Shown: in pieces, positions 1 through 64,000 of the stretch
Numbering within the stretch: position 1 is the first letter of the stretch
Layout of the letters: each line of letters opens with the position of its first letter
Origin: Picosynechococcus sp. PCC 7003
GTDB lineage: Bacteria > Cyanobacteriota > Cyanobacteriia > Cyanobacteriales > MRBY01
Length of the DNA stretch: 64,000 nucleotides
Assembly: GCF_001693255.1 (NCBI RefSeq)
Contig: NZ_CP016474.1
Span: forward strand, 1,258,661-1,322,660
Reading direction: 5' to 3'
The notes under the pieces: generated by a model
Seen by the model: the letters and a program-made list of their open reading frames with translations, nothing else
Database searches by the model: none
Told to the model about the DNA's origin: nothing
Position numbers and translations under genes: made by a program

Positions 1-108
1 GTACCGGTGCTATTGCTGACGGGTGGGCTATTGGTCTTTTGGCTGGCGATGGGATTTTTGATTATCCGCCAGAATAAGCAGCAACGACGGCGATCGCCTT
101 CCCTTTAA
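1..108 (+). CDS. C-terminal end of a membrane protein (partial)
   Basis: Reading frame 1 is open from the window edge to a TAA at 106-108, giving 35 residues. The visible part is one hydrophobic helix (residues about 4-22, rich in L, V, F, G) followed by a basic tail with QQRRR, the usual look of a final transmembrane segment ending on the cytoplasmic side. The rest of the gene lies outside the window, so no function can be given. The convergent neighbour ends 8 bp away. Confidence 0.5.
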   Translation, partial: VPVLLLTGGLLVFWLAMGFLIIRQNKQQRRRSPSL

Positions 109-116
109 GGTTACGT

Positions 117-971
117 TTATTCGGGCGATCGCCCTTTCCACCAATCCATTAAGGCTTCGTAAAGGGCGCGATCCGCTCGGTCATCAGTAGGCCCATAACT
201 GGAACAACCCAGATTGACAATATCTCCTCTTAGCGTTAGCCAGCGTTTTTTTCCTTTGGCAGACAGGTAGCAGATGCACGTTCGATTCACCCAGTAGGAT
301 CGTTTCGCCCCTTCTTCACGCATTCGTTGCCAGACAATATCGGCGATCGCCTGGCGGGGTAACCACAGACAATTATGTCGCCCTAGATTATCAATTACAC
401 GGCCCACCAGCCCATGGGACAAGAGCACAATTCCGTAGCCTTCCTCTTGCCGTTTGCGCAACTGGGAGCAATGCCAGGTGCGGTAAAATGATTGAGCCAG
501 ATCCCAGGCGAGATAGGTGCAATAGCCGATTAAGACTGCTACGAGCAGGAACAAAAAAAGCGTAAATCCTAACTCCGGTAAGCTTTGTTGGGTTAGAGTT
601 TGCCAAAATCGCTGATAACTGTCGGGCTGATAGATGGCCTGAGACACAAGAGATATCAGTACTCCCAGAACTGGCAAGGCATACATCAGCATGAACGGAA
701 ATAAACAGATTTGGACAAACCAATCTGTCTGTGCGGGTAAAAATTTCCCTGGCAGATGGTGAGCACTCCCCTGACGAAAGGCAGTTTGATAGGGTTCTGG
801 TAATGCGGTTAGGGGATGTAGCCCTGCAGGAGGAAATGAGTTTGATGAGGACATTGGTGCTGCGTGAGTCGGAGTTCTTCGATCAAACCCATCGCCGGCA
901 AAACTGATATGACGGTGCGTTACCTGGTACGAGGCTTGCCCCGATGAGTAATACTGAGGCTGAGGACTCAA
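117..971 (-). CDS. Unknown membrane protein with two central transmembrane helices
   Basis: I do not recognise the family. The 284-residue product has a polar, Pro/Ser-rich N-terminal region of about 85 residues, two hydrophobic segments (about residues 88-112 and 133-156) separated by a short polar stretch, and a soluble C-terminal half of about 115 residues that carries several Trp and Cys residues and ends near WWKG. The layout suggests an inner-membrane protein with a cytoplasmic C-terminal domain. The start is uncertain: an internal Met just before the first helix could also serve, which would drop the low-complexity head. It converges on the gene at the window edge. Real coding is supported by length and by the absence of a comparable frame on the other strand. 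Confidence 0.65.
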   Translation of the reverse strand: MSPQPQYYSSGQASYQVTHRHISFAGDGFDRRTPTHAAPMSSSNSFPPAGLHPLTALPEPYQTAFRQGSAHHLPGKFLPAQTDWFVQICLFPFMLMYALPVLGVLISLVSQAIYQPDSYQRFWQTLTQQSLPELGFTLFLFLLVAVLIGYCTYLAWDLAQSFYRTWHCSQLRKRQEEGYGIVLLSHGLVGRVIDNLGRHNCLWLPRQAIADIVWQRMREEGAKRSYWVNRTCICYLSAKGKKRWLTLRGDIVNLGCSSYGPTDDRADRALYEALMDWWKGRSPE

Positions 972-1124
972 CCAGTCGAGAGAACAAAGAGCGAAAAGCT
1001 AAAATGAGAGGTAGAAATATTTACGGTAGCATTGCTTCAGAGCCTCAACAAACCTTCTACTCTGAGTCTTGCGTACTGTGGTTTGACCAAAAATAACCAA
1101 AAATAATGGGATACAAGCCCCGTC

Positions 1125-1262
1125 CTAGAAAGACGGCTTTTTCTGTCCTTGGATATACTGCTTCAACACTTCCAAAAAAATGGCGGCAAGATTGACGGCG
1201 GTAGTGGTTTTACCAACGCCTCCTTTACCATTCACAACTGCTAAAATCCGCTGGGATGCCAC
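1125..1262 (-). pseudogene. ParA/MinD-type ATPase N-terminal remnant
   Basis: A short frame with a GTG start (1262-1260) and TAG stop (1127-1125) encodes 45 residues. It contains AVVNGKGGVGKTTTAVNLAA, a textbook deviant Walker A box of ParA-family ATPases, directly after a beta-strand-like start. Full ParA proteins are 200-300 residues, and nothing downstream continues the family, so this is a truncated relic. Its last codons run into an imperfect hairpin (CCGTC, 7-nt loop, GACGG at 1122-1138). Next to that lies a 10-bp direct repeat ACCAAAAATA twice (1086-1105). It lies beside the AbiEii-type module, in a stretch without housekeeping genes. A functional miniprotein cannot be excluded but is unlikely. 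Confidence 0.6.
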
Positions 1263-1368
1263 GATAGATTCGTTTTTTGCTTATTAGCCTTGATTTATGG
1301 TGAGTCATTATAGCGGCTCTGTTCCCACTCCCTAGTAAATGCAAAGTTTCTTGAGGGAGAAGTTGCCA

Positions 1369-2109
1369 TCAAAAAGGTGATCGCTCTTCCCAATATGTTC
1401 TGGTGGTAGGGGCAAGTTTGAGATCCGCACCGAGCAAATCCAGGCCATCAATCACGTTAGGCCAAAAGTCTCGCTCTATCTGAAGACTTTCAAAACATTG
1501 CTGGCGATAATCAGGGTTTGTTTGGAAGAATTTAATCGCATCACCCAGGGGACGAATCACCTCATAGGCATTTTCTGCTTTGGCGATCGCCTCGCGGGAA
1601 AGTTCTGTGTGTAAACGTAAAACAGCCAAATCGATCAAATCGCGGGATTCAACACTTCTATCCATGTAGCGATCAGCATTAGCCAGTAATTTACTGGTTA
1701 AACAGTCATTTAGACTAAGGCAAGGTACAGGTGACCACGGAGGGAAGCGCGGCTCGTCCAGTTCAAAACGAACCTCAGCAATAATTTCTAATTTAATCGG
1801 AACTTGATTGATTTCTACCAACAATCGCACACCATACTGATCAGTGGTAGCTCGTCTAATCGTTAATGAAGAATTTTCATTTAAAAATAAACCTTGATCC
1901 CCTGTCTGATATAAATGGGTGCGCAGTTTTTTATAACCCTGGGAAGTCACAGAACAAATAAAATCTATATCTTTGCTCCAGCGATATTCCCCCATATCCA
2001 GAGCTGGAAGAGTGCCACCCCCAAAATAAGCTTGACAATCAATTAAAAGTTTTGAGTTCAGAGATTGTAGAACTTCTAAGATAGAGTTGTGATGCTCAAG
2101 TTTAAACAT
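1369..2109 (-). CDS. AbiEii/AbiGii-type nucleotidyltransferase (toxin-like)
   Basis: The 246-residue protein has the nucleotidyltransferase signature of the AbiEii/AbiGii toxin family: a glycine loop FGGGTLPALDMGEYRWSKDI near residues 28-47 followed by D-F, matching the GG(G/S)..L(S/A)...R.S.DID pattern that positions NTP and metal. The family modifies targets by nucleotide transfer and acts in abortive infection or toxin-antitoxin pairs. I place the start at ATG 2109; the codon before it is GTG. This start overlaps the TGA of the upstream gene by one base (TGATG), indicating translational coupling and a two-gene operon. The upstream small protein is then the candidate partner. The target and toxicity are inference; many cyanobacterial relatives are annotated only as nucleotidyl transferase AbiEii. 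Confidence 0.75.
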   Translation of the reverse strand: MFKLEHHNSILEVLQSLNSKLLIDCQAYFGGGTLPALDMGEYRWSKDIDFICSVTSQGYKKLRTHLYQTGDQGLFLNENSSLTIRRATTDQYGVRLLVEINQVPIKLEIIAEVRFELDEPRFPPWSPVPCLSLNDCLTSKLLANADRYMDRSVESRDLIDLAVLRLHTELSREAIAKAENAYEVIRPLGDAIKFFQTNPDYRQQCFESLQIERDFWPNVIDGLDLLGADLKLAPTTRTYWEERSPF

Positions 2110-2339
2110 CACAATTGAGTTTGAAGCCAGGAATGATAACGTCTTGCCAGTTTCTTTAGAAACGCCAATTCTTCTCCCTGGGGAGGGGTATAAATATTCT
2201 TATAACGCCAACCCCGTTCGTAACGAGATAGCATTTGTTCTGGCGTAAATTTGTAGACGTTGTGAGTTTGCCAGCAAATAGACTCTAAAAACGGTAAATG
2301 TTCAGGGTAAACTTGTTCTACTGTTTTTGTTTGAATCAT
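2109..2339 (-). CDS. Small protein, putative partner/antitoxin of the AbiEii-like gene
   Basis: This is a short gene (76 residues from ATG 2339; upstream ATGs at 2354 and 2384 are also in frame and none has a clear ribosome site). The product is soluble, rich in aromatic residues (Trp, Tyr) and contains the stretch LSRYERGWRYKNIY. I do not recognise a named domain. It is translationally coupled to the nucleotidyltransferase-like gene through a TGATG overlap, the usual arrangement of an antitoxin preceding its toxin, although AbiEi antitoxins are normally longer winged-helix proteins. The antitoxin role is therefore inferred from position only. Confidence 0.6.
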   Translation of the reverse strand: MIQTKTVEQVYPEHLPFLESICWQTHNVYKFTPEQMLSRYERGWRYKNIYTPPQGEELAFLKKLARRYHSWLQTQL

Positions 2340-2420
2340 TTCACCGCAAGACATTGAAGTAGGTAGGAGGACTCTACTTAACATTCTAACTTAAGCTCAC
2401 GAACCTTTTTTTGAAATTTT

Positions 2421-5123
2421 ATGGATGTCATTCTCTGTCACCAAACCGTTGATTTTGATGCCCTAGGGGCGGCGATCGGCTTGGCATATTTGCGGGTTGG
2501 GGCGCGGGTTGTGCTGACTGGCGGCGCACATCCAGGGGTAAAACGGTTTCTCGCCCTCTATCGGGGGGAATTTCCCTTTGTGGAAATGCGCTCAGTCCAT
2601 CCGGAACAGTTGCGAACCATTATGGTGGTGGACAACCAGCAGCGACAACGGCTGGGTAAGGCCCAGGAATGGCTAGATCGACCCCAAGTGAAGCAGATCG
2701 AAGTTTATGATCATCACCTCGATCAAGAGCGGGATATTCCGGCAACCTATGTGGAAATTGAGGACGTGGGGGCCACAACAACGATCATTGCCGAAAAATT
2801 GCAGGCACGGGGCGTGGAGTTAGATCCTTACACAGCGACGGTGATGGCCTTGGGGATTCATGTGGATACGGGATCACTGACCTTTGACCAAACAACGGTG
2901 CGAGATGCCCAGGCCTTGACTTGGCTGATGGGTCAGGGGGCGATGGTGAAAATTATTGCGGAGTACGCTGAACCCGGTTTTTCGCCCCAGGTGCAACATT
3001 TGTTTTCGGAGGCGATCGCCAACCTGGAGCGGGAAAATGTCGATGGCCATCGGGTGGCGCGGGTCCTATTAAAAACAGCGAATTTTGTGCCGGGACTGTC
3101 GAATCTCGTCGAACAGATGATGCAAATGACGGATCTCGATGCGCTGTTGCTTGGGCATTTTTATCACCAGACCGATTCGGAAGGGAAAATGGTGATCATT
3201 GGGCGATCGCGGATTGTAGGCACAAGCCTCAATCGACTGTTTGCTCCCTATGGTGGCGGTGGCCATGATCAAGCCGCATCCTTGAGCTTGCGTCTCAACG
3301 AACCAGAGGCAATGTTGCACAAAATCTATGCTGAATTTATTGCCCAGGTGCCCCCTGCCCTAACAGCACGGGATTTAATGACGGCTCCTGTGCGCACGAT
3401 TTTGCCCCAAACGACCATTGAGGAGGCCCAGCGGGTACTTTTTCGCTACGGCCATTCAGGGTTAGTGGTGGTGGATGATCGGCAACAATTGGTCGGCGTT
3501 ATTTCGCGGCGGGATCTGGATTTGGCAATTCACCATGGCTTTCACCACGCTCCAGTCAAGGGTTACATGAGCCGAGAGGTGCGCACCATTTCCTCAGACA
3601 CCACCATGCGCGACATTGAAACGATCATGGTGACTGACGACGTTGGGCGATTACCGGTCATCGAGGGCGACCAACTCCTGGGCATTGTGACGCGGACGGA
3701 TGTTTTGCGACAGCACCACCAGGACGAGCAGCCCCTCGATCTATTACCCACCCCCAAGGATGACAAAAATCGCTATCCTCTACGGGAAATTTTTGCGGAA
3801 CGGCTGGCCCCTTCTCTGTGGCAGTTATTACAGGCAGTGGCAACGGAGGCGGAAAAACGGGGTTGGCATTTATATCTCGTGGGTGGAGCGGTGCGGGATG
3901 TATTGCTCTCAGATTCAGACGAAGAATTACTGCTCCAGGATATTGATCTGGTGGTGGATGGCTTCCATACGGCGGCGGATGTGGGAGCAGGGGTGACTTT
4001 GGCAAATTACATTTGCGATCGCCAACCCAACGCGCGGTTATCGGTACATGGGGAATTTCAAACAGCAGCAATTTTATGGCATAAAGATCCGGTGTTGGGT
4101 TCCCTATGGCTGGACATTGCCACCGCCCGGACGGAATTTTATCCCTATCCGGCGGCGAATCCGGAGGTAGAAGCGAGTTCCATTCGGCAGGATTTGTATC
4201 GGCGTGATTTTACGATCAATGCCCTCTGCTTACGTCTCACAGAACCCCGGTCGGGGGAATTACTGGACTTTTTCGGCGGCCTTTGGGATCTCAAAAAACG
4301 GCAAATTCGGGTGCTCCACGCCAACAGTTTCATCGAAGACCCGACGCGCATTTATCGGGCGGTGCGGTTTGCGGTGCGCTTAAATTTTCAGCTAGAAGTC
4401 CAAACGGAAGACTATATCCGTTATGCGATCGCCTCTGGGATTTACGACAAATTGCACCACGAAAAACCCCAAGCGCCAGCCTTAACGACGCGCTTACGGG
4501 CAGAATTAAAATATCTTTTGACAGCAAAATATTGGAAGCCTGCGTTGCAATTGTTGGATGATCTCGGCGCGTTGAAATGTATCCACAAAAATCTAGCCTT
4601 GACAGAGAATGTCTGGTGGCAAATCCGCTGTGTGGATCGTTGGTTGCGCTATCACGACTCCGATTATGAGTTAGAACATTGGCGGCTTCGACTGGAAGCT
4701 TTGTTGCTAAATTTGACCCCAGCAGAACGCTTAAAAGTAGGCGATCGCCTGCAATTACCGAAGGATAGTTTGCAACGGTTAGCGAAAATTTCCCAGCACC
4801 AAACTGAAATTTTACCGAAACTTTCCCAAGCTAAAAAACTCAGCGAAAAAGTCTTTGCCCTCAAACATTTATCCTTGCCAGAAATTATTTTACTCGCGGC
4901 TATCAGTCCGAAAAAACTACGCCATGATCTCTGGCATTATCTCCGTCGTTGGCAGCATATTCAGGCTCCCCTTGATGGTTTTGATTTGAAAGAATTAGGC
5001 TATAAACCGGGGCCACAATTTCGGGATATTTTGTCAGATCTCCTACAACAAACCATTGATAAAAACATTGGCGATCGCCCCTCTGCATTAGCTTATTTAG
5101 AAACCCATTATCCCCTTGATTAA
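2421..5123 (+). CDS. DHH - CBS - CCA tRNA nucleotidyltransferase fusion
   Basis: The 900-residue protein joins three modules. Residues 1-310 form a DHH phosphoesterase: VDFDALG near 10, DHH at 97-99, and the DHHA1 loop GGGGHDQAAS near 279. Residues about 315-435 carry two CBS domains, which bind adenine nucleotides. From about 460 comes a class II poly(A) polymerase/CCA-adding head with LVGGAVRDVLL and the metal-binding DIDLVVDG, followed by the RRDFTINAL motif and a helical RNA-binding tail. Such fusions are typical of cyanobacteria, where the A-adding and CC-adding activities may be split between enzymes; whether this one adds CC, A or CCA cannot be read from sequence. The DHH part may process nucleotides or short RNA. 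The stop lies directly against the convergent cupin gene (5124). Confidence 0.9.
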   Translation: MDVILCHQTVDFDALGAAIGLAYLRVGARVVLTGGAHPGVKRFLALYRGEFPFVEMRSVHPEQLRTIMVVDNQQRQRLGKAQEWLDRPQVKQIEVYDHHLDQERDIPATYVEIEDVGATTTIIAEKLQARGVELDPYTATVMALGIHVDTGSLTFDQTTVRDAQALTWLMGQGAMVKIIAEYAEPGFSPQVQHLFSEAIANLERENVDGHRVARVLLKTANFVPGLSNLVEQMMQMTDLDALLLGHFYHQTDSEGKMVIIGRSRIVGTSLNRLFAPYGGGGHDQAASLSLRLNEPEAMLHKIYAEFIAQVPPALTARDLMTAPVRTILPQTTIEEAQRVLFRYGHSGLVVVDDRQQLVGVISRRDLDLAIHHGFHHAPVKGYMSREVRTISSDTTMRDIETIMVTDDVGRLPVIEGDQLLGIVTRTDVLRQHHQDEQPLDLLPTPKDDKNRYPLREIFAERLAPSLWQLLQAVATEAEKRGWHLYLVGGAVRDVLLSDSDEELLLQDIDLVVDGFHTAADVGAGVTLANYICDRQPNARLSVHGEFQTAAILWHKDPVLGSLWLDIATARTEFYPYPAANPEVEASSIRQDLYRRDFTINALCLRLTEPRSGELLDFFGGLWDLKKRQIRVLHANSFIEDPTRIYRAVRFAVRLNFQLEVQTEDYIRYAIASGIYDKLHHEKPQAPALTTRLRAELKYLLTAKYWKPALQLLDDLGALKCIHKNLALTENVWWQIRCVDRWLRYHDSDYELEHWRLRLEALLLNLTPAERLKVGDRLQLPKDSLQRLAKISQHQTEILPKLSQAKKLSEKVFALKHLSLPEIILLAAISPKKLRHDLWHYLRRWQHIQAPLDGFDLKELGYKPGPQFRDILSDLLQQTIDKNIGDRPSALAYLETHYPLD

Positions 5124-5615
5124 CTATTCTTCGATGAGGATTGCTTTTGGTTCTCCAACGGTTAATAAAGAAGTGGCGAGTAAAATGACTGGATCTGGAG
5201 TTTCATTTTGCCCAAAATGTACCATTCCCTCGGCTTCTGTTACCGCATCTCCAGGTTTGAGGAGGGTTTTTTGTCCCGGAGTTAAGCTTTCTTTTGTGCC
5301 ATCTGCACGGGTAATCAGCGCCGTTCCTTCAATAACCGCATAGGTCAACAAACCAAACTCCACCCGGGCAATTTGTAAACCAGGATGGATGTGGGGCGGT
5401 AGGGTCGCAAAAGGGGGAATTTCGTAACGCACCAACTCTAAAATTTGGTTAGGGGCCGCTTTTGGTAGACCCTCGGCCAAAACAGTGCGAGTGACGGTTT
5501 GGGTATATTGATTGGTCGATTCTGATTCAGCTAGAGCTGCTTGGAAAACAGAAAAACAGCTACAGAGCAGTAATGAAGAAAGAAAATAACGGGGTTTCAC
5601 AGGGAAGAGACTCAT
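5124..5615 (-). CDS. Secreted cupin-domain protein
   Basis: The 163-residue product starts with a signal peptide (KPR, a hydrophobic core LSSLLLCSCFSVF, and an AALA cleavage-like site near residue 29). The mature part is a single cupin barrel: PPHIHPGLQIARVEFG supplies metal-type histidines in cupin motif 1, and LLKPGDAV..AEGMVHFGQN forms the second motif. Small periplasmic cupins bind a metal or small ligand; the ligand here is unknown. It is convergent with the CCA-transferase fusion, with the two stops abutting. About 130 bp separate its start from the downstream end of flv3, so it is probably transcribed alone. Confidence 0.75.
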   Translation of the reverse strand: MSLFPVKPRYFLSSLLLCSCFSVFQAALAESESTNQYTQTVTRTVLAEGLPKAAPNQILELVRYEIPPFATLPPHIHPGLQIARVEFGLLTYAVIEGTALITRADGTKESLTPGQKTLLKPGDAVTEAEGMVHFGQNETPDPVILLATSLLTVGEPKAILIEE

Positions 5616-5742
5616 TTTTGCTAAAAGACCATAGTTGCAGTGTAAGAGTCCCCTTGGCGATCGCTTTCTTTCTGTTTCAAAACAACATAAAAAAAGAGAG
5701 AACTAAGTCCCCTCCCTTTTCAAAATATTTCAAACAATGAAT

Positions 5743-7473
5743 TTAGTAGTAGTTGCCCACTTTACGGTGGTGGACAGCCGTCAACCCATCAGGATTCGAC
5801 ACACGACCGGCATCAACTTTACTGTAGACAATCCAGTGATCGCTACATTCCATGCGGCTAATTACTTCACATTCTAGGTAAGCAAGAGCATCATTCAGAA
5901 TTGGTGAACCGTTTTTCGCAGTTTGTACCTTGACGCCTGCAAAGCGATCAGCGCCAGGAGGGAAACGCTTCAGGAAGTGCTTCATTAACGGCTGATATTT
6001 CCCTTCTTCGAGAATATTCAATACAAAGCGATCGCCCACTTGCATCAGAGATTCAATCGCCCGGTCTTTCGCCACTGCAACCGTAAAACCAGGAGGTTCA
6101 AAACTGGCTTGGGTCACCCAGGAAGCCACCATCGCCCCTTTCATGTCGCCTTTCTGGGCGGTGATGATGTATAGGCCGCCGCTGATGCGTCCCATCGCTT
6201 TATCGAGCTCGGTATCGATATTTTTTCGTTGTTTGAGCTTTTCTTTTTGGGTGAGCAATTGGCCGAGGTCAGTGCCAGATTCTTCGCAGAGTTGATAGAG
6301 TCCTTCACTGGGGTCGTCCTTGACGCGGATCGAATCGAAGGCTTTTGTCAGGCCAGCATCGCGGAACCGCATCTGCAATGGATCAATGGGCTCGTCGTTG
6401 CCGCCGTAGGATTCAAACATACCAAATACTTGTTTATCCTTTGACGCGGCGAGAATGGTGCCCACTGCTTTACTTAATTCAGCGTTATAGGCACTGTCGA
6501 TGGGGGGCATCCCGATCACCAGTCCTGCGGCCCGACCGACAATTTCATGGACATCCTGGGGATCAGCGACCTTGAGATCGACCATTTCCACGGCGACACC
6601 GGCTTTGGTAATCCCCTTGGCGATCGCCTGGGAGATGCGGTCACTATAGCCATAATCAGAGACATAGAATACCGCCGCCATCTTATCGCCCTTGGTTTGG
6701 GCCTCGCTCCACTGGCGGTACCATTCCATCATTTCCTTGGTGTTGTGCTTTAGCAGCGGGCCATGGCCATTGGCAACTAGGGTAATTTCCCCGTCGAGCT
6801 TATCCACCCGTTTCATCGCACTCAGCACAGAACGGGCATTGGGGGCCATCAAGCATTCGTAGTAAAAACGGTAGTCCGGCGTAATTGCTTGGAGATTTTC
6901 ATCGTAGGTGTCGTCGGAGCAATAGTGCATCCCAAAGGCATCGCAGGTGAAAAGAATCTCACTCGCCGGGTCGTAGGTGAAAATGGTGTCTGGCCAGTGG
7001 AGGTTTGGCGCACTGACAAATTCGAGGTTGTGACCGTTGCCCAAATCGAGGCGATCGCCACTTTTCACTTCGATAAATTCAAAGGGATCGTGTACCAAAT
7101 CCTTGAGGAATTTGATCGCAATTTTTGCACCAACCACCACCGCTTGGGGGGCAATTTTCAAAACATCTTTCACTAGACCACTGTGATCCGGTTCTGTGTG
7201 GCTGATGATGATGTAGTCAATGGTTTTTGGGTCAATCTCGCCGGTAAGCGCATCGAGGTATAGCTGCCGAAACTTCGCGTGGGAGGTATCCACAAGGGCA
7301 ATCTTTTCGCCCCGGATGATGTAGGAGTTGTAGGTGGTGCCATTTTGCAAACCGAATTCAATGTCAAAGCGATCGCGATCCCAATCCAGCGAACGAATGG
7401 TTGTGGTGTTGTCGTTAACCTTTTCTGTCTGGATCGTTAACCGCTTTTCGGTTTTAATTGGCGTAGCAACCAT
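5743..7473 (-). CDS. flv3: Flavodiiron protein, Flv3-type
   Basis: Three domains are visible in order: a metallo-beta-lactamase-like diiron domain (about 1-265), a flavodoxin domain binding FMN (about 270-410) and a C-terminal flavin-reductase domain (about 430-576) that is specific to photosynthetic flavodiiron proteins. The diiron ligands are all canonical: HTEPDH, the His of NLHWPD, the Asp of TCDAFG and the His of NGHGP. This points to Flv3 rather than Flv1 or Flv2, which have substituted ligands; the Flv3/Flv4 choice is from recalled similarity. With Flv1 it reduces O2 to water downstream of photosystem I, drawing on NADPH or ferredoxin. A strong Shine-Dalgarno AGGAGGGT at 7479-7486 selects ATG 7473 over the upstream ATG at 7500. 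It is divergent from chrA with 106 bp between them. Confidence 0.85.
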   Translation of the reverse strand: MVATPIKTEKRLTIQTEKVNDNTTTIRSLDWDRDRFDIEFGLQNGTTYNSYIIRGEKIALVDTSHAKFRQLYLDALTGEIDPKTIDYIIISHTEPDHSGLVKDVLKIAPQAVVVGAKIAIKFLKDLVHDPFEFIEVKSGDRLDLGNGHNLEFVSAPNLHWPDTIFTYDPASEILFTCDAFGMHYCSDDTYDENLQAITPDYRFYYECLMAPNARSVLSAMKRVDKLDGEITLVANGHGPLLKHNTKEMMEWYRQWSEAQTKGDKMAAVFYVSDYGYSDRISQAIAKGITKAGVAVEMVDLKVADPQDVHEIVGRAAGLVIGMPPIDSAYNAELSKAVGTILAASKDKQVFGMFESYGGNDEPIDPLQMRFRDAGLTKAFDSIRVKDDPSEGLYQLCEESGTDLGQLLTQKEKLKQRKNIDTELDKAMGRISGGLYIITAQKGDMKGAMVASWVTQASFEPPGFTVAVAKDRAIESLMQVGDRFVLNILEEGKYQPLMKHFLKRFPPGADRFAGVKVQTAKNGSPILNDALAYLECEVISRMECSDHWIVYSKVDAGRVSNPDGLTAVHHRKVGNYY

Positions 7474-7478
7474 AGGTA

Positions 7479-7486
7479 ACCCTCCT
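7479..7486 (-). promoter_or_regulatory. Shine-Dalgarno deciding the flv3 start
   Basis: AGGAGGGT on the minus strand sits 5 nt before ATG 7473. The longer frame beginning at 7500 has no comparable site, so translation most likely starts at MVATP. Confidence 0.7.
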
Positions 7487-7579
7487 ACACTGTGATGCAA
7501 TAGTCATCTTTCACTTATTGTGGCACGAATTTATTAGGGGTTGTGGCCTAGAGGTAGGGGGAAATGATTAAACATTTCG

Positions 7580-8734
7580 ATGGCATTCATCATGGCGCAA
7601 TGGGCTGAACTGCAAGAAATTTCTCGATTATTTTTACGATTAGGCTTTACGGCATTTGGCGGCCCTGTGGCTCATATTGCGATGATGCATGACGAGGTGG
7701 TAAAAAAACGCCACTGGCTCACGGAACAGGAATTTCTCGATATTCTCGGCGCAACCAATTTAATTCCTGGCCCCAACTCGACGGAAATGGCGATCCACCT
7801 CAGTTTTAAGCGGGCCGGTTGGTGGGGTTTACTTATGGGGGGCATTAGCTTTACGGCCCCGGCTGTGATTTTGATGTTGCTCTGTGCAGTGGCCTATCAG
7901 CAGTTTGGGGCAACCCCCCAGGGGGAATGGTTACTCTACGGGGTTAAACCGGTGGCGATCGCCATCATTGCCCAGGCGTTGTGGAAACTTGGCAAAAAAG
8001 CAATTAAAGATAAGTTTGGTGTCGGTTTGGCCGTGTTTAACGTGGTGCTATACCTGGTCGGCCTTCATGAGTTGTGGTTGTTATTTATCAGTGGCTTCAT
8101 TGGTTTTGGAAAAAAGTTCAGCACCCAATGGCTCAAAACAGACCAAACTCGCAGCCTTACCCCGCTCCCTTTTCTCCTTTGGTTGAACACAACCCCCGCA
8201 AACTTTAGTTTGGGTTGGCTGTTTTTGATGTTCCTTAAGGTGGGGGCGGTGCTCTACGGCAGTGGCTATGTTCTCGTGGCTTTTTTGCGGGCCGATTTTG
8301 TGGAACGTCTTGGTTGGCTGACGGATCAGCAACTCCTCGATGCGATCGCCATTGGTCAAATCACCCCGGGGCCTTTATCTTCGACGGCAACTTTCATCGG
8401 CTATTTGTTGGGGGGAGTTCCGGGGGCGGGAGTGGCCACTTTGGGGATGTTTCTTCCTTCTTTTCTCTTTGTGGCAATTCTCAATCCAATCCTGCCTAAG
8501 TTACTCCAGGCCAAATCATTTCGGGCATTTCTCGATGGGGTCAATATTGGTGCGCTGAGTCTCATGACCGTTGTCACCGTGTTTCTGGCCCAGTCTTCTT
8601 TAGTTGATCCTTTGACCTTTGCCGTGGCGATCGCCGCCTTATTTCTGTTAATTAAATATCAAGTGAATTCCCTCTGGTTAGTATTAGCGGGAATGGCGAT
8701 CGGCTTAGTTTTACCCTTTGTCATGGCGCAATAA
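7580..8734 (+). CDS. chrA: Chromate transporter, two-domain ChrA
   Basis: The 384-residue membrane protein contains two homologous CHR domains. The first has FLRLGFTAFGGPVAHIAMM and NLIPGPNSTEMA; the second has FLKVGAVLYGSGYVLVAFL and GQITPGPLSSTATFIGYLL. This internal duplication is the hallmark of long-chain chromate ion transporters (CHR family), inner-membrane proteins that export chromate, sometimes linked to sulfate status. About ten hydrophobic helices are evident. A second in-frame ATG lies four codons downstream (MAQWAEL), so the first four residues are uncertain. It is divergent from flv3 and converges with brnA, whose stop is 10 bp beyond its own. No sulfur or chromium genes are nearby. 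Confidence 0.9.
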   Translation: MAFIMAQWAELQEISRLFLRLGFTAFGGPVAHIAMMHDEVVKKRHWLTEQEFLDILGATNLIPGPNSTEMAIHLSFKRAGWWGLLMGGISFTAPAVILMLLCAVAYQQFGATPQGEWLLYGVKPVAIAIIAQALWKLGKKAIKDKFGVGLAVFNVVLYLVGLHELWLLFISGFIGFGKKFSTQWLKTDQTRSLTPLPFLLWLNTTPANFSLGWLFLMFLKVGAVLYGSGYVLVAFLRADFVERLGWLTDQQLLDAIAIGQITPGPLSSTATFIGYLLGGVPGAGVATLGMFLPSFLFVAILNPILPKLLQAKSFRAFLDGVNIGALSLMTVVTVFLAQSSLVDPLTFAVAIAALFLLIKYQVNSLWLVLAGMAIGLVLPFVMAQ

Positions 8735-8744
8735 TTTCAAAACT

Positions 8745-8975
8745 TTACTGGTGTTGTTTCGCATAGGCATCCACAAGATTCCGAATCATCGCTTGGTATG
8801 AGGCGTTGTGGCGTTTTGCTTCCTGTTTAAAAAATTCAATGCTTTCCTGGGTAAATTCCATCGTCACTCGCACATGATTTTTCTTGGGAATCAATTCCTC
8901 CGGTGCAGGTAAAAAATCTCTCACCACAGTAACTTCACCAATCGGTTTAGCGGGATCCGGCGTGATATTGCTCAT
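8745..8975 (-). CDS. brnA: BrnA-type antitoxin (intact)
   Basis: From ATG 8975 the product has 76 residues (MSNITPDPAKPIGEVTVVRD...). The C-terminal half, KKNHVRVTMEF followed by a helix and YQAMIRNLVDAYAKQ, is a ribbon-helix-helix DNA-binding fold as in BrnA antitoxins, which bind the BrnT toxin through the same dimer and autorepress the operon. An in-frame ATG further upstream (9011) lies inside brnT and is unlikely. The start overlaps the end of the brnT frame by 29 bp, the standard brnT-brnA order. The toxin gene is broken by an insertion sequence, so the antitoxin is now orphaned from a working partner here. Confidence 0.8.
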   Translation of the reverse strand: MSNITPDPAKPIGEVTVVRDFLPAPEELIPKKNHVRVTMEFTQESIEFFKQEAKRHNASYQAMIRNLVDAYAKQHQ

Positions 8976-9162
8976 AAAATTTTCTCCATTTACGCCATTC
9001 AGCAGCACCAAAAATACGAATGACCTGATGACGATAGGTAAACCGCACCGTCAAAATACGCTTCTCCACCTTACCAATGCAGAACCATCGCTCTTCCGCC
9101 TCACTATGCTTGGCATCATGGACAATTAAACGATTTGGATCAAAAAAAGCGTATTGGGCCGT
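8947..9162 (-). pseudogene. brnT: brnT toxin, C-terminal part (split by IS)
   Basis: Reading the minus strand down to TAA at 8949-8947 gives TAQYAFFDPNRLIVHDAKHS, then EAEERW and ILTVRFTYR..VIRIFGAAEWRKW, matching the body of BrnT ribonuclease toxins (the RelE-like fold with FxDP, HD..HS..E.R and IRIISAR-like strands). No start codon or N-terminal strand precedes it; the frame runs straight back into the right end of the tnpB element. The missing N-terminus lies 1.5 kb away at 10671-10742. Joining the two across the element restores an uninterrupted frame of about 95 residues, the normal size of BrnT. Confidence 0.85.
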
Positions 9163-9170
9163 ATGAACTA

Positions 9171-9192
9171 CTCCAGCCTAAGAGGCATGGAG
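9171..9192 (-). repeat. Right-end hairpin of the IS element
   Basis: A 22-nt imperfect palindrome: outer stem CTCC/GGAG, a two-to-one internal loop, inner stem GCCT/AGGC and loop CTT. It includes the TAG stop of tnpB and sits 8 nt inside the inferred junction with brnT. In IS605 elements this hairpin is both the TnpA recognition structure and part of the TnpB guide RNA scaffold. Confidence 0.65.
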
Positions 9193-10425
9193 TTTCCGTC
9201 GTTTCATCACCCCAAGTTGCCTCATGCTTCCGCAATCGGTAGAGCTTGGCGGCTCCGCGACTGAAGAGGCCAGTTCCTGACCCCTTGCCCAGGCTAAATT
9301 AACCTGAGCTGCATTGATATCTCTATCCTCCCTGTGGCCACAGTTTGGGTTTGAGCAAATATGTACCCTGTCTGCCAATGTCTTTGGCGTTAGCTCCCAA
9401 CATTTAGCGCAACGCTGAGAGGGCTTAAGCGTCCTTGTCGGGGACTCCACATAAAATCCTCCTGCCTCTGCCAGCTTGTATTCCAGCATTGAACCAATCA
9501 TGCCGAAGCCAACCGAGAGAATGGAGCGGTTAAGCCCTGTTTTTTGAGCTTTCCGTTTGCTGCCTTTTTTGGCTTTGCGGGTCATGTTTTTGACGTTTAA
9601 CTGCTCACCTGCAACCAGGCTATTACCGCTGACTATGTCGCTTGTGATTTGATGCAGCCAATCTTCGCGCTGACGGGTAATTTTGCGTTGCCGCATTGAT
9701 ACCTGCCGTCTCGCTTTTTGCCACCGCCGCGATGCTTTAACTCGCTTATTTCGGTTTGGTGCACGCTTTCGTCTGAGTTGCTTGGATGCTTGCTTAACCT
9801 GTTGTTCTCCCTCCTTAATAAAATCTGGCTTGCTGATTTGCTCCCCTGTCGAAAGGGCAATTGCTTCCTTGCAACCTAAATCAATCCCCACAGACCCACC
9901 CTCGGTTTCCCGCTTGGGTTCACATTTGACGGTGATTGAGGCGTACCACTTACCCTGGCGGAAGAATATCGTGCAGGTTGTTGGCTTTCCCCAGGTACGG
10001 GCCTTGCCCCTCATCTGCAACCTTCCCACATTGCTCAACTTGAGAAAGCCATGGTGACCTCCTGTTTCTACCTTCCAGCCTGCACCACAAGGATATGTCC
10101 ACCCCGAATACTTCCGAGATGCCTTGAACTTTGGATATCCCCCCAATCCCTTAAAAAATCGGTTGAAGGCAAAGTCCACTCGCTTTAACGTTGCCTGTAG
10201 GGCATGGGAACCCAGTTCTTTAAATTCTGGCCATACTTGCTTGAACCCTGGCAGACTATTTTGCTGCTCAAAGTAATCGACTGCATGGTTGAACTTTTGG
10301 TACTGGGTTTTACGGTTAGCGATTGCTGCGTTGTACAAACTGCAATGTAAACGCCGCCAATAGTGCAGCTTTTTTTGCTGTTGGCGACTTGGATAGAGCC
10401 TGTAAGTGATTCGGCGTGTTACCAT
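9178..10425 (-). CDS. tnpB: RNA-guided nuclease TnpB (IS605/IS1341 family)
   Basis: From ATG 10425 (MVTRRITYRLYPSRQQQ) the protein has 415 residues, the usual TnpB size; the open frame extends 39 codons further upstream but those residues are not TnpB-like and would run through the divergent RHH gene. The RuvC nuclease core looks intact: GSVGIDLGCKEAIALSTGE (first Asp), LVAGEQLNVKNM (Glu), and DRDINAAQ (last Asp). A four-cysteine zinc finger precedes the last motif (CAKC ... CSNPNC). TnpB cuts DNA guided by an RNA made from the element's right end and helps the element persist. No tnpA accompanies it. The stop lies inside the right-end hairpin. Confidence 0.92.
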   Translation of the reverse strand: MVTRRITYRLYPSRQQQKKLHYWRRLHCSLYNAAIANRKTQYQKFNHAVDYFEQQNSLPGFKQVWPEFKELGSHALQATLKRVDFAFNRFFKGLGGYPKFKASRKYSGWTYPCGAGWKVETGGHHGFLKLSNVGRLQMRGKARTWGKPTTCTIFFRQGKWYASITVKCEPKRETEGGSVGIDLGCKEAIALSTGEQISKPDFIKEGEQQVKQASKQLRRKRAPNRNKRVKASRRWQKARRQVSMRQRKITRQREDWLHQITSDIVSGNSLVAGEQLNVKNMTRKAKKGSKRKAQKTGLNRSILSVGFGMIGSMLEYKLAEAGGFYVESPTRTLKPSQRCAKCWELTPKTLADRVHICSNPNCGHREDRDINAAQVNLAWARGQELASSVAEPPSSTDCGSMRQLGVMKRRKLHAS

Positions 10426-10453
10426 ACTCTTATTGTAGTCTATTGTACCCACA

Positions 10454-10591
10454 ATGAACAAGTCAGAAGTACTAAAAATAAGGCTAACATCAGAGGATCT
10501 GGCAAGACTCAAGGCGTTCGCGTCCAACAAGGATGTCAGCATGGCTCAAATTATCAGAGAGTACATAAGGCGATTGCCTAAGCCTGATTGA
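10454..10591 (+). CDS. 45-residue ribbon-helix-helix protein of the IS element
   Basis: ATG 10454 to TGA 10589-10591 encodes 45 residues: EVLKIRLTSEDLARLKAFA followed by VSMAQIIREYIRRL, a clear ribbon-helix-helix (MetJ/Arc/CopG) pattern of one beta strand and two helices. It is too short for most gene callers. It is divergent from tnpB, with only 28 bp between the two ATGs, so both promoters must overlap, and it lies inside the element before the left-end hairpin. RHH dimers bind operators, so control of the shared tnpB promoter is a reasonable inference. It is not the brnA antitoxin, with which it shares only the fold. Confidence 0.75.
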   Translation: MNKSEVLKIRLTSEDLARLKAFASNKDVSMAQIIREYIRRLPKPD

Positions 10592-10632
10592 TTTGGCTAC
10601 TTCCGTTTCTCTTCAGTAGCTGCGCTATCCTT

Positions 10633-10655
10633 CCCTACCCTAAAGAGGGATAGGG
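10633..10655. repeat. Left-end hairpin of the IS element
   Basis: CCCTACCCT, a 4-nt loop, then AGGGATAGGG: a stem of 9 bp with one bulged base. It sits 15 bp inside the junction with the brnT N-terminal fragment, the position expected of an IS200/IS605 left-end structure. Confidence 0.6.
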
Positions 10656-10670
10656 ACTGCCGCGCCCAAG

Positions 10671-10742
10671 TTCAAAATCTATACCATGTTTTGCTTTATT
10701 ACTGATATTTCGTTGATGATGCCACTCAAACGATGAATACAT
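10671..10742 (-). pseudogene. brnT: brnT toxin, N-terminal part (split by IS)
   Basis: ATG 10742 starts MYSSFEWHHQRNISNKAKHG followed by IDFE, which is the canonical N-terminus of BrnT (FEWDxxKNxxNxxKHGIxFE). The frame then enters non-homologous DNA of the IS element. The remaining part of the toxin resumes at 9162. Because IS605-type elements insert without duplicating the target, precise excision would recreate the toxin frame. Confidence 0.85.
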
Positions 10743-10889
10743 ATAGTTTTACACATTTTTATCCATATTAATTTACTGATTAGCTTGGCAAAAGATCAAA
10801 AGTTCTCTACCTGGTTACTGAGGTGGTGGGTTTGAATTTAAGGGAGTCACGGTAGACTAAAATCACATCTAAATCTCGAAGTCACCACC

Positions 10890-11192
10890 ATGCAACTCTC
10901 GCCCCAGGAAAAAGACAAGCTGCTCATTTTCACTGCTTTTCTCGTGGCCGAACGCCGGAAAAACAAAGGTCTCAAGCTCAACTATCCTGAAGCGGTGGCC
11001 TACATTTCAGGCTTAATCCTCGAAGGGGCACGGGAAGGCAAACTTGTCGCCGAACTGATGAGCGAAGGCCAGACTTGGCTGACCCGTGAAGATGTCATGA
11101 CAGGGGTCGCCGAGATGGTGGATGAAGTACAGGTCGAAGCCACTTTTCCCGACGGGACGAAACTGGTCACGATCCATAATCCCATCCAATAA
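10890..11192 (+). CDS. ureA: Urease gamma subunit
   Basis: The 100-residue product is UreA at full family length: [20 protein letters not shown], the [10 protein letters not shown] segment, GAREGK and the C-terminal LVTIHNPI that packs against the beta subunit. With UreB and UreC it forms the nickel urease that hydrolyses urea to ammonia and carbamate in the cytoplasm. No ureB, ureC or accessory genes follow; scattered urease genes are common in cyanobacteria. The region before it carries the broken brnT N-terminus and no consensus NtcA site (GTA-N8-TAC). It is followed by exbB after 120 bp. Confidence 0.95.
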
Positions 11193-11312
11193 TCAAAAAC
11201 CAGAGAAACTATTCCCAGAATCTCTGCCTTCCAACAGACGAATAAAACACCATTAAAAACCTTAGAATTGGAGCAGTCTTTTTTTTTGGTGTGACCGGAG
11301 TGAGGTGGCTCG

Positions 11313-11999
11313 GTGAATGTTCTAGATATCCTAAACCGTGGGGGGCCAGCGATGTGGCCCTTGGTACTCTTGTCGATTATGGCCCTGAGTACCATTATTG
11401 AGCGGCTGTGGTTTTGGTGGAAAGTAATCCAACAAAGCCAGCGAGTCCAGGACAAAATTTTGGATGCCGCCCATTACCAATGGCAAGCGGTGAGTGAAAT
11501 TGCTCGCACCTGCCAAAAACATCCCCTGGGGCGTTTTCTCTATGCCCCTTTGAAGCAACAGGCCACTGACCCAGAAATTTTCCATTTAGCCCTCGAAGCG
11601 GCAGCCGATGAAGAGTTGGCAAATATGCGTCGGGGCGAAAAAGTCCTAGAAGCGGTCATTGCCCTCTCGCCTTTGTTAGGGTTACTGGGAACTGTTCTAG
11701 GCTTAATCAACTCCTTAGGATCGATCCAACTGAGTGATTTAGGCACAGATTCCACCACGGGGGTGACCTTGGGGATCAGTGAGTCACTCTTTTCGACGGC
11801 GATGGGCTTGATTGTCGCGATTGTGGCCCTGGCCTTTTATCGTTTGTTCCAAGCACTTTCGAGTAATCAGGTGCGCCTTTTCCGCCAAGCGGGCAGTGAA
11901 CTGGAAATGCTCTATCGCCAAAATTATCTCGAAGGATTACCTGCTTCTGTGGACAATTTAGATGTGACGCCTAGTGAGGGATACCAAAATGAAGCGTGA
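11313..11999 (+). CDS. exbB: ExbB/TolQ/MotA-type proton channel
   Basis: Starts at GTG 11313 (NVLDILNRGGPAMWPLVLLS). The 228-residue protein has three hydrophobic segments (about residues 13-31, 108-130 and 155-178) with the cytoplasmic helical domain between the first two, as in MotA/TolQ/ExbB channels. The stretch LSPLLGLLGTVLGLINSLGS is the conserved pore helix. With ExbD it converts proton-motive force into movement of a TonB- or Tol-like partner at the envelope. It overlaps exbD by 11 bp, so the pair is co-translated. No tonB gene is present in the window; the driven partner is unknown. Confidence 0.88.
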   Translation: MNVLDILNRGGPAMWPLVLLSIMALSTIIERLWFWWKVIQQSQRVQDKILDAAHYQWQAVSEIARTCQKHPLGRFLYAPLKQQATDPEIFHLALEAAADEELANMRRGEKVLEAVIALSPLLGLLGTVLGLINSLGSIQLSDLGTDSTTGVTLGISESLFSTAMGLIVAIVALAFYRLFQALSSNQVRLFRQAGSELEMLYRQNYLEGLPASVDNLDVTPSEGYQNEA

Positions 12000-12693
12000 G
12001 CCGATTAAGCCAGAAACTTTGGGTTTAAGGCCATTCCAACTCTGGCAAGAAAATTCTGCGCCGGATCTGCGCATCGAAATTATTCCGCTGATCGATGTGA
12101 TTTTTTGTGTACTGACCTTTTTTATCCTGGCGGCGGTCAATTTGTCACGACAGCAGGCGATTAACTTAAATTTACCTGTGGCAGATAGCGCAACGACCCA
12201 AATGCCCGATATGGTGATTGTTAGTTTGACGGATTTTGGGCAAATTTATGTGGAAAAACAATTGATTGAAACCCAGGCCCAATTTTCGCAAATTGTTGAG
12301 GATTATTTAGGGCGCAATCCCAATGGTGTTGTTGTTCTCAATGCATCGGAAAAGCGTCCTTATCAGGAAGTGATCCAGGTTTTAGATTGGCTCAAATCCA
12401 TTGGCGGCGAACGGGTGGCCTTGGGAACAGGGGCAGGAACCCAGGGAGAGCAAGCCCTAGATTCTTTCTTTGATGGTCAACAAACTCCGGGCTTAAATCC
12501 TGGCACGCCGACGATTCCCCAGGTGCCAGGGGTAAATCCGAATAATGATTTTCAGCTTGAGCCTCTCGATAGTGGTACGCCATTACCGCCGCCCACTGGA
12601 AATGGGTTTGAGATGGAGTTAAAGCCCCTAGAGGAGTTTGGGACACCGCCTAGTCCGACCCAGATTCAGGAGCAGCTACAAAATCAGCAATAG
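11989..12693 (+). CDS. exbD: ExbD/TolR-type channel subunit with long Pro/Gly/Gln tail
   Basis: From ATG 11989 the protein has 234 residues. LRIEIIPLIDVIFCVLTFFI is the ExbD/TolR transmembrane helix with the proton-carrying Asp, followed by the periplasmic domain (VIVSLTDFGQIYVEKQLI ... PYQEVIQVLDWLK). After about residue 145 comes an unusual 90-residue extension rich in Pro, Gly and Gln (NPGTPTIPQVPGVNPNN) that standard ExbD proteins lack. It may reach through peptidoglycan or bind a partner; that is inference. The gene overlaps exbB at its 5' end, and its last 44 bp overlap the 3' end of the convergent tmk-like gene. Confidence 0.85.
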   Translation: MKREPIKPETLGLRPFQLWQENSAPDLRIEIIPLIDVIFCVLTFFILAAVNLSRQQAINLNLPVADSATTQMPDMVIVSLTDFGQIYVEKQLIETQAQFSQIVEDYLGRNPNGVVVLNASEKRPYQEVIQVLDWLKSIGGERVALGTGAGTQGEQALDSFFDGQQTPGLNPGTPTIPQVPGVNPNNDFQLEPLDSGTPLPPPTGNGFEMELKPLEEFGTPPSPTQIQEQLQNQQ

Positions 12694-13306
12694 TTTGGCG
12701 AATTTGCTGGTGGATGGTTTCAGGGGGTTGGGTCGCATCGAGTTGTTGCCAATTCCCTGGATAGGTTTGAAAAATTTGTTGGTAGTTTTGGCGCACTTGG
12801 GTGAGTTTCGCTTTGGTTTCGTAGATTTCTTGGTGCGATCGCCTTTGGACGCGGTCTAGGGCCACCTCCACGGGAAGATCGAAATAAAACACCAGATCGG
12901 GATTGGGAAAATCCTGGTTGAGGCGGTAGATAAATTCGTATTCGGCGGCGGTATTGGCGTTGTAGGCGAGGGAAGAAAAATAATAGCGGGTCGTAATTAC
13001 CTGGATGCCAGCGGCGAGTTGTTTAAAGACACCATCAATTTCGTTGTAAAGATGATCGTGGCGATCGCCAGCGAAGAGATAGGCCAGTTGCCGATTCAAT
13101 TGTGCTGGGTCGGTGGTGAAGCGTAGCCGTTGTCGTAGGGTTTCCCGGACGAGGTTGCCGATAATGCCGTTGGAGGGTTCGGGGCTGAGGACGGCGGGGA
13201 TATTTTGCCGCTGAAAATATTGATACAAAAGCTCCGCTTGGGTGGAACTGCCGGAACCATCAATCCCTTCAAAAACGATAAATTTTGCCTGGGTTTTACG
13301 CTGCAT
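12650..13306 (-). CDS. tmk: Thymidylate kinase-like P-loop protein with altered Walker A
   Basis: ATG 13306 overlaps the TGA of the upstream oxidoreductase gene (TGATG), so the pair is coupled. The 218-residue product follows the dTMP kinase fold: FIVFEGIDGSGSSTQAELLY at the N-terminus, an RYYFSSLAYN segment where the DRY motif lies, and FYFDLPVEVALDRVQRR for the LID/phosphate-binding helix. Two key positions differ from the family: the Walker A lysine (GxGK[ST]T) is Ser, and the Asp of DRY is Thr. Thymidylate kinase phosphorylates dTMP to dTDP; whether this protein does so is uncertain, and it may be a divergent paralogue. The 3' end overlaps exbD by 44 bp. Confidence 0.75.
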   Translation of the reverse strand: MQRKTQAKFIVFEGIDGSGSSTQAELLYQYFQRQNIPAVLSPEPSNGIIGNLVRETLRQRLRFTTDPAQLNRQLAYLFAGDRHDHLYNEIDGVFKQLAAGIQVITTRYYFSSLAYNANTAAEYEFIYRLNQDFPNPDLVFYFDLPVEVALDRVQRRSHQEIYETKAKLTQVRQNYQQIFQTYPGNWQQLDATQPPETIHQQIRQTIADFVAAPESGSD

Positions 13307-14523
13307 CACCACACCATCTCCGCCAAAAGGCCCGCATTTTCTAGGAGATTGTCCCACGTCTGGAAAGGTTTTTTGTTTTGGATCAAATCACGGCAATGGT
13401 AAATGAGTTTGCCGGAGCGATCGCCGAGGACGGTGGCCCCCAACAGTTGATCCTGGCCATCGAGCCACAATTTAAGCGTTAAGTCTTGGGGAAATTGCAG
13501 TTGATCCACGCGATCTAACATCAGAGTTTTACTAAGCGTTTTGGTATCGGCGGGAAGATTGGAGCCTTGAAAACCGATGTGATCAAAGGGTAGAGGTTTA
13601 AACAGACGATAGGGAATTTCGCCGTAGGAACAGGGCATTTTGCGACGCTGGGAAATATTGTTCACAAGGGTGGTTGCTTCGGCGATCGCCAATTCCGGCA
13701 AGGCATAACCGCCCAGCACTGCTCCGACCCCATAAATATTTTTGCGGGGGGTTCGAAGTTCAGGATCAACCTGTAACCACATCTGGGGCGGCTGGCAAAA
13801 ATCGGGGGGCAAGTTAAGTTGCGTCGTTAAACCCCGGCGCTCTTTGGCCCAAATGACGACCTGGTGTTCCTGGGTAAGGAGGTCTGGGGTTGGCTCAAAC
13901 TGGAGCGTTATTCCTGCCACTTCAAGAAAAGTCTGTAACCGTTGAACGCAGTCTGGATCTTCTGTGGGCAATAGATTTTTTTCGCTACTTAACGTGACTG
14001 TTTTCCCGAATTTTGCGAGGCAGTAGGCGAGGGTTAAACAATGGGGATCGTGACCGACAAGGACAATTTTTTCTGGCAGGGTGCGCCAAGTCTCTGGGTT
14101 TAAGAGGTCGGTGGGACTCACGAAATTGTCTTGGGGGTGCGCAGTCCAAGTGGTGCCCGTGGCGATCGCATAATGTTTGCTTTGGAGGCGACGGGTTGCG
14201 GTGACAAAACAGGTGCTGGGTTTCCAGACAAAACTGCCCATTTCTGGAATTACATCAACGCCCGCTTCTGCCAGGCGTGCCAAGGGTTCATAGAAATCAT
14301 TCGGGGCGATCGCCCCCTTGATCCAGGCCGCCAGATCCACCGTTTGGGGTTGTCTGGCCAGGTGTAGCAGTGTTTTTTCGAGGGCGAGTCCCTGCTGATC
14401 CTGGAGTGGCTGCCCTGTTTGCTGCACCAAAGCAACTTTTTTCCCAGAGGCGATCGCCCGTTTTGCCGTCGCGATTCCCGCCCCCGTTGCCCCAATCACC
14501 ACCAAATCGTAGTCCACTGCCAT
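13306..14523 (-). CDS. FAD-dependent pyridine nucleotide oxidoreductase lacking redox cysteines
   Basis: The 405-residue protein has the two-dinucleotide-fold layout of the disulfide reductase superfamily: an FAD site MAVDYDLVVIGATGAGIATA at the start, an NAD(P)-type strand KIVLVGHDPHCLTLAYCLAK near residue 155, and the ATG-type strand YAIATGTTW and a late GVGAVLGG flavin-contact motif. The CxxxxC redox pair expected near residue 40 is absent, and the C-terminal dimer domain is short. It resembles a degenerate relative of the MerA-like enzyme at 37093, whose first residues are nearly the same (MAVDYD). Substrate unknown. It is translationally coupled to the tmk-like gene (TGATG) and starts about 55 bp from the end of narB. 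Confidence 0.75.
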   Translation of the reverse strand: MAVDYDLVVIGATGAGIATAKRAIASGKKVALVQQTGQPLQDQQGLALEKTLLHLARQPQTVDLAAWIKGAIAPNDFYEPLARLAEAGVDVIPEMGSFVWKPSTCFVTATRRLQSKHYAIATGTTWTAHPQDNFVSPTDLLNPETWRTLPEKIVLVGHDPHCLTLAYCLAKFGKTVTLSSEKNLLPTEDPDCVQRLQTFLEVAGITLQFEPTPDLLTQEHQVVIWAKERRGLTTQLNLPPDFCQPPQMWLQVDPELRTPRKNIYGVGAVLGGYALPELAIAEATTLVNNISQRRKMPCSYGEIPYRLFKPLPFDHIGFQGSNLPADTKTLSKTLMLDRVDQLQFPQDLTLKLWLDGQDQLLGATVLGDRSGKLIYHCRDLIQNKKPFQTWDNLLENAGLLAEMVW

Positions 14524-14580
14524 ACCAATCCCAATTGCTCACTCTCAAAAGGGATATCATAACCCAGGTTTCGGATCGTC

Positions 14581-16809
14581 CTAAAGCTGCTGCAATACAG
14601 GCTCGGCTGTCGTTTCTTCCTGGGGAATAGGGCTGGTGATTTTTAACACATTCACGGCACAGGCTTTTAATTCCGGCTGCAAGGAATCAGGGCAGGCTTC
14701 AGCGTGACTCAGGGCATTAGCTTCGGTATCTTCCCCCCATAAAGCGCCCCAGTGCATCGGCGCAAAAACAGTGCCAGGGATAATATTTTTCGTGATCAAG
14801 GCCGGAAATTTAGCCGTGCCGCGCAGCGATCGCACTTCCACCATTTCCCCATCCGTAATCCCTAGATGTTCCGCATCCCGTGGATGAATTTCCAAAAAGG
14901 GATTGGGGTGCATTTTTTGCAGTTTGCTGATCCGTCCGGTGCGGGTCATCGTGTGCCAATGCCCATAGAGTCGCCCGATGGTCAGCACAAACGGATAATC
15001 TGTATTCGGGGGTTCCGCTAAACCGCGAGAATGGTACGCCGCAAACCGCGCGCGCCCGTCGGGGGTATGGAAACGGTGATCGGTATACAGTCGTTTTCCT
15101 TTGAGAGGTTCGTCCTGTTGGAATAATTTTTGCAACAAACCCCGGTTGTCGGGCGGTGTTTCTGGCTCGCTTTTGGTCTCATTTATGGGACAGGGCCATT
15201 GGATCGGGCCTTCGGTGGCTAAACGTTGGTGACTCAGCCCCGTCATGTCACAGGGGCGATCGCCTGTGAGTTGCACAAATTCTGCGTAAACTTCCGCTGA
15301 GGATACCGCCCGGAACTGTTGCTGGAACCCAAGTCGGCGTCCCACCTCGGCAAAAATCTCCCAGTCAGCCCAGGCTTCTCCGGGGCGATCGCGGAACTGG
15401 GGACAATAGGTAACAACCCGTTCCGAATTGGTCATTGTGCCTGTTTTTTCGCCCCACTGTAGTGCCGGTAACAGGAGATGGGCATAGTTAGATGTTTCTG
15501 TGGGGTAATAGGCGTCCTGGCAAATGGTAAAGGGGGATTTCAACAGTGCAGCCTTGGTGCGTTCCAAGTCGGGCATACTGACCGCTGGATTAGTTGCCAC
15601 CACCCATAACAAACCCACCGTCCCCATGTCTAACCCTTCGATCATTGCCCAGGCATCTTTTCCGGGTAGTGGTGAAATGGTTCCTGGGGGCAATTGCCAG
15701 GCTTTTTCCAAGGTGGCGCGGTGGTCTGGATTTTTAACGAGGCGATATCCCGGCAGTAAATGGGCGAGTCCCCCCGCTTCTCTACCCCCCATGGCATTGG
15801 GTTGACCCGTCAAAGAAAAAGGCCCCGCACCCGGCTTACCGATTTCTCCGGTCATTAAGTGCAAATTAATCAGAGTCCGAACTTTGGCTGTGCCCTCTGC
15901 GGATTGGTTAATGCCCATCGACCAAAGAGATAGAACATTGTCAGCATTGGCCCAGTATTTTGCGGCCTGTTCGAGGTGATCGATACGAATCCCACAGCGT
16001 CTAGCCACCGTTTCGGGGGTGTAGCTCTGGACAAGCATCGCATATTGAGAAAATCCTTTGGTGCATTCATCGATGAAGAGGGTATCGATTTTGCCCCATT
16101 TCAGTAACAGGTGAGCAATGCCGTTGAGTAAGTCAATATCGGTGCCGGGTTGAATCGCCAGGTGCAGATCGGCTACTTCGGCGGTTTTGGTGCGGCGGGG
16201 ATCAACAACAATTAACTTTGCCTTGGAGCGTTTGTGGTGTTCGCGTAGGCGATTAAACACAATCGGGTGGCATTCGGCGGTATTGCTGCCAATGATAAAG
16301 GCGCAGTCGGTTAGTTCTAGGTCTTCGTAGCAGGGGGGCGGCCCATCGGCCCCAAAGCTCTGGATATAGCCCGCCACGGCAGAAGACATACAAAGGCGGG
16401 AGTTGGCATCGAAATTGTTGGTGCCGAGGCAGCCCTTGAGGAGTTTTTGGGCGGTGTAATAGTCTTCGGTTTGGAGTTGCCCGGAGCCATACATGGCAAT
16501 ACCTTCGACGCCGAGGGTCGCCCGCACAGTTTTGATCTGTTCCACAATCAGTTCAAAGGCATCATCCCAACTGATGCGCTGGAATTGATCCTGTAGCGAT
16601 CGCCGATACATGGGGTAGAGTAAGCGGTCTTGATCGAGGGATTCGGCAATGGTCGCACCCTTGACACAGACTTTGCCGAGGCTAGATGGATGTTGGCGAT
16701 CGCCCATGACTTTGAGGGTGGGTTGCTCATTTTTGATCACCTCGGAAACTTCCAGGCCACAACCAACACCACAATAGGGACAAAGGGTTTTCGTTTTACG
16801 TTGATCCAT
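14581..16809 (-). CDS. narB: Ferredoxin-nitrate reductase NarB
   Basis: The 742-residue protein is an assimilatory molybdopterin oxidoreductase. Cys10, Cys13, Cys17 (CPYCGVGC) and Cys48 (GKVCVKG) bind the single 4Fe-4S cluster. The Mo-bis-MGD domains follow ([29 protein letters not shown]), and a C-terminal dinucleotide-binding barrel ends in APMHWG. The length fits cyanobacterial NarB, which reduces nitrate to nitrite with reduced ferredoxin in the cytoplasm. The upstream gene is nrtP, 205 bp away, with a strong terminator-like hairpin between them, so narB either has its own promoter or depends on read-through. No consensus NtcA site is visible directly before narB. Confidence 0.95.
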
Positions 16810-16940
16810 TGCTAAACCGCCAACTTAAGACTTCAATAATAGGGTTAAAAATGCCAGAAAATTACATGGCGTCCATTAAAGGAAAATTCCCCTGGGGCAA
16901 TGATCCTGAAAGATTCACATGGCCCCAAAGAGCGTAATAG

Positions 16941-16990
16941 AAAAAAACCTGTAAAACGCCATTACTTGCCATGACTTTTGTTTTACAGGT
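16941..16990 (-). terminator. Intrinsic terminator between nrtP and narB
   Basis: On the minus strand ACCTGTAAAAC (16990-16980) pairs perfectly with GTTTTACAGGT (16957-16947) across a 22-nt loop, followed by seven T residues. It should end most nrtP transcripts before narB and could set the ratio of permease to reductase. Confidence 0.75.
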
Positions 16991-17014
16991 TGGGCCTAAA
17001 CTAATCTCAAAAAC

Positions 17015-18619
17015 CTAGTAGGTTGCTTCTTCCTCAATGGGAGGGGTCGCGGTCATTTCCGTTTCACCTTCATGGAACTCCGCAAAGGAACCCTTGGGTT
17101 CTTTGAGGAAAAAGGCGCAGAGGAAAGCAACAATCAAGCCCGTGATCCCCAGCACTTGGAAGAAACCGGCGTTGACTGTAGCCATCACTGGCTCACCCCC
17201 ATTGGCCCCGGCCGAGGCTTCGGTGAGCAACAGCAGCACTGTCAAATAGGCCACTGCTCCCACATTGCCGTAGGCGCCAACGTTTCCGGCAATTTGTCCG
17301 GTAATACGTCGTTTGACGAGGGGGACAATGGCAAAGGTTGAACCCTCTGCTGCCTGCACAAAGAAGGAACAGGCCATCGTTAACAAAACGGCGATCGCCA
17401 AAGGCCAAGTCCCCGCCACCGAACTCATCAGCAGATAACCAATCCCCATACCCACCGTGAGGACAACCATCGTCCATTTTCGGCTGCCCATTTTATCGGA
17501 GATCAAGCCTCCCCCTGGGCGGGACATCAAGTTCATAAACGCATAGCTAGAAGCAATAATCCCGGCCGTTGCCTTGTCTAAACTAAAGGTGCCTTCAAAG
17601 AAAGCCGGCAACATCGTCACCACAGCGAGTTCAGAGCCAAAATTCACAATATAGGTCAGTTCTAAAATAGCCACTTGGCTAAATTCGTAACGGTCTTCCG
17701 GGGCATAGCGTTTTTTCCCGGTCATTAAGTCCTTATTCACAGTCCAGCAGTTATAGGTCTGGAACAGATAAAGGCCCACTAGTGCCAGAATGGCGATCGC
17801 CAATCCAGTGCCATTTAAGAAATTTACCTTTTGCAAACGCCAAGCCAAGACCATCAAAATCAGGGTCAAAGGCAAATTCATGGCCAATAGAAACCAGAAA
17901 TCCTTTTTGGTGGTGACTTCCATGCCCCGGGCACTCTTGGGGCGATGGTACGTTTTACCGGGGGGCGTATCACTCACGCTGAAGTAATACAACATCCCAT
18001 ACAAAGCCGCGATAATCCCTGTACCGGCGATCGCCGCCCGCCAGTTCAAAATAGCCGTATTAAATTCCGGGAAAAAGAGAATCTTAAAACTTTCCGGCTG
18101 GCCAAAATTAAAGGCCCCGGGAAGGAACGCCAAAATGATCCCAAAAATCACCATGGTAAAGGCCGAAAATGCCGAGCCAAAGTTACCCCAGCCCCCATAA
18201 ATGCCTTCCGCTGTCCCCACATCTTTGGGGGGAAACCATTCTGCGACCATCCGAATGCCAATCACAAAGCCAGCCCCAACAATCCCCATTAAGAGACGTC
18301 CTAAGACCAGTTGATTAAAACTCTGGGCCGTCGCGAAAATCAAACAAGGAACCGCAGCGTAAATCAACAATAATGAGTAGGTTAAACGGGGGCCGTATTT
18401 ATCCAACAGCATCCCGATAATGATCCGTGCGGGCACCGTCAAGGCAACGTTACATAACCCGATTGTGCCTAATTGAGCCTTATCTAAGCCAAAGTCCTGG
18501 GCGATGGTGGTTGCGAAAGGTGGAAAATTAAACCACACCACAAACGACAGGAAAAAAGCAAACCAGGTCATGTGCAGGATCTTATACCTGCCATTAAATG
18601 ACCACATTTCTCCAAGCAT
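17015..18619 (-). CDS. nrtP: Nitrate/nitrite permease NrtP (MFS, NNP family)
   Basis: The 534-residue protein has about twelve transmembrane helices and the nitrate-nitrite porter signatures: GTAEGIYGGWGNFGSAFSAF after helix 4 and AGNVGAYGNVGAVAYLT after helix 10, plus the MFS loop LGRLLMGIVGAGFVIGIRMV. A hydrophilic loop of about 60 residues lies in the middle. It imports nitrate and nitrite across the plasma membrane, replacing the NrtABCD ABC transporter found in many freshwater cyanobacteria. I keep the ATG at 18619, preceded by AGGAT; another Met lies four codons later. A consensus NtcA site lies 262 bp upstream (18881-18894), indicating nitrogen control. narB follows after a terminator. 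Confidence 0.93.
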   Translation of the reverse strand: MLGEMWSFNGRYKILHMTWFAFFLSFVVWFNFPPFATTIAQDFGLDKAQLGTIGLCNVALTVPARIIIGMLLDKYGPRLTYSLLLIYAAVPCLIFATAQSFNQLVLGRLLMGIVGAGFVIGIRMVAEWFPPKDVGTAEGIYGGWGNFGSAFSAFTMVIFGIILAFLPGAFNFGQPESFKILFFPEFNTAILNWRAAIAGTGIIAALYGMLYYFSVSDTPPGKTYHRPKSARGMEVTTKKDFWFLLAMNLPLTLILMVLAWRLQKVNFLNGTGLAIAILALVGLYLFQTYNCWTVNKDLMTGKKRYAPEDRYEFSQVAILELTYIVNFGSELAVVTMLPAFFEGTFSLDKATAGIIASSYAFMNLMSRPGGGLISDKMGSRKWTMVVLTVGMGIGYLLMSSVAGTWPLAIAVLLTMACSFFVQAAEGSTFAIVPLVKRRITGQIAGNVGAYGNVGAVAYLTVLLLLTEASAGANGGEPVMATVNAGFFQVLGITGLIVAFLCAFFLKEPKGSFAEFHEGETEMTATPPIEEEATY

Positions 18620-18850
18620 TGTTTACCATCCTAAAAAGAGTATTCTCAAGCTGCAGGTCAGACTGTCAATTTTCGACCTTATGGGAATTCGAATCAATCA
18701 AGAAGTTATGGGATTATCAAGAAAACAAACAAGAAAATTATTCTTTCCTATTGTGGGAAGATCAACAATCTCTGATCTCGACAATTGTTTATTTTCCTAT
18801 TGATAGTTCGAATGGCCTAAAAATCTCTCGCCACCGCAAGAAGTTGTGAT

Positions 18851-18867
18851 AAAGAATCACATTCTTT
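18851..18867. promoter_or_regulatory. Perfect inverted repeat in the nrtP control region
   Basis: AAAGAAT-CAC-ATTCTTT: two 7-bp arms with a 3-bp spacer, 13 bp from the NtcA site on the side of nrtP. It could be a second operator, for instance for a nitrate/nitrite-responsive LysR-type regulator, or overlap the core promoter. The regulator is not known. Confidence 0.4.
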
Positions 18868-18880
18868 CTTCGCTGAATTC

Positions 18881-18894
18881 GTAACCGCTGATAC
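18881..18894 (-). promoter_or_regulatory. NtcA binding site upstream of nrtP
   Basis: GTA-ACCGCTGA-TAC is an exact match to the NtcA consensus GTA-N8-TAC. NtcA activates nitrogen-assimilation genes under 2-oxoglutarate excess. The 328-bp interval 18620-18947 contains no gene, and nrtP is the only gene transcribed away from the site. A clear TAN3T box at the expected 22-23 bp distance was not found, so the start point remains open. Confidence 0.75.
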
Positions 18895-18947
18895 TCTTTA
18901 TGGGGATCGATGCGCTTTTAGGATGAGAGGGGGCTTAATCCTGCATG

Positions 18948-19421
18948 TTAGGCATCTGGATCTGTTTCTGGTGCTAATGAGGAGGGTTCATCGGGGGTTT
19001 CTGCGTTTTCGCCGTAGGCAAAGCCATGTTCATCGGCGTAGCGGTGCATGAAACGCATAAATCTTTCCCAGTGGTCGGCATTGTCAATTTCAAAGCGACA
19101 AATGACGCCCCGGAGTTCGTCTCCTTCTTCGCCACCAAAGACAATCCGGCAACTGGAGGGGGTAACTGCGATGTCTCCTTCTTCGTCGATCAGTCGGACA
19201 ATGCCATTGGAACCGGCGGTAAAGCTCTGGAAACGGTCTAGGGCATTGAGTTGGGCAAAGGTCATGGAGACGGATTTGACACCGGTTTTGGGATTGCGCT
19301 GCAGGCTAACATTACTCAGTTCCTCGCTGATGCCGTTGAAAAATTCGATCCGGGGTGTTGGGTCTTTTGGTGGGGGCGGGACGGCTGGTTCGGTTTGTTT
19401 ATTTTTAAAAAAGTTAAACAT
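18948..19421 (-). CDS. Psb28-like photosystem II assembly protein, extended
   Basis: The central part of the 157-residue protein matches the Psb28 family: PRIEFFNGISEELSNVSLQR at the start of the fold, VRLIDEEGDI in the middle, and DHWERFMRFMHRYADEHGFA near the end, the most conserved Psb28 segment. Psb28 proteins attach to the cytoplasmic face of photosystem II assembly intermediates near CP47 and cytochrome b559. Ordinary Psb28 has about 112 residues; here there is a Pro-rich 23-residue head and an acidic tail, which points to the Psb28-2 branch, though branch assignment is from memory. petM lies 73 bp upstream on the same strand. Confidence 0.7.
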   Translation of the reverse strand: MFNFFKNKQTEPAVPPPPKDPTPRIEFFNGISEELSNVSLQRNPKTGVKSVSMTFAQLNALDRFQSFTAGSNGIVRLIDEEGDIAVTPSSCRIVFGGEEGDELRGVICRFEIDNADHWERFMRFMHRYADEHGFAYGENAETPDEPSSLAPETDPDA

Positions 19422-19494
19422 GGTTCTTGGGGGCGATCGCCAGTGAGGGAGGGATATAAGGCTATACCCCTATCCTAACAATCGTGCGCTGAAC

Positions 19495-19614
19495 CTATTC
19501 AGCTTTGCCTGCTTTATTTTGGATTTTGAGGATTAAAAATCCCCAGGCTAGACCAAAAAGAACTGCGGTAATGGCGATGATAAAGCCGTTGAACATCATG
19601 CTTTCTGCGCTCAT
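19495..19614 (-). CDS. petM: Cytochrome b6f subunit PetM
   Basis: A 39-residue frame from ATG 19614 reads [20 protein letters not shown] followed by [12 protein letters not shown] and a short charged tail. This is the single-helix PetM (subunit VII) pattern: (S/T)AESM at the N-terminus, one transmembrane helix, and GLAWGF.(L/I)LK.Q at its end. It stabilises the thylakoid cytochrome b6f complex. The gene is too short for most ORF cut-offs. It lies just upstream of the Psb28-like gene on the same strand and 208 bp from the divergent dcd. Confidence 0.9.
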
Positions 19615-19822
19615 GGGAATACTCCTTATATCTGGTTATGATGGGTTGATCTTAAAGCGATTTCGCTACAAACGGTATTTTAAAACAGGGAGTGGTGTTT
19701 TTGCGGTTGGGGTATTCCAGGGACGCGGTTGGGATATGCCAGGGGCGATCGCCTGGCCGTAGGCCTATAAATTTGTAAGCAGTTGTGGGAATATATAATG
19801 TCTGATTTTTGCCGTAGGGAAC

Positions 19823-20419
19823 ATGCTGAAAAACGATATTTGGATCCTCGAACAAGCCCAACAAGGGATGATTTCCCCCTTTGAAGCCTCATTGATCCGC
19901 AAGATCCAACTGTCTCCCCAGCAGACTGTACCTGCCCTCAGCTACGGCCTTTCTAGTTACGGCTATGACATTCGCCTCAGCCCCGAAGAATTTCTCATTT
20001 TCCGCCACATTCCTGGCACCGTTGTGAATCCCAAAGCCTTTAGTCCTGAAAACCTTGAACGGGTTGACCTCAAGCGCGACGAATATGGCGATTACTTCAT
20101 TATTCCGGCCAATTCCTATGGTTTAGGCGTGTCCCTCGAAAAAATTCAGATGCCCCCCAATGTCACCGCTATCTGTCTTGGCAAGTCCACCTATGCCCGC
20201 GTTGGTCTGATCGCAAACACGACCCCCCTGGAGGCTTCCTGGTGCGGCGCAATCACCCTCGAATTTAGCAATGCCTCCAGCACGGACTGCCGCATCTATG
20301 CCAATGAAGGGGTTGTGCAGCTACTCTTTTTTGAAGGTGAACCTTGCAACACGACCTATTCTGACCGGGGTGGCAAGTACCAAAACCAAGCCGGAAAAGT
20401 CACCTTGCCCAGGGTCTAG
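19823..20419 (+). CDS. dcd: dCTP deaminase
   Basis: The 198-residue protein carries the dCTP deaminase/dUTPase core: SYGLSSYGYDIRLS near residue 40, GKSTYARVGL with the catalytic-region Ser/Arg, then TPLEASWCGAITLEFSNAS where the Glu activates water, and the C-terminal GGKYQNQ lid. It converts dCTP to dUTP, feeding dUMP to thymidylate synthase. The neighbouring gene is thyX, 133 bp downstream on the same strand, so the two consecutive steps to dTMP are encoded together. Confidence 0.93.
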   Translation: MLKNDIWILEQAQQGMISPFEASLIRKIQLSPQQTVPALSYGLSSYGYDIRLSPEEFLIFRHIPGTVVNPKAFSPENLERVDLKRDEYGDYFIIPANSYGLGVSLEKIQMPPNVTAICLGKSTYARVGLIANTTPLEASWCGAITLEFSNASSTDCRIYANEGVVQLLFFEGEPCNTTYSDRGGKYQNQAGKVTLPRV

Positions 20420-20552
20420 ATTGATTCTGAATGTATTTGGCGATCGCCGCAATTTTTATTACAACCGCCTAGGCATTGCTGATTTTTTGTCTATGGTGAA
20501 ATCAAATCTTTACTTCCCCTACATCTTCATTTGCTCCCGAGTTTGAATTGTC

Positions 20553-22607
20553 ATGAATAAATTTCGCGTTGAAGTGCTCCGTTCTACCCCCAACCCCCAA
20601 CAAACCATCTGGAGTGCCATGCACCAGGACTACTGTGAGGAATTTGTGTGGGAACAACAGAGTAATTTTCCAGACGAGCAAAAAGCAGGGGAGTTAATTA
20701 TTAAACATCTTTTGGCGGGTGGTCGCGGTCACTATGGCCCCCTCGAACATCCTCAGATTGTTTTTAACGTCGGCTATTTCCCCCATTCGATGATGCAGCA
20801 AATTCGGACTCATCGCGTTGGCGTCTCCTTTGATGTGCAGTGTCTCGCCGGGGATACGGAAGTCACCTTTGTCCAAGCCTCTGGATCTCTCCGCAAAATC
20901 AAAATCAGTGATCTCCATGACCTTTGGCACAACGGAGAAAAAGCGGTGCGAGAACGTAAAATTCGTGGCCGCAAAGGCGAACAGCCAGGATTTTACCGCC
21001 GTGACTGTAAAACTCGCTTGCGCAAAATGTCATTAAGGGTGCTGAACGAGGACACTGGTAATTTTGAAATTGGCCATCTCCAAGATGTCATGAATAGCGG
21101 TGAGCAGCCCGTTTATCGTCTGACTTTGGCGGATGGCAAAACCCTTGATTGCACTGTTAACCACCGTCTCTACACAACCCAAGGCTGGCAACGCATGGGA
21201 GAAGCCCTGGGTTTAGTGACTGATACAGATCATCAAGTCTTGGCAGTGACAAAAACCTGCGAAGTCATGACCAATGGTGTTGTCCGTCCCGATGCCCTCT
21301 ATAGTCAGCAATCTTGGTTAGCAGCCCAGGTAAAACAGGGATTAACTGCTCGGCAAATTGCTAATATCTGTGACTGTTCCCCAGACGTGATTCGTCATTG
21401 GGCAAAGAAATTTCAATTAAAACTTCCTGCTGGTCATCAACGAGGCCTAAAAACAGTGGTTGGAAATGGCCGTTATCGTAATCGCGCCTGGTTAGAACAG
21501 CAGCTTGAACAGGGGTTACATACAGATGAAATTGCGGCTTTAGCCAATTGCTCCATTGAGGCAGTGAAGAAATGGACTTATCATTACGGTCTTCAGCTCA
21601 ACAAACGTCCATCTGGAACAAAACAACCTTGGAACAAAGGTTTAACGGGTTATCGCCTTGCCTTGTCTGAGACAGCCATGGAAACACGACGGCGGAATGC
21701 GCGACGTTTCACCAAACGTGGTGCAGATTCCCATTTTTGGAGAGGAGGCACTGCCACAGAACGGCAACACATTGGGGCATGGACGCGACAAATTGCGCCA
21801 CAAGTCCATGCAAAATTCAACTATATTTGTCAGTCTTGTGGCCAGCAAGGGGGACAATTACAAGCCCATCATCTTGTACCCGTTTTTGCAGATCAATCCC
21901 TCGCCTATGAATTTGAGAATTTAGTTTCTCTTTGTCAGAGCTGCCACCAATATCTACATCACAATCATTTAGAGGCGGATTTTGCTCAGCAGTTTCAACC
22001 GATTCGAGAACCCAAAACATGGGCCGCAAAACCGAAACCCAAGGGGCGTCGTTTAAAAGCGCATCCGGTGAAGGTCGTTGCTGTGGAATATCTTGGGATC
22101 CAGCCCACCTATGATCTGGAAGTACAAGGGCCTTGGCATAACTTTGTGGCGAATGGTGTTGTCGTGCACAATTCTTTCCGCTATACAGGACAGCGGATTA
22201 TTGATGTGGCAGAAGGCAAGCGGGACGTGGAAGAAGTCTTCTATCTGCGGCCTGTGGGGAAGTATGACAACCGTCAAGGGAAAAAATATTTTTACTCAGA
22301 AGAGCAACGCCAGGCGGATAAGGAATGGTGCCTGGCCGCCTGCGATCGCTATCGGCAACGGATCGAAGAAGGCTTGGCAGAGGAGCACGCCCGGAGTTTG
22401 ATTCCTTTTGATGCGCGGCAACATTTTGTCATGAGTTGCAATGTGCGATCGCTGATGCATTTATTAGATTTGCGCTGGAAAAAGGACGCCCAACTCGAAG
22501 CCCAACAACTCTGTGAATTATTATTTGTTCATTTTGAGACTTGGTGTCCAGAAATTGCGGCTTGGTACCACAAAAATCGCGCCCAAAAAGCACGCCTGTC
22601 ACCTTAA
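20553..22607 (+). CDS. thyX: Flavin-dependent thymidylate synthase ThyX interrupted by an HNH intein
   Basis: The frame encodes 684 residues. Residues 1-96 and 541-684 join to a 240-residue ThyX, normal family length, which methylates dUMP to dTMP using FAD, NADPH and methylenetetrahydrofolate. The ThyX motif reads RTHRVGVSFDVQ up to residue 96 and continues SFRYTG at 541, so the intein sits inside the substrate-binding motif itself, directly before a conserved Ser. Without splicing the enzyme cannot fold its active site. The intein begins with Cys97 and ends VVVHN at 536-540, with Ser541 as the +1 nucleophile. dcd lies upstream; no thyA was seen in the window. Confidence 0.93.
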   Translation: MNKFRVEVLRSTPNPQQTIWSAMHQDYCEEFVWEQQSNFPDEQKAGELIIKHLLAGGRGHYGPLEHPQIVFNVGYFPHSMMQQIRTHRVGVSFDVQCLAGDTEVTFVQASGSLRKIKISDLHDLWHNGEKAVRERKIRGRKGEQPGFYRRDCKTRLRKMSLRVLNEDTGNFEIGHLQDVMNSGEQPVYRLTLADGKTLDCTVNHRLYTTQGWQRMGEALGLVTDTDHQVLAVTKTCEVMTNGVVRPDALYSQQSWLAAQVKQGLTARQIANICDCSPDVIRHWAKKFQLKLPAGHQRGLKTVVGNGRYRNRAWLEQQLEQGLHTDEIAALANCSIEAVKKWTYHYGLQLNKRPSGTKQPWNKGLTGYRLALSETAMETRRRNARRFTKRGADSHFWRGGTATERQHIGAWTRQIAPQVHAKFNYICQSCGQQGGQLQAHHLVPVFADQSLAYEFENLVSLCQSCHQYLHHNHLEADFAQQFQPIREPKTWAAKPKPKGRRLKAHPVKVVAVEYLGIQPTYDLEVQGPWHNFVANGVVVHNSFRYTGQRIIDVAEGKRDVEEVFYLRPVGKYDNRQGKKYFYSEEQRQADKEWCLAACDRYRQRIEEGLAEEHARSLIPFDARQHFVMSCNVRSLMHLLDLRWKKDAQLEAQQLCELLFVHFETWCPEIAAWYHKNRAQKARLSP
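20841..22172 (+). mobile_element. ThyX intein with two HTH repeats, NUMOD3-like motif and HNH endonuclease
   Basis: This 444-residue intein (residues 97-540 of the precursor) has block A CLAGDTEVTF, block B TLDCTVNHRLYT (the splicing His), block F TYDLEVQGPWHNFVANG and block G VVVHN before Ser+1. Between them lie two similar helix-turn-helix units (about 254-290, QGLTARQIANICDCSPDVI; about 313-350, QGLHTDEIAALANCSIEAV), a PWNKGLTG stretch like the NUMOD3 DNA-binding motif, and an HNH domain (about 424-470: CQSC, AHHLVP, N at 456, CQSCHQYLHH). All splicing residues look intact. Most large inteins carry LAGLIDADG homing enzymes, so the HNH type is less common. Confidence 0.88.
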
Positions 22608-22843
22608 GATTTTCTTTAGATTTTTAGGGCTGAAGACGGATAAAATTACGCAAAAGTTAACATTGCTTGGTAATCTGTAACGTTTTTTCTAAATAGATTA
22701 AATGGATGAAGCCTTTGAAAATCAAAGAATAAGGCGGATTATCCATAAATTTTGATTGTCATGGCCGGGGAATTTTGTGAAAATTCCTTAATCCTTTTGA
22801 ATTTTCCTTTTAAGATAGAAACAGTTGCTTTAACTTGGTTGTG

Positions 22844-23593
22844 ATGCCTCGAATTTTAATTATTGATGATGATCCGGCGATCGCCGAATTGGTTGCGATA
22901 AACCTTGAAATGGCGGGTTATGACGTCAGTCGTGCCGAAGACGGTATTAAAGGTCAGGCATTGGCGGTGCAGCTACAACCCGATTTGGTCATGCTCGATC
23001 TGATGTTGCCGAAAGTGGACGGGTTTACCGTGTGTCAACGCATTCGACGGGAAGAGCGCACAGCAGATATCCCCATTTTGATGTTGACCGCCCTAGGACA
23101 GACCCAAGATAAAGTGGACGGCTTTAATGCTGGGGCCGATGACTACCTCACGAAGCCCTTTGAAGTCGAAGAGATGCTAGTGAGGGTGCGGGCGCTTTTG
23201 CGACGGAGCGATCGCATTCCCCAGGCAGCCAAACACACAGAAATTTTAAACTACGGCCCTTTAACTTTAATTCCAGAGCGGTTCGAGGCGATTTGGTTTG
23301 ATCAGACTATTAAACTGACTCACCTTGAATTTGAGTTGCTCCACTGTCTCCTCCAGCGCCATGGCCAGACCATTTCTCCCAGTGAAATCCTCAAGGAAGT
23401 GTGGGGTTACGATCCCTCCGATGATATCGAGACCATCCGGGTGCACGTCCGTCACCTGCGCACTAAGCTAGAACCAGAGCCCCGTCGTCCCCAATACATC
23501 AAAACCGTTTATGGGGCGGGTTACTGTCTGGAGTTGCCCTCACGGGTGAACCACGGAGAGACCCACCATATCTCGGAACCGATGAACTCCTAG
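22844..23593 (+). CDS. rpaA: OmpR-family response regulator RpaA
   Basis: From ATG 22844 (a GTG lies one codon earlier) the 249-residue protein has an N-terminal receiver domain with IDDDP, the phospho-acceptor Asp in [14 protein letters not shown], Thr in MLTALGQ and Lys in LTKPFE, then a winged-helix DNA-binding domain ending [11 protein letters not shown]. The sequence matches what I recall of RpaA, the clock-output regulator phosphorylated by SasA that drives circadian gene expression, rather than RpaB. After the family's usual end it has about 15 extra residues ([16 protein letters not shown]). The last dozen codons lie inside a 107-bp tandem duplication. Confidence 0.85.
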
Positions 23594-23770
23594 ACCTAAG
23601 CTTACCTTTCGTTGAATTAGTCAGTAATCAAAGGTAATGGAGGCAACGGAGTCCCCAACTTCTAGAGACCCACCATATCTCGGAACCGATGAACTCCTAG
23701 ACCTAAGCTTACCTTTCGTTGAATTAGTCAGTAATCAAAGGTAATGGAGGCAACGGAGTCCCCAACTTCT
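23557..23770. repeat. Exact 107-bp tandem duplication (2 copies)
   Basis: Copy 1 is 23557-23663 and copy 2 is 23664-23770, identical base for base and directly adjacent. Each copy contains the last 12 codons and stop of rpaA and the last 11 codons and stop of the convergent gene. It also holds an inverted repeat TTACCTTT...AAAGGTAA (23602-23609 with 23630-23637; 23709-23716 with 23737-23744). Neither gene is broken, because each uses the copy nearer to it. The period is not a multiple of three. Confidence 0.95.
23602..23637. terminator. Inverted repeat between rpaA and the convergent gene, copy 1
   Basis: TTACCTTT pairs with AAAGGTAA over a 20-nt loop. It lies just after the rpaA stop and is repeated exactly at 23709-23744. 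There is no run of T longer than three, so it may act as a weak bidirectional terminator or only protect 3' ends. Confidence 0.35.
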
Positions 23771-24412
23771 GAGGCGATCGCCCCGGGCAAAACGGCCACA
23801 CAGTACCTGGGAGAGTAACCAGCGTTTTAGGGGAGCTTGCCATTGTCGCAGTAAAGCCTGTAGCCCCCAACCGAGCAGGCCTAACGCGATAGGAACGAGG
23901 ATAAAAAGTAGGGGCTGCGTCATCAGCGTTGACCAACTTAAGATCACAGAAATCAAGACAAAGGCGATCGCCAAGGGCCAGGCGAGACAACTTAAACCAT
24001 ACTTTCGTTGTCGCCAGGGTAATTGCGCCAATAATTGCCCGATAAACCACCCTTGAATTTCCGCTAACTGTTGATAAAGGGAAGGAGACGTCAACAGATC
24101 CGCCACCATTTGGTGCAACACATCGCCATCAAGGCCAATTTGGGTTTTTAAAACATTGATCCCTTCGTAACGCAACAAAAAAGAGAGGGACGCCTGGGGC
24201 CAATTACGTTTCCGAAAAAGCACATATTGTCGCCAAGCGAGGTTAAACTCATCGGTAAACGTCAGGGTTTGCCCTTGGTGTTTGAGTGCCAGGAGTTTCA
24301 AAAGAGCCTCATGATCCAACACAAATAAAACCCCGTGGCAGAGCGTGGACTGCGGTGGCGTCGTTAGCGGTTCTTGATCCAGTTGGATGTAGGGGTGAGC
24401 GGAAACAGTCAC
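23735..24412 (-). CDS. Unknown membrane protein with two C-terminal helices
   Basis: I do not recognise this 225-residue protein. The first 140 residues look soluble and helical; two hydrophobic segments follow (about residues 143-161 and 168-188), and the C-terminus is basic (about 35 residues, many Arg and Trp). That layout places the N-terminal domain in the cytoplasm and a helical hairpin in the membrane. The stop codon lies inside copy 2 of the 107-bp duplication. The next gene upstream on the same strand (24449-25216) is 36 bp away and also unknown, so the two, and perhaps the acidic protein before them, may form one transcription unit. Confidence 0.65.
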   Translation of the reverse strand: MTVSAHPYIQLDQEPLTTPPQSTLCHGVLFVLDHEALLKLLALKHQGQTLTFTDEFNLAWRQYVLFRKRNWPQASLSFLLRYEGINVLKTQIGLDGDVLHQMVADLLTSPSLYQQLAEIQGWFIGQLLAQLPWRQRKYGLSCLAWPLAIAFVLISVILSWSTLMTQPLLFILVPIALGLLGWGLQALLRQWQAPLKRWLLSQVLCGRFARGDRLRSWGLRCLHYL

Positions 24413-24448
24413 GGGAGGAAGGGCAACAAGATTAAATGACGGGGGAAG

Positions 24449-25216
24449 CTATTGGGGTTTGACAAGGGTCGCTCCATGGGGATTTGGCCGAGCTTTGGGC
24501 GTTTGTCGATTGGGTTTAGGCTGTCGTTTTAAGATTCCTTGAATGAGGCTGATAAAAAATCCAAGTAACCCCTGCCATTGCTGTTCACTGGTTTGGATAT
24601 TGTGCTGGTGGGCCTGGAGGATTGTCGTGCAGTGGGGATGGGTCATGAGCGCTTCGGCGTAGGTATTCATAATGGTGCCATCCAGTTGCAGGATCGTTTT
24701 CGCGTAAATAATGCCTTCTGTTGGCGTTTGTTTTGCCTGTTGGTGTTGTCGTTTGCGTTGGTCAAGGGCAATTTTGAGTTCCCCTAGCTTGCGCAGGCAA
24801 CAGAGAAATTGGCGATCGCCGAGGAGATGCTGGAGTTGCTGTTGGTCTTGGGCATCACCCGTGGGATTGGGGAGTGCGGGTAGAGGGCCGGAACTTTCGG
24901 AGCGATATAAAGGGTGCGTCGGTTCCCTGAGAAGGGCCTGGTATTGTCGCTCTAGTTGCGATCGCAAATTGCCGTAGGCCGCCTGTAGATCGGGGGGGCA
25001 ATGCTGCGGACTGAGGGTATCTTCGCTGAGATAATACAAATCCTGGTACACCTCCCGGGGAATGAATCGCTGACCATCAATGGCATCAACCACCATCGTG
25101 CTGACCTCTAGGGTGGTGGCATCCAGAAAAACCTGATTTAGAGCCTGGATAAATTGGTGCATGGCAACGGCGGGCTGGAGCTGAGGGGATTTAGCTTCGG
25201 GGGCAGAACGATTCAT
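24449..25216 (-). CDS. Unknown soluble Gln-rich protein
   Basis: ATG 25216 (MNRSAPEAKS) is preferred; an upstream in-frame ATG at 25249 would add 11 residues with no sign of conservation. The 255-residue product is hydrophilic, rich in Gln, His and Leu, and mainly helical, with a central stretch LRKLGELKIALDQRKRQHQQ. A short hydrophobic stretch LLGFFISLIQGILK near the end could be amphipathic, and the last 30 residues are Pro/Lys rich. No signal peptide or known domain is visible. It sits between two other unassigned genes on the same strand. Confidence 0.65.
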   Translation of the reverse strand: MNRSAPEAKSPQLQPAVAMHQFIQALNQVFLDATTLEVSTMVVDAIDGQRFIPREVYQDLYYLSEDTLSPQHCPPDLQAAYGNLRSQLERQYQALLREPTHPLYRSESSGPLPALPNPTGDAQDQQQLQHLLGDRQFLCCLRKLGELKIALDQRKRQHQQAKQTPTEGIIYAKTILQLDGTIMNTYAEALMTHPHCTTILQAHQHNIQTSEQQWQGLLGFFISLIQGILKRQPKPNRQTPKARPNPHGATLVKPQ

Positions 25217-25274
25217 GGGAGACCAACAAATGGGATGAAAATGAAACAATTGGGAGCGTGCTTAGCATAGGTAC

Positions 25275-28034
25275 CTAGGGCTCTTCTTCTAGGAAAAGGA
25301 GCTCTTCGTCTCCAAGATCAAGGTCATCAAAGTCCTTGCTATCGAAGGCATTCAGTTCTTCTAAATCCGCCAGGGCTTCGTCTAAGTCCAGATCATCTAG
25401 GGGGGCGATCGCCTCATCAGTGGTGGATAGATCAATGGCGCTTTCTTGATCCGACTTATCGAAGTTGGCGCTATCGACCGCAGAATTCCCCTCATCGAGG
25501 CCAAGATCAAAATCAGGATCCAGCTCACCCGACAGATCAAGTTCCTCTAACCAACTATCATCGGTGAAATCATTGGTCGGGGCGGCCGCCGCATCATGGT
25601 GATGATTGACATCGCTGGTGCCATGGCTTTCGTTGTCTAGGGAAGGTAGATCGACCGTAAGGTCAAGATCGTCATCCAAAAGGGTCATGGTCTCCAGTGG
25701 CAGATTCTGGGGGTCAAGATCGAGGTCTAAGTCATCAAAACTTAGGGCCGCAGCATCTAACAAATTCAGGTCGTCTGGCTGCTGGAAATCTGCCTGAATC
25801 ACCGTCTCTTTGCTGAACTCACGAGCCTCAAAGTCGTGTGAATTTTCCTGGTCATCAAGGGCCTCGGTGTCAAGCTCAGAGAGGTGGTCTTGATCGAGGT
25901 CAAAGTCGAGCAATGCTGATTCATCGAATTCCCCTAGGTTAAAGATATCTTCGTCTTCTTCTCCTAGGTCGGTCATCTCCGACAGCCAAGCATCCTGATC
26001 TTGATCCGTAGTGGATTCTGGGGAGGCATCAGGAGCGCTAGAGGAGGCTGCCGCATTAATGTCTTCCGTGAAGTCTTGCTGTTCGAAGTCTAAATCCAAG
26101 GATGTATCGAGAGAATCAAGGGTCATTTCCCCCGATAGATCCATCTGTTCGAGGTCAAACTCAAAATCATCGGGTTGATCGAAGTCTTCCTCGAATAAAG
26201 CGTCTGTGGCTTCTAGGGAATCGGTATCTAACCCAGAATCGTCACTGATGCTGTCGGCAGGATCCATTTCCATTGGTTCGAGGTCAAGCTCAAAATCACT
26301 GAGGAGATCGAAGTCTTCCTCGGCTAACGGATCGGCTGTGGCTAAGGGATCAGCCTCGAGATCAAAATCAGCGTCGACGCCATCGGGATCAAGGTCAATG
26401 TCAATGTCAATGTCTCCATCGTTCTCTAAGTCTAGATCCAGGGCCAATTCTGAACTGTCAAAGTCTGGGGCATTTAAGGGGCCAAGGGTATTTTCGTCTA
26501 AATCTGTGGGAAAGATGTTGAATTCAAAAGCATCCAAATCCTCTAGATCCGTGGGCAGATATTGGTGATCTGCAACGGTATCCTCAGGGGCCCCTGCTTC
26601 GGTGGTTGCAATGAGCATTTCTTCATTACTCTCCAGGAGGTCGTCTAAGCCAGACACCGCGAAAGACTCTAGTTGTTCTAAATCAGAGGCCGTTAACTCT
26701 AATTCGTCACCAGCTAAGGCATCATCTGTAGTCAACTCTGACGACGGTTCAGGGTCGTAATCAAAATCGGTAGTGATAACATCCGGGAAGGGTTCGGTGA
26801 GGCGATCGCCAAGTTCATCTTCTGGGAGTTCTCCGAGGGCCAGATCTTCTGGGAAAAGATCCTCCTCAAAGTCGGCAGTCGTTTCGTCTAAGTCTTCTAA
26901 ATCTTCTAATCCCTCTAAGTCTTCTTCTCCATCACCCGCCTTAGTCTCTGCCTCTGATAGATCGGGTAAAGCCTCCGTTTCAGCGGCCAATTCCTGCTCT
27001 AGCCAATTTTCCGGGAGGGGCGGTAGAGGTAATTGGCTTGTCTCGGGCCCATCGAGGGATGTGACTTCCGTGACACCTGGGTGATTATGCCAATCCTGAC
27101 TCAAAAACGTAAATAAAGTCTCATCATCGACCGTATCTAGATCTGCCGTTTCTGGCGATGTCACCGCCTCAGTCATGGGAGTTTCTGGGTCTTCGAGTAA
27201 GTCTTCTAACCCTAAATCATCCTCTAAATTGCCTAAGTCTGCCTGGGCGGCGATCGCCTCATCTCCGAAGGGATCGCTGTCTACTTCAAAATCTGCCAAG
27301 TTGGGAACATAGGCATCCGGGCGATCGCCGTTGGCTCGTTCTACAGCCGTGGTATCAATGGGCGTCTCCCAAGCTTCAATCCCTGGGACATCATTGGCCG
27401 TTAGGGCCGCATCTGGGGTTTCATCCAGGGCAATATCTGCAAAATTGTCTAAAAAGTTGAGGGAATCAGAATCGGTTAAATCTTCGTTCTTTTCTGGGAC
27501 TACATCGGGCTGAGATTTTGAAACAGCTTCCATCGGCGCACTCGGCGCAACCGTTGGCAGGGCATGGTCGTCCTGTGGCGGCGTTGTTGTGAAAGGTTCA
27601 ACAACCTTAACCGTTGCGGCCATGAGGGTTTGGTTCGGTATTTCAAGGAATTTCAGGTCTAGGGGTTCCTCCGCATTCATTAAACGGTCATACTGCTGCA
27701 AAGTCACAAGCAACTGAAATAGCTGTTGCAAACCCTGGAAGTTTTCTTGAATTTTACGGTGACTTAGGGCAACTTGCTGTTGGTGAAAATGCTGGAGATT
27801 TTGGTACTGAGCAGTATTGAGTACGGCCTCACCAACGTCATTTTCCACGGTTCCATTGATGAGATCGACTTGGGTATGGAGGCTGCTATTGGGAGGGTAG
27901 GGTTCGCCCTGGTTCGGATCACGGACAATTCGAGTCGTAATATTTAGGATTGCTGCCTTACTCGCCACCATCGTAAAGGCTTTGGAAAGGTCGCCGCTGC
28001 GGAGAGCTTGCTTAAATTCATCGCTTAAGGACAT
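25275..28034 (-). CDS. Very acidic 919-residue protein with Asp/Leu repeats
   Basis: The first 120 residues are ordinary and helical (MSLSDEFKQALRSGDLSKAF ... HFHQQQVALSHRKIQENFQ) and probably form a folded domain of the kind found in other cyanobacterial proteins with this start. From about residue 190 to the end the chain is dominated by Asp, Glu, Leu, Phe and Ser, in loose repeats of the type DLDLDLE, LEDLEDLDE, DDFEFDLEQMD and FDLLSDFELDLEPMD. There are almost no Lys or Arg residues there, so the calculated charge would be strongly negative. No membrane segment or signal is seen. It may be a disordered scaffold or a cation/protein-binding protein; this is inference. The repeats also create long false frames on the opposite strand. 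Confidence 0.75.
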   Translation of the reverse strand: MSLSDEFKQALRSGDLSKAFTMVASKAAILNITTRIVRDPNQGEPYPPNSSLHTQVDLINGTVENDVGEAVLNTAQYQNLQHFHQQQVALSHRKIQENFQGLQQLFQLLVTLQQYDRLMNAEEPLDLKFLEIPNQTLMAATVKVVEPFTTTPPQDDHALPTVAPSAPMEAVSKSQPDVVPEKNEDLTDSDSLNFLDNFADIALDETPDAALTANDVPGIEAWETPIDTTAVERANGDRPDAYVPNLADFEVDSDPFGDEAIAAQADLGNLEDDLGLEDLLEDPETPMTEAVTSPETADLDTVDDETLFTFLSQDWHNHPGVTEVTSLDGPETSQLPLPPLPENWLEQELAAETEALPDLSEAETKAGDGEEDLEGLEDLEDLDETTADFEEDLFPEDLALGELPEDELGDRLTEPFPDVITTDFDYDPEPSSELTTDDALAGDELELTASDLEQLESFAVSGLDDLLESNEEMLIATTEAGAPEDTVADHQYLPTDLEDLDAFEFNIFPTDLDENTLGPLNAPDFDSSELALDLDLENDGDIDIDIDLDPDGVDADFDLEADPLATADPLAEEDFDLLSDFELDLEPMEMDPADSISDDSGLDTDSLEATDALFEEDFDQPDDFEFDLEQMDLSGEMTLDSLDTSLDLDFEQQDFTEDINAAASSSAPDASPESTTDQDQDAWLSEMTDLGEEDEDIFNLGEFDESALLDFDLDQDHLSELDTEALDDQENSHDFEAREFSKETVIQADFQQPDDLNLLDAAALSFDDLDLDLDPQNLPLETMTLLDDDLDLTVDLPSLDNESHGTSDVNHHHDAAAAPTNDFTDDSWLEELDLSGELDPDFDLGLDEGNSAVDSANFDKSDQESAIDLSTTDEAIAPLDDLDLDEALADLEELNAFDSKDFDDLDLGDEELLFLEEEP

Positions 28035-28216
28035 GGTGGAATCTCCTTGGTCACTGGGTTGGCGCCAAAATAGGGGCGCAGTATGGATGGATAAAGTCTG
28101 GGGATGATGGCTAGGCGGATGTTGATTTCTTCTCAGAATATCCCATCCCTAAAATGTCGTTGGTAAAATGCCAGTAAATGTAACATTGCCCTATTTGTGT
28201 AAAATTTCCGCTGATG

Positions 28217-28801
28217 CTAGGGCCATAGAGTCTGAACGGTATAGCCGAGGTGCGTCAGCATTTCCCGCAATAGCGGTAGGCTCAAACCAATGACGTTACT
28301 ATGGCAACCTTCGATCTTCTCGATCAGAAGCCCTCCTTTCCCTTCAAGAGCAAAACACCCCGCACATTGCAGAGGTTCGCCGCTACGGACATAGGCGGCA
28401 ATTGTGTCATCATCAATGGCGGCAAAATATACTTTTGTGACCCCATGGCGCACCAAGGTTTGGTTTTGGGTTTGATCCACGAGGGCATGGCCTGTATAGA
28501 GCAAACCGTAATGGCCCCGCATGGTTTGCCACCGGGCGATCGCCTCGGCGGGGGAGGCCGGTTTCCCAAGGATTTCCCCCCGGACATGGAGCACCGAATC
28601 GCAGCCGAGTATCAACGCATCTTGGCGATGTTCGGCGACGGTCTTTGCTTTGGCCGCAGCGAGGGCTTCGACTAACTGGGCCGGATCATCATGGTGAATT
28701 TGGGATTCATCAAAGTGACTCACATGGACAATGGGATTAATCCCAATGCCTTGGAGTAAACGACGACGGGCAGGGGAAGCGGACGCAAGGACAAATTCCA
28801 T
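28217..28801 (-). CDS. maf: Maf nucleotide pyrophosphatase
   Basis: From ATG 28801 ([16 protein letters not shown]) the 194-residue protein matches the Maf family. The SASPRR-type phosphate loop is at residues 6-13; an in-frame start 20 codons upstream has no family support. [20 protein letters not shown] contains the catalytic Asp, and [10 protein letters not shown] and [12 protein letters not shown] follow. Maf enzymes hydrolyse non-canonical or modified nucleoside triphosphates to monophosphates (house-cleaning) and were first linked to septum formation. It is followed by cyanoP upstream on the same strand, with about 90 bp between them. Confidence 0.92.
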
Positions 28802-28894
28802 GGTGTTTTGAGGTAATGCGGCGCAAACAGAGGCAATTACAGCATACCCAGGTGGATACACTGGGGGATCAAGGTTTCAAAATATTGGTTGAGA

Positions 28895-29446
28895 TTAGAC
28901 CTTAAAGGATTTAACCATCGCATTAAAGAGTTTCTCGACTTGGGGCCAACGGCTTTCGCGGGTCGAGAGATTGAAGGTATAGAGTTTACCCAGTTTTACA
29001 GCAACAGTGGCGAGGTCATGGCGCATTTGACCTCCGGGGAGGGTGACGCGATATTCGAGAGTATAGTAGGTCTGGCCCTGGTCGGTGCGACTTTCGGCCC
29101 GGATCAGTTCGGGTTGGCGATCGCTATTTTGGCTTGCTTCTTTCATGAATCGATAGCCAACGTCAGTGGGAGTTCCCAGGTCGCCTAAGGCTTTGTCGGC
29201 GGGAACATCACTGATAATGACACTCAAATTTTCGGAATACTCCACCAAATCCCGAAAAACGACATCTACACCAGTCTCGCTTTTGCTGACATCAACGGGA
29301 ATCCAACCATTGGGATAGAGAAATTGATAGCCATAGGTGCCATTACTATAGCCCTGCAGACTGCCGACGCCACCACAAGCGGCCAACGTACAACTGATCA
29401 CGATCAACAAACTGGCGATCGCCTTTTTCCATCGATTTTGGCGCAT
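28895..29446 (-). CDS. psbP: PsbP-like thylakoid lipoprotein (CyanoP)
   Basis: The 183-residue product begins with a basic n-region and hydrophobic core ending in the lipobox CTLAAC (Cys near 24), so it is a lipoprotein. The mature domain begins GYSNGTYGYQFLYPNGWIPV, the PsbP signature, and continues through VDVVFRDLVEYSENLSVII and GQTYYTLEYRV to a C-terminal strand near YTFNLSTRESRW. CyanoP attaches to the lumenal face of photosystem II and is thought to help assembly rather than oxygen evolution. The gene is between maf and hemA on the same strand. Confidence 0.92.
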   Translation of the reverse strand: MRQNRWKKAIASLLIVISCTLAACGGVGSLQGYSNGTYGYQFLYPNGWIPVDVSKSETGVDVVFRDLVEYSENLSVIISDVPADKALGDLGTPTDVGYRFMKEASQNSDRQPELIRAESRTDQGQTYYTLEYRVTLPGGQMRHDLATVAVKLGKLYTFNLSTRESRWPQVEKLFNAMVKSFKV

Positions 29447-29479
29447 TTATTTACCTCAGAAATTTAAAAGAACTTAAAA

Positions 29480-29508
29480 AATAAACTCGCAGAGCCGGAG
29501 TCTCCGCG
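29480..29508 (-). terminator. Possible hemA terminator
   Basis: On the minus strand CGCGGAG and CTCTGCG (29508-29502 and 29494-29488) form a stem with one mismatch, followed by GAGTTTATTTTTT. The T tract is interrupted, so strength is uncertain. Confidence 0.4.
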
Positions 29509-29577
29509 TTCATCATCCTAGCGAAAACACCGGCTCAAACTGAAATTTACGGGGTCTAATAAGGCCCTAGGCTCTTG

Positions 29578-30855
29578 CTAAATGGCCTCTTCCGTTTCGA
29601 GGTTAAACAGCATTTGCAGCGATTGTAAGCAGACGCGGCGGGCTTCGATATCCTGTTGAGCACGTAGTTGCACCATCGGATCATGGAGAATTTTATTAAC
29701 GATCCCCCGGGTCAAGGTTTCAATAACCTCCTGGTGCTTCTCTTCAAATTCTGCCCCGAGGCGAGAAAGGGCTTTTTCAAGTTCCTGCTCCCGAATGCTT
29801 TCGACTTTGCTGCGTAGGGAACTAATGGTCGGGACGGTTTCGAGGGACTGCCACCATTGGATGTAGTTCTCCACTTCCTCTTCTAGGAGGGCCTCGGCTT
29901 CTTCGGCCATTTTGCGGCGAGACGCTTGGTTTTGGGCGACCACTTCCTTGAGAGCGTCTACATTATATAAACGAACGCCGGCGATTTCTTCCACATCGGC
30001 GGCAACGTTGAGGGGCACAGAAATATCGATCAAAATTAAGGTGTGGAGATCGAGATCTTCGAGTTTTGCTCGGTCGAGAATCGGTTCTGTTGCACCGGTA
30101 CTGGTAAAGACAATGTCTGCTTGTTCAACGACATTGAGCATCTCTGGCAACAATTCCAATTGCAGATCTACATCGGGAAATTTTTTCGCGAGATCCCGCG
30201 CCCCCCGTTCAGAACGGTTAACGATGGTGATGTCTTCGGCCCCTTTAGAAACGAGGTGTTGCACCAACAGGCGCGACATTTTTCCGGCACCGATAATGGC
30301 GATTTTTTGATCAGAGAGATCCTTGACCTTCATCTGGGCTAATTCCACGGCGGCGGAACTAATGGAGACAGCCCCGGTACCAATATTGGTTTCGCTGCGG
30401 ACGCGTTTCCCAGCGGTAATTGCTCGTTTGAACATCCGATCGAGTAAACGGCCCAAGCCTTTATGTTGTTGGCCAAGCTTGTGGGCGGCTTTGACCTGGG
30501 CGAGGATTTGGCCTTCTCCGAGGACGAGACTTTCTAGGCCCGCAGCAACCCGCAATAGATGACGGATGGCATCTTGGTGCAGCAGGGTGAAGAGATAGCG
30601 GCGCAGGCGATTGAGTTGGAGTTGTCCGGTTTCCGCAAGAAATTGGCAAATTTCCCGCACGCCCTGTTCTGTTTCCTGCACGACAGCATAGATTTCGAGG
30701 CGATTACAGGTGCTGATGACGGTGACTTCTTCCACATGTGGATAGGATTTGAGGTGGGCGATCGCCGCGTCCATTTTCGCTTCTTGAATACTGAGTTTTT
30801 CGCGGATTTCGACGGGGGCTGTTTTATGACTCAGGCCAACAACAACAATATTCAT
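29578..30855 (-). CDS. hemA: Glutamyl-tRNA reductase
   Basis: The 425-residue enzyme makes glutamate-1-semialdehyde from glutamyl-tRNA, the committed step of heme and chlorophyll synthesis. The nucleophilic Cys50 lies in [13 protein letters not shown]; the N-terminal [20 protein letters not shown] is diagnostic; the NADPH site is [17 protein letters not shown]; and the long C-terminal helix supports the dimer. It is followed by a divergent stretch of 267 bp before glpX, which is transcribed in the same direction. That interval contains the glpX terminator. Confidence 0.96.
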
Positions 30856-31033
30856 GGGGTTTTCTCTAAAGGTTTTATCTCTCTAGGGCGCCAACATCCA
30901 AGGGAAGCGCAGAGTTTTATTAAAGGATTTTTTTAACTTCCTATGCAATGTAGTCTCCGAACATTTCGGGACAAAAGGTTTTGTAAAGAAAATTTATGTA
31001 ACTTTACGGCGTCCTCACGGCTTAACCTGCACG

Positions 31034-31063
31034 AAAAAAGGCGACCCCCCACTGGCGATCGCC
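31034..31063 (-). terminator. glpX terminator
   Basis: On the minus strand GGCGA (31063-31059) pairs with TCGCC (31044-31040), with HIP1-derived bases in the stem, and is followed by six T residues at 31039-31034. It lies 60 bp past the glpX stop. Confidence 0.6.
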
Positions 31064-31122
31064 CTTGCTTTTTTTTCAAGAAGGCTAATTGAGTTTTAGA
31101 TCAATCCTTCAAAGCTTGCGAC

Positions 31123-32160
31123 TTAGAGTTGGATTGTTTGGGGGTTATCCCACATGTGAATGGTGTCGACGAAGCGGGCAGTCATGGATTGGCTAGAGAT
31201 AACCAGAGACTGGGTACGAGCACCACCGTGGAACAGGCGAACCCCTTCCATCAAAGTACCGGGGGTAATCCCACAGGCCGCAAACAGAACCGTTTCGCCA
31301 GAAGCGAGTTCTTCTGCTTCGTAAACTTTGTCAGGATCAGTAACGCCCATGGACTTAAGACGCTCGATATTTTCTTCACGGCTCCAGCCAGCACTTTCGG
31401 GGGTGTTTACATCGGCGGGATCGTAGATCAGTTGCCCTTGGAAGTGGCCACCGAGGCAACGCATTGCTGCAGCACTAATGACACCTTCAGGAGCCGCACC
31501 AATCCCCATCAGCGCATGGATGTTGGTACCAGCAAAAGCAGCACAAATTGCCGCAGATACGTCACCATCACTAATCAAACGAACCCGGGCACCAGTGGCA
31601 CGGATTTCCTTGATTAGATCTTTGTGGCGGGGGCGATCCATTACAACGATCACGAGTTCTTGGGGATCGCGACCGAGGCATTCAGACAAAATCTTGATGT
31701 TTTCGGTGGCAGACTTGCGGATGTCAACTTTCCCTTTGGCGGCTGGGGGCGCGGCCAATTTTTTCATGTAATAGTCAGGGGCATGGAACAGACCGCCTTT
31801 TTCGGAAATGGCGAGCACTGCCATGGAACCGGGTTGACCGTTGGCGACGAGGTTGGTGCCTTCACAGGGGTCAACGGCAATGTCAATTTCGATCAGTTCA
31901 TCGGGGTTGCAATAGGCTTTTGCATCTTCACGGGTGCAAATCCCGACTTCTTCACCGATGTAAAGCATGGGGGCATCGTCCCGCTCCCCTTCACCGATGA
32001 CGATGCGACCGCGCATATGAATTTGATTCATGCGTTCGCGCATGGCTTCGACGGCCACTTGGTCGGCGGTATCTTTTTCGCCCATGCCCATCCACTTGGC
32101 AGAGGCGATCGCCGCTTGTTCGACAACTTCAATAATTTCTAAACCGAGGGTGCTTTCCAC
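31123..32160 (-). CDS. glpX: Class II fructose-1,6/sedoheptulose-1,7-bisphosphatase
   Basis: The 345-residue protein matches GlpX-type bisphosphatases. Metal and phosphate ligands are visible in [20 protein letters not shown] and [11 protein letters not shown], and substrate contacts in [20 protein letters not shown]. In cyanobacteria this enzyme hydrolyses both fructose-1,6- and sedoheptulose-1,7-bisphosphate and is essential to the Calvin cycle. Cys-containing segments may allow redox control. The start [15 protein letters not shown] agrees with the family. A clear intrinsic terminator follows. Confidence 0.95.
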
Positions 32161-32303
32161 GCTTTTTATCCTCCAGACTGCGACTGTTGATCAAAACCAC
32201 CAGTCATTTAGTTTTTTTGTAAACACCCCAAAGTCTATCAGAGAAGGGCGATCGCCTCAGAAGATTCCCAGAAAAGTTTTTCCTTTAAATATTGCTGGAT
32301 CGG

Positions 32304-33932
32304 CTAGAGAAAATAGGTCGTCAAAGTTTCATATAGGAGAGTGAGATTGGCTTGGCTATAGTCATGCCGGAGGGGAGTGGCAGGGGGAATATTGTGGAGC
32401 AGTCGCCGCAAATTTGCTTGGATTTGAGAAAAATCCCGGTAACGGTTTTGAAGTCCCTTCAGAATTGGACAAATGACAGGTGAAGCCAGGATATTCGGAT
32501 CGGCTCCGTTGGGCATGAGGGGGTAACGTTTGAGGTGATTAAAATTGGTTTGGGGGAGGGTGGCGATCGCCTGGATAATTTCTTGGCAACATTCCCGGGT
32601 AAATTCCTGGGCGAGGTAACGCTGGATCGAAGGTTGCAGGCCAAAGTAGGGCTGATGATTTTCTTTTTTATCTAGGAGGAAGCGTCGATCAAGGGAGCGC
32701 ACCGCATCCCAAACTTCACTGGCGAAGGACATTTCTAAATGGTAGTTGGCTTGCAGTTGTTCGAGGGTAATGGACTTGCCCCACAACATCAGCCAGTAGA
32801 GCACTTCCTGTTCGGAGTTGCTAATGCGACAGGTGAGACTGTAGAGAATATCCCGTAGGGTATTGCCACCGATAATCGTTTCTTGATTTTGAAATTGCAT
32901 CACAGAACCGCCGTACCATTCTTGAATTCCCGTGGCGATTAACCGGAGCTTGAGGGGGTTGCCACGATAGGTCTCGACCAAATCAGCCCACAGTTCTTGA
33001 TCTTGGAGGTTGTATTCCTGGAGAATCTGCTGGGCCACTAAATTACTAAGGCCTTCGACGGTAATCAGGGTGACCTTGGGGTTGTCTGTGGCCAAGGCTT
33101 CGATGGACGGGGAATTTTCCCTGGAAATAATGACGACAGTACCCGCTAGGGTCTGGTGGGCGATCGCCTCTAAAAATTCCACATACATTGTATGTTGTGG
33201 TTGATAGTTCCCCGATAGACAAGCGGTGGTAAAGAGCAGTTCCCAGTGATCAAAGACTAAGATCTTCGGCTGCTGCTGCAAATAATCCTGGAGTTGGGCG
33301 ATCGCCCCGTCGGGGTGGTCTTCTAAGGCCCATTCCTGCTGAATCAAAGCCCAATTTTGATCAAACATGAGGCGATCGCTAAGGTTGCACCAAAGGGTAT
33401 TTTCCTGGAGGGGTGGGTGGTGCCGGAGCACTTCACTAACCAGGGTGGTCTTGCCTAGGCCGCCACCGCCTAGCACAAAGATTAACGAAATACCCCGTTG
33501 TTGGAGTTGTTGCCCCAGGGTACGCAGGGTTGACTCTTGGTTATAAAAACGATTTTTGTTTCTGGGAATACCTTGGTACTGGGGTAGCGTTGGCGCTGGC
33601 ACTTGGGGTTCTGTGGCCGTGGCCATGCCGTTGGGGACGATTTTATCGACCGCTGCCTTTTCTTGCTCCGAGAGCTGCTCATATTTAGTAGTCAAAGCCA
33701 ACTGGAGTGAACGAATCCCCACCCGTTGGTTACAATAACGTCCGAGGCGTTTCCAGAGATCTGGAGCAATGACTCGTTTGACATAGCTGTGGGAATAGCC
33801 ATCGATCTGAATATCTTTTAATTTGTACCCTTCCAACGCCCGCAGCAATAGCTCTTGGCGCAGTCCATCCAGGGGGTCTCCATGTTTGTGACTGAGCCAA
33901 ATACAAAGCTGAAGGAGCGTGAGGTTGGTCAT
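32304..33932 (-). CDS. STAND/NB-ARC ATPase without C-terminal sensor repeats
   Basis: The 542-residue protein starts with a winged-helix-like N-terminal region (about 1-95; LLLRALEGYKLKDIQIDGYS) as seen in cyanobacterial vMAP-type proteins. An NB-ARC ATPase follows: Walker A FVLGGGGLGKTTLVSEVL near 155, Walker B ILVFDHWELLF near 230, a sensor-like VVIISRE near 275, and GNPLKLRL, the GxP motif, near 325. The remaining 190 residues are helical. Relatives usually continue into WD40, TPR or pentapeptide repeats that sense a trigger; here the chain stops at RHDYSQANLTLLYETLTTYF, a stretch like the start of such repeats. It may be a truncated signalling or defence protein. Upstream 33933-34376 has no gene. 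Confidence 0.75.
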   Translation of the reverse strand: MTNLTLLQLCIWLSHKHGDPLDGLRQELLLRALEGYKLKDIQIDGYSHSYVKRVIAPDLWKRLGRYCNQRVGIRSLQLALTTKYEQLSEQEKAAVDKIVPNGMATATEPQVPAPTLPQYQGIPRNKNRFYNQESTLRTLGQQLQQRGISLIFVLGGGGLGKTTLVSEVLRHHPPLQENTLWCNLSDRLMFDQNWALIQQEWALEDHPDGAIAQLQDYLQQQPKILVFDHWELLFTTACLSGNYQPQHTMYVEFLEAIAHQTLAGTVVIISRENSPSIEALATDNPKVTLITVEGLSNLVAQQILQEYNLQDQELWADLVETYRGNPLKLRLIATGIQEWYGGSVMQFQNQETIIGGNTLRDILYSLTCRISNSEQEVLYWLMLWGKSITLEQLQANYHLEMSFASEVWDAVRSLDRRFLLDKKENHQPYFGLQPSIQRYLAQEFTRECCQEIIQAIATLPQTNFNHLKRYPLMPNGADPNILASPVICPILKGLQNRYRDFSQIQANLRRLLHNIPPATPLRHDYSQANLTLLYETLTTYFL

Positions 33933-34376
33933 GTGGCATTATTCGATGAATTTTAGGTGACGACGGCAATAGACAATGCTCTGCTACACACTAAGATGAC
34001 TATCTAAGAGTTTATCTGTATTCCTTTCCTTCCTGGCGCGATCGCCCAAAAGTTGTGAATAATATGACTTTATGAATAAAGTGACTTTCTGAAATCGTCG
34101 ATGAGCAGCAAAATGTTGCAAAAGATGCATTGCAAGCATTTCCGTGGCGTTTTATTTTTGACCTCTCAGTCAAGATAGGGGCATTCCGTTTACGCGGTTA
34201 AGCATCTATCGTGATGACCCGTCGCTTTTATGCGAAATTGAGGGGCAAAATATTCATCACCGCGATGGTGGGCAGCAGAGACTTTTGGCGATCGCCCAGA
34301 CCCTAGAGAAAAATCCTTTAGGATCAAAAAATCGTTGTGCAAGCGAAAAACACCACCGAAATTGATGGGATCAGTT
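33933..34376. other. 444-bp intergenic region between the STAND gene and FTR1
   Basis: The interval separates two divergent genes and must hold both promoters. I see no RNA gene. A plus-strand frame without a usable start codon (about 34148-34370, ending HHRN) is open for some 70 codons but has no recognisable family and is probably chance. A short ATCCT/AGGAT hairpin lies at 34313-34326. No convincing Fur box was found. Confidence 0.4.
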
Positions 34377-35303
34377 ATGGAAATTAGTGCAGCATTACCC
34401 GCCTTTGTGATTACGTTGCGGGAGGGCTTTGAAGCGGCCCTAGTGGTCGGCATCGTCTTGGCTTGTCTGGCTAAAGCGCAGCAGATGTCTTTACAAAAGT
34501 GGGTCTATGGCGGCATTGGTGCCGGGTTGGGGGCGAGTGTCCTGGTCGGCTGGGGTCTGTGGGGACTGCTGTTACAGGTGGCGACGGCGGATGGGGCCTA
34601 TGCACCGGTTTTTAAACAAATTCTGGAGGGGAGTTTTGGGATTGTGGCGATCGCCATGTTGAGTTGGATGCTCATTTGGATGACCCGCCAGGCCAAATCC
34701 CTAAAATCAGACGTCGAAGGGGCACTACAAGCAGCACTCCAGGATAGAGAAACGGCGGCCTGGGCGGTATTTTCCCTGATTTTTATCGCGGTGCTCCGGG
34801 AAGGATTTGAAACAGTGATTTTCATTGTGGCCCAGTTCCAAGGGGGGTGGCTGATGCCGAGTCTTGGGGCGATCGCGGGCTTGACCGTGGCAACGGTGCT
34901 GGGATTTCTCCTTTTTGCCCTGGGGGTACGGCTGAATATCAAGTTATTTTTTCAGGTGATGGGAATCTTTTTGCTGCTAATTATTGCGGGGCTGGTGGTC
35001 GGTGTTTTAAAGCACATCGATGCGGCGATCGCCCTCTTTGCCCAGATCCAAACCCAATATCAGGCCCTCTGCATTTCCCCCGCCCCAGCTTGTGTGTTGG
35101 GGATTCAGCTTTGGGATTTATCAGAAATTTTACCCGACAAACAGTTTCCAGGGATTCTGTTGAAATCTCTGTTGGGTTATCGCCAAAAAATTTACCTGGC
35201 CCAGGCGATCGCCTATGTGCTCTTTCTCAGTTCCGTTGGCACACTCTATCTTTATAGCCTCGGTTTATTCCGTAGAACCGAGGCTCCTTCCGTGAAACCT
35301 TAG
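34377..35303 (+). CDS. FTR1-family iron permease
   Basis: From ATG 34377 (MEISAALPAFVITLREGFEA) the 308-residue membrane protein has seven or so helices and two REGxE motifs, LREGFEAALVVG in helix 1 and LREGFETVIFIVAQ in helix 4, which are the iron-translocating signature of Ftr1/EfeU permeases. The upstream in-frame Met adds 14 non-conserved residues. Bacterial EfeU imports iron across the inner membrane, usually with EfeO and EfeB; neither partner is adjacent. The next gene, on the opposite strand, encodes an acidic secreted protein that could bind metal, though nothing shows they act together. Confidence 0.88.
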   Translation: MEISAALPAFVITLREGFEAALVVGIVLACLAKAQQMSLQKWVYGGIGAGLGASVLVGWGLWGLLLQVATADGAYAPVFKQILEGSFGIVAIAMLSWMLIWMTRQAKSLKSDVEGALQAALQDRETAAWAVFSLIFIAVLREGFETVIFIVAQFQGGWLMPSLGAIAGLTVATVLGFLLFALGVRLNIKLFFQVMGIFLLLIIAGLVVGVLKHIDAAIALFAQIQTQYQALCISPAPACVLGIQLWDLSEILPDKQFPGILLKSLLGYRQKIYLAQAIAYVLFLSSVGTLYLYSLGLFRRTEAPSVKP

Positions 35304-35312
35304 GACAATCGG

Positions 35313-35897
35313 CTAATCATCGTAATCGTATGAACGCACGCGACCACATTGCCGCAGCAGATAAGGGGGCACTGGGTTGCCGCGATAATATTCCTGTCGC
35401 CACCGGGCCGGTAAGCAACTCGCATCGATGCCGTAGTTAAACCCGCGCTGATAACGGTAGTTATTGTAATTGTTGTAGTTACGGTCGAAAAGAACACCGA
35501 GAATAATGTCACGGATCAAATTGTCATTCCCCCTAGGCAGACCGAAAGTTTGGAACAGGCTCCGACGCAGATTTTGGTCGCGTCTTAGAAAGTAAAAAAG
35601 CTCGCGGGGGATGCGGTTATTGTAATTGCGATCAATGTCATTAAAAATCCCGTCCCAGGAAGAAACTTCATCTCGCCAGTCGTATTGACGATATGGATAT
35701 CTGTGGCGATCGTCGTCGTCATCATCCCAATCATCATCGTCATCATAATCCCAACGATATCGATAGTATTCGTAGGAATTTTCTGGGGTGTTGTTTCGTC
35801 TGGGGCCAGCATTGGCCGGTAAGGTAGGCAGTAATGACCCTAAAGTCAGGAGGGGAATCAGGCCCAGTAGTACCCATTGGCGTGTAAAGGGTTTCAT
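35313..35897 (-). CDS. Secreted Asp/Tyr/Arg-rich protein of unknown function
   Basis: From ATG 35897 the 194-residue product begins with a signal peptide (MKPFTRQWVLLGLIPLLTLG ... PANA). The upstream frame start at 35918 is TTG and is less likely. The mature part starts with a low-complexity block: YEYYRYRWDYDDDDDWDDDD, then RHRYPYRQYDW. A more ordinary region follows (FLRRDQNLRRSLFQTFGLPR ... RDIILGVLFDRNYNNYNNY) and the protein ends RVRSYDYDD. The Asp run could bind cations such as iron or calcium in the periplasm. It is convergent with the FTR1 permease, 9 bp apart. Confidence 0.65.
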   Translation of the reverse strand: MKPFTRQWVLLGLIPLLTLGSLLPTLPANAGPRRNNTPENSYEYYRYRWDYDDDDDWDDDDDDRHRYPYRQYDWRDEVSSWDGIFNDIDRNYNNRIPRELFYFLRRDQNLRRSLFQTFGLPRGNDNLIRDIILGVLFDRNYNNYNNYRYQRGFNYGIDASCLPARWRQEYYRGNPVPPYLLRQCGRVRSYDYDD

Positions 35898-36029
35898 GGT
35901 GCTAAATATCCTGTTCAATTCAATTCTCTGTAGAAATCCATGACAGATTAAGCCACAAAAAAGTTTCCCAATGGGCGTGAAATTAGTGATGAAAAAATAT
36001 TTGTACTGATTAATGTTTTACCGTGACGA

Positions 36030-36076
36030 AAAAAATAAAAAAGCAAGCTTGAAATGATATTTTTCCAAAACTTGCT
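36030..36076 (-). terminator. Terminator after the dienelactone hydrolase gene
   Basis: On the minus strand AGCAAG (36076-36071) pairs with CTTGCT (36047-36042) with a further GAAA/TTTC pairing inside the loop, followed by TTTTTATTTTTTT. It lies 45 bp past the stop. Confidence 0.5.
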
Positions 36077-36120
36077 GACAACTAACTGTACTTTTTCCTG
36101 AAGTATGGAATTGGTCTCAT

Positions 36121-36885
36121 TTAGAAGACTGTTTTTAAAAATTCAAGTAGTTCATCCCAAGATTTGAGATCAGCTTGGGGGTCATAGTCGCTAGAATCCC
36201 ATTTGGTAAAGGAATGGAGGGCACCCCCATAAATTTCCATATCGTAGGTCACACCCGCAGTATTCAAATCCGTGGCGAGGGCGGCCACTTCAGCGATGGG
36301 AGATACAGGATCGGCAGACCCATGGAGCACTAAAACGGAACCTGTGGTTTCACTGTAGTCTTGACCTTCTGGCAGGGCTAAGCCGCCGTGGAAAGAAACA
36401 AAGCCGTCGAGATCCGCCCCTGACCGGGCCATTTCTAGCACCGCCGAACCACCAAAGCAATAGCCCATGATCGCGACTTTTTCTGGGTCAACTCCTTCGA
36501 GTTGCTTGGCGACCTCAAGGCCTGCTTGTAATCTTTCACGCATCAGTTGGCGATCGCCATAGAGTTTGCCACTTTCTGCCTGGGATTCAGCAACATTTTT
36601 AGGTCGTACCCCCTGACCATAAAGATCGACGGCGAGTACCGTATAACCTTGGGTCGAGAGCATATTGGCGCGCATTTTTTCGTAGCGGTCGAGGCCATCC
36701 CAATCATGCACAAGCAAGACAACGGGCTGATTATCCCCAAAGCCTTCATTGCGGGCGACATATCCCTCAAAGGGTTGGTCGTCAATGTTATAAACCATGG
36801 GATAGGCAACAACATCCGCCTGGGCCGGTAGGCTGAAGCCAGCACCCACCATCAGAGTTAGGCCAAATAATAGTTTTCGTAACAT
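36121..36885 (-). CDS. Secreted dienelactone hydrolase-family protein
   Basis: From ATG 36885 (MLRKLLFGLTLMVGAGFSLP) the 254-residue protein has a signal peptide ending PAQA and an alpha/beta-hydrolase domain. The DLH triad is complete: Cys in GYCFGG, Asp in HGSADPVSP and His in GALHSF. The oxyanion-side HDWDGLD is also present. Dienelactone hydrolases open lactone rings; most bacterial relatives have no tested substrate, and a periplasmic location is less usual than a cytoplasmic one. The longer upstream frame lacks a signal peptide and is not preferred. It is divergent from the MerA-like gene with about 200 bp between the starts. Confidence 0.8.
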   Translation of the reverse strand: MLRKLLFGLTLMVGAGFSLPAQADVVAYPMVYNIDDQPFEGYVARNEGFGDNQPVVLLVHDWDGLDRYEKMRANMLSTQGYTVLAVDLYGQGVRPKNVAESQAESGKLYGDRQLMRERLQAGLEVAKQLEGVDPEKVAIMGYCFGGSAVLEMARSGADLDGFVSFHGGLALPEGQDYSETTGSVLVLHGSADPVSPIAEVAALATDLNTAGVTYDMEIYGGALHSFTKWDSSDYDPQADLKSWDELLEFLKTVF

Positions 36886-37092
36886 TTTTAAAGGAGCTCC
36901 CATCAAGTGAATCAACTCGTATTGTACTGATTTCAGGCGATCGCCTCTTGGCTTGGGGGAAGCGGGGCGCAAAACTGAAGTTAAGCAGAAAAAGAGTTAA
37001 AAATTTCCTGAAAATCATGGTGCTAAGGGTTTGGAAGGAAAAATTTCGCGCAAAATAAAGACAACTGACCAAACTCATGGAGACGGTAAGCT

Positions 37093-38529
37093 GTGGCTGT
37101 GGATTACGATATTGTCATCATTGGCGGTGGTTCTGGGGGCCTAGTGGTCGCCAGTGCAGCAGCCCAGTTAAAGGCAAAGGTAGCCCTCGTGGAAAAAGAT
37201 CGCCTTGGGGGAGATTGCCTCTGGTATGGGTGCGTTCCCAGTAAGTCTTTTCTCCATGCGGCAAAGGTTGCCCACCAAGTGCGCCATGGGGGGCGGGTTG
37301 GCGTCCACACAAAACCGCCGGAAATCAATTTTTCAGAGGCGATGGGTCATGTGCAAAAGGCGATCGCCACCATTGAACCCCACGATTCCCCAGAACGGTT
37401 TACGGAGTTGGGGGTCGAGGTGATTTTTGGCGATGGTCAGTTTCTCGACAGCAAAACTTTTCGGGTCAATGGTCGCAAACTAACGGCGCGCGCCTTTGTG
37501 ATTGCCACCGGATCACGGCCCGCTGTTCCCCCGGTTGACGGACTCCAGGAAGCGGGTTTTATTACTAATGAACAGGTGTTTTCCCTCACAGAACAGCCAG
37601 AATCCCTCGCGGTGATTGGGTCGGGGCCGATCGGTTGTGAGTTGGGGCAAGCGTTTCACCGTTTGGGGACGGAAGTGACGCTGTTTGCAAGCCGCGATCG
37701 CCTGTTACCCAAAGAAGACCCCGATGTTGCCGCCGTCCTCGAGCAACAATTTAACCAAGAAGGAATCACCATTCTGAAAAATGCCCGGTTAAAGCGGGTG
37801 GAAATGGTCAAAGGCAAAAAACATCTCTACACCGAGGATGATTCCCAGGTGGCGGCGATCGCCGATAAAATCCTCCTGGCCACAGGCCGCACCCCCAATG
37901 TCAAATCCCTAAACCTAGAAGCCGCTGGGGTAGACTACGATAGCCAAGGAATTTGCGTTAATGACAAACTCCAAACGACTAATAGCCGGATCTATGCCTG
38001 TGGCGATGTGATTGGCGGCTATCAGTTCACCCATGTGGCCGGTTACGAAGCCGTTGTGGTGCTCCAAAATGCCCTAAATCCCTTGCAACTATTTCTTAAA
38101 AGCGTTGATTATCGCGTAATCCCCTGGGCGACCTTTACTGATCCGGAGGTGGGACGGGTTGGCATGACCGAGGAACAAGCCCGTAAACGCCACGGTGATG
38201 TACTGATTTTGAAAGTGCCCTTTGCGTCAGTGGATCGGGCCCAGGCGGAGGATTCTACCGTGGGCTTTCATAAGTTGATCGTGCGTCACAACGGTGAAAT
38301 CCTGGGGGCGCATCTGGTGGGGCCGATGGCCGGGGAGCTCATCCATGAAGTTGTTTTGGCCATGACCTATCGCCTGCCGGTTGCGGCCTTAACGGGGATT
38401 CATATCTACCCGACCTTGAGCGAAATCAATAGTAAAACAGCGCTGCTGCTCTCCAAGAAAAAATACGCCGATAACGAAAAACTCCAAAGTTTCCTAACGA
38501 AGTTTTTTAGCTTTCTGCGTTCCCTCTAG
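37093..38529 (+). CDS. MerA-like pyridine nucleotide-disulfide oxidoreductase
   Basis: Starts at GTG 37093. The 478-residue flavoprotein has the FAD site YDIVIIGGGSGGLVVASAAA, the redox-active pair in GGDCLWYGCVPSKSFLHAA, an NAD(P) fold LAVIGSGPIGCELGQAF, a flavin motif YACGDVIGG and the dimer domain with HIYPTLSE. This fits mercuric reductase/dihydrolipoamide dehydrogenase relatives. It lacks the N-terminal HMA domain and the C-terminal vicinal cysteines of true MerA, and has a C-terminal helix (SFLTKFFSFLRSL) that might touch a membrane. Electron acceptor unknown. Its last 23 bp overlap the convergent folP. Confidence 0.85.
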   Translation: MAVDYDIVIIGGGSGGLVVASAAAQLKAKVALVEKDRLGGDCLWYGCVPSKSFLHAAKVAHQVRHGGRVGVHTKPPEINFSEAMGHVQKAIATIEPHDSPERFTELGVEVIFGDGQFLDSKTFRVNGRKLTARAFVIATGSRPAVPPVDGLQEAGFITNEQVFSLTEQPESLAVIGSGPIGCELGQAFHRLGTEVTLFASRDRLLPKEDPDVAAVLEQQFNQEGITILKNARLKRVEMVKGKKHLYTEDDSQVAAIADKILLATGRTPNVKSLNLEAAGVDYDSQGICVNDKLQTTNSRIYACGDVIGGYQFTHVAGYEAVVVLQNALNPLQLFLKSVDYRVIPWATFTDPEVGRVGMTEEQARKRHGDVLILKVPFASVDRAQAEDSTVGFHKLIVRHNGEILGAHLVGPMAGELIHEVVLAMTYRLPVAALTGIHIYPTLSEINSKTALLLSKKKYADNEKLQSFLTKFFSFLRSL

Positions 38530-39364
38530 GCCGCCAAATCACATCAGCAATTTTCGCGACATCGATCATCTCTGGCCCATCGTGCACCCGGAGGATATCC
38601 GCCCCAAAGGCGATCGCCCCCGCACAGGCCGCCGCTGTCCCCCACACCCGTTGCGTGGGATCTGGTTTATTGAGGATGTGGCCAATAAAACTTTTGCGGG
38701 ACGGCCCCACCAGGAGCGGGTAACCCAGATCGCGAAAGTCTTGGAGCTGGCGAATGAGATCATAATTTTGCAGGGCTGTTTTCGCAAAGCCAATGCCCGG
38801 ATCAAGGATTAGGTGATTTTTCGGGATTCCCAAAGCTAAGGCGGCATCGATGCGCTCCTGGAAGAAATTTTTTAGATCGGCGATCAAATCTTGGTAGTCC
38901 GTCAGACTTTGCATCGTTTCCGGGGTGCCCCGGATGTGCATCAAAATAATTGGCACGTTCAAATCCCGCACCACCGTCAGCATCTGGTCGTCAAAGGTGG
39001 CTCCGGAAATATCGTTCACTATATCGGCCCCGGTAGCGATCGCCTTTTGGGCCACTGCCGCCCGGGTGGTATCGATGGAAATCACCGTCTGAAATTTTTC
39101 TCGAATGGCTCGAATCACAGGAATGGTGCGATCTAGTTCTTCTGTCAGGGAAATTTGCGCCGATCCAGGGCGAGTAGACTGACCGCCAATGTCGAGGATA
39201 TCAATGCCTGCGGCGACCATTTTTTCGGCTTGGGCTACTGCTGAAGCCACGGAGTTAAACTGGCCCCCATCACTGAAACTGTCGGGGGTAACGTTGAGAA
39301 TCCCCATGACATAGGTGCGATCGCCCCAGGTAAAGGTTTGATTTCGGAGTGTAAGTCCTTCCAT
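38507..39364 (-). CDS. folP: Dihydropteroate synthase
   Basis: The 285-residue enzyme joins p-aminobenzoate to the pterin pyrophosphate in folate synthesis. Signature motifs are MGILNVTPDSFSDGGQF, DIGGQSTRPGS, SIDTTRA, DPGIGFAK and GPSRKSFIG, the last contacting the sulfonamide/pABA pocket. It starts 3 bp after the stop of xth, so the two are co-transcribed. Its 3' end overlaps the convergent MerA-like gene by 23 bp. Folate made here also supplies ThyX. Confidence 0.95.
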   Translation of the reverse strand: MEGLTLRNQTFTWGDRTYVMGILNVTPDSFSDGGQFNSVASAVAQAEKMVAAGIDILDIGGQSTRPGSAQISLTEELDRTIPVIRAIREKFQTVISIDTTRAAVAQKAIATGADIVNDISGATFDDQMLTVVRDLNVPIILMHIRGTPETMQSLTDYQDLIADLKNFFQERIDAALALGIPKNHLILDPGIGFAKTALQNYDLIRQLQDFRDLGYPLLVGPSRKSFIGHILNKPDPTQRVWGTAAACAGAIAFGADILRVHDGPEMIDVAKIADVIWRPRGNAES

Positions 39365-39367
39365 CAG

Positions 39368-40150
39368 TTACAGCTCCACAATTACAGGGGTATGGTCACT
39401 GGGTTTTTCCCAACCGCGCGGCTCCCGGTCGATCCAACAGCGTTTCGCCTGGCCGTAGAGTTGTTCCGTAAGGTAAATGTGGTCAATGCGCCAACCGCGA
39501 TTCCGACTAAAGCCCCGCGTCCGATAATCCCACCAGCTAAATTGATCGGCGTCTTGGTTAAATTTGCGGAATACATCCTGAAAGCCGAAGCCGAGAATCT
39601 CCGTGAGTGTTTCCCGTTCTGCGGGGGAAGCCATAATGTGATCCGGTTTTTTCGGCATGTAGATATCCCGGTCTTCGAGGGCAATATTAAAATCGCCACA
39701 CATTAAAATTTCTCGATCGTCTTTGCACAATTCTTTTAAATAGGCCTTGAGAACCTCAAACCAGCCCAGCTTGTAGTCATATTTTTCGCTGCCGACGGCG
39801 GAACCATTGGGCACATACAAATTCACCACCCGCACGTTACCAATCACCCCAGAAATCACCCGTTTCTGTTCGTCAAAATCCTGGGCGATCGCCGCACCGA
39901 CCACAGGTGTAAAACCAATAATCACGTCCTGGAGCTGTTCCCGACTGAGGAGAGCAACGCCATTGTAGGATTTCTGGCCAGAGATCGAGGTGTGGTAGCC
40001 TAGGGCTTCGAAGGGCTGCCGGGGAAAGTCTGGGTCTACTACTTTTGTTTCTTGGAGACAGAGCAGATCAACCCCCGTTGTTTCTAACCATTGACAGATA
40101 TGGGTTTGGCGAGAACGCACCGAGTTCACGTTCCAGGTTGCGATTTCCAT
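39368..40150 (-). CDS. xth: Exodeoxyribonuclease III (AP endonuclease)
   Basis: The 260-residue protein matches XthA: MEIATWNVNSVRSRQTHI (catalytic Asn), LLCLQETKV (metal Glu), LYVPNGSAVGSEKY, CGDFNIALEDRDIY and the final YLTEQLYGQ...SDHTPVIVEL with the His-Asp pair. It cleaves DNA at abasic sites and degrades 3' ends in base-excision repair. It lies 3 bp ahead of folP and 22 bp after the end of the saccharopine-dehydrogenase-like gene, all on the minus strand, so the three form a likely operon. Confidence 0.94.
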   Translation of the reverse strand: MEIATWNVNSVRSRQTHICQWLETTGVDLLCLQETKVVDPDFPRQPFEALGYHTSISGQKSYNGVALLSREQLQDVIIGFTPVVGAAIAQDFDEQKRVISGVIGNVRVVNLYVPNGSAVGSEKYDYKLGWFEVLKAYLKELCKDDREILMCGDFNIALEDRDIYMPKKPDHIMASPAERETLTEILGFGFQDVFRKFNQDADQFSWWDYRTRGFSRNRGWRIDHIYLTEQLYGQAKRCWIDREPRGWEKPSDHTPVIVEL

Positions 40151-40172
40151 GGGCTTCGAGAATTGGACTTAG

Positions 40173-41303
40173 TTAATTTAGCGTAGTTTGCGGCGACATA
40201 TCCCCATAACTCCTAGGCGATCGCCTAGGAGTTATGGACCAGGAAAGCTGGAGGTTATACTTTTCGGCCATGGCCATAAACAGCTCCGTGGGAATCATTT
40301 GTTCGACCGGGAAGAGACCCGGTTTTGAAACTTGTTCCGTCAAAAGCAGTTCCGCCACGATCGCTACCCCTAAGCCTGCGGCGATCGCCGTGTGTTCATG
40401 GACAAAATCCACCGTAACCTGTTGGGGCGTACCATCTTTAGTGCCGCTAACAATCGCTCGCATTGCCACCCCAACCCCCGTAAAAGAATCGGTGAGCTTG
40501 GTCATGCCGTAGCTAATTTTGCTAAGACCTTGAATGATGCGGGGATGTTGACGCAGTGGTTCAGGCAATAGGGTGATGGCCCGCGTGAGCTGATTATAAA
40601 AATTTGGCAGAGAACCAAATTTTGTGACCACCGTTTTCACTGGGAAGGATTCGGCAAAGGTAAAAGTTTCGGCCACATCAAACCAATACACCGTTGTTTT
40701 GCCAATGGGGTTAGGGAAATCAATTGTCGTCGGCTCAGAATAGGGTTGTTTGGCCTGCCAAGTGCCGTCCTGAAAAACGAGAAAAGGCTCCCCCAACCCC
40801 AGAAAAGTCGTTGTCATCACCGTTTCTCCGGCGCCCCCGGAACCCGCAACACCATAATAAAGCTCAATTTTGTGCGGTTCGTCGAGCTGCTCTACACCGA
40901 GGCGCACCATACTATTAGAAATCCCCGGAAAGACCCCTGCATTACACACTGCGGTGATTCCGGCATCTGTGGCGGCCTGGGTCAAGGGCTTAAGCTTTTG
41001 GTACAGGCAACGGTGGTCACTGATGTCAATGTAATTTTTGCCTTGGTGGATGCACGTTTGTAATACTCGACCATCCCGGCGGTGGAATGGCCCCGCACAG
41101 TGAATCACCAAATCATGGTTGGTGATCGCCTTTTCTAAAGCCGGTAAATCCTCTAAATCGAGGCGCAAAAATGTTCCCTGGAGTGCCTTTGCCTCTCGCA
41201 CCGAACGCCCTGTCACCGTCACCGAACCCAGGGGGGCGATCGCCGCTGCCACCCGTTGACCGATGCGGCCCGTGCCCCCCAAAATTAAAATTTGCTTGAC
41301 CAT
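40173..41303 (-). CDS. Saccharopine dehydrogenase-family NAD(P) oxidoreductase
   Basis: ATG 41303 (MVKQILILGGTGRIGQRVAA) starts the Rossmann fold directly; the 28-codon upstream extension is unlikely. The 376-residue protein has GRS and GPFHRRDG segments, and a catalytic-like domain (GVFPGISNSMVRLG, YYGVAGSGGAGETVM) typical of the saccharopine dehydrogenase superfamily, which includes homospermidine-type and plant-like reductases. The substrate is not predictable. The C-terminal dozen codons (SITPRRSPRSYG) are encoded by a perfect 34-bp palindrome, so the natural end of the protein may have been altered. It leads the probable operon with xth and folP. Confidence 0.75.
   Translation of the reverse strand: MVKQILILGGTGRIGQRVAAAIAPLGSVTVTGRSVREAKALQGTFLRLDLEDLPALEKAITNHDLVIHCAGPFHRRDGRVLQTCIHQGKNYIDISDHRCLYQKLKPLTQAATDAGITAVCNAGVFPGISNSMVRLGVEQLDEPHKIELYYGVAGSGGAGETVMTTTFLGLGEPFLVFQDGTWQAKQPYSEPTTIDFPNPIGKTTVYWFDVAETFTFAESFPVKTVVTKFGSLPNFYNQLTRAITLLPEPLRQHPRIIQGLSKISYGMTKLTDSFTGVGVAMRAIVSGTKDGTPQQVTVDFVHEHTAIAAGLGVAIVAELLLTEQVSKPGLFPVEQMIPTELFMAMAEKYNLQLSWSITPRRSPRSYGDMSPQTTLN
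40204..40237. repeat. Perfect 34-bp palindrome with HIP1 centre
   Basis: CCATAACTCCTAGGCGA and its exact reverse complement meet with no spacer, centred on GCGATCGC. It lies within the last codons of the saccharopine-dehydrogenase-like gene, 31 bp before its stop, and would form a 17-bp cruciform or a very stable RNA hairpin ahead of xth. Confidence 0.9.
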
Positions 41304-41654
41304 TGGCGCTGTCCTGTACTCTGGCTTCCACACCTTGGGCATTTTATCAGGCCGCTTCCTGGGGAATGGATTAACGACCCTCCGCACAACCGCAAACCGG
41401 AGCCTAAAAGGTCAAATTTTCTCCGCTGGATTTACCTTGGAGTCAGATAATATCAAGGTAGAGACTTCGTTTGTTGCCAAGCCCATGGATTGAAAAGAAT
41501 AGGTCTGGTTCAAAGGGCGGCAATGTAGACTAAGCTAAAACAGTCCCCCTGGGTCACTACCCTTGAGGACAACGCCTCACCTTCTTTGATCATCAATATT
41601 GATTTAAAATCTTTATTCAGTTTTTGCTTCTTTTTCAACAATTCTGCGCTCATT
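41304..41654. other. 351-bp intergenic region before the STAS gene
   Basis: It lies between divergent genes and must contain both promoters. An inverted repeat TACCTTG...CAAGGTA lies near 41430-41462 and a GTCC...GGAC pair near 41546-41572. I see no RNA gene or coding frame I can support. Confidence 0.35.
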
Positions 41655-41984
41655 ATGGATAACAAAATTGCAGTTTTTCACCCCACGGGCATTTTTGATA
41701 ATATTAAGTCCCTTGAGTTTAAAGACGATTTACTCAAAAGTATTACCGACGAAAAAAAAGAGGTTGTGATCCTTGATTTTACTGGGATCACGTTTATGGA
41801 CAGTGCAGGCCTCGGATCATTAGTTTTACTATTAAAAACGGTGCGTACCCACGGGGCAAAAATGATTTTATGTAACGTCAACGAACAAGTGCAAATGCTG
41901 TTTGAATTGACCAATATGAACCGTGTTTTTGAAATTTTTGCGACCCAAGCAGACTTCTTTGAACAGCAGGCAGCACAGTCCTAA
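41655..41984 (+). CDS. STAS-domain anti-sigma factor antagonist-type protein
   Basis: ATG 41655 (MDNKIAVFHPTGIFDNIKSL) starts a 109-residue single STAS domain; the longer frame from 41586 adds a hydrophobic stretch without family support. VVILDFTGITFMDSAGLGSL carries the conserved Ser that is phosphorylated by an HPK/anti-sigma kinase in SpoIIAA-type proteins. Such domains act as partner switches controlled by PP2C phosphatases and kinases. No kinase, phosphatase or sigma factor is nearby, so its circuit is unknown. mfd follows 118 bp downstream. Confidence 0.85.
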   Translation: MDNKIAVFHPTGIFDNIKSLEFKDDLLKSITDEKKEVVILDFTGITFMDSAGLGSLVLLLKTVRTHGAKMILCNVNEQVQMLFELTNMNRVFEIFATQADFFEQQAAQS

Positions 41985-42102
41985 ACAAGTCCCAAAGAGG
42001 CAAGGCGATCGCCGTAATTCTGTATTGATTTTGCGGCCCCGTAAAGAACTGTAATACATTGGATGAACCCATGAATGCTTCCTGTCACCGTCGCCATTAC
42101 CT

Positions 42103-45100
42103 ATGACTTTTTCTTCGGTTGTTCGTTTTTTGAGCCGTGCTGCCCTCACAGCAGAATTAACCCAAAAGCTCCAAACCCAAGGGGAACTCGCTTTAAGTGG
42201 TCTGCCCAGACTCCCCAAAGGACTGTTGGCCTCAAGTTTGGCGCAATTGCAGGAGAAAAATTTGTTGGTGGTCTGTGCCACCCTCGAGGAAGCCGGACGT
42301 TGGGCCGCCCAGTTAGAGGCCATGGGTTGGGGCCAGGTACTGTTTTATCCCACCTCGGAAGCGTCGCCCTACGAAGCTTTTGATCCAGAATCAGAGATGA
42401 TTTGGGGGCAGATGCAAACCCTAGGGGCGATCGCCTATGGTCAGTCATCTGCTGTGGGTAAGGGGATGGTTGTGGTGACAACGGAGCGCGCCCTCCAGCC
42501 CCATCTGCCGCCCCAAGCGATTTTCCGGGATTATTGCTTGACCTTGCTGCCAGGAGCAGAACTTGATCATTCTGAGGCGATCGCCACCCAGTTAACGCGC
42601 CTCGGCTATGAGCGGGTGAACATCGTCGAAACCGAAGGCCAGTGGACCCGTCGGGGCGATATTGTTGATATTTTTCCGGTGTCGGGGGAGTTGCCGGTAC
42701 GTTTAGATTTTTTCGGTGATCAGTTAGAAAGCATCCGGGAGTTTGACCCCAACAGCCAACGTTCCCTCGATAAAGTAGACCAACTGGTTTTGACCCCCAC
42801 GGCCTGGGCGCCTTTAATTGGTCAACAAATCCTCGATCCGGCAGATTTACCGCTAACCCCAGAGGAAAAAGAACAATGGGGAGAAGGTGTTTATCCTGAA
42901 GGAATGCAACGCTTTTTGGGGGTCGCCTTTGCGGATCAGGTGGCCTCGATCCTGGCGTATCTCCCAGAAAATACGTTGGTGGCCATTGATGAATTGTCCC
43001 AATGTCTTGCCCATGGCGATCGCACCTACGAAACTAGCGAGGCCCAGTGGCAGTTGCTCAATGGCGAATCTCCCCTACCCAAAGTTCACCGCAGGGTGCA
43101 GGAAAATTTTGACCAGGTTAGCCAACGGTACCAAAAAATTACCTTGACAGAACTCGATGATGTCAGTGAAGCCAGCATCAACCTATCTAGTCGTCCGGTA
43201 CCGATTACACCGCACCAGTTCGGTAAATTGGCAGAAATTTTGCGCGGTAAACGGGAAATCTATAGCACCATTACCCTTGATAAATACAACGCTTGGCTGG
43301 TTTCGGCTCAACCCACACGCTCCGTTTCCCTGCTCCAGGAACATGACTGCGCCGCCCAGTTCATCCCCAATCCTAGGGATTATCCCGCCATCGAAAAACA
43401 CCAACGCCAAGGCACGGCGATCGCCCTCAAGTACAAGGGCCAAGCAGAACTAGAAGGCTTCATTTTACCCACCTTTAGAATCGCCGTTGTTACCGACCGA
43501 GAATTCTATGGCCAACACGCCCTCACTACCTTTGGCTACATCCGAAAACGTCGCCGGGCCGCCTCAAAAACCGTTGATGTTAATAAACTCAATCCCGGTG
43601 ATTATATTGTCCACAAAAGCCATGGCATTGGTCGCTTTATTAAAATTGAAACCCTGCAAAGCCGGGAATATTTAGTCCTCAAATATGCCGATGGGATCCT
43701 CAGAATTCCCGCAGATTCTTTAGATACCCTGTCCCGCTATCGCCACACCGCTAAGGGACGCCCGGAACTCCACCGGATGGGCGGCAAAACCTGGGAAAAA
43801 ACCAAGGCCAAGGTCAGAAAGTCCGTTAAAAAGTTAGCCGTTGATCTGTTGAAAATTTATGCCCAACGGGCGGAAATGAAGGGCACAACCTACCCAAGCG
43901 ATGCCCCCTGGCAACAGGAAATGGAGGATTCTTTCCCGTACCAAGCGACCCCAGACCAACTGAAGGCGGTGCAGGATATTAAGCGGGATCTCGAAAGCGA
44001 TCGCCCAATGGATCGGCTCGTCTGTGGCGATGTGGGTTTCGGGAAAACAGAAGTGGCAATCCGGGCCATTTTTAAAGTGGTCACCGGTGGCCATAAACAG
44101 GTGGCGTTATTGGCACCCACCACAATTTTGACCCAACAGCACTACCACACCCTAAAGGAACGCTTTTCCCCCTATCCGATTAATATTGGCCTGTTAAACC
44201 GCTTCCGCACCGCCTCCGAACGCAAGGACATTTTGGAGCGGCTCCACAGGGGCGAACTAGACATCGTTGTCGGTACCCAACAACTCCTCGGCAAGGATGT
44301 GCAATTTAAGGATCTAGGCTTGCTCGTAGTCGATGAAGAACAACGCTTTGGGGTGAATCAAAAGGAAAAAATCAAAGCCCTCAAAACGAAGGTTGATGTT
44401 TTGACGTTGTCCGCAACCCCGATTCCGCGAACCCTGTATATGTCCCTGTCCGGTATTCGGGAAATGAGTTTAATCACGACGCCACCGCCCTCCCGTCGCC
44501 CGATCCAAACCCATGTGTCTCGCCATAACCCCGAAATTATCCGCACTGCCATTCGCAACGAATTAGACCGGGGCGGACAAATTTTCTATGTGGTGCCCCG
44601 TGTCGAAGGGATTGAGACCATTGCCACCCAATTACAAGAAATGATTCCCTCGGCGCGGGTGGCGATCGCCCATGGGCAGATGAACGAAGCCGATCTCGAA
44701 ACGACGATGTTGACCTTTAATAACGGCGAGGCGGATATTCTTCTCTGTACGACTATCGTTGAGTCTGGACTCGATATTCCTCGGGTGAACACGATTATCG
44801 TTGAAGATGCCCAAAAATTCGGTCTTTCCCAACTCTATCAACTGCGCGGTCGGGTGGGACGTTCCGGCATCCAGGCCCATGCGTGGCTCCTTTATCCCAG
44901 CCAAGGAGACCTCACCGAAAAAGCCCGAAAACGGCTGCGGGCCTTGCAAGAGTTTAGTCAACTGGGTTCTGGCTATCAATTGGCGATGCGGGATATGGAA
45001 ATTCGCGGGGTGGGTAATCTCCTGGGGGCAGAACAGTCCGGGCAAATGGAGGCCATTGGTTTTGATCTATACGTAGAAATGCTCCAGGATTGCATTAGTG

Positions 45101-45591
45101 AAATTCGCGGCCAGGAAATTCCCCAGGTGGATAATTGCCAGGTGGATCTACGGCTCACGGCCTTTATTCCGAGTAACTACATCACCGATGGTGACCAAAA
45201 ACTTGATGCCTATCGTCTGATTACCCAGGCCAACTCCAAACCGGAACTGATGCAAATTGCCGCCGATTGGGGCGATCGCTACGGTAAATTACCCTCCTCT
45301 GTCGAACAACTGCTCCAGGTCATTGAGCTAAAGATGATTGCCAAGTCCCTCGGATTCTCGCGCATTAAACCCGAAGGCAAACAAAATATCGTCCTCGAAA
45401 CGCCCATGGAGGAACCCGCCTGGCAGCGCTTCGCCGAAAAGTTACCATCCCATCTCCAGTCCCGCTTTGTGTACACCTCCAAAAAAGTGACGGTGCGGGG
45501 TCTAGGGGCAATAAAGCCCCAACAACAATTGGATAGCCTCATCGAGTGGCTCGGCAGAATGCAAGGAGTGTTAGAGGAAGCCGGGGTATAA
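42103..45591 (+). CDS. mfd: Transcription-repair coupling factor
   Basis: The 1162-residue protein has the full Mfd architecture: UvrB-like damage-recognition homology at the N-terminus (to about 340, including [20 protein letters not shown]), the RNA polymerase-interacting domain ([20 protein letters not shown]), the RecG-like translocase with Walker [18 protein letters not shown] and the DEEQ box [10 protein letters not shown], helicase motif VI (QLRGRVGRS), and a C-terminal regulatory domain. It removes stalled RNA polymerase and recruits UvrA for repair of the transcribed strand. It is the largest gene of the window and appears monocistronic; the next start, a cupredoxin, is 48 bp downstream and could be co-transcribed. 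Confidence 0.96.
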
Positions 45592-45639
45592 CAGAACCAT
45601 CAAAGCAACCGAAATTTTCAAGCGTAATGGAGAAAATCA

Positions 45640-46104
45640 ATGGTGTTTAACAAATACTTCGTCCATGGCTATAAAGTGCTGGTTTTACTTGGGCTAATGT
45701 TATTTTGTCTGACCCCAGCGGCGATCGCCTTACCGGTACCGGCCCAGCAACCCCTCCAGGAAATGCAGATCCATTTAGGCACAGCCAGCGGCGCCCTAAG
45801 ATTTGTCCCTGACCAGTTGGAATTTGTCGCCGGCCAACGCTACAAATTGCTGCTCGACAATCCCAGTAATCAAAAACACTATTTCACAGCTAAAGATTTT
45901 GCCGACACCAGTTGGACCCAAAAGGTAGAAGCGGGCAAGGTGGAAGTGAAAGGGGCAATCCACGAACTAGAACTCAAACCGGGGGCGATCGCCGAATGGA
46001 TTTTAATTCCCCAAAAGACCGGCAAGTTTGAACTGCATTGTTCTGTACCCGGCCATGCCGCTGCGGGGATGGTCGGCACCATCCAGGTCATCGCTGGTGC
46101 ATAA
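45640..46104 (+). CDS. Secreted cupredoxin (type 1 copper protein)
   Basis: The 154-residue product has a signal peptide (hydrophobic YKVLVLLGLMLFCLTP, cleavage near IALPVPA) and one cupredoxin domain. The four type 1 copper ligands are in place: His in NPSNQKHYF, then Cys, His and Met in HCSVPGHAAAGMVGT. It therefore binds a blue copper site and transfers electrons in the lumen or periplasm. It is not classical plastocyanin, whose loop reads CTPHRGAGM. It is closer to auracyanin/azurin-like proteins. Its redox partner is unknown. It follows mfd by 48 bp and is convergent with glnB. Confidence 0.85.
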   Translation: MVFNKYFVHGYKVLVLLGLMLFCLTPAAIALPVPAQQPLQEMQIHLGTASGALRFVPDQLEFVAGQRYKLLLDNPSNQKHYFTAKDFADTSWTQKVEAGKVEVKGAIHELELKPGAIAEWILIPQKTGKFELHCSVPGHAAAGMVGTIQVIAGA

Positions 46105-46129
46105 AAAAAACCCCCTCAAACCAAGAGGG
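46103..46129 (-). terminator. glnB terminator
   Basis: On the minus strand CCCTC, a 7-nt loop and GAGGG (46129-46113) are followed by GG and eight T residues. It sits just past the convergent cupredoxin stop and about 60 bp past the glnB stop. Confidence 0.65.
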
Positions 46130-46190
46130 AGCCGTAGGGGATAGTTGTGGACAATTTTCAAAAAAATTTAACTGGGCACCAGGGGCGGTT

Positions 46191-46592
<402 letters not shown>

Positions 46593-46652
46593 CTACCTTG
46601 TTTTAGCATCACAGGTAAAAAGATATCGTTAGATTCAAGACAATTGTACAGG

Positions 46653-47093
46653 CTAAATTTTGCTGTCCTCGATTTTTGGTGCATTCCTTAACCATGTTTC
46701 GACGGCTAACGGTAGGCCACAACGCTGACGGGTTGAGGGATTGATCGCCACATGGCGAGTGAGGGCCGTGGCCAGGGGCGATTCTGTTGGGGAGTCGTGA
46801 TTTTCCGTAAAAATCCGGTAAGAAATCTTAAATTGACTAGAATTTTCAGGTTCTGGGTAGAGCTCAATGTCTAGGCGATCGCCCCAGATGATGGGCCGAA
46901 AAAAATCGATGGCACTGTGGACAATGGGCAGGGCAACTGTTCCCTCCCGGAGCAACCCAGACCAATCCATCCCACTCTCCGTGAGGCACATCTCATAGGC
47001 TTCATGGCAAATGTGGAGAAGCCGCGCAAAATAGACCACCCCGGCGGCATCGGTATCTGCCAAATGAATGGTTCGTTGATAAGCGTAAGCCAT
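46653..47093 (-). CDS. Hotdog acyl-CoA thioesterase, probable DHNA-CoA hydrolase
   Basis: The 146-residue protein has the 4-hydroxybenzoyl-CoA thioesterase-like hotdog fold: YQRTIHLADTDAAGVVYFAR contains the catalytic Asp and the HxxDTDxxGVVY motif, and the central helix follows as LLHICHEAYEM. In cyanobacteria this group includes 1,4-dihydroxy-2-naphthoyl-CoA hydrolase of phylloquinone (vitamin K1) synthesis, the photosystem I quinone. The exact substrate is inferred from family and organism. It is divergent from the unknown gene at 47146 with 52 bp between starts. Confidence 0.82.
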   Translation of the reverse strand: MAYAYQRTIHLADTDAAGVVYFARLLHICHEAYEMCLTESGMDWSGLLREGTVALPIVHSAIDFFRPIIWGDRLDIELYPEPENSSQFKISYRIFTENHDSPTESPLATALTRHVAINPSTRQRCGLPLAVETWLRNAPKIEDSKI

Positions 47094-47145
47094 AAACTTC
47101 GATTCCGAAATCTCTATGGGACAATAAAAGCGTTGTGCCGCAAAA

Positions 47146-48369
47146 ATGACGATGTCTGCTCCAGGCCCCTACCAAAGTAAACTCTTTAACTTTCTCAATC
47201 GTCAATCGATCCAGTGGGGAAACCGACTGACCCAGGCCGCCCGTCGCCTCAAAATCACCGTGGAGTGGGGCAGCCAGATCGCCTTGTATCCTTTGTATTT
47301 ACTCGTGCAAACTAGTCGCGTCGCGGTACGTCAAATTGCCGCCGCCCAAACGGAACGCAAACGCCTTACCCTCGCAGAAGCCGCTACCCAAACGCCAGAT
47401 TTTCCCCTCAGCACTGCTGAAAGTGAAGGCACAACTCAGCCCCCCCTCCAGGGGATTGCCTGCGACCTCACAACCCAAGACATTTTATTTATTGATCAAG
47501 ACAATCACACCGTCGAACCCCACCAATCCCAAACGGAACTGCAACGACAAATTAGTTTTCATCTAGGCAGCGTTAACTATCAAAAAAGACAGCAGCATCT
47601 CGCGAGTCAAGCGCCAAATCCCCGGATTTTACCCCCGGTTCACGGCCATAACCCCCGGCTTTTGGCCCCGGTGCGTTGGTTGATGCAGGGCTTGAGTTGG
47701 CTGGAGCAAAGTCCGGTGGCGATCGCCATTGATCTATTCGGTGAGTCCCACTGGCACACGGCGGTGGTGCCCCCCGAAATTTATTCGCCCCAGTTGTTAC
47801 CCCCTTTACCCCTTGCCCCAGTGCTTAAGCCCCTGGATCAACGGCTAGCCCAGTTAGAACAGCGGGTTCTCGCACCCACGGTTCCTGCCGAAGCTCTACC
47901 ACCCCTGCAGCGGTTTTTCCGTAACTGGTTTAAGATCCAACCCACCACCAGTGCCATTACCGCCCCTGACCCTGTTGTCACCCCGAAGCCCTGGCTGACC
48001 TGGGCTGATCTCTTCCAGGCCAAAGCAAAGTCTTCCGAGGTTGCGGATCCAGCGAATCTCAATTTGCCTCAGGCCCCACTAACGCCGCTGCCGCCATTGG
48101 TAACAACTTTAAATCAACCGATTTCTAGCCCTGAATCAGGGGCGATCGCCACAGTCGAAGCCCAGACCCAGAGCCTAACACGACCAGATGTGCCGCCAAG
48201 TTCTACGGAGATCGAAGCCAAACCGGAATGGATTGAAACGGAGGCCCTCAGCGTTGGCTATGAGCAACATTTCTTGGAGCGACTTTTAAAAGCGCTGGAT
48301 CACCTTTTGGCTTGGGTCGAACATACGGCCAGCCAACTTTTTAAAAAGCTGAATCAATTGAGGAAATAG
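47146..48369 (+). CDS. Unknown Pro/Gln-rich protein
   Basis: I do not recognise the 407-residue product. It starts MTMSAPGPYQSKLFNFLNRQ (an ATG two codons later is equally possible). The N-terminal 65 residues are basic with a semi-hydrophobic stretch IALYPLYLLVQTSRVAV, perhaps a membrane anchor. A middle region contains WLMQGLSWLEQSPVAIAIDL, and the rest is rich in Pro, Gln and Thr, likely disordered, before a C-terminal helix (FLERLLKALDHLLAWVEHTA). It resembles cyanobacteria-specific proteins of unknown role. The following gene (48473) is on the same strand. Confidence 0.65.
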   Translation: MTMSAPGPYQSKLFNFLNRQSIQWGNRLTQAARRLKITVEWGSQIALYPLYLLVQTSRVAVRQIAAAQTERKRLTLAEAATQTPDFPLSTAESEGTTQPPLQGIACDLTTQDILFIDQDNHTVEPHQSQTELQRQISFHLGSVNYQKRQQHLASQAPNPRILPPVHGHNPRLLAPVRWLMQGLSWLEQSPVAIAIDLFGESHWHTAVVPPEIYSPQLLPPLPLAPVLKPLDQRLAQLEQRVLAPTVPAEALPPLQRFFRNWFKIQPTTSAITAPDPVVTPKPWLTWADLFQAKAKSSEVADPANLNLPQAPLTPLPPLVTTLNQPISSPESGAIATVEAQTQSLTRPDVPPSSTEIEAKPEWIETEALSVGYEQHFLERLLKALDHLLAWVEHTASQLFKKLNQLRK

Positions 48370-48472
48370 ACAAAACTCAGTCAATGGCGTTGCAACAGAC
48401 AGGTGTCGTCAGGATCGATGGCCCAACAGGCTAAAATTGGAGTGTTTTCAAGAACATTGGCAGTGGCAGACT

Positions 48473-49312
48473 ATGGTGGCGATCGCGCTTGTGGGTAAAG
48501 GACTTAAAAGTATCGGCTTAGGTGCATTGGCCCTGGCGTCTGGAGTCGTAATTATTACCCTGCAACAGTTTCGCCTTGATAGTTTGCAACAGGGCACCGA
48601 TTTAACTCCAGAAATTGTCGAGCGTCAGGCAAAAACAGAAGCGGCCAGTTTAGACCTGTGGCAACAACTGCCCACCTACGGTTACGACAATTTAGTTTCA
48701 GACTGGGTTTTTCTACGGTTTTTACAATATTTTGGGGACGATGAGGCGCGGAGATTGGGCGACTATCGCCTCAGTGCTGATTATTTCGAGGTGATTGTCG
48801 ATCTCGACCCTTGGTTTAAGGAAGGGTATTACTATCTATCAGGGAGCAGTTCCCTCTATGCTGGCACCCCGGATCGCACCGTCGAGCTATTAAATCGCGG
48901 CCTAGCCCAGATGACCCCCACTGTCCCGGATCAAAGTTTTTATCTCTGGCGCATGAAGGCCATTGACGAGCATCTTTTCCTCGGTGATATCCCAGCGGCC
49001 ATTCAATCCTATAAAACGGCGGCGGCCTGGGCTGCCTACTACGATGACCCCGAAAGTCACAATGCCCAACAACGCTCTGAGGCCAGTGTTGCCTTTTTGG
49101 AACGGGATCCCCGCAGTATTATGGCGCGGGTAACGGCTTGGTCGTCGATTTTAGGTCAGGCGCGGGATGTGGAAACCCAGAGACGGGCGATCGCCGAGCT
49201 AGAGGCCATGGGGGTAATTGTTCGCATTGATGAAAATGGTCGTCCTCGCTTTGAGGTACCGCCGGAGATCCTAGAGGCGGAAAAAGAAGCGTTCCAAATT
49301 GAGGAAGATTAG
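48473..49312 (+). CDS. Membrane-anchored protein with TPR-like helices
   Basis: ATG 48473 ([20 protein letters not shown]) is chosen because it starts an N-terminal transmembrane anchor (to about residue 32); the frame opens 12 codons earlier. The 279-residue product then has a long helical domain with TPR-like spacing: [50 protein letters not shown] and a C-terminal [14 protein letters not shown]. It is probably attached to the membrane with the domain outside. No named family is recognised. It ends 3 bp into the convergent bioF gene's end (overlap 4 bp). Confidence 0.7.
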
Positions 49313-50496
49313 CCTTGAGATGACCCGGAAAATTCAGCAAAGCACCGCTGGAATACTTCAATAAATCCTTGGATCTGTCGGGGACTATGGGTCGCCATTA
49401 CCGATACGCGGATGCGACTGGTGGGTACTGTTGGGGGACGAATGGCGGGGGCAAAAAAACCAGCGGCCAAAAGGCGATCGCCCATGGTTAGCGCTTGCTG
49501 GGGATTAGCGAGGCCAAAACAAAGTACCGCCGACTCAGAAGGCACCAATTCGTGGTTGCCGAGGGCGCTTTTTAACTGACGAATATTTTCCCAGAGTTGC
49601 TGTCGCCGTTGGGGTTCTGCCTGCAAAATATGAATCGCTGCGAGGGCCGCCGCCGTATCCGCCGGGGAGAGTCCGGTAGTATAAATCCAGGTCGGGGCCC
49701 GGTTACGGAGAAAATCAATCAGAGCTTTACTGCCCGCCACATAGCCGCCGAGACTGCCCAGGGCTTTGCTGAGGGTGCCCACTTGAATAAGCGGTTGCTG
49801 GGTACAGTGAAAATGTTCCACGGCTCCAGCGCCTTTGTTGCCCAAAACCCCAGTCCCATGGGCCTCGTCCACGAGTAACATAGCGGAAAATTCCTTGGCG
49901 ATCGCCAGTAATTCGGGCAGTAAACACAGATCACCATCCATACTAAAAACGCTATCGGTGGTGATCAGACAACGGCGGTAGTTATGCCGATGGGCTTCGA
50001 GGAGCTGGCGTAACCCATCTAAATCGTTGTGGTCATATTCCAACACCGTGGCACCGCTTAATTTCGCCCCATTTTTCAAACTCGAATGGTTGTATTGATC
50101 CCCTAAAATCAAGTCTTTTTTATTTGTAATGGCGCTAATGGTGCCAAGATTGGCCAGATAACCGGAACTAAATACCAGAGCCGCTTCGGTTTGTTTGAGA
50201 TTGGCGATCGCCTGCTCTAGATCTTGGTGGAGTTGTCGGTGGCCACTGGTGAGCCGAGAGCCTGTACTCCCCGTACCCAAAGTTTCGGTGGCTGCTATGG
50301 CGGCATCAATTAAACGGCGATCGCTCGCTAAACCCAGATAATCATTGCTGGCAAAATTCACTACGGATTGACCATTTAAGGTGACCGTTGCCCCCGATTG
50401 ACCCGTGATTGTCTTCGGGTATCGATACCAGTTTGCTTTTTTGATGGTGGCTAAAGAAGTCTCTAGCCAGCCATAAATGGGATCAGGATTAGCCAT
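49309..50496 (-). CDS. bioF: 8-amino-7-oxononanoate synthase-type PLP enzyme
   Basis: From ATG 50496 the 395-residue protein is an alpha-oxoamine synthase: [13 protein letters not shown] and [12 protein letters not shown] near the N-terminus, [11 protein letters not shown] for the PLP ring, and the Schiff-base Lys in [17 protein letters not shown]. BioF condenses pimeloyl-ACP/CoA with alanine in biotin synthesis; glycine C-acetyltransferase is the main alternative, and the N-terminal region favours BioF. It starts 2 bp after the polA stop, so the two are co-transcribed. No other biotin genes are in the window. Confidence 0.85.
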
Positions 50497-50498
50497 TT

Positions 50499-53414
50499 TT
50501 ACTTTGCATCCAGCCAATTTTTACCGCAGTGAATATCAACGACCAAAGGAATAGATAAAGGTACTGCTTGCTCCATTGTGGTTTTAATTTTAGAGCCTAA
50601 TTCTTCCCATTCTTCTGGGGGCATCTCAAAGACTAATTCATCGTGGACTTGGAGTAGTAAACGGGCCTGATAATCCTTTAATAATTCATGAATCTGAATC
50701 ATCGCTACTTTGATAATATCGGCGCTGGATCCTTGAATCGGTGCATTAGCCGCCGCCCGTAATAATTGGGCATCATTATAGGCATAATCAAGGCTATCTA
50801 AATCAATCGCTGTGGGGTCAGTCCCTTTTAATTCAATTAAACAGTTACTGATAAAGTCAAAGTTACGCCGCCGCTGCAAAATTGTACTCACGTAACCCTG
50901 GGCGATCGCCTGTTTTTTGACTAACTCTAAATATTCAAAAACTTTGGCATAGCGTTCATGGTAGCGGTCAATAAAGGCCCGCCCTTCTTCCTTAGAAACG
51001 CCAGCTTCCCGGGCAAACCGTTGGGCGCCCATCCCATAGATCACGCCAAAATTAATAATCTTACCAATGCGTCGTTCTGCAGCAGTTACCGCCTGGGGCG
51101 AGTCCCGATCAAAGATCATCTGTGCCGTGACCCGGTGGACATCTTCTCCAGCTTGATAGGCCTGTAATAAAATTGGTTCTTGACTTAAATGGGTCAGGAT
51201 TCTAAGTTCAATTTGCGAATAGTCCGCCGCGACGAGCACCCAATTTTCTTTCGGAATAAATGCACGCCGAATTCGTTGGGAAAATTCTGTGCGCACCGGA
51301 ATATTTTGTAAATTCGGATTTGATGAAGAAAGTCGCCCTGTGCTGGTCAAGGTTTGATTGAAATCCGTGTGGATTCTGTTTGTTTTCGGACTAACAAGGG
51401 TCGGTAAAGCATCAATGTAGGTAGATTTTAATTTTGCAAGGGTACGATATTCAAGAATGTAATCAATAATCGGGTGATCCCCTTGTAATTTTTCGAGCAC
51501 AGCGTGATTTGTTGAATAGCCTGTTTTAGTTTTGCGTGTTTTCTTCGTATTTAATCCCAACTTTTCAAAGAGGATTTCTCCTAATTGTTTGGGAGAATTG
51601 AGATTAAACCGCTCATCTGCCGCATTGTACGCTTTAGTTTCCAGTTCTATTAGATCCGCCCCCAATTCTTCGGCCAGTTGTTGAAGATAACCTTGGTCAA
51701 TGCGAATGCCTGTATTTTCCATGGCACACAGCAGTGGTTCTAGGGGCGTTTCAACCTCTTCGAGGAGTTTTTCTAAATCAGGGTAAGCTTTAAGTTCGAC
51801 TTTTAATTTTTGACAAACTAAATAGGTTGTATAAACATCTAAACCACAATATTCTGCCGCAATGGGAATTTCCAAATCCGCAATGGTCTGTTTTTTAGTT
51901 AGTCCCAGATCTTTATAGCTTTTGGCAATAATATTTCCTAGATAACGCAAGCTCAAATCCGTTAAATTATGCTTCATTTCTGGATGTAAAACATAACTCG
52001 CCAACATCGTATCAAAAACCACACCAGCTAGGGTGACTCCCTGGTGAGCAAAAATGGCGCGATCAAATTTTGTATTTTGAAAAACTTTTGGATATTTTTC
52101 TACTTCTAAAATGGGTTTTAAAGCCTGAAGAATATGTATTTTTTCTAATTGTTTGCCTTCGTGGTGGGCAATGGGAATATAGGCAATATTGCCTGGATCT
52201 CTACCCCAACAACAGCCAATACCGACGAGATCGACTTCCCGAGGATCTAAACCAGTGGTTTCTGTATCCCAAGCCACGGGGTGATTGATATCGGTTTGGG
52301 TTTTGAGTTGATCGATTAACTCGGTGAGCTTCTCTGTGGTGTCAATAATCAGGGGCTGAATCGGCGAGACAGTTGGGGCTGGGGGCGTCTGGGGCTGATT
52401 TTGGTCTGGGGCAGCGAAAATAGAAAGCTGTGCATTGCCGGCTTCGTCAACGGTCATATTATTAGATAGGGCAGCTTCTAGGGTGGGAATCTCGATGGTT
52501 TCTGCGCCAAAAAGTTGCTGGATTCTACCAATGTCTTGGATGAATTTTTTTAATTCTAGTTTTGTTAAAATTTCGATTGCTTGTTTGATGTCAAACCCGG
52601 TTAGATGAAGCTCATTTAAGGCAATATCCAAGGGTGCATCCTGGGCAATTTCTGCTAATTTTTGGCAATGATAGGCGGCGTCTTTATCGGTTTCTAAGCG
52701 TTTTTTAGTAGCGCCCTTAATCTTGTCGAGGTTGGCATAAATATTATCTAAATTGCCAAATTCATGGATGAGTTTAATGGCTGTTTTTTCACCAATGCCC
52801 TGGACGCCTTTATAGTTATCAGATGAATCGCCAGCTAGGGCTTTGAAATCTACGACTTGTTCTGGTTTTACACCCAGTTTTGCTTCGACGAGTTCCGGAG
52901 TAAATTCTTCGTAACTACCACTTTTGACACCCTTGGTATCAAGGTAGAGAATGCTAATTTTTTGGTCAGGGTTCACCAACTGAAAAAGATCGCGATCGCC
53001 AGTTAATATCTTTACCTGTTGGCCTGCTTCACTGGCTTGCCGGGCGAGGGTAGCGAGCACATCGTCAGCTTCGTAGCCCACAGCAGTCACCCGGGAAATA
53101 TTTAGACTATCAAGGAGATCAAGGAGATTTTCAAAGTCAGGCCGAAAATCATCGGGGGCGGGCTTGCGCTGGGCTTTGTAGTTTTCGTCGGCAGTATGGC
53201 GGAAAGTGGGTTCGGGTCGGTCAAAGGCGATCGCCACCGCATCCGGTTTTTGCCGTTTGATTACCTGCACGAGGGCATTAAGAAAACCAAAGCAAATACT
53301 TGTCGGAATGCCCGTTGAAGTCCGCAGCGCCCCTTGTCTAGACTTGGCAAAGGCGTAGTAGCAGCGAAAGGCGAGGGAGTGACCATCAATTAGGAGCAGC
53401 AGCGGCGTTGTCAT
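50499..53414 (-). CDS. polA: DNA polymerase I
   Basis: The 971-residue enzyme has all three domains. The 5' nuclease is at residues 1-300 ([37 protein letters not shown]). A 3'-5' exonuclease domain follows with [12 protein letters not shown] retained, so proofreading is likely, unlike in some bacteria where it decays. The polymerase domain contains [15 protein letters not shown] (motif A), [16 protein letters not shown] (motif B) and VHDELVFE (motif C). It fills gaps in repair and removes RNA primers. bioF follows after 2 bp. Confidence 0.96.
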
Positions 53415-53600
53415 TAATATTTACGGAGCAATTCAAAAAACAATCGACTATGATGATCTTCCCATAATCCCGCCATTTCATCACCCCAGGGACTTGTTTT
53501 CTCCTAGAAAGGAGATTTTTCTTGCTCTCTAAATTTTAAACAATTTAAAAAATAACTATATTTAATTATCAAAAATCTTGCCCTTTAAATCTTCTAAAAC

Positions 53601-54425
53601 ATGAAAAATTTCGACGCTTTTTTTCAGAAAATTTATTCTCAACCCATTGAAACCCGTCAGCATTGGTATGCAGAAGCAACCCAAGCCTATGATCAATATC
53701 GCGCTCCCTATGTGCCGGAAATTATTGATTTAATCTGTGAAAAAATCCCGCCAGAAAGTGTCATTCTAGAAATTGGCAGTGGCCCAGGTAACGCGACCCA
53801 ACATTTTGCCCAACGGGGTTTTTCGTTAATTTGTCTGGAGCCGAACCCCAGGGCCTGTGAATTTGCCACCCAACGCTTTCAGAATGACCCAATTCAAATT
53901 ATTAACACCACCTTTGAGGAATGGGAACCGACCCCAGAAAAATTTGAGACGATCCTTGCCAGCACTTCTTTTCACTGGTTGCAACCAGACACTAGATGTC
54001 AGGCGATCGCCCAGCTACTGAAGCCCCAAGGAAAAATAGTCCTGCTTTGGAATACCGTACCCCAACCCGATCCCAGCATTTTTCAGGATCTATTGCCCCT
54101 CTACGAAAAATATATGCCCAGCTTTGCCAGCTTTGAAAATATCGCTGTCCAGGAACAAAATCTCAAAAACATCAGCCAGGGTTTGCTCGATTCAAATTGT
54201 TTTCAAAACCTAGAACTAACCCAGGTAATTAAAACAAAAGATTATTCCCCGAACGATTACCTCAAATTACTCACAACCCTCTCCCCCTACATTGCCCTGG
54301 ATCCTACTATCCGTAGGCAGCTCTTTGATGAACTGGAAATGGTCTTCCAAACCCGAAAAATTCAAATGATTCCCACCCAATATATTTGCGCTGCTCACAT
54401 TGCCCAAGTAAAACCACCCAATTAA
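53601..54425 (+). CDS. Class I SAM-dependent methyltransferase
   Basis: The 274-residue protein has the Rossmann-type SAM site VILEIGSGPGNATQHFAQRG (motif I, about residue 50), an acidic residue at the end of strand 2 (LICLEPN), and FETILASTSFHWLQPD for post-motif III/IV. The rest is helical. It belongs to the broad family of small-molecule methyltransferases; the substrate cannot be inferred. It is transcribed alone, with 186 bp before it after polA's divergent start and a shared bidirectional terminator after it. Confidence 0.8.
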   Translation: MKNFDAFFQKIYSQPIETRQHWYAEATQAYDQYRAPYVPEIIDLICEKIPPESVILEIGSGPGNATQHFAQRGFSLICLEPNPRACEFATQRFQNDPIQIINTTFEEWEPTPEKFETILASTSFHWLQPDTRCQAIAQLLKPQGKIVLLWNTVPQPDPSIFQDLLPLYEKYMPSFASFENIAVQEQNLKNISQGLLDSNCFQNLELTQVIKTKDYSPNDYLKLLTTLSPYIALDPTIRRQLFDELEMVFQTRKIQMIPTQYICAAHIAQVKPPN

Positions 54426-54440
54426 AGGGAGAAAATTTAC

Positions 54441-54480
54441 AAAAAAAGGTGAGAATCCTTGACTCTCACCTACCTCTTTT
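54441..54480. terminator. Bidirectional terminator between the methyltransferase gene and ilvC
   Basis: A perfect 7-bp stem GGTGAGA/TCTCACC (54448-54454 with 54464-54470) has seven A residues on its left, giving a T tract for ilvC on the minus strand, and TACCTCTTTTT on its right for the plus-strand gene. Confidence 0.75.
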
Positions 54481-54525
54481 TAATTCAATATTGTTGTTAA
54501 ATATTAAATTAATCTAATTTATCGA

Positions 54526-55542
<1,017 letters not shown>

Positions 55543-55874
55543 TTACAAAGTTAAGAATATGTGTTAATGCATACTGCAGACTCTGTATTATAGGAGATTG
55601 TTGTCAACTGAACTTTTGCGAAGCAAGCTCCACGGAAATTTTTAATAACTTGTGATCAAAGAAGGAAATCTGCATTTTGGATTGCAGCAAACTTTGCTAA
55701 CCGTTGCATCGATATTTTTATGTTGGCAATTATCTTGGCGATCGCCGCGGATCGCCGCAGCTTTTTCGCGGGACTTGACAGGCGCAGCAATGATTCCCAG
55801 AAGGCTTTTGGGGCTGCTACGCTGTTACAATAAACCTCTGATAATTCTGTTGGTCTTACAATCAATAAACTCCC

Positions 55875-56645
55875 ATGGGTAAAGGCATCGTTCTGCTATC
55901 AAAACGAGAAATTGAAAAAATGCGCAATGCGGGACGGCTAGCGGCGCAACTCCTCGATTACCTGGAGCCTCTGGTTAAACCGGGAGTGACGACCCTCGAA
56001 TTGAACGATGCGGCGGAGGAATGGACCCAGAAACATGGGGCGAAAAGTGCTCCCCTCGGTTATGGCAAAAGCAATCCTTACCCAAAGTCTATCTGTACCA
56101 GTGTCAATGAGGTAATTTGTCACGGCATTCCCAGTAAGAAAAAAGTCCTCAAGGACGGCGACATCATCAATATCGATGTGACCCCCATTCTCGATGGTTA
56201 TCACGGTGATACGTCCCGAACCTTTTTTGTGGGTACCCCAGCACCCCGAGTCAAAAAATTAGTCGAAGTGACCGAAAAATGTCTGTACATCGGCATTGAG
56301 GCGGCCCAACCCAATGGTCGCATTGGGGATATTGGGGCGGCGATCCAAGAATATGCCGAATCCCAGGGCTATTCAGTGGTGCGTGATTTTGTCGGCCATG
56401 GGATTAGTAATGTCTTCCACACAGAACCCCAAGTTCCCCACTATGGCAAACGCGGCAAGGGCACCAAAATTCGTCCGGGGATGGTGTTTACCATCGAACC
56501 GATGATCAATGAAGGTACCTATGAGAGTCAATTGCTCAGTGATGGTTGGACCGCAGTCACCAAGGACGGCAAGCTCTCGGCCCAGTTTGAACACACTATT
56601 GCCATTACCCCAGAAGGGCCGGAAATTTTGACCCGCAGAGACTAG
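55875..56645 (+). CDS. map: Methionine aminopeptidase
   Basis: The 256-residue type I enzyme removes the initiator Met from nascent proteins. Metal ligands appear in order: INIDVTPILDGYHGDTSRTF (two Asp), DFVGHGISNVFHTEPQVPHY (His), VFTIEPMINEG (Glu) and SAQFEHTIAIT (Glu). The final AITPEGPEILTRRD is echoed by a second, diverged copy 430 bp downstream (57079-57123). The next gene on the same strand starts 13 bp after the stop and is probably co-transcribed. Confidence 0.96.
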   Translation: MGKGIVLLSKREIEKMRNAGRLAAQLLDYLEPLVKPGVTTLELNDAAEEWTQKHGAKSAPLGYGKSNPYPKSICTSVNEVICHGIPSKKKVLKDGDIINIDVTPILDGYHGDTSRTFFVGTPAPRVKKLVEVTEKCLYIGIEAAQPNGRIGDIGAAIQEYAESQGYSVVRDFVGHGISNVFHTEPQVPHYGKRGKGTKIRPGMVFTIEPMINEGTYESQLLSDGWTAVTKDGKLSAQFEHTIAITPEGPEILTRRD

Positions 56646-56658
56646 CCTGATTCATATC

Positions 56659-57000
56659 ATGTCTCCACCAGAATCAAGCCCAGAAAACATTGCTTTAACC
56701 TTTGTCCAGGCGTTAGTCCAAGGAACTTTTGAGGTAGCTCATGCTCTCCTGACACCGGCATTGCAACAGCAATATCCAGTGGAACGGTTGCAGCAAGTGT
56801 TTGAGGAGATGGTTGCCTATGGTGGGACACCCCCCCATGTTGTAGAGGTGATGGCGACTCTGGCGGATTGGCCTGGGAAAATACAAGAGGATTGGGGTTG
56901 GGTTTATGTTGCGGTGGCTGGGGATGACTATGGTGAGGCCGTCACCGTAATTGTGCAAAAAAATTTGCGGATTCGTGATCTTGAGTGGGGCCGTCCCTAG
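56659..57000 (+). CDS. Small NTF2-like protein of unknown function
   Basis: A 113-residue product: SPENIALTFVQALVQGTFEV forms a helix pair like the start of NTF2/SnoaL-type folds, followed by LLTPALQQQYPVERLQQVFE and a strand-rich second half ending VTVIVQKNLRIRDLEWGRP. The length and pattern fit DUF4878/NTF2-like accessory proteins, but no catalytic residue can be named. It lies 13 bp after map. A diverged copy of the map 3' end follows it, suggesting the gene may sit between two ends of an old duplication. Confidence 0.65.
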   Translation: MSPPESSPENIALTFVQALVQGTFEVAHALLTPALQQQYPVERLQQVFEEMVAYGGTPPHVVEVMATLADWPGKIQEDWGWVYVAVAGDDYGEAVTVIVQKNLRIRDLEWGRP

Positions 57001-57078
57001 AGCTGATATTGTCTCGCTGCGGGCGGTTCCCCACCGGATTGTATCGGGCGTTGTTGGAGTTGTTGGCTGACCCAAAGG

Positions 57079-57123
57079 GCGATCACCCCAGAGGGCCCAG
57101 AAATTCTAACCCTGGCAGATTAA
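57079..57123 (+). pseudogene. Diverged duplicate of the map 3' end
   Basis: GCG at 57079 to TAA at 57121-57123 reads AITPEGPEILTLAD, against AITPEGPEILTRRD at the end of map. Most codons differ only at third positions, so the two copies diverged under protein-level constraint before this one was cut down. Upstream of it the frame loses similarity. Confidence 0.65.
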
Positions 57124-57163
57124 AAGTTTGTGATTGAACCGTTTGACGACTTTAGGCACCAAT

Positions 57164-57185
57164 AAAAAAGACCCCATCTGGGGTC
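57164..57185 (-). terminator. tig terminator
   Basis: On the minus strand GACCCC, a 4-nt loop AGAT and GGGGTC are followed by TTTTTT. It lies about 40 bp past the tig stop. Confidence 0.8.
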
Positions 57186-57223
57186 TCTTCGCAATTAATT
57201 TTTAGAGTCTAAGCGTTTAGGCT

Positions 57224-58588
57224 CTACTCTTCTTCGTCTGCTGCTTCAGCCTCTTCTGCTTCGAGGGTTCCGGCTGGGACAAATTCAATCTCAGACTGTT
57301 CTGCGAGCCAATCGAGGGTTGCCTCAATGGTCAGTTCTTCTTTGATAGCTTCCTGGAGCCGCTCTTCATCAAAGCCTTCCTGGAGTTCGGCCTTAGCTTC
57401 CTCTAGGCGTTCATTGAATTTGTCGGTGTCAATTTCGATCTTCTCGACCTTGGCAATTTCCGTCAAAATCAAAGAATTGCTGAGACGTTGTTCTGCCTCT
57501 GGGCGAGCTGTTTCCCGCAGTTTAGGAATCATATCCTTGGTAAAGATCCGATTCACGTCGATGCCCATGCGGCTGAATTCCATCATCTGCTGGGTGAGTA
57601 CTGCCGTGATTTCTTCGTTAACGCTTACTTCTGGCAGTTCGGCGCTGTTGTTAGCAGCGAGTTGCTCTAGCAGATAACGACGCACGCTGTTTTTGGTGCT
57701 GATTTCGGCGTTTTCTTTTAACTGGGCCTCCAGACTTTCTTGCCAAGCAGCGAGGGTTTCAAATTCTTCGTTGGTGGCTTCGCTGGCAAATTCGTCATCG
57801 AGTTCGGGTAACTCGCGGCTCTTGAGTTCCTTGAGGGTTACGGTAAAGGACACCTGTTTCCCGGCCATTTCTTCGTTGCCGTAGTCGTCGGGGAAGGTCA
57901 CGGTGAATTTTTTGGTTTCTTCGGGTTTCATACCAACAAAACCGTCCACAAAGCCTGGAATAAATTTGCCTTCTTCGAGGTCAAGGGAAAAGTCTTCGGC
58001 TTGGGTGCCGGGAATGATGTCTGCTTCTTCTTCGCCAGCGTCGTTGACATAGCGGCCTTCATAATCGGCGATCGCCACATCGCCCATTTGGGCAGCCCGG
58101 TCTTCGACGGGGACAAGGGTGGCCAATTCGCGCTGTTTCTGGGTAAGAAATTCATCGAGATCCGCCGGGTCATATTCGCTCTTTTCGGCCTTGAAGCTGA
58201 GGCCTTTGTAGCTATTGAGGGTCACGGTGGCGGGGACATCCACGGCAGCCTTGAAGGTGAAGGCTTCACCGGGTTTGTAGGCGCTGATCAGGTCATCGAA
58301 GGAAGATTTGAGTTGGAAATTTCCTAGGGCCTCAATGTTTTCTTGGGCGATCGCCGCTTTTAAGCTGTCGTCGATCAAATCCTCAAGGACAGACGCCTTA
58401 ATGCGATTGGAGCCTAACCGTTGGATCAAAATCTGCTTGGGAACTTTGCCTTTCCGGAAACCGGGGAGGTTCACGGTACGGGCGAGTTTCCGCACTGTTT
58501 CATCATAGGCTTTTTGGGTGACGTCAGCGGGGACTTCGATTTCTAGCCCAACTTGGCTGGCAGGAAGCTTTTCCTGGATAACTTTCAT
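57224..58588 (-). CDS. tig: Trigger factor
   Basis: The 454-residue ribosome-bound chaperone has the N-terminal ribosome-docking segment NLPGFRKGKVPKQILIQRLG (the GFRxGxxP motif), an FKBP-like peptidyl-prolyl isomerase domain in the middle (MGDVAIADYEGRYVNDAGEE; FTVTFPDDYGNEEMAGKQVS), and a long helical C-terminal chaperone body. The last ten residues are almost all Glu, Ala and Asp. It meets nascent chains at the exit tunnel. It is followed by a strong terminator. In many bacteria it precedes clpP-clpX; here those genes are not adjacent. Confidence 0.96.
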   Translation of the reverse strand: MKVIQEKLPASQVGLEIEVPADVTQKAYDETVRKLARTVNLPGFRKGKVPKQILIQRLGSNRIKASVLEDLIDDSLKAAIAQENIEALGNFQLKSSFDDLISAYKPGEAFTFKAAVDVPATVTLNSYKGLSFKAEKSEYDPADLDEFLTQKQRELATLVPVEDRAAQMGDVAIADYEGRYVNDAGEEEADIIPGTQAEDFSLDLEEGKFIPGFVDGFVGMKPEETKKFTVTFPDDYGNEEMAGKQVSFTVTLKELKSRELPELDDEFASEATNEEFETLAAWQESLEAQLKENAEISTKNSVRRYLLEQLAANNSAELPEVSVNEEITAVLTQQMMEFSRMGIDVNRIFTKDMIPKLRETARPEAEQRLSNSLILTEIAKVEKIEIDTDKFNERLEEAKAELQEGFDEERLQEAIKEELTIEATLDWLAEQSEIEFVPAGTLEAEEAEAADEEE

Positions 58589-59000
58589 CGATGTTTAAAG
58601 GTTCTAATATATAAGTTACAACTAAGGGTCTTAGGATAGTTTTTGTTCGTTGGCGATCGCCCCTTTAGGGGTCTGAATTGAGCGCTCCATGATATCCTAA
58701 GGTCAGTAACCCAAACGCAGGATTACCCAGAATATGTTTGGGTCGGTCTATTGCGTTCTTACGAGGGGTTAACCTATCTGATAATAGTATAATTAGAGCT
58801 TCGATATACAAAGTCTTACGAAAGGGATGCACCAGCTTAGAACGACGAAAGCGGCCCTGCTTACTCTATCCCGACCCTCGCCTCCGGGGTGATGAACCCT
58901 CCCCGCCACATCAGAAAATTTCCCCAGGCGATCGCCCCCACCAGATTTTTGCTTTTTAATTCCATTACCCTTAACCCAAAATCATTAGGAGGTTTATTCT
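58589..59000. other. 412-bp intergenic region before asd
   Basis: It lies between divergent tig and asd. It contains a TATAAT hexamer at 58788-58793 (no good -35), a CCCCTTTAGGGG hairpin near 58663, and the asd ribosome site at its end. A possible leader RNA of about 200 nt could run from there to asd. I see no lysine riboswitch or coding frame I can support. Confidence 0.35.
58987..58993 (+). promoter_or_regulatory. Shine-Dalgarno supporting the TTG start of asd
   Basis: AGGAGGT lies 7 nt before TTG 59001. There is no ATG in frame near the conserved N-terminus, so this site decides the start. Confidence 0.75.
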
Positions 59001-60044
59001 TTGTCAAAATCAGTCAATGTCGCCATTCTTGGTGCTACCGGAGCCGTTGGCGCAGAACTCTTACAGTTACTAGAAGAGCGGGATTTTCCCCTCAACAACT
59101 TGAAACTTTTGGCCTCGCCCCGTTCTGCCGGGAAAACCCTAACCTTTAAAGGCCAGCCCATTACCGTCGAAGCCGTCAGCCCAGAAGCCTTTGCAGGTGT
59201 CGATATTGTCCTCGCCTCCGCCGGGGGAAGCACCTCGAAAAAATGGGCCAAGGCCATCGTCGAAGCCGGAGCCGTGATGATCGACAACTCCAGCGCCTTC
59301 CGTATGGATCCGGATGTACCCCTTGTGGTGCCAGAAATTAACCCAGAGGCAGCCCAACAACACCAAGGCATCATTGCGAACCCAAACTGCACAACCATTC
59401 TCATGGGGGTGGCGATCTATCCCCTCCATCAAGTGCAGCCCATTCAGCGGATTGTCGTTTCTACCTACCAATCTGCCAGTGGTGCCGGGGCGATGGCCAT
59501 GGAAGAAGTTAAACAGCAAACCCAGGCGATCTTGGCTGGCGAAGAACCGCCCACGGAATCCTTTCCTTATCCCCTCGCCTTTAATCTTTTCCTCCACAAT
59601 ACCCCCATTAATGAAGCGGGCTATTGCGAAGAAGAGATGAAAATGGTGAACGAAACCCGGAAGATTTTTGGCGCGCCCGACCTGCGGATTAGTGCCACCT
59701 GTGTCCGGGTGCCGGTGCTCAGGGCCCATTCAGAAGCGGTAAACCTAGAATTTACGCAGCCCTTCGATCCGGCCCAGGCCAAAGATATCCTCGCCACGGC
59801 CCCTGGTGTTACCGTAGTAGAAGATTGGGAAAACAACTATTTCCCGATGCCCATGGATGCGACGGGGAAAGATCCGGTGCTGGTGGGCCGCATTCGCCGG
59901 GATATTTCCCAACAGAATGGCCTGGAATTGTGGCTCTGTGGCGATCAGATTCGTAAGGGAGCAGCCCTCAATGCTGTCCAGATTGCGGAACTGCTTTGGG
60001 AAAAAAATTGGCTCCAACCGGCGGCGATCGCAACGGCGGTTTAG
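59001..60044 (+). CDS. asd: Aspartate-semialdehyde dehydrogenase
   Basis: Translation starts at TTG 59001 (SKSVNVAILGATGAVGAELL). The 347-residue enzyme reduces aspartyl phosphate to the semialdehyde, the branch point to lysine/diaminopimelate, threonine and methionine. The NADP site is at the start, the catalytic Cys is in IIANPNCTTILMG, and the substrate-binding RISATCVRVPVLRAHSEAV segment carries Arg and His. dapA follows 36 bp downstream and takes its product into the lysine/diaminopimelate pathway. Confidence 0.95.
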   Translation: MSKSVNVAILGATGAVGAELLQLLEERDFPLNNLKLLASPRSAGKTLTFKGQPITVEAVSPEAFAGVDIVLASAGGSTSKKWAKAIVEAGAVMIDNSSAFRMDPDVPLVVPEINPEAAQQHQGIIANPNCTTILMGVAIYPLHQVQPIQRIVVSTYQSASGAGAMAMEEVKQQTQAILAGEEPPTESFPYPLAFNLFLHNTPINEAGYCEEEMKMVNETRKIFGAPDLRISATCVRVPVLRAHSEAVNLEFTQPFDPAQAKDILATAPGVTVVEDWENNYFPMPMDATGKDPVLVGRIRRDISQQNGLELWLCGDQIRKGAALNAVQIAELLWEKNWLQPAAIATAV

Positions 60045-60080
60045 TCCAGTAAGATTTATGTGTGTTGTGTCGATTCGTTT

Positions 60081-60971
60081 ATGACAAGTACAAGATTTGG
60101 TCGAGTGATCACCGCAATGGTGACCCCCTTTACGGAAGAGGGGCAGGTGGATTACGCGATGGCGGAAAAATTAGCGGCCCATCTCATTGACCAGGGGAGT
60201 GATGCCCTGGTTGTCTGCGGCACCACCGGAGAATCACCAACGCTAACTTGGGATGAGGAGTATGACCTGTTCCGGGCTGTCCAAAATGCGGCCACCGGCC
60301 GGGCAAAGGTGATCGCAGGCACAGGGTCTAATTCCACCAGTGAGGCGATCGCCGCCACCCAAAAAGCCGCTAAACTAAATTTAGATGGCTCGTTGCAAGT
60401 TGTTCCCTATTACAACAAACCCCCCCAGGAAGGACTTTATCAACATTTCAAGGCGATCGCCGAAGCCTGTCCAGACATCCCCTTGATGCTCTATAACGTG
60501 CCGGGGCGCACCAGTTGTAACCTGTTACCCGAAACAGTGATTCGCCTCGCCACAGTGGACAACATCGTGGCAATCAAAGAAGCAAGTGGCAACCTTGACC
60601 AGGCCGCCCAGATTCGTTGTGGTGTGGATTCCACCTTTGAAATTTACTCAGGGGATGATAGTCTAACTCTACCTCTGATGAGCGTAGGGGCCCAGGGCGT
60701 TGTGAGCGTGGCCAGTCACCTCGTGGGGCCGCAGATGCAGGCAATGATCCAAGCTTTTCTTGCTGGCCGTACCCAGGAGGCGATCGCCCTCCACCTTAAG
60801 CTTTTCCCCCTCTTCCGTGTCCTATTCTGTGATACCAATCCCCTTCCCGTTAAAACCGCTCTCATTCTTCAGGGATGGCGTTTAGGCAGCTTTCGCCCGC
60901 CCCTCTGTCCCCTCAGCCCTGACCGCACGAAACAACTCACCCAAGTCTTGAAGGACTTGTCCCTCCTCTAG
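60081..60971 (+). CDS. dapA: 4-hydroxy-tetrahydrodipicolinate synthase
   Basis: ATG 60081 ([20 protein letters not shown]) is chosen; seven in-frame codons upstream are not conserved. The 296-residue TIM barrel contains [17 protein letters not shown], the catalytic Tyr in [10 protein letters not shown] and the Schiff-base Lys in VAIKEASGN. It condenses pyruvate with aspartate semialdehyde. The order asd-dapA-rnj is a recurrent cyanobacterial arrangement. The interval of 186 bp before rnj may carry a separate promoter. Confidence 0.95.
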
Positions 60972-61157
60972 AACGAAACATTCGGCGAACGGCCCACTGC
61001 CATGGCTTTTGACAACTGAACAGTATTGCGCCAATTACCAGCACCCTGGCGATCGCTGGTTATACCTAGCCGTTGGTCTTTCAGATACCTTCTCTAACAA
61101 GTTTTCTATTTCAAACCTTTTCTCTAGTTTTAACCACACGCAAATCTAAGGAGTTTT

Positions 61158-62984
61158 ATGAACAAGAGCAAACCCCAACCCACAACCCGTAAAAGAACCC
61201 GCACTAGCCAACAACAAACGACCAAGCCAGAAAATCTCAACCCCCAGGACAGTATCAAAATTATTCCCCTGGGTGGTCTCCACGAAATTGGTAAAAACAC
61301 TTGTATTTTTGAGTATGACGATGAAATCGTGCTGCTCGATGCGGGCCTAGCCTTTCCGACGGATGGGATGCATGGGGTCAATATTGTTCTGCCAGACACA
61401 ACCTATCTCCGGGAAAATCGCCACAAAATTAAGGGGATGATTGTCACCCACGGCCACGAAGATCACATCGGTGGCATTTCCCATCACCTCAAGCAGTTTG
61501 ATATTCCCGTGATCTATGGCCCACGTCTGGCCATGTCTCTCCTTGCCGATAAGCTAGATGAGGCAGGGGTTAGCGATCGCACCAAACTCCACAGTGTTAT
61601 GCCACGGGACATGGTGCGCATTGGCAAAAATTTCCTCGTGGAATATATCCGCAACACCCACTCCATTGCCGATAGCTTTACCGTAGCAATCCATACCCCC
61701 ATTGGCGTGATCATCCACACAGGGGACTTTAAAGTAGACTTTACCCCCGTTGACGGTGAACAGTTTGATTTCCAACGGCTCGCTGAACATGGCGAAAAAG
61801 GTGTTCTCTGTCTTCTAAGTGATTCGACGAACGCAGAAGTTCCCGGTCGCACTCCTTCAGAAGCTTCTGTAAAACCGAATTTAGACCGCATTTTTGGCCA
61901 AGCTCAGGGACGACTCTTTGTCACTACCTTTGCGTCTTCTGTCCACCGGGTCAGCATTATTTTAGAACTGGCGCAAAAACACAATCGTAAGGTGGCCGTA
62001 GTGGGCCGCTCCATGTTAAATGTCATTTCCCATGCCCGCAATTTGGGCTACATGAAATGTTTAGATGAGCTGTTCATTCCCCTGCGGCAACTCAAAAGCA
62101 TGAAGGATGAGGATGTCTTGATCCTGACAACGGGCTCCCAAGGTGAGACGTTATCGGCCATGACCCGGATCTCCCATGATGCCCATCGCCACATCAAAAT
62201 TAAGGAAGGGGATACGGTGGTCTTTTCGGCCAACCCGATCCCTGGGAATACGATCGCCGTGGTAAATACCATTGATCGGCTAATGATGCGCGGCGCCAAA
62301 GTCGTCTACGGCAAAGGGGAAGGGATTCACGTTTCTGGTCACGGCGCCCAAGATGATCACAAGTTGATGTTAGCTTTGACGAAGCCGAAGTTCTTTATTC
62401 CCTTCCACGGGGAGCACCGGATGCTGGTGAAGCACGCCCAAACGGCTCAATCGATGGGTGTACCGGAGGAAAATATTGTGATTATCGACAATGGTGACAT
62501 TGTTGAACTCACGGAAGATTCCATTGGTGTTACTGGCAAAGTGCCCTCAGGCATTGAATTAGTGGATCGTTCTGGCATTGTCCATGATTCGGTACTCCAG
62601 GAACGGCAACAGTTGGCTGAGGAAGGGGTGATTACGGTGGCCGTGGCGATCGCCCAGGACGGTAATTTGATTGCACCGCCAGAAATTCATCTCCGGGGTG
62701 TGGTCACCGCAGCAAACAATAAATTGCTCCACCAGTTAATCCAGCGGAATGTCGAAAATGTCCTAGAGGATCGCCTTGCAGAGTACAAAGAGCATGGCAA
62801 ACGCAGCAATGAAGATATTGACTGGACTGACATCCGCCTAGAGATTGAAGCCTCCCTACAACGCCTCGCCCGTCGGGAATTGCAAGGGGAACCCCTTGTG
62901 GTCTTTTTAATGCAGGTCAGTGAACAGACCGCCGTTAGAGCCCAACGCCGTCGTCGTCGCCCTACGGCATCCCTTGCTTCCTAA
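61158..62984 (+). CDS. rnj: Ribonuclease J
   Basis: The 608-residue metallo-beta-lactamase/beta-CASP nuclease has IIPLGGLHEIGKNTCIFEYD at the start of the fold, the zinc motif VTHGHEDHIGG, IHTGDFKVD, and the beta-CASP His in HVSGHGAQDDHKLML and FFIPFHGEHRMLV. A basic, disordered head of about 30 residues (KPQPTTRKRTRTSQQQTTKP) and a short basic tail are cyanobacterial features. It performs 5'-3' exonucleolytic and endonucleolytic mRNA decay and rRNA maturation. A strong terminator follows. Confidence 0.95.
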   Translation: MNKSKPQPTTRKRTRTSQQQTTKPENLNPQDSIKIIPLGGLHEIGKNTCIFEYDDEIVLLDAGLAFPTDGMHGVNIVLPDTTYLRENRHKIKGMIVTHGHEDHIGGISHHLKQFDIPVIYGPRLAMSLLADKLDEAGVSDRTKLHSVMPRDMVRIGKNFLVEYIRNTHSIADSFTVAIHTPIGVIIHTGDFKVDFTPVDGEQFDFQRLAEHGEKGVLCLLSDSTNAEVPGRTPSEASVKPNLDRIFGQAQGRLFVTTFASSVHRVSIILELAQKHNRKVAVVGRSMLNVISHARNLGYMKCLDELFIPLRQLKSMKDEDVLILTTGSQGETLSAMTRISHDAHRHIKIKEGDTVVFSANPIPGNTIAVVNTIDRLMMRGAKVVYGKGEGIHVSGHGAQDDHKLMLALTKPKFFIPFHGEHRMLVKHAQTAQSMGVPEENIVIIDNGDIVELTEDSIGVTGKVPSGIELVDRSGIVHDSVLQERQQLAEEGVITVAVAIAQDGNLIAPPEIHLRGVVTAANNKLLHQLIQRNVENVLEDRLAEYKEHGKRSNEDIDWTDIRLEIEASLQRLARRELQGEPLVVFLMQVSEQTAVRAQRRRRRPTASLAS

Positions 62985-63043
62985 GTAAGAGTAAGAGGAT
63001 TTGGCATTTGCGCTAAGTCTCTTATGAGCATCTGAATATTACG

Positions 63044-63071
63044 AAAGGGAGCCATAATGACTCCCTTTTTT
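63044..63071 (+). terminator. rnj terminator
   Basis: AAAGGGAG, a 9-nt loop and CTCCCTTT run into a T tract. It lies 60 bp past the rnj stop. Confidence 0.8.
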
Positions 63072-63127
63072 GTTTACTGAAAGGATTTGAAAAAATCTGC
63101 TGGCCGATGGCCAAGTTCCCAGGGAAA

Positions 63128-63550
63128 TTAATTTTCGCTGTTTTGAGCTTGAGCCGGATCCACCCAGATAATGCGCCGTTGCTTGGGATCGACTTTAATG
63201 GTGTACTCCTGCATTAACTGATGACTCCCATAGGCATCAAAGTGGCGGTTAAATTCTTGTCGTAGTTTGGCGACCCGTTGTTCTGCCTCGGTGACTTCGC
63301 CCTTAAGAACGGACAATTGCTGCCGTTGGGAGAGTTGGGCCGGTAACAGTTGGGCAATGGAGACGATCGCCACCCCGCCGAGTAAACAGTTCACAGAAAT
63401 CTGCGCCGCTAATTCCCAACAGGCTAACCGATGGTGTTTTGTCGCCGCCGTCGATTGGCCAGAATTTTTTTGGCCTTTGTTATGGCGACGTTTCTGGAGG
63501 GGAACGGGGGTCTGTTTCTGGGGTGATTGTGGGGGAGAGAAGCCGTACAT
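63128..63550 (-). CDS. Unknown single-pass protein with coiled coil (FtsB/FtsL-like topology)
   Basis: From ATG 63550 (MYGFSPPQSPQKQTPVPLQK) the 140-residue product has a basic, Pro/Gln-rich cytoplasmic head of about 45 residues, one transmembrane helix (ISVNCLLGGVAIVSIAQLLP), and then a coiled coil (LSVLKGEVTEAEQRVAKLRQ) ending in a small strand-rich tail (QRRIIWVDPAQ). This topology is that of FtsB, FtsL or DivIC division proteins, but no sequence motif proves it. A start six codons upstream is also possible. The gene is convergent with rnj. Confidence 0.65.
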   Translation of the reverse strand: MYGFSPPQSPQKQTPVPLQKRRHNKGQKNSGQSTAATKHHRLACWELAAQISVNCLLGGVAIVSIAQLLPAQLSQRQQLSVLKGEVTEAEQRVAKLRQEFNRHFDAYGSHQLMQEYTIKVDPKQRRIIWVDPAQAQNSEN

Positions 63551-64000
63551 GAACACTGGATCCAACAACTAAACAAACAAGAAATCGCGTAACCTGAAGT
63601 TATCGAAGCATTTTTCTTTGATTGAGAATGCTTGTAACAAGCCTTTTTAGAAAAAAACGATCGATAGTTTTGCCGATGTTTAAAGGCGTTTAAATAACAG
63701 TAGATGCGCTCAAAATGGATCAAGGCGATCGCCCAAATCATGGAGATTTAAATGCATTTAAGCTCGAAATTAGCAACAATTTTTGGAGAAACCTTGATCA
63801 AATTCTGGCCTTGATGCTAGCAGCATCTTAGCATTTACATTTTAAAAAATTAGGATCTCTTCAAAAAGCAGCCCGGATCCCCCAAAAACCAGGCAGATGT
63901 AATTTCTATTGATAAATAAAACAAATCACAGCCACACAAATTTTGTCAGATTTTAATAGGTTTCTGCATAGGGGCTGGGACTCTGGGCCAGATTTAAAAA
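63551..64000. other. Gene-free right edge of the window
   Basis: The last 450 bp are AT-rich. I see a small hairpin GATGCT-AGC-AGCATC at 63813-63827 and no supported reading frame, tRNA or terminator. It probably contains the promoter of the FtsB-like gene and of a gene beyond the edge. Confidence 0.4.

Follow-up and report, generated by a model that had tools for sequence, protein, structure and literature searches.

An exact 107-bp tandem repeat at the convergent 3' ends of rpaA and its neighbor in Picosynechococcus sp. PCC 7003: a probable recent, near-neutral duplication

Why does the same 107-bp stretch stand twice, side by side, at the end of the rpaA gene of Picosynechococcus sp. PCC 7003, and does the second copy serve either of the two genes that converge there? 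In the window (the whole stretch of DNA analyzed, 64,000 nucleotides), identical and directly adjacent direct repeats of 107 nt occupy positions 23557 to 23663 (copy 1) and 23664 to 23770 (copy 2), with a spacing of 107 and an identity of 100%, exactly the tandem duplication that the sequence-only reading had described where rpaA and a convergent gene end. That 107 consecutive bases are identical side by side cannot be chance. Tandem Repeats Finder reported five tandem arrays in the 64-kb window, among which this one had by far the longest unit and was alone in reaching 100% matches. A published description of this duplication was not found in the literature searched for it or for its kind.

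The gene on the left (positions 22844 to 23593, + strand) codes for a 249-aa response regulator with a receiver domain and a DNA-binding domain (Trans_reg_C). The name rpaA, assigned earlier from the letters, was borne out, given that the best PDB match of the product was a chain named RpaA (E value of 2.4e-140); the NCBIfam RpaB model scored 222.5, below its cutoff of 330. Its convergent neighbor (positions 23735 to 24412, - strand) is a 225-aa open reading frame (ORF) for which neither Pfam nor NCBIfam yielded a match at E values of up to 0.001; a conserved counterpart exists in PCC 7117 (of 678 bases, 602 identical and 76 mismatched). The 107-bp unit starts with the last base of an rpaA codon, followed by the last 11 codons and the stop, and the ORF positions confirmed that the stop codons of both genes are present in each copy. 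Copy 1 carries the 3' end that rpaA uses, with its TAG at 23591 to 23593, and copy 2 carries the one used by the convergent gene, which ends in HYL followed by a TGA stop at 23735 to 23737. Since the rpaA stop is used in one copy and that of the convergent gene in the other, neither protein is altered. The stop-to-stop gap is 141 bp, where a single-copy state would give 34 bp. A 35-aa ORF that spans the copy junction (positions 23637 to 23744, + strand) was made by the junction and has no other support.

Two further features of this neighborhood were observed. The tail of RpaA after the residues SRV (window positions 23549 to 23593) is 14 residues long, as is that of PCC 7117 (NHGETTQVSEPMNS, translated by eye), while the tail differs in genus genome G004 and is two residues long in G001 and G003. 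Upstream of rpaA, thyX (positions 20553 to 22607, + strand) is split by an intein that carries an HNH endonuclease domain, as indicated by matches to Thy1, Intein_splicing, and HNH that exceeded their cutoffs, together with matches to thyX and intein models.

The rpaA region was present in all six genus genomes searched, PCC 7003 included, and none of the other five had a tandem repeat (unit of 20 to 399, at least 85%) at the rpaA loci fetched. PCC 7117, in which the two matched pieces of the window had identities of 90% and 88%, has one homologous copy that aligns across the 107-bp unit (80 identities, 26 mismatches, and 2 gap columns), retains both stops, and leaves a stop-to-stop gap of 34 bp. 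For comparison, an average nucleotide identity (ANI) of 90.03% between PCC 7003 and PCC 11901 has been published (PMC7205611). G004 also has one copy, judging by its sequence and by a match, less strong, to the convergent gene. Nothing past the end of rpaA matched the window in G001 and G003, so that the 107-bp unit has no counterpart in those two genomes. The survey was extended to 80 rpaA loci (the best 80 of 584, PCC 7117 and G005 among them), from 150 bases before to 600 bases after the rpaA stop, with two loci (L065 and L090) reaching only 108 and 369 bases past it, and a comparable duplication was found in none of them. Short-period repeats were seen near the rpaA stop in 8 of these best 80 of 584 loci, with periods of 20 to 80 that were mostly multiples of short units.

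Two adjacent direct copies in PCC 7003 and a single-copy state in relatives are what a recent chromosomal tandem duplication leaves behind. Given the single copy in PCC 7117 and nothing comparable in the five genus genomes or the 80 loci, the duplication is derived in the PCC 7003 lineage. The earlier reading had called it either recent or maintained. Recency held, with no tandem repeat in any of the five other genus genomes and a single homologous copy in PCC 7117, and maintenance fell, as no relative examined has two copies; an old or maintained feature was thus ruled out by the 80 rpaA loci and the five genomes. The JC distance to PCC 7117 over the 107-bp unit was 0.297, and there were zero differences between the two copies. 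Under a simple clock, with the divergence from PCC 7117 set at 100%, the duplication would have an age of at most about 9% (95% bound), a figure that would loosen if gene conversion had acted between the copies.

We consider it likely that this is an ordinary, near-neutral, and recent tandem duplication in the PCC 7003 lineage, and we infer that it is present in the living strain. In a single illegitimate event, a 107-bp stretch over both gene ends would have been duplicated head to tail. Microhomology is lacking, as not one base is shared at the breakpoints on either side, and the copy may have arisen through, for instance, a template switch or end joining in the course of repair; slippage between short flanking repeats was ruled out by this lack of shared bases. 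After such an event, with the unit starting within rpaA and ending within its neighbor, each gene would still run on to the stop that belongs to it, rpaA through copy 1 and the convergent gene through copy 2. The sole change would be in the spacing between the stops, from 34 to 141 bp, and the duplication would have been close to neutral, tolerated rather than selected. The spontaneous tandem duplications of Salmonella (PMC3411829) are similar in that the PCC 7003 repeat is also a recent head-to-tail direct copy in the chromosome, and by the same likeness it could be expected to collapse by recombination. It is plausible that the duplication is unstable and varies between strains, as had been proposed. 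In contrast, the PCC 7003 repeat is just 107 bp long and has no endpoint homology, while in the Salmonella study every experimentally confirmed rearrangement had endpoint repeats, in a screen that selected for longer microhomology (PMC3411829). Endpoints without microhomology are less usual and, to that extent, count against a real duplication.

The main rival is an assembly artifact, an untrimmed 107-bp overlap left by the joining of contigs or the closure of the chromosome and then moved to midsequence by rotation to dnaA, which we regard as unlikely, although deserving of more weight than any other alternative. The first base of the chromosome contig is also that of a GTG ORF with a match to the DnaA equivalog model TIGR00362 (465.6 bits versus a cutoff of 343.9), so the chromosome was evidently rotated, and this gives room for a badly trimmed closure. 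The value of 107 is a k-mer size in some assemblers, and we found no account in the literature of how PCC 7003 was sequenced. Edges without microhomology are also what an overlap of fixed length would leave, but chance alone would give them in roughly every second random join, and they therefore say little. On the other hand, the ends of the chromosome contig have no exact overlap of 10 to 200 bases, and the plasmids of 34,738 and 253,256 bp, analyzed whole and across their ends, have no exact tandem duplication with a unit of 20 to 2,999 bases. Position was considered as well. Among random 107-bp intervals drawn from the 64-kb window and 60 chromosome stretches, 954,870 of 1,257,473 (75.9%) fell entirely within a single ORF of 100 aa or more, which a duplication there would alter; the interval duplicated here is not of this kind. 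Both stops of a convergent pair were covered by 10,324 (0.8%). A random join would thus land wholly within an ORF in some three cases out of four. If selection had filtered the event, a place outside ORFs would be expected; the repeat has such a place, and a real event is mildly favored by it.

The surroundings of the repeat in the rest of the genome (an assembly of 3,345,085 bases) bear on both readings. In 65 chromosome stretches (1.344 Mb, with about 4 kb counted twice), no isolated exact two-copy repeat was seen besides the 107-bp one; the remaining exact arrays with a unit of at least 30 belonged to three families (37 bp, 38 bp, and 47/93/94 bp). Its isolation in these 1.344 Mb is in favor of an artifact, namely, a single assembly slip. 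A search of both plasmids and the 65 stretches for systematic artifacts of 107-bp overlap gave no other, a result with which a single artifact would be compatible. Samples of 400 kb from PCC 7117 and from G004 contained no exact array with a unit of at least 30, which fits a low common rate. Neither a third copy of the unit in the PCC 7003 genome (E value of up to 0.001) nor a match in plasmid or phage collections (E value of up to 1e-5) was found, ruling out a mobile element or a genome-wide or interspersed repeat. A scan of viral contigs with RpaA gave 14 pattern matches, none of which was confirmed.

Other tandem arrays of the genome were of several kinds. On the chromosome contig (G000:C1), an array of a 47-bp unit with about 8 copies and 88% matches lies at positions 2006576 to 2006949 (L130:6576-6949), with no frame open through it. 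An exact array of a 38-bp unit has about 3 copies (L159:14475-14591), and one of a 37-bp unit, also exact, has 2.2 copies (L122:10603-10685). The latter two sit, as judged by eye, among short inverted repeats of the CCCCTC/GAGGGG type, which are perhaps a dispersed repeat family. The 253-kb plasmid (G000:C3; L102/L104-L115) has several imperfect tandem arrays, among them one with a 150-bp unit and 3.7 copies (C3:172766-173320) and one with a 110-bp unit, 3.9 copies, and 94% matches (C3:102972-103404). Tandem repeats of such a size are, given the 110-bp array, not foreign to the PCC 7003 genome.

A second question is whether the two copies have a function, namely, the doubling of a shared 3' structure (a bidirectional terminator or alternative RNA hairpins) that would tune rpaA and its convergent neighbor. 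This seems very improbable to us. As previously noted from the sequence, each copy contains an inverted repeat, of 8 bp (TTACCTTT/AAAGGTAA, with a loop of 20 nt), which spans the space between the stops (positions 23602 to 23637 in copy 1, where the arms 23602 to 23609 and 23630 to 23637 pair, and 23709 to 23744 in copy 2). The structure is thus present twice, but it is weak, since 67 of 2,000 dinucleotide shuffles of the unit had a perfect inverted repeat of at least 8 bp with a loop of 3 to 30. Neither was a G+C-rich short-loop hairpin followed by a T run, the form of an intrinsic bidirectional terminator, found at this stem. Between positions 23400 and 24000, there were no terminator-like sites (0.6 expected in shuffles), using a pattern restricted to loops of 3 to 8 that leaves a 20-nt loop outside, and no promoter-like sites either (again 0.6 expected in shuffles).

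Predicted folds gave a similar picture. With both copies present, the plus strand is predicted to pair across copies and the minus strand within each copy, which would suit alternative hairpins, but fold energies were at the level of dinucleotide shuffles, both for one copy (z of 0.09 for the plus strand and -0.45 for the minus strand) and for two (z of 0.03 and -0.34). The best fold value came from the minus strand of a 56-nt core (z of -1.36; -0.67 for the other strand), and even here 19 of 200 shuffles folded as well, with 49 of 200 for the other strand. A search of Rfam with positions 22000 to 25500 gave no match at E values of up to 1. In PCC 7117, the plus strand is still predicted to form a hairpin at the same spot, broken into four pairs, a mismatch, and four pairs, so that a trace of the putative hairpin persists. 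However, its z value was 0.40, at shuffle level like that of the other strand (-0.77), and the longest perfect inverted repeat of the PCC 7117 unit has only 6 bp and lies at a different place. Since the right arm of the hairpin lies partly in the final codons of the convergent gene and is already constrained by them, its conservation would be explained without any function of the hairpin. None of the relatives examined has two copies. A terminator or a structured RNA thus gained no support from the site scan, folding, or Rfam, and the suggestion that the four arms could pair in alternative ways with regulatory effect did not stand. We found nothing in support of a regulatory role for the duplication.

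We give the least credence of all to a reversible polymorphism between strains, driven by recombination, in which the state of the repeat would alter the overlap or termination of the converging transcripts and hence the expression of the circadian regulator rpaA in the two-copy form.

An ordinary recent duplication is therefore the reading that we retain, and the locus calls for caution: however striking an exact repeat next to so well known a gene may be, one recent duplication, or an assembly slip, accounts for it and leaves both proteins intact. A repeat that proved real could serve as a convenient natural marker with which to follow how stable short tandem repeats are in PCC 7003. Were the 3' ends of rpaA transcripts altered by it, nature would have provided an experiment on the tolerance of a clock output gene to changes around it.
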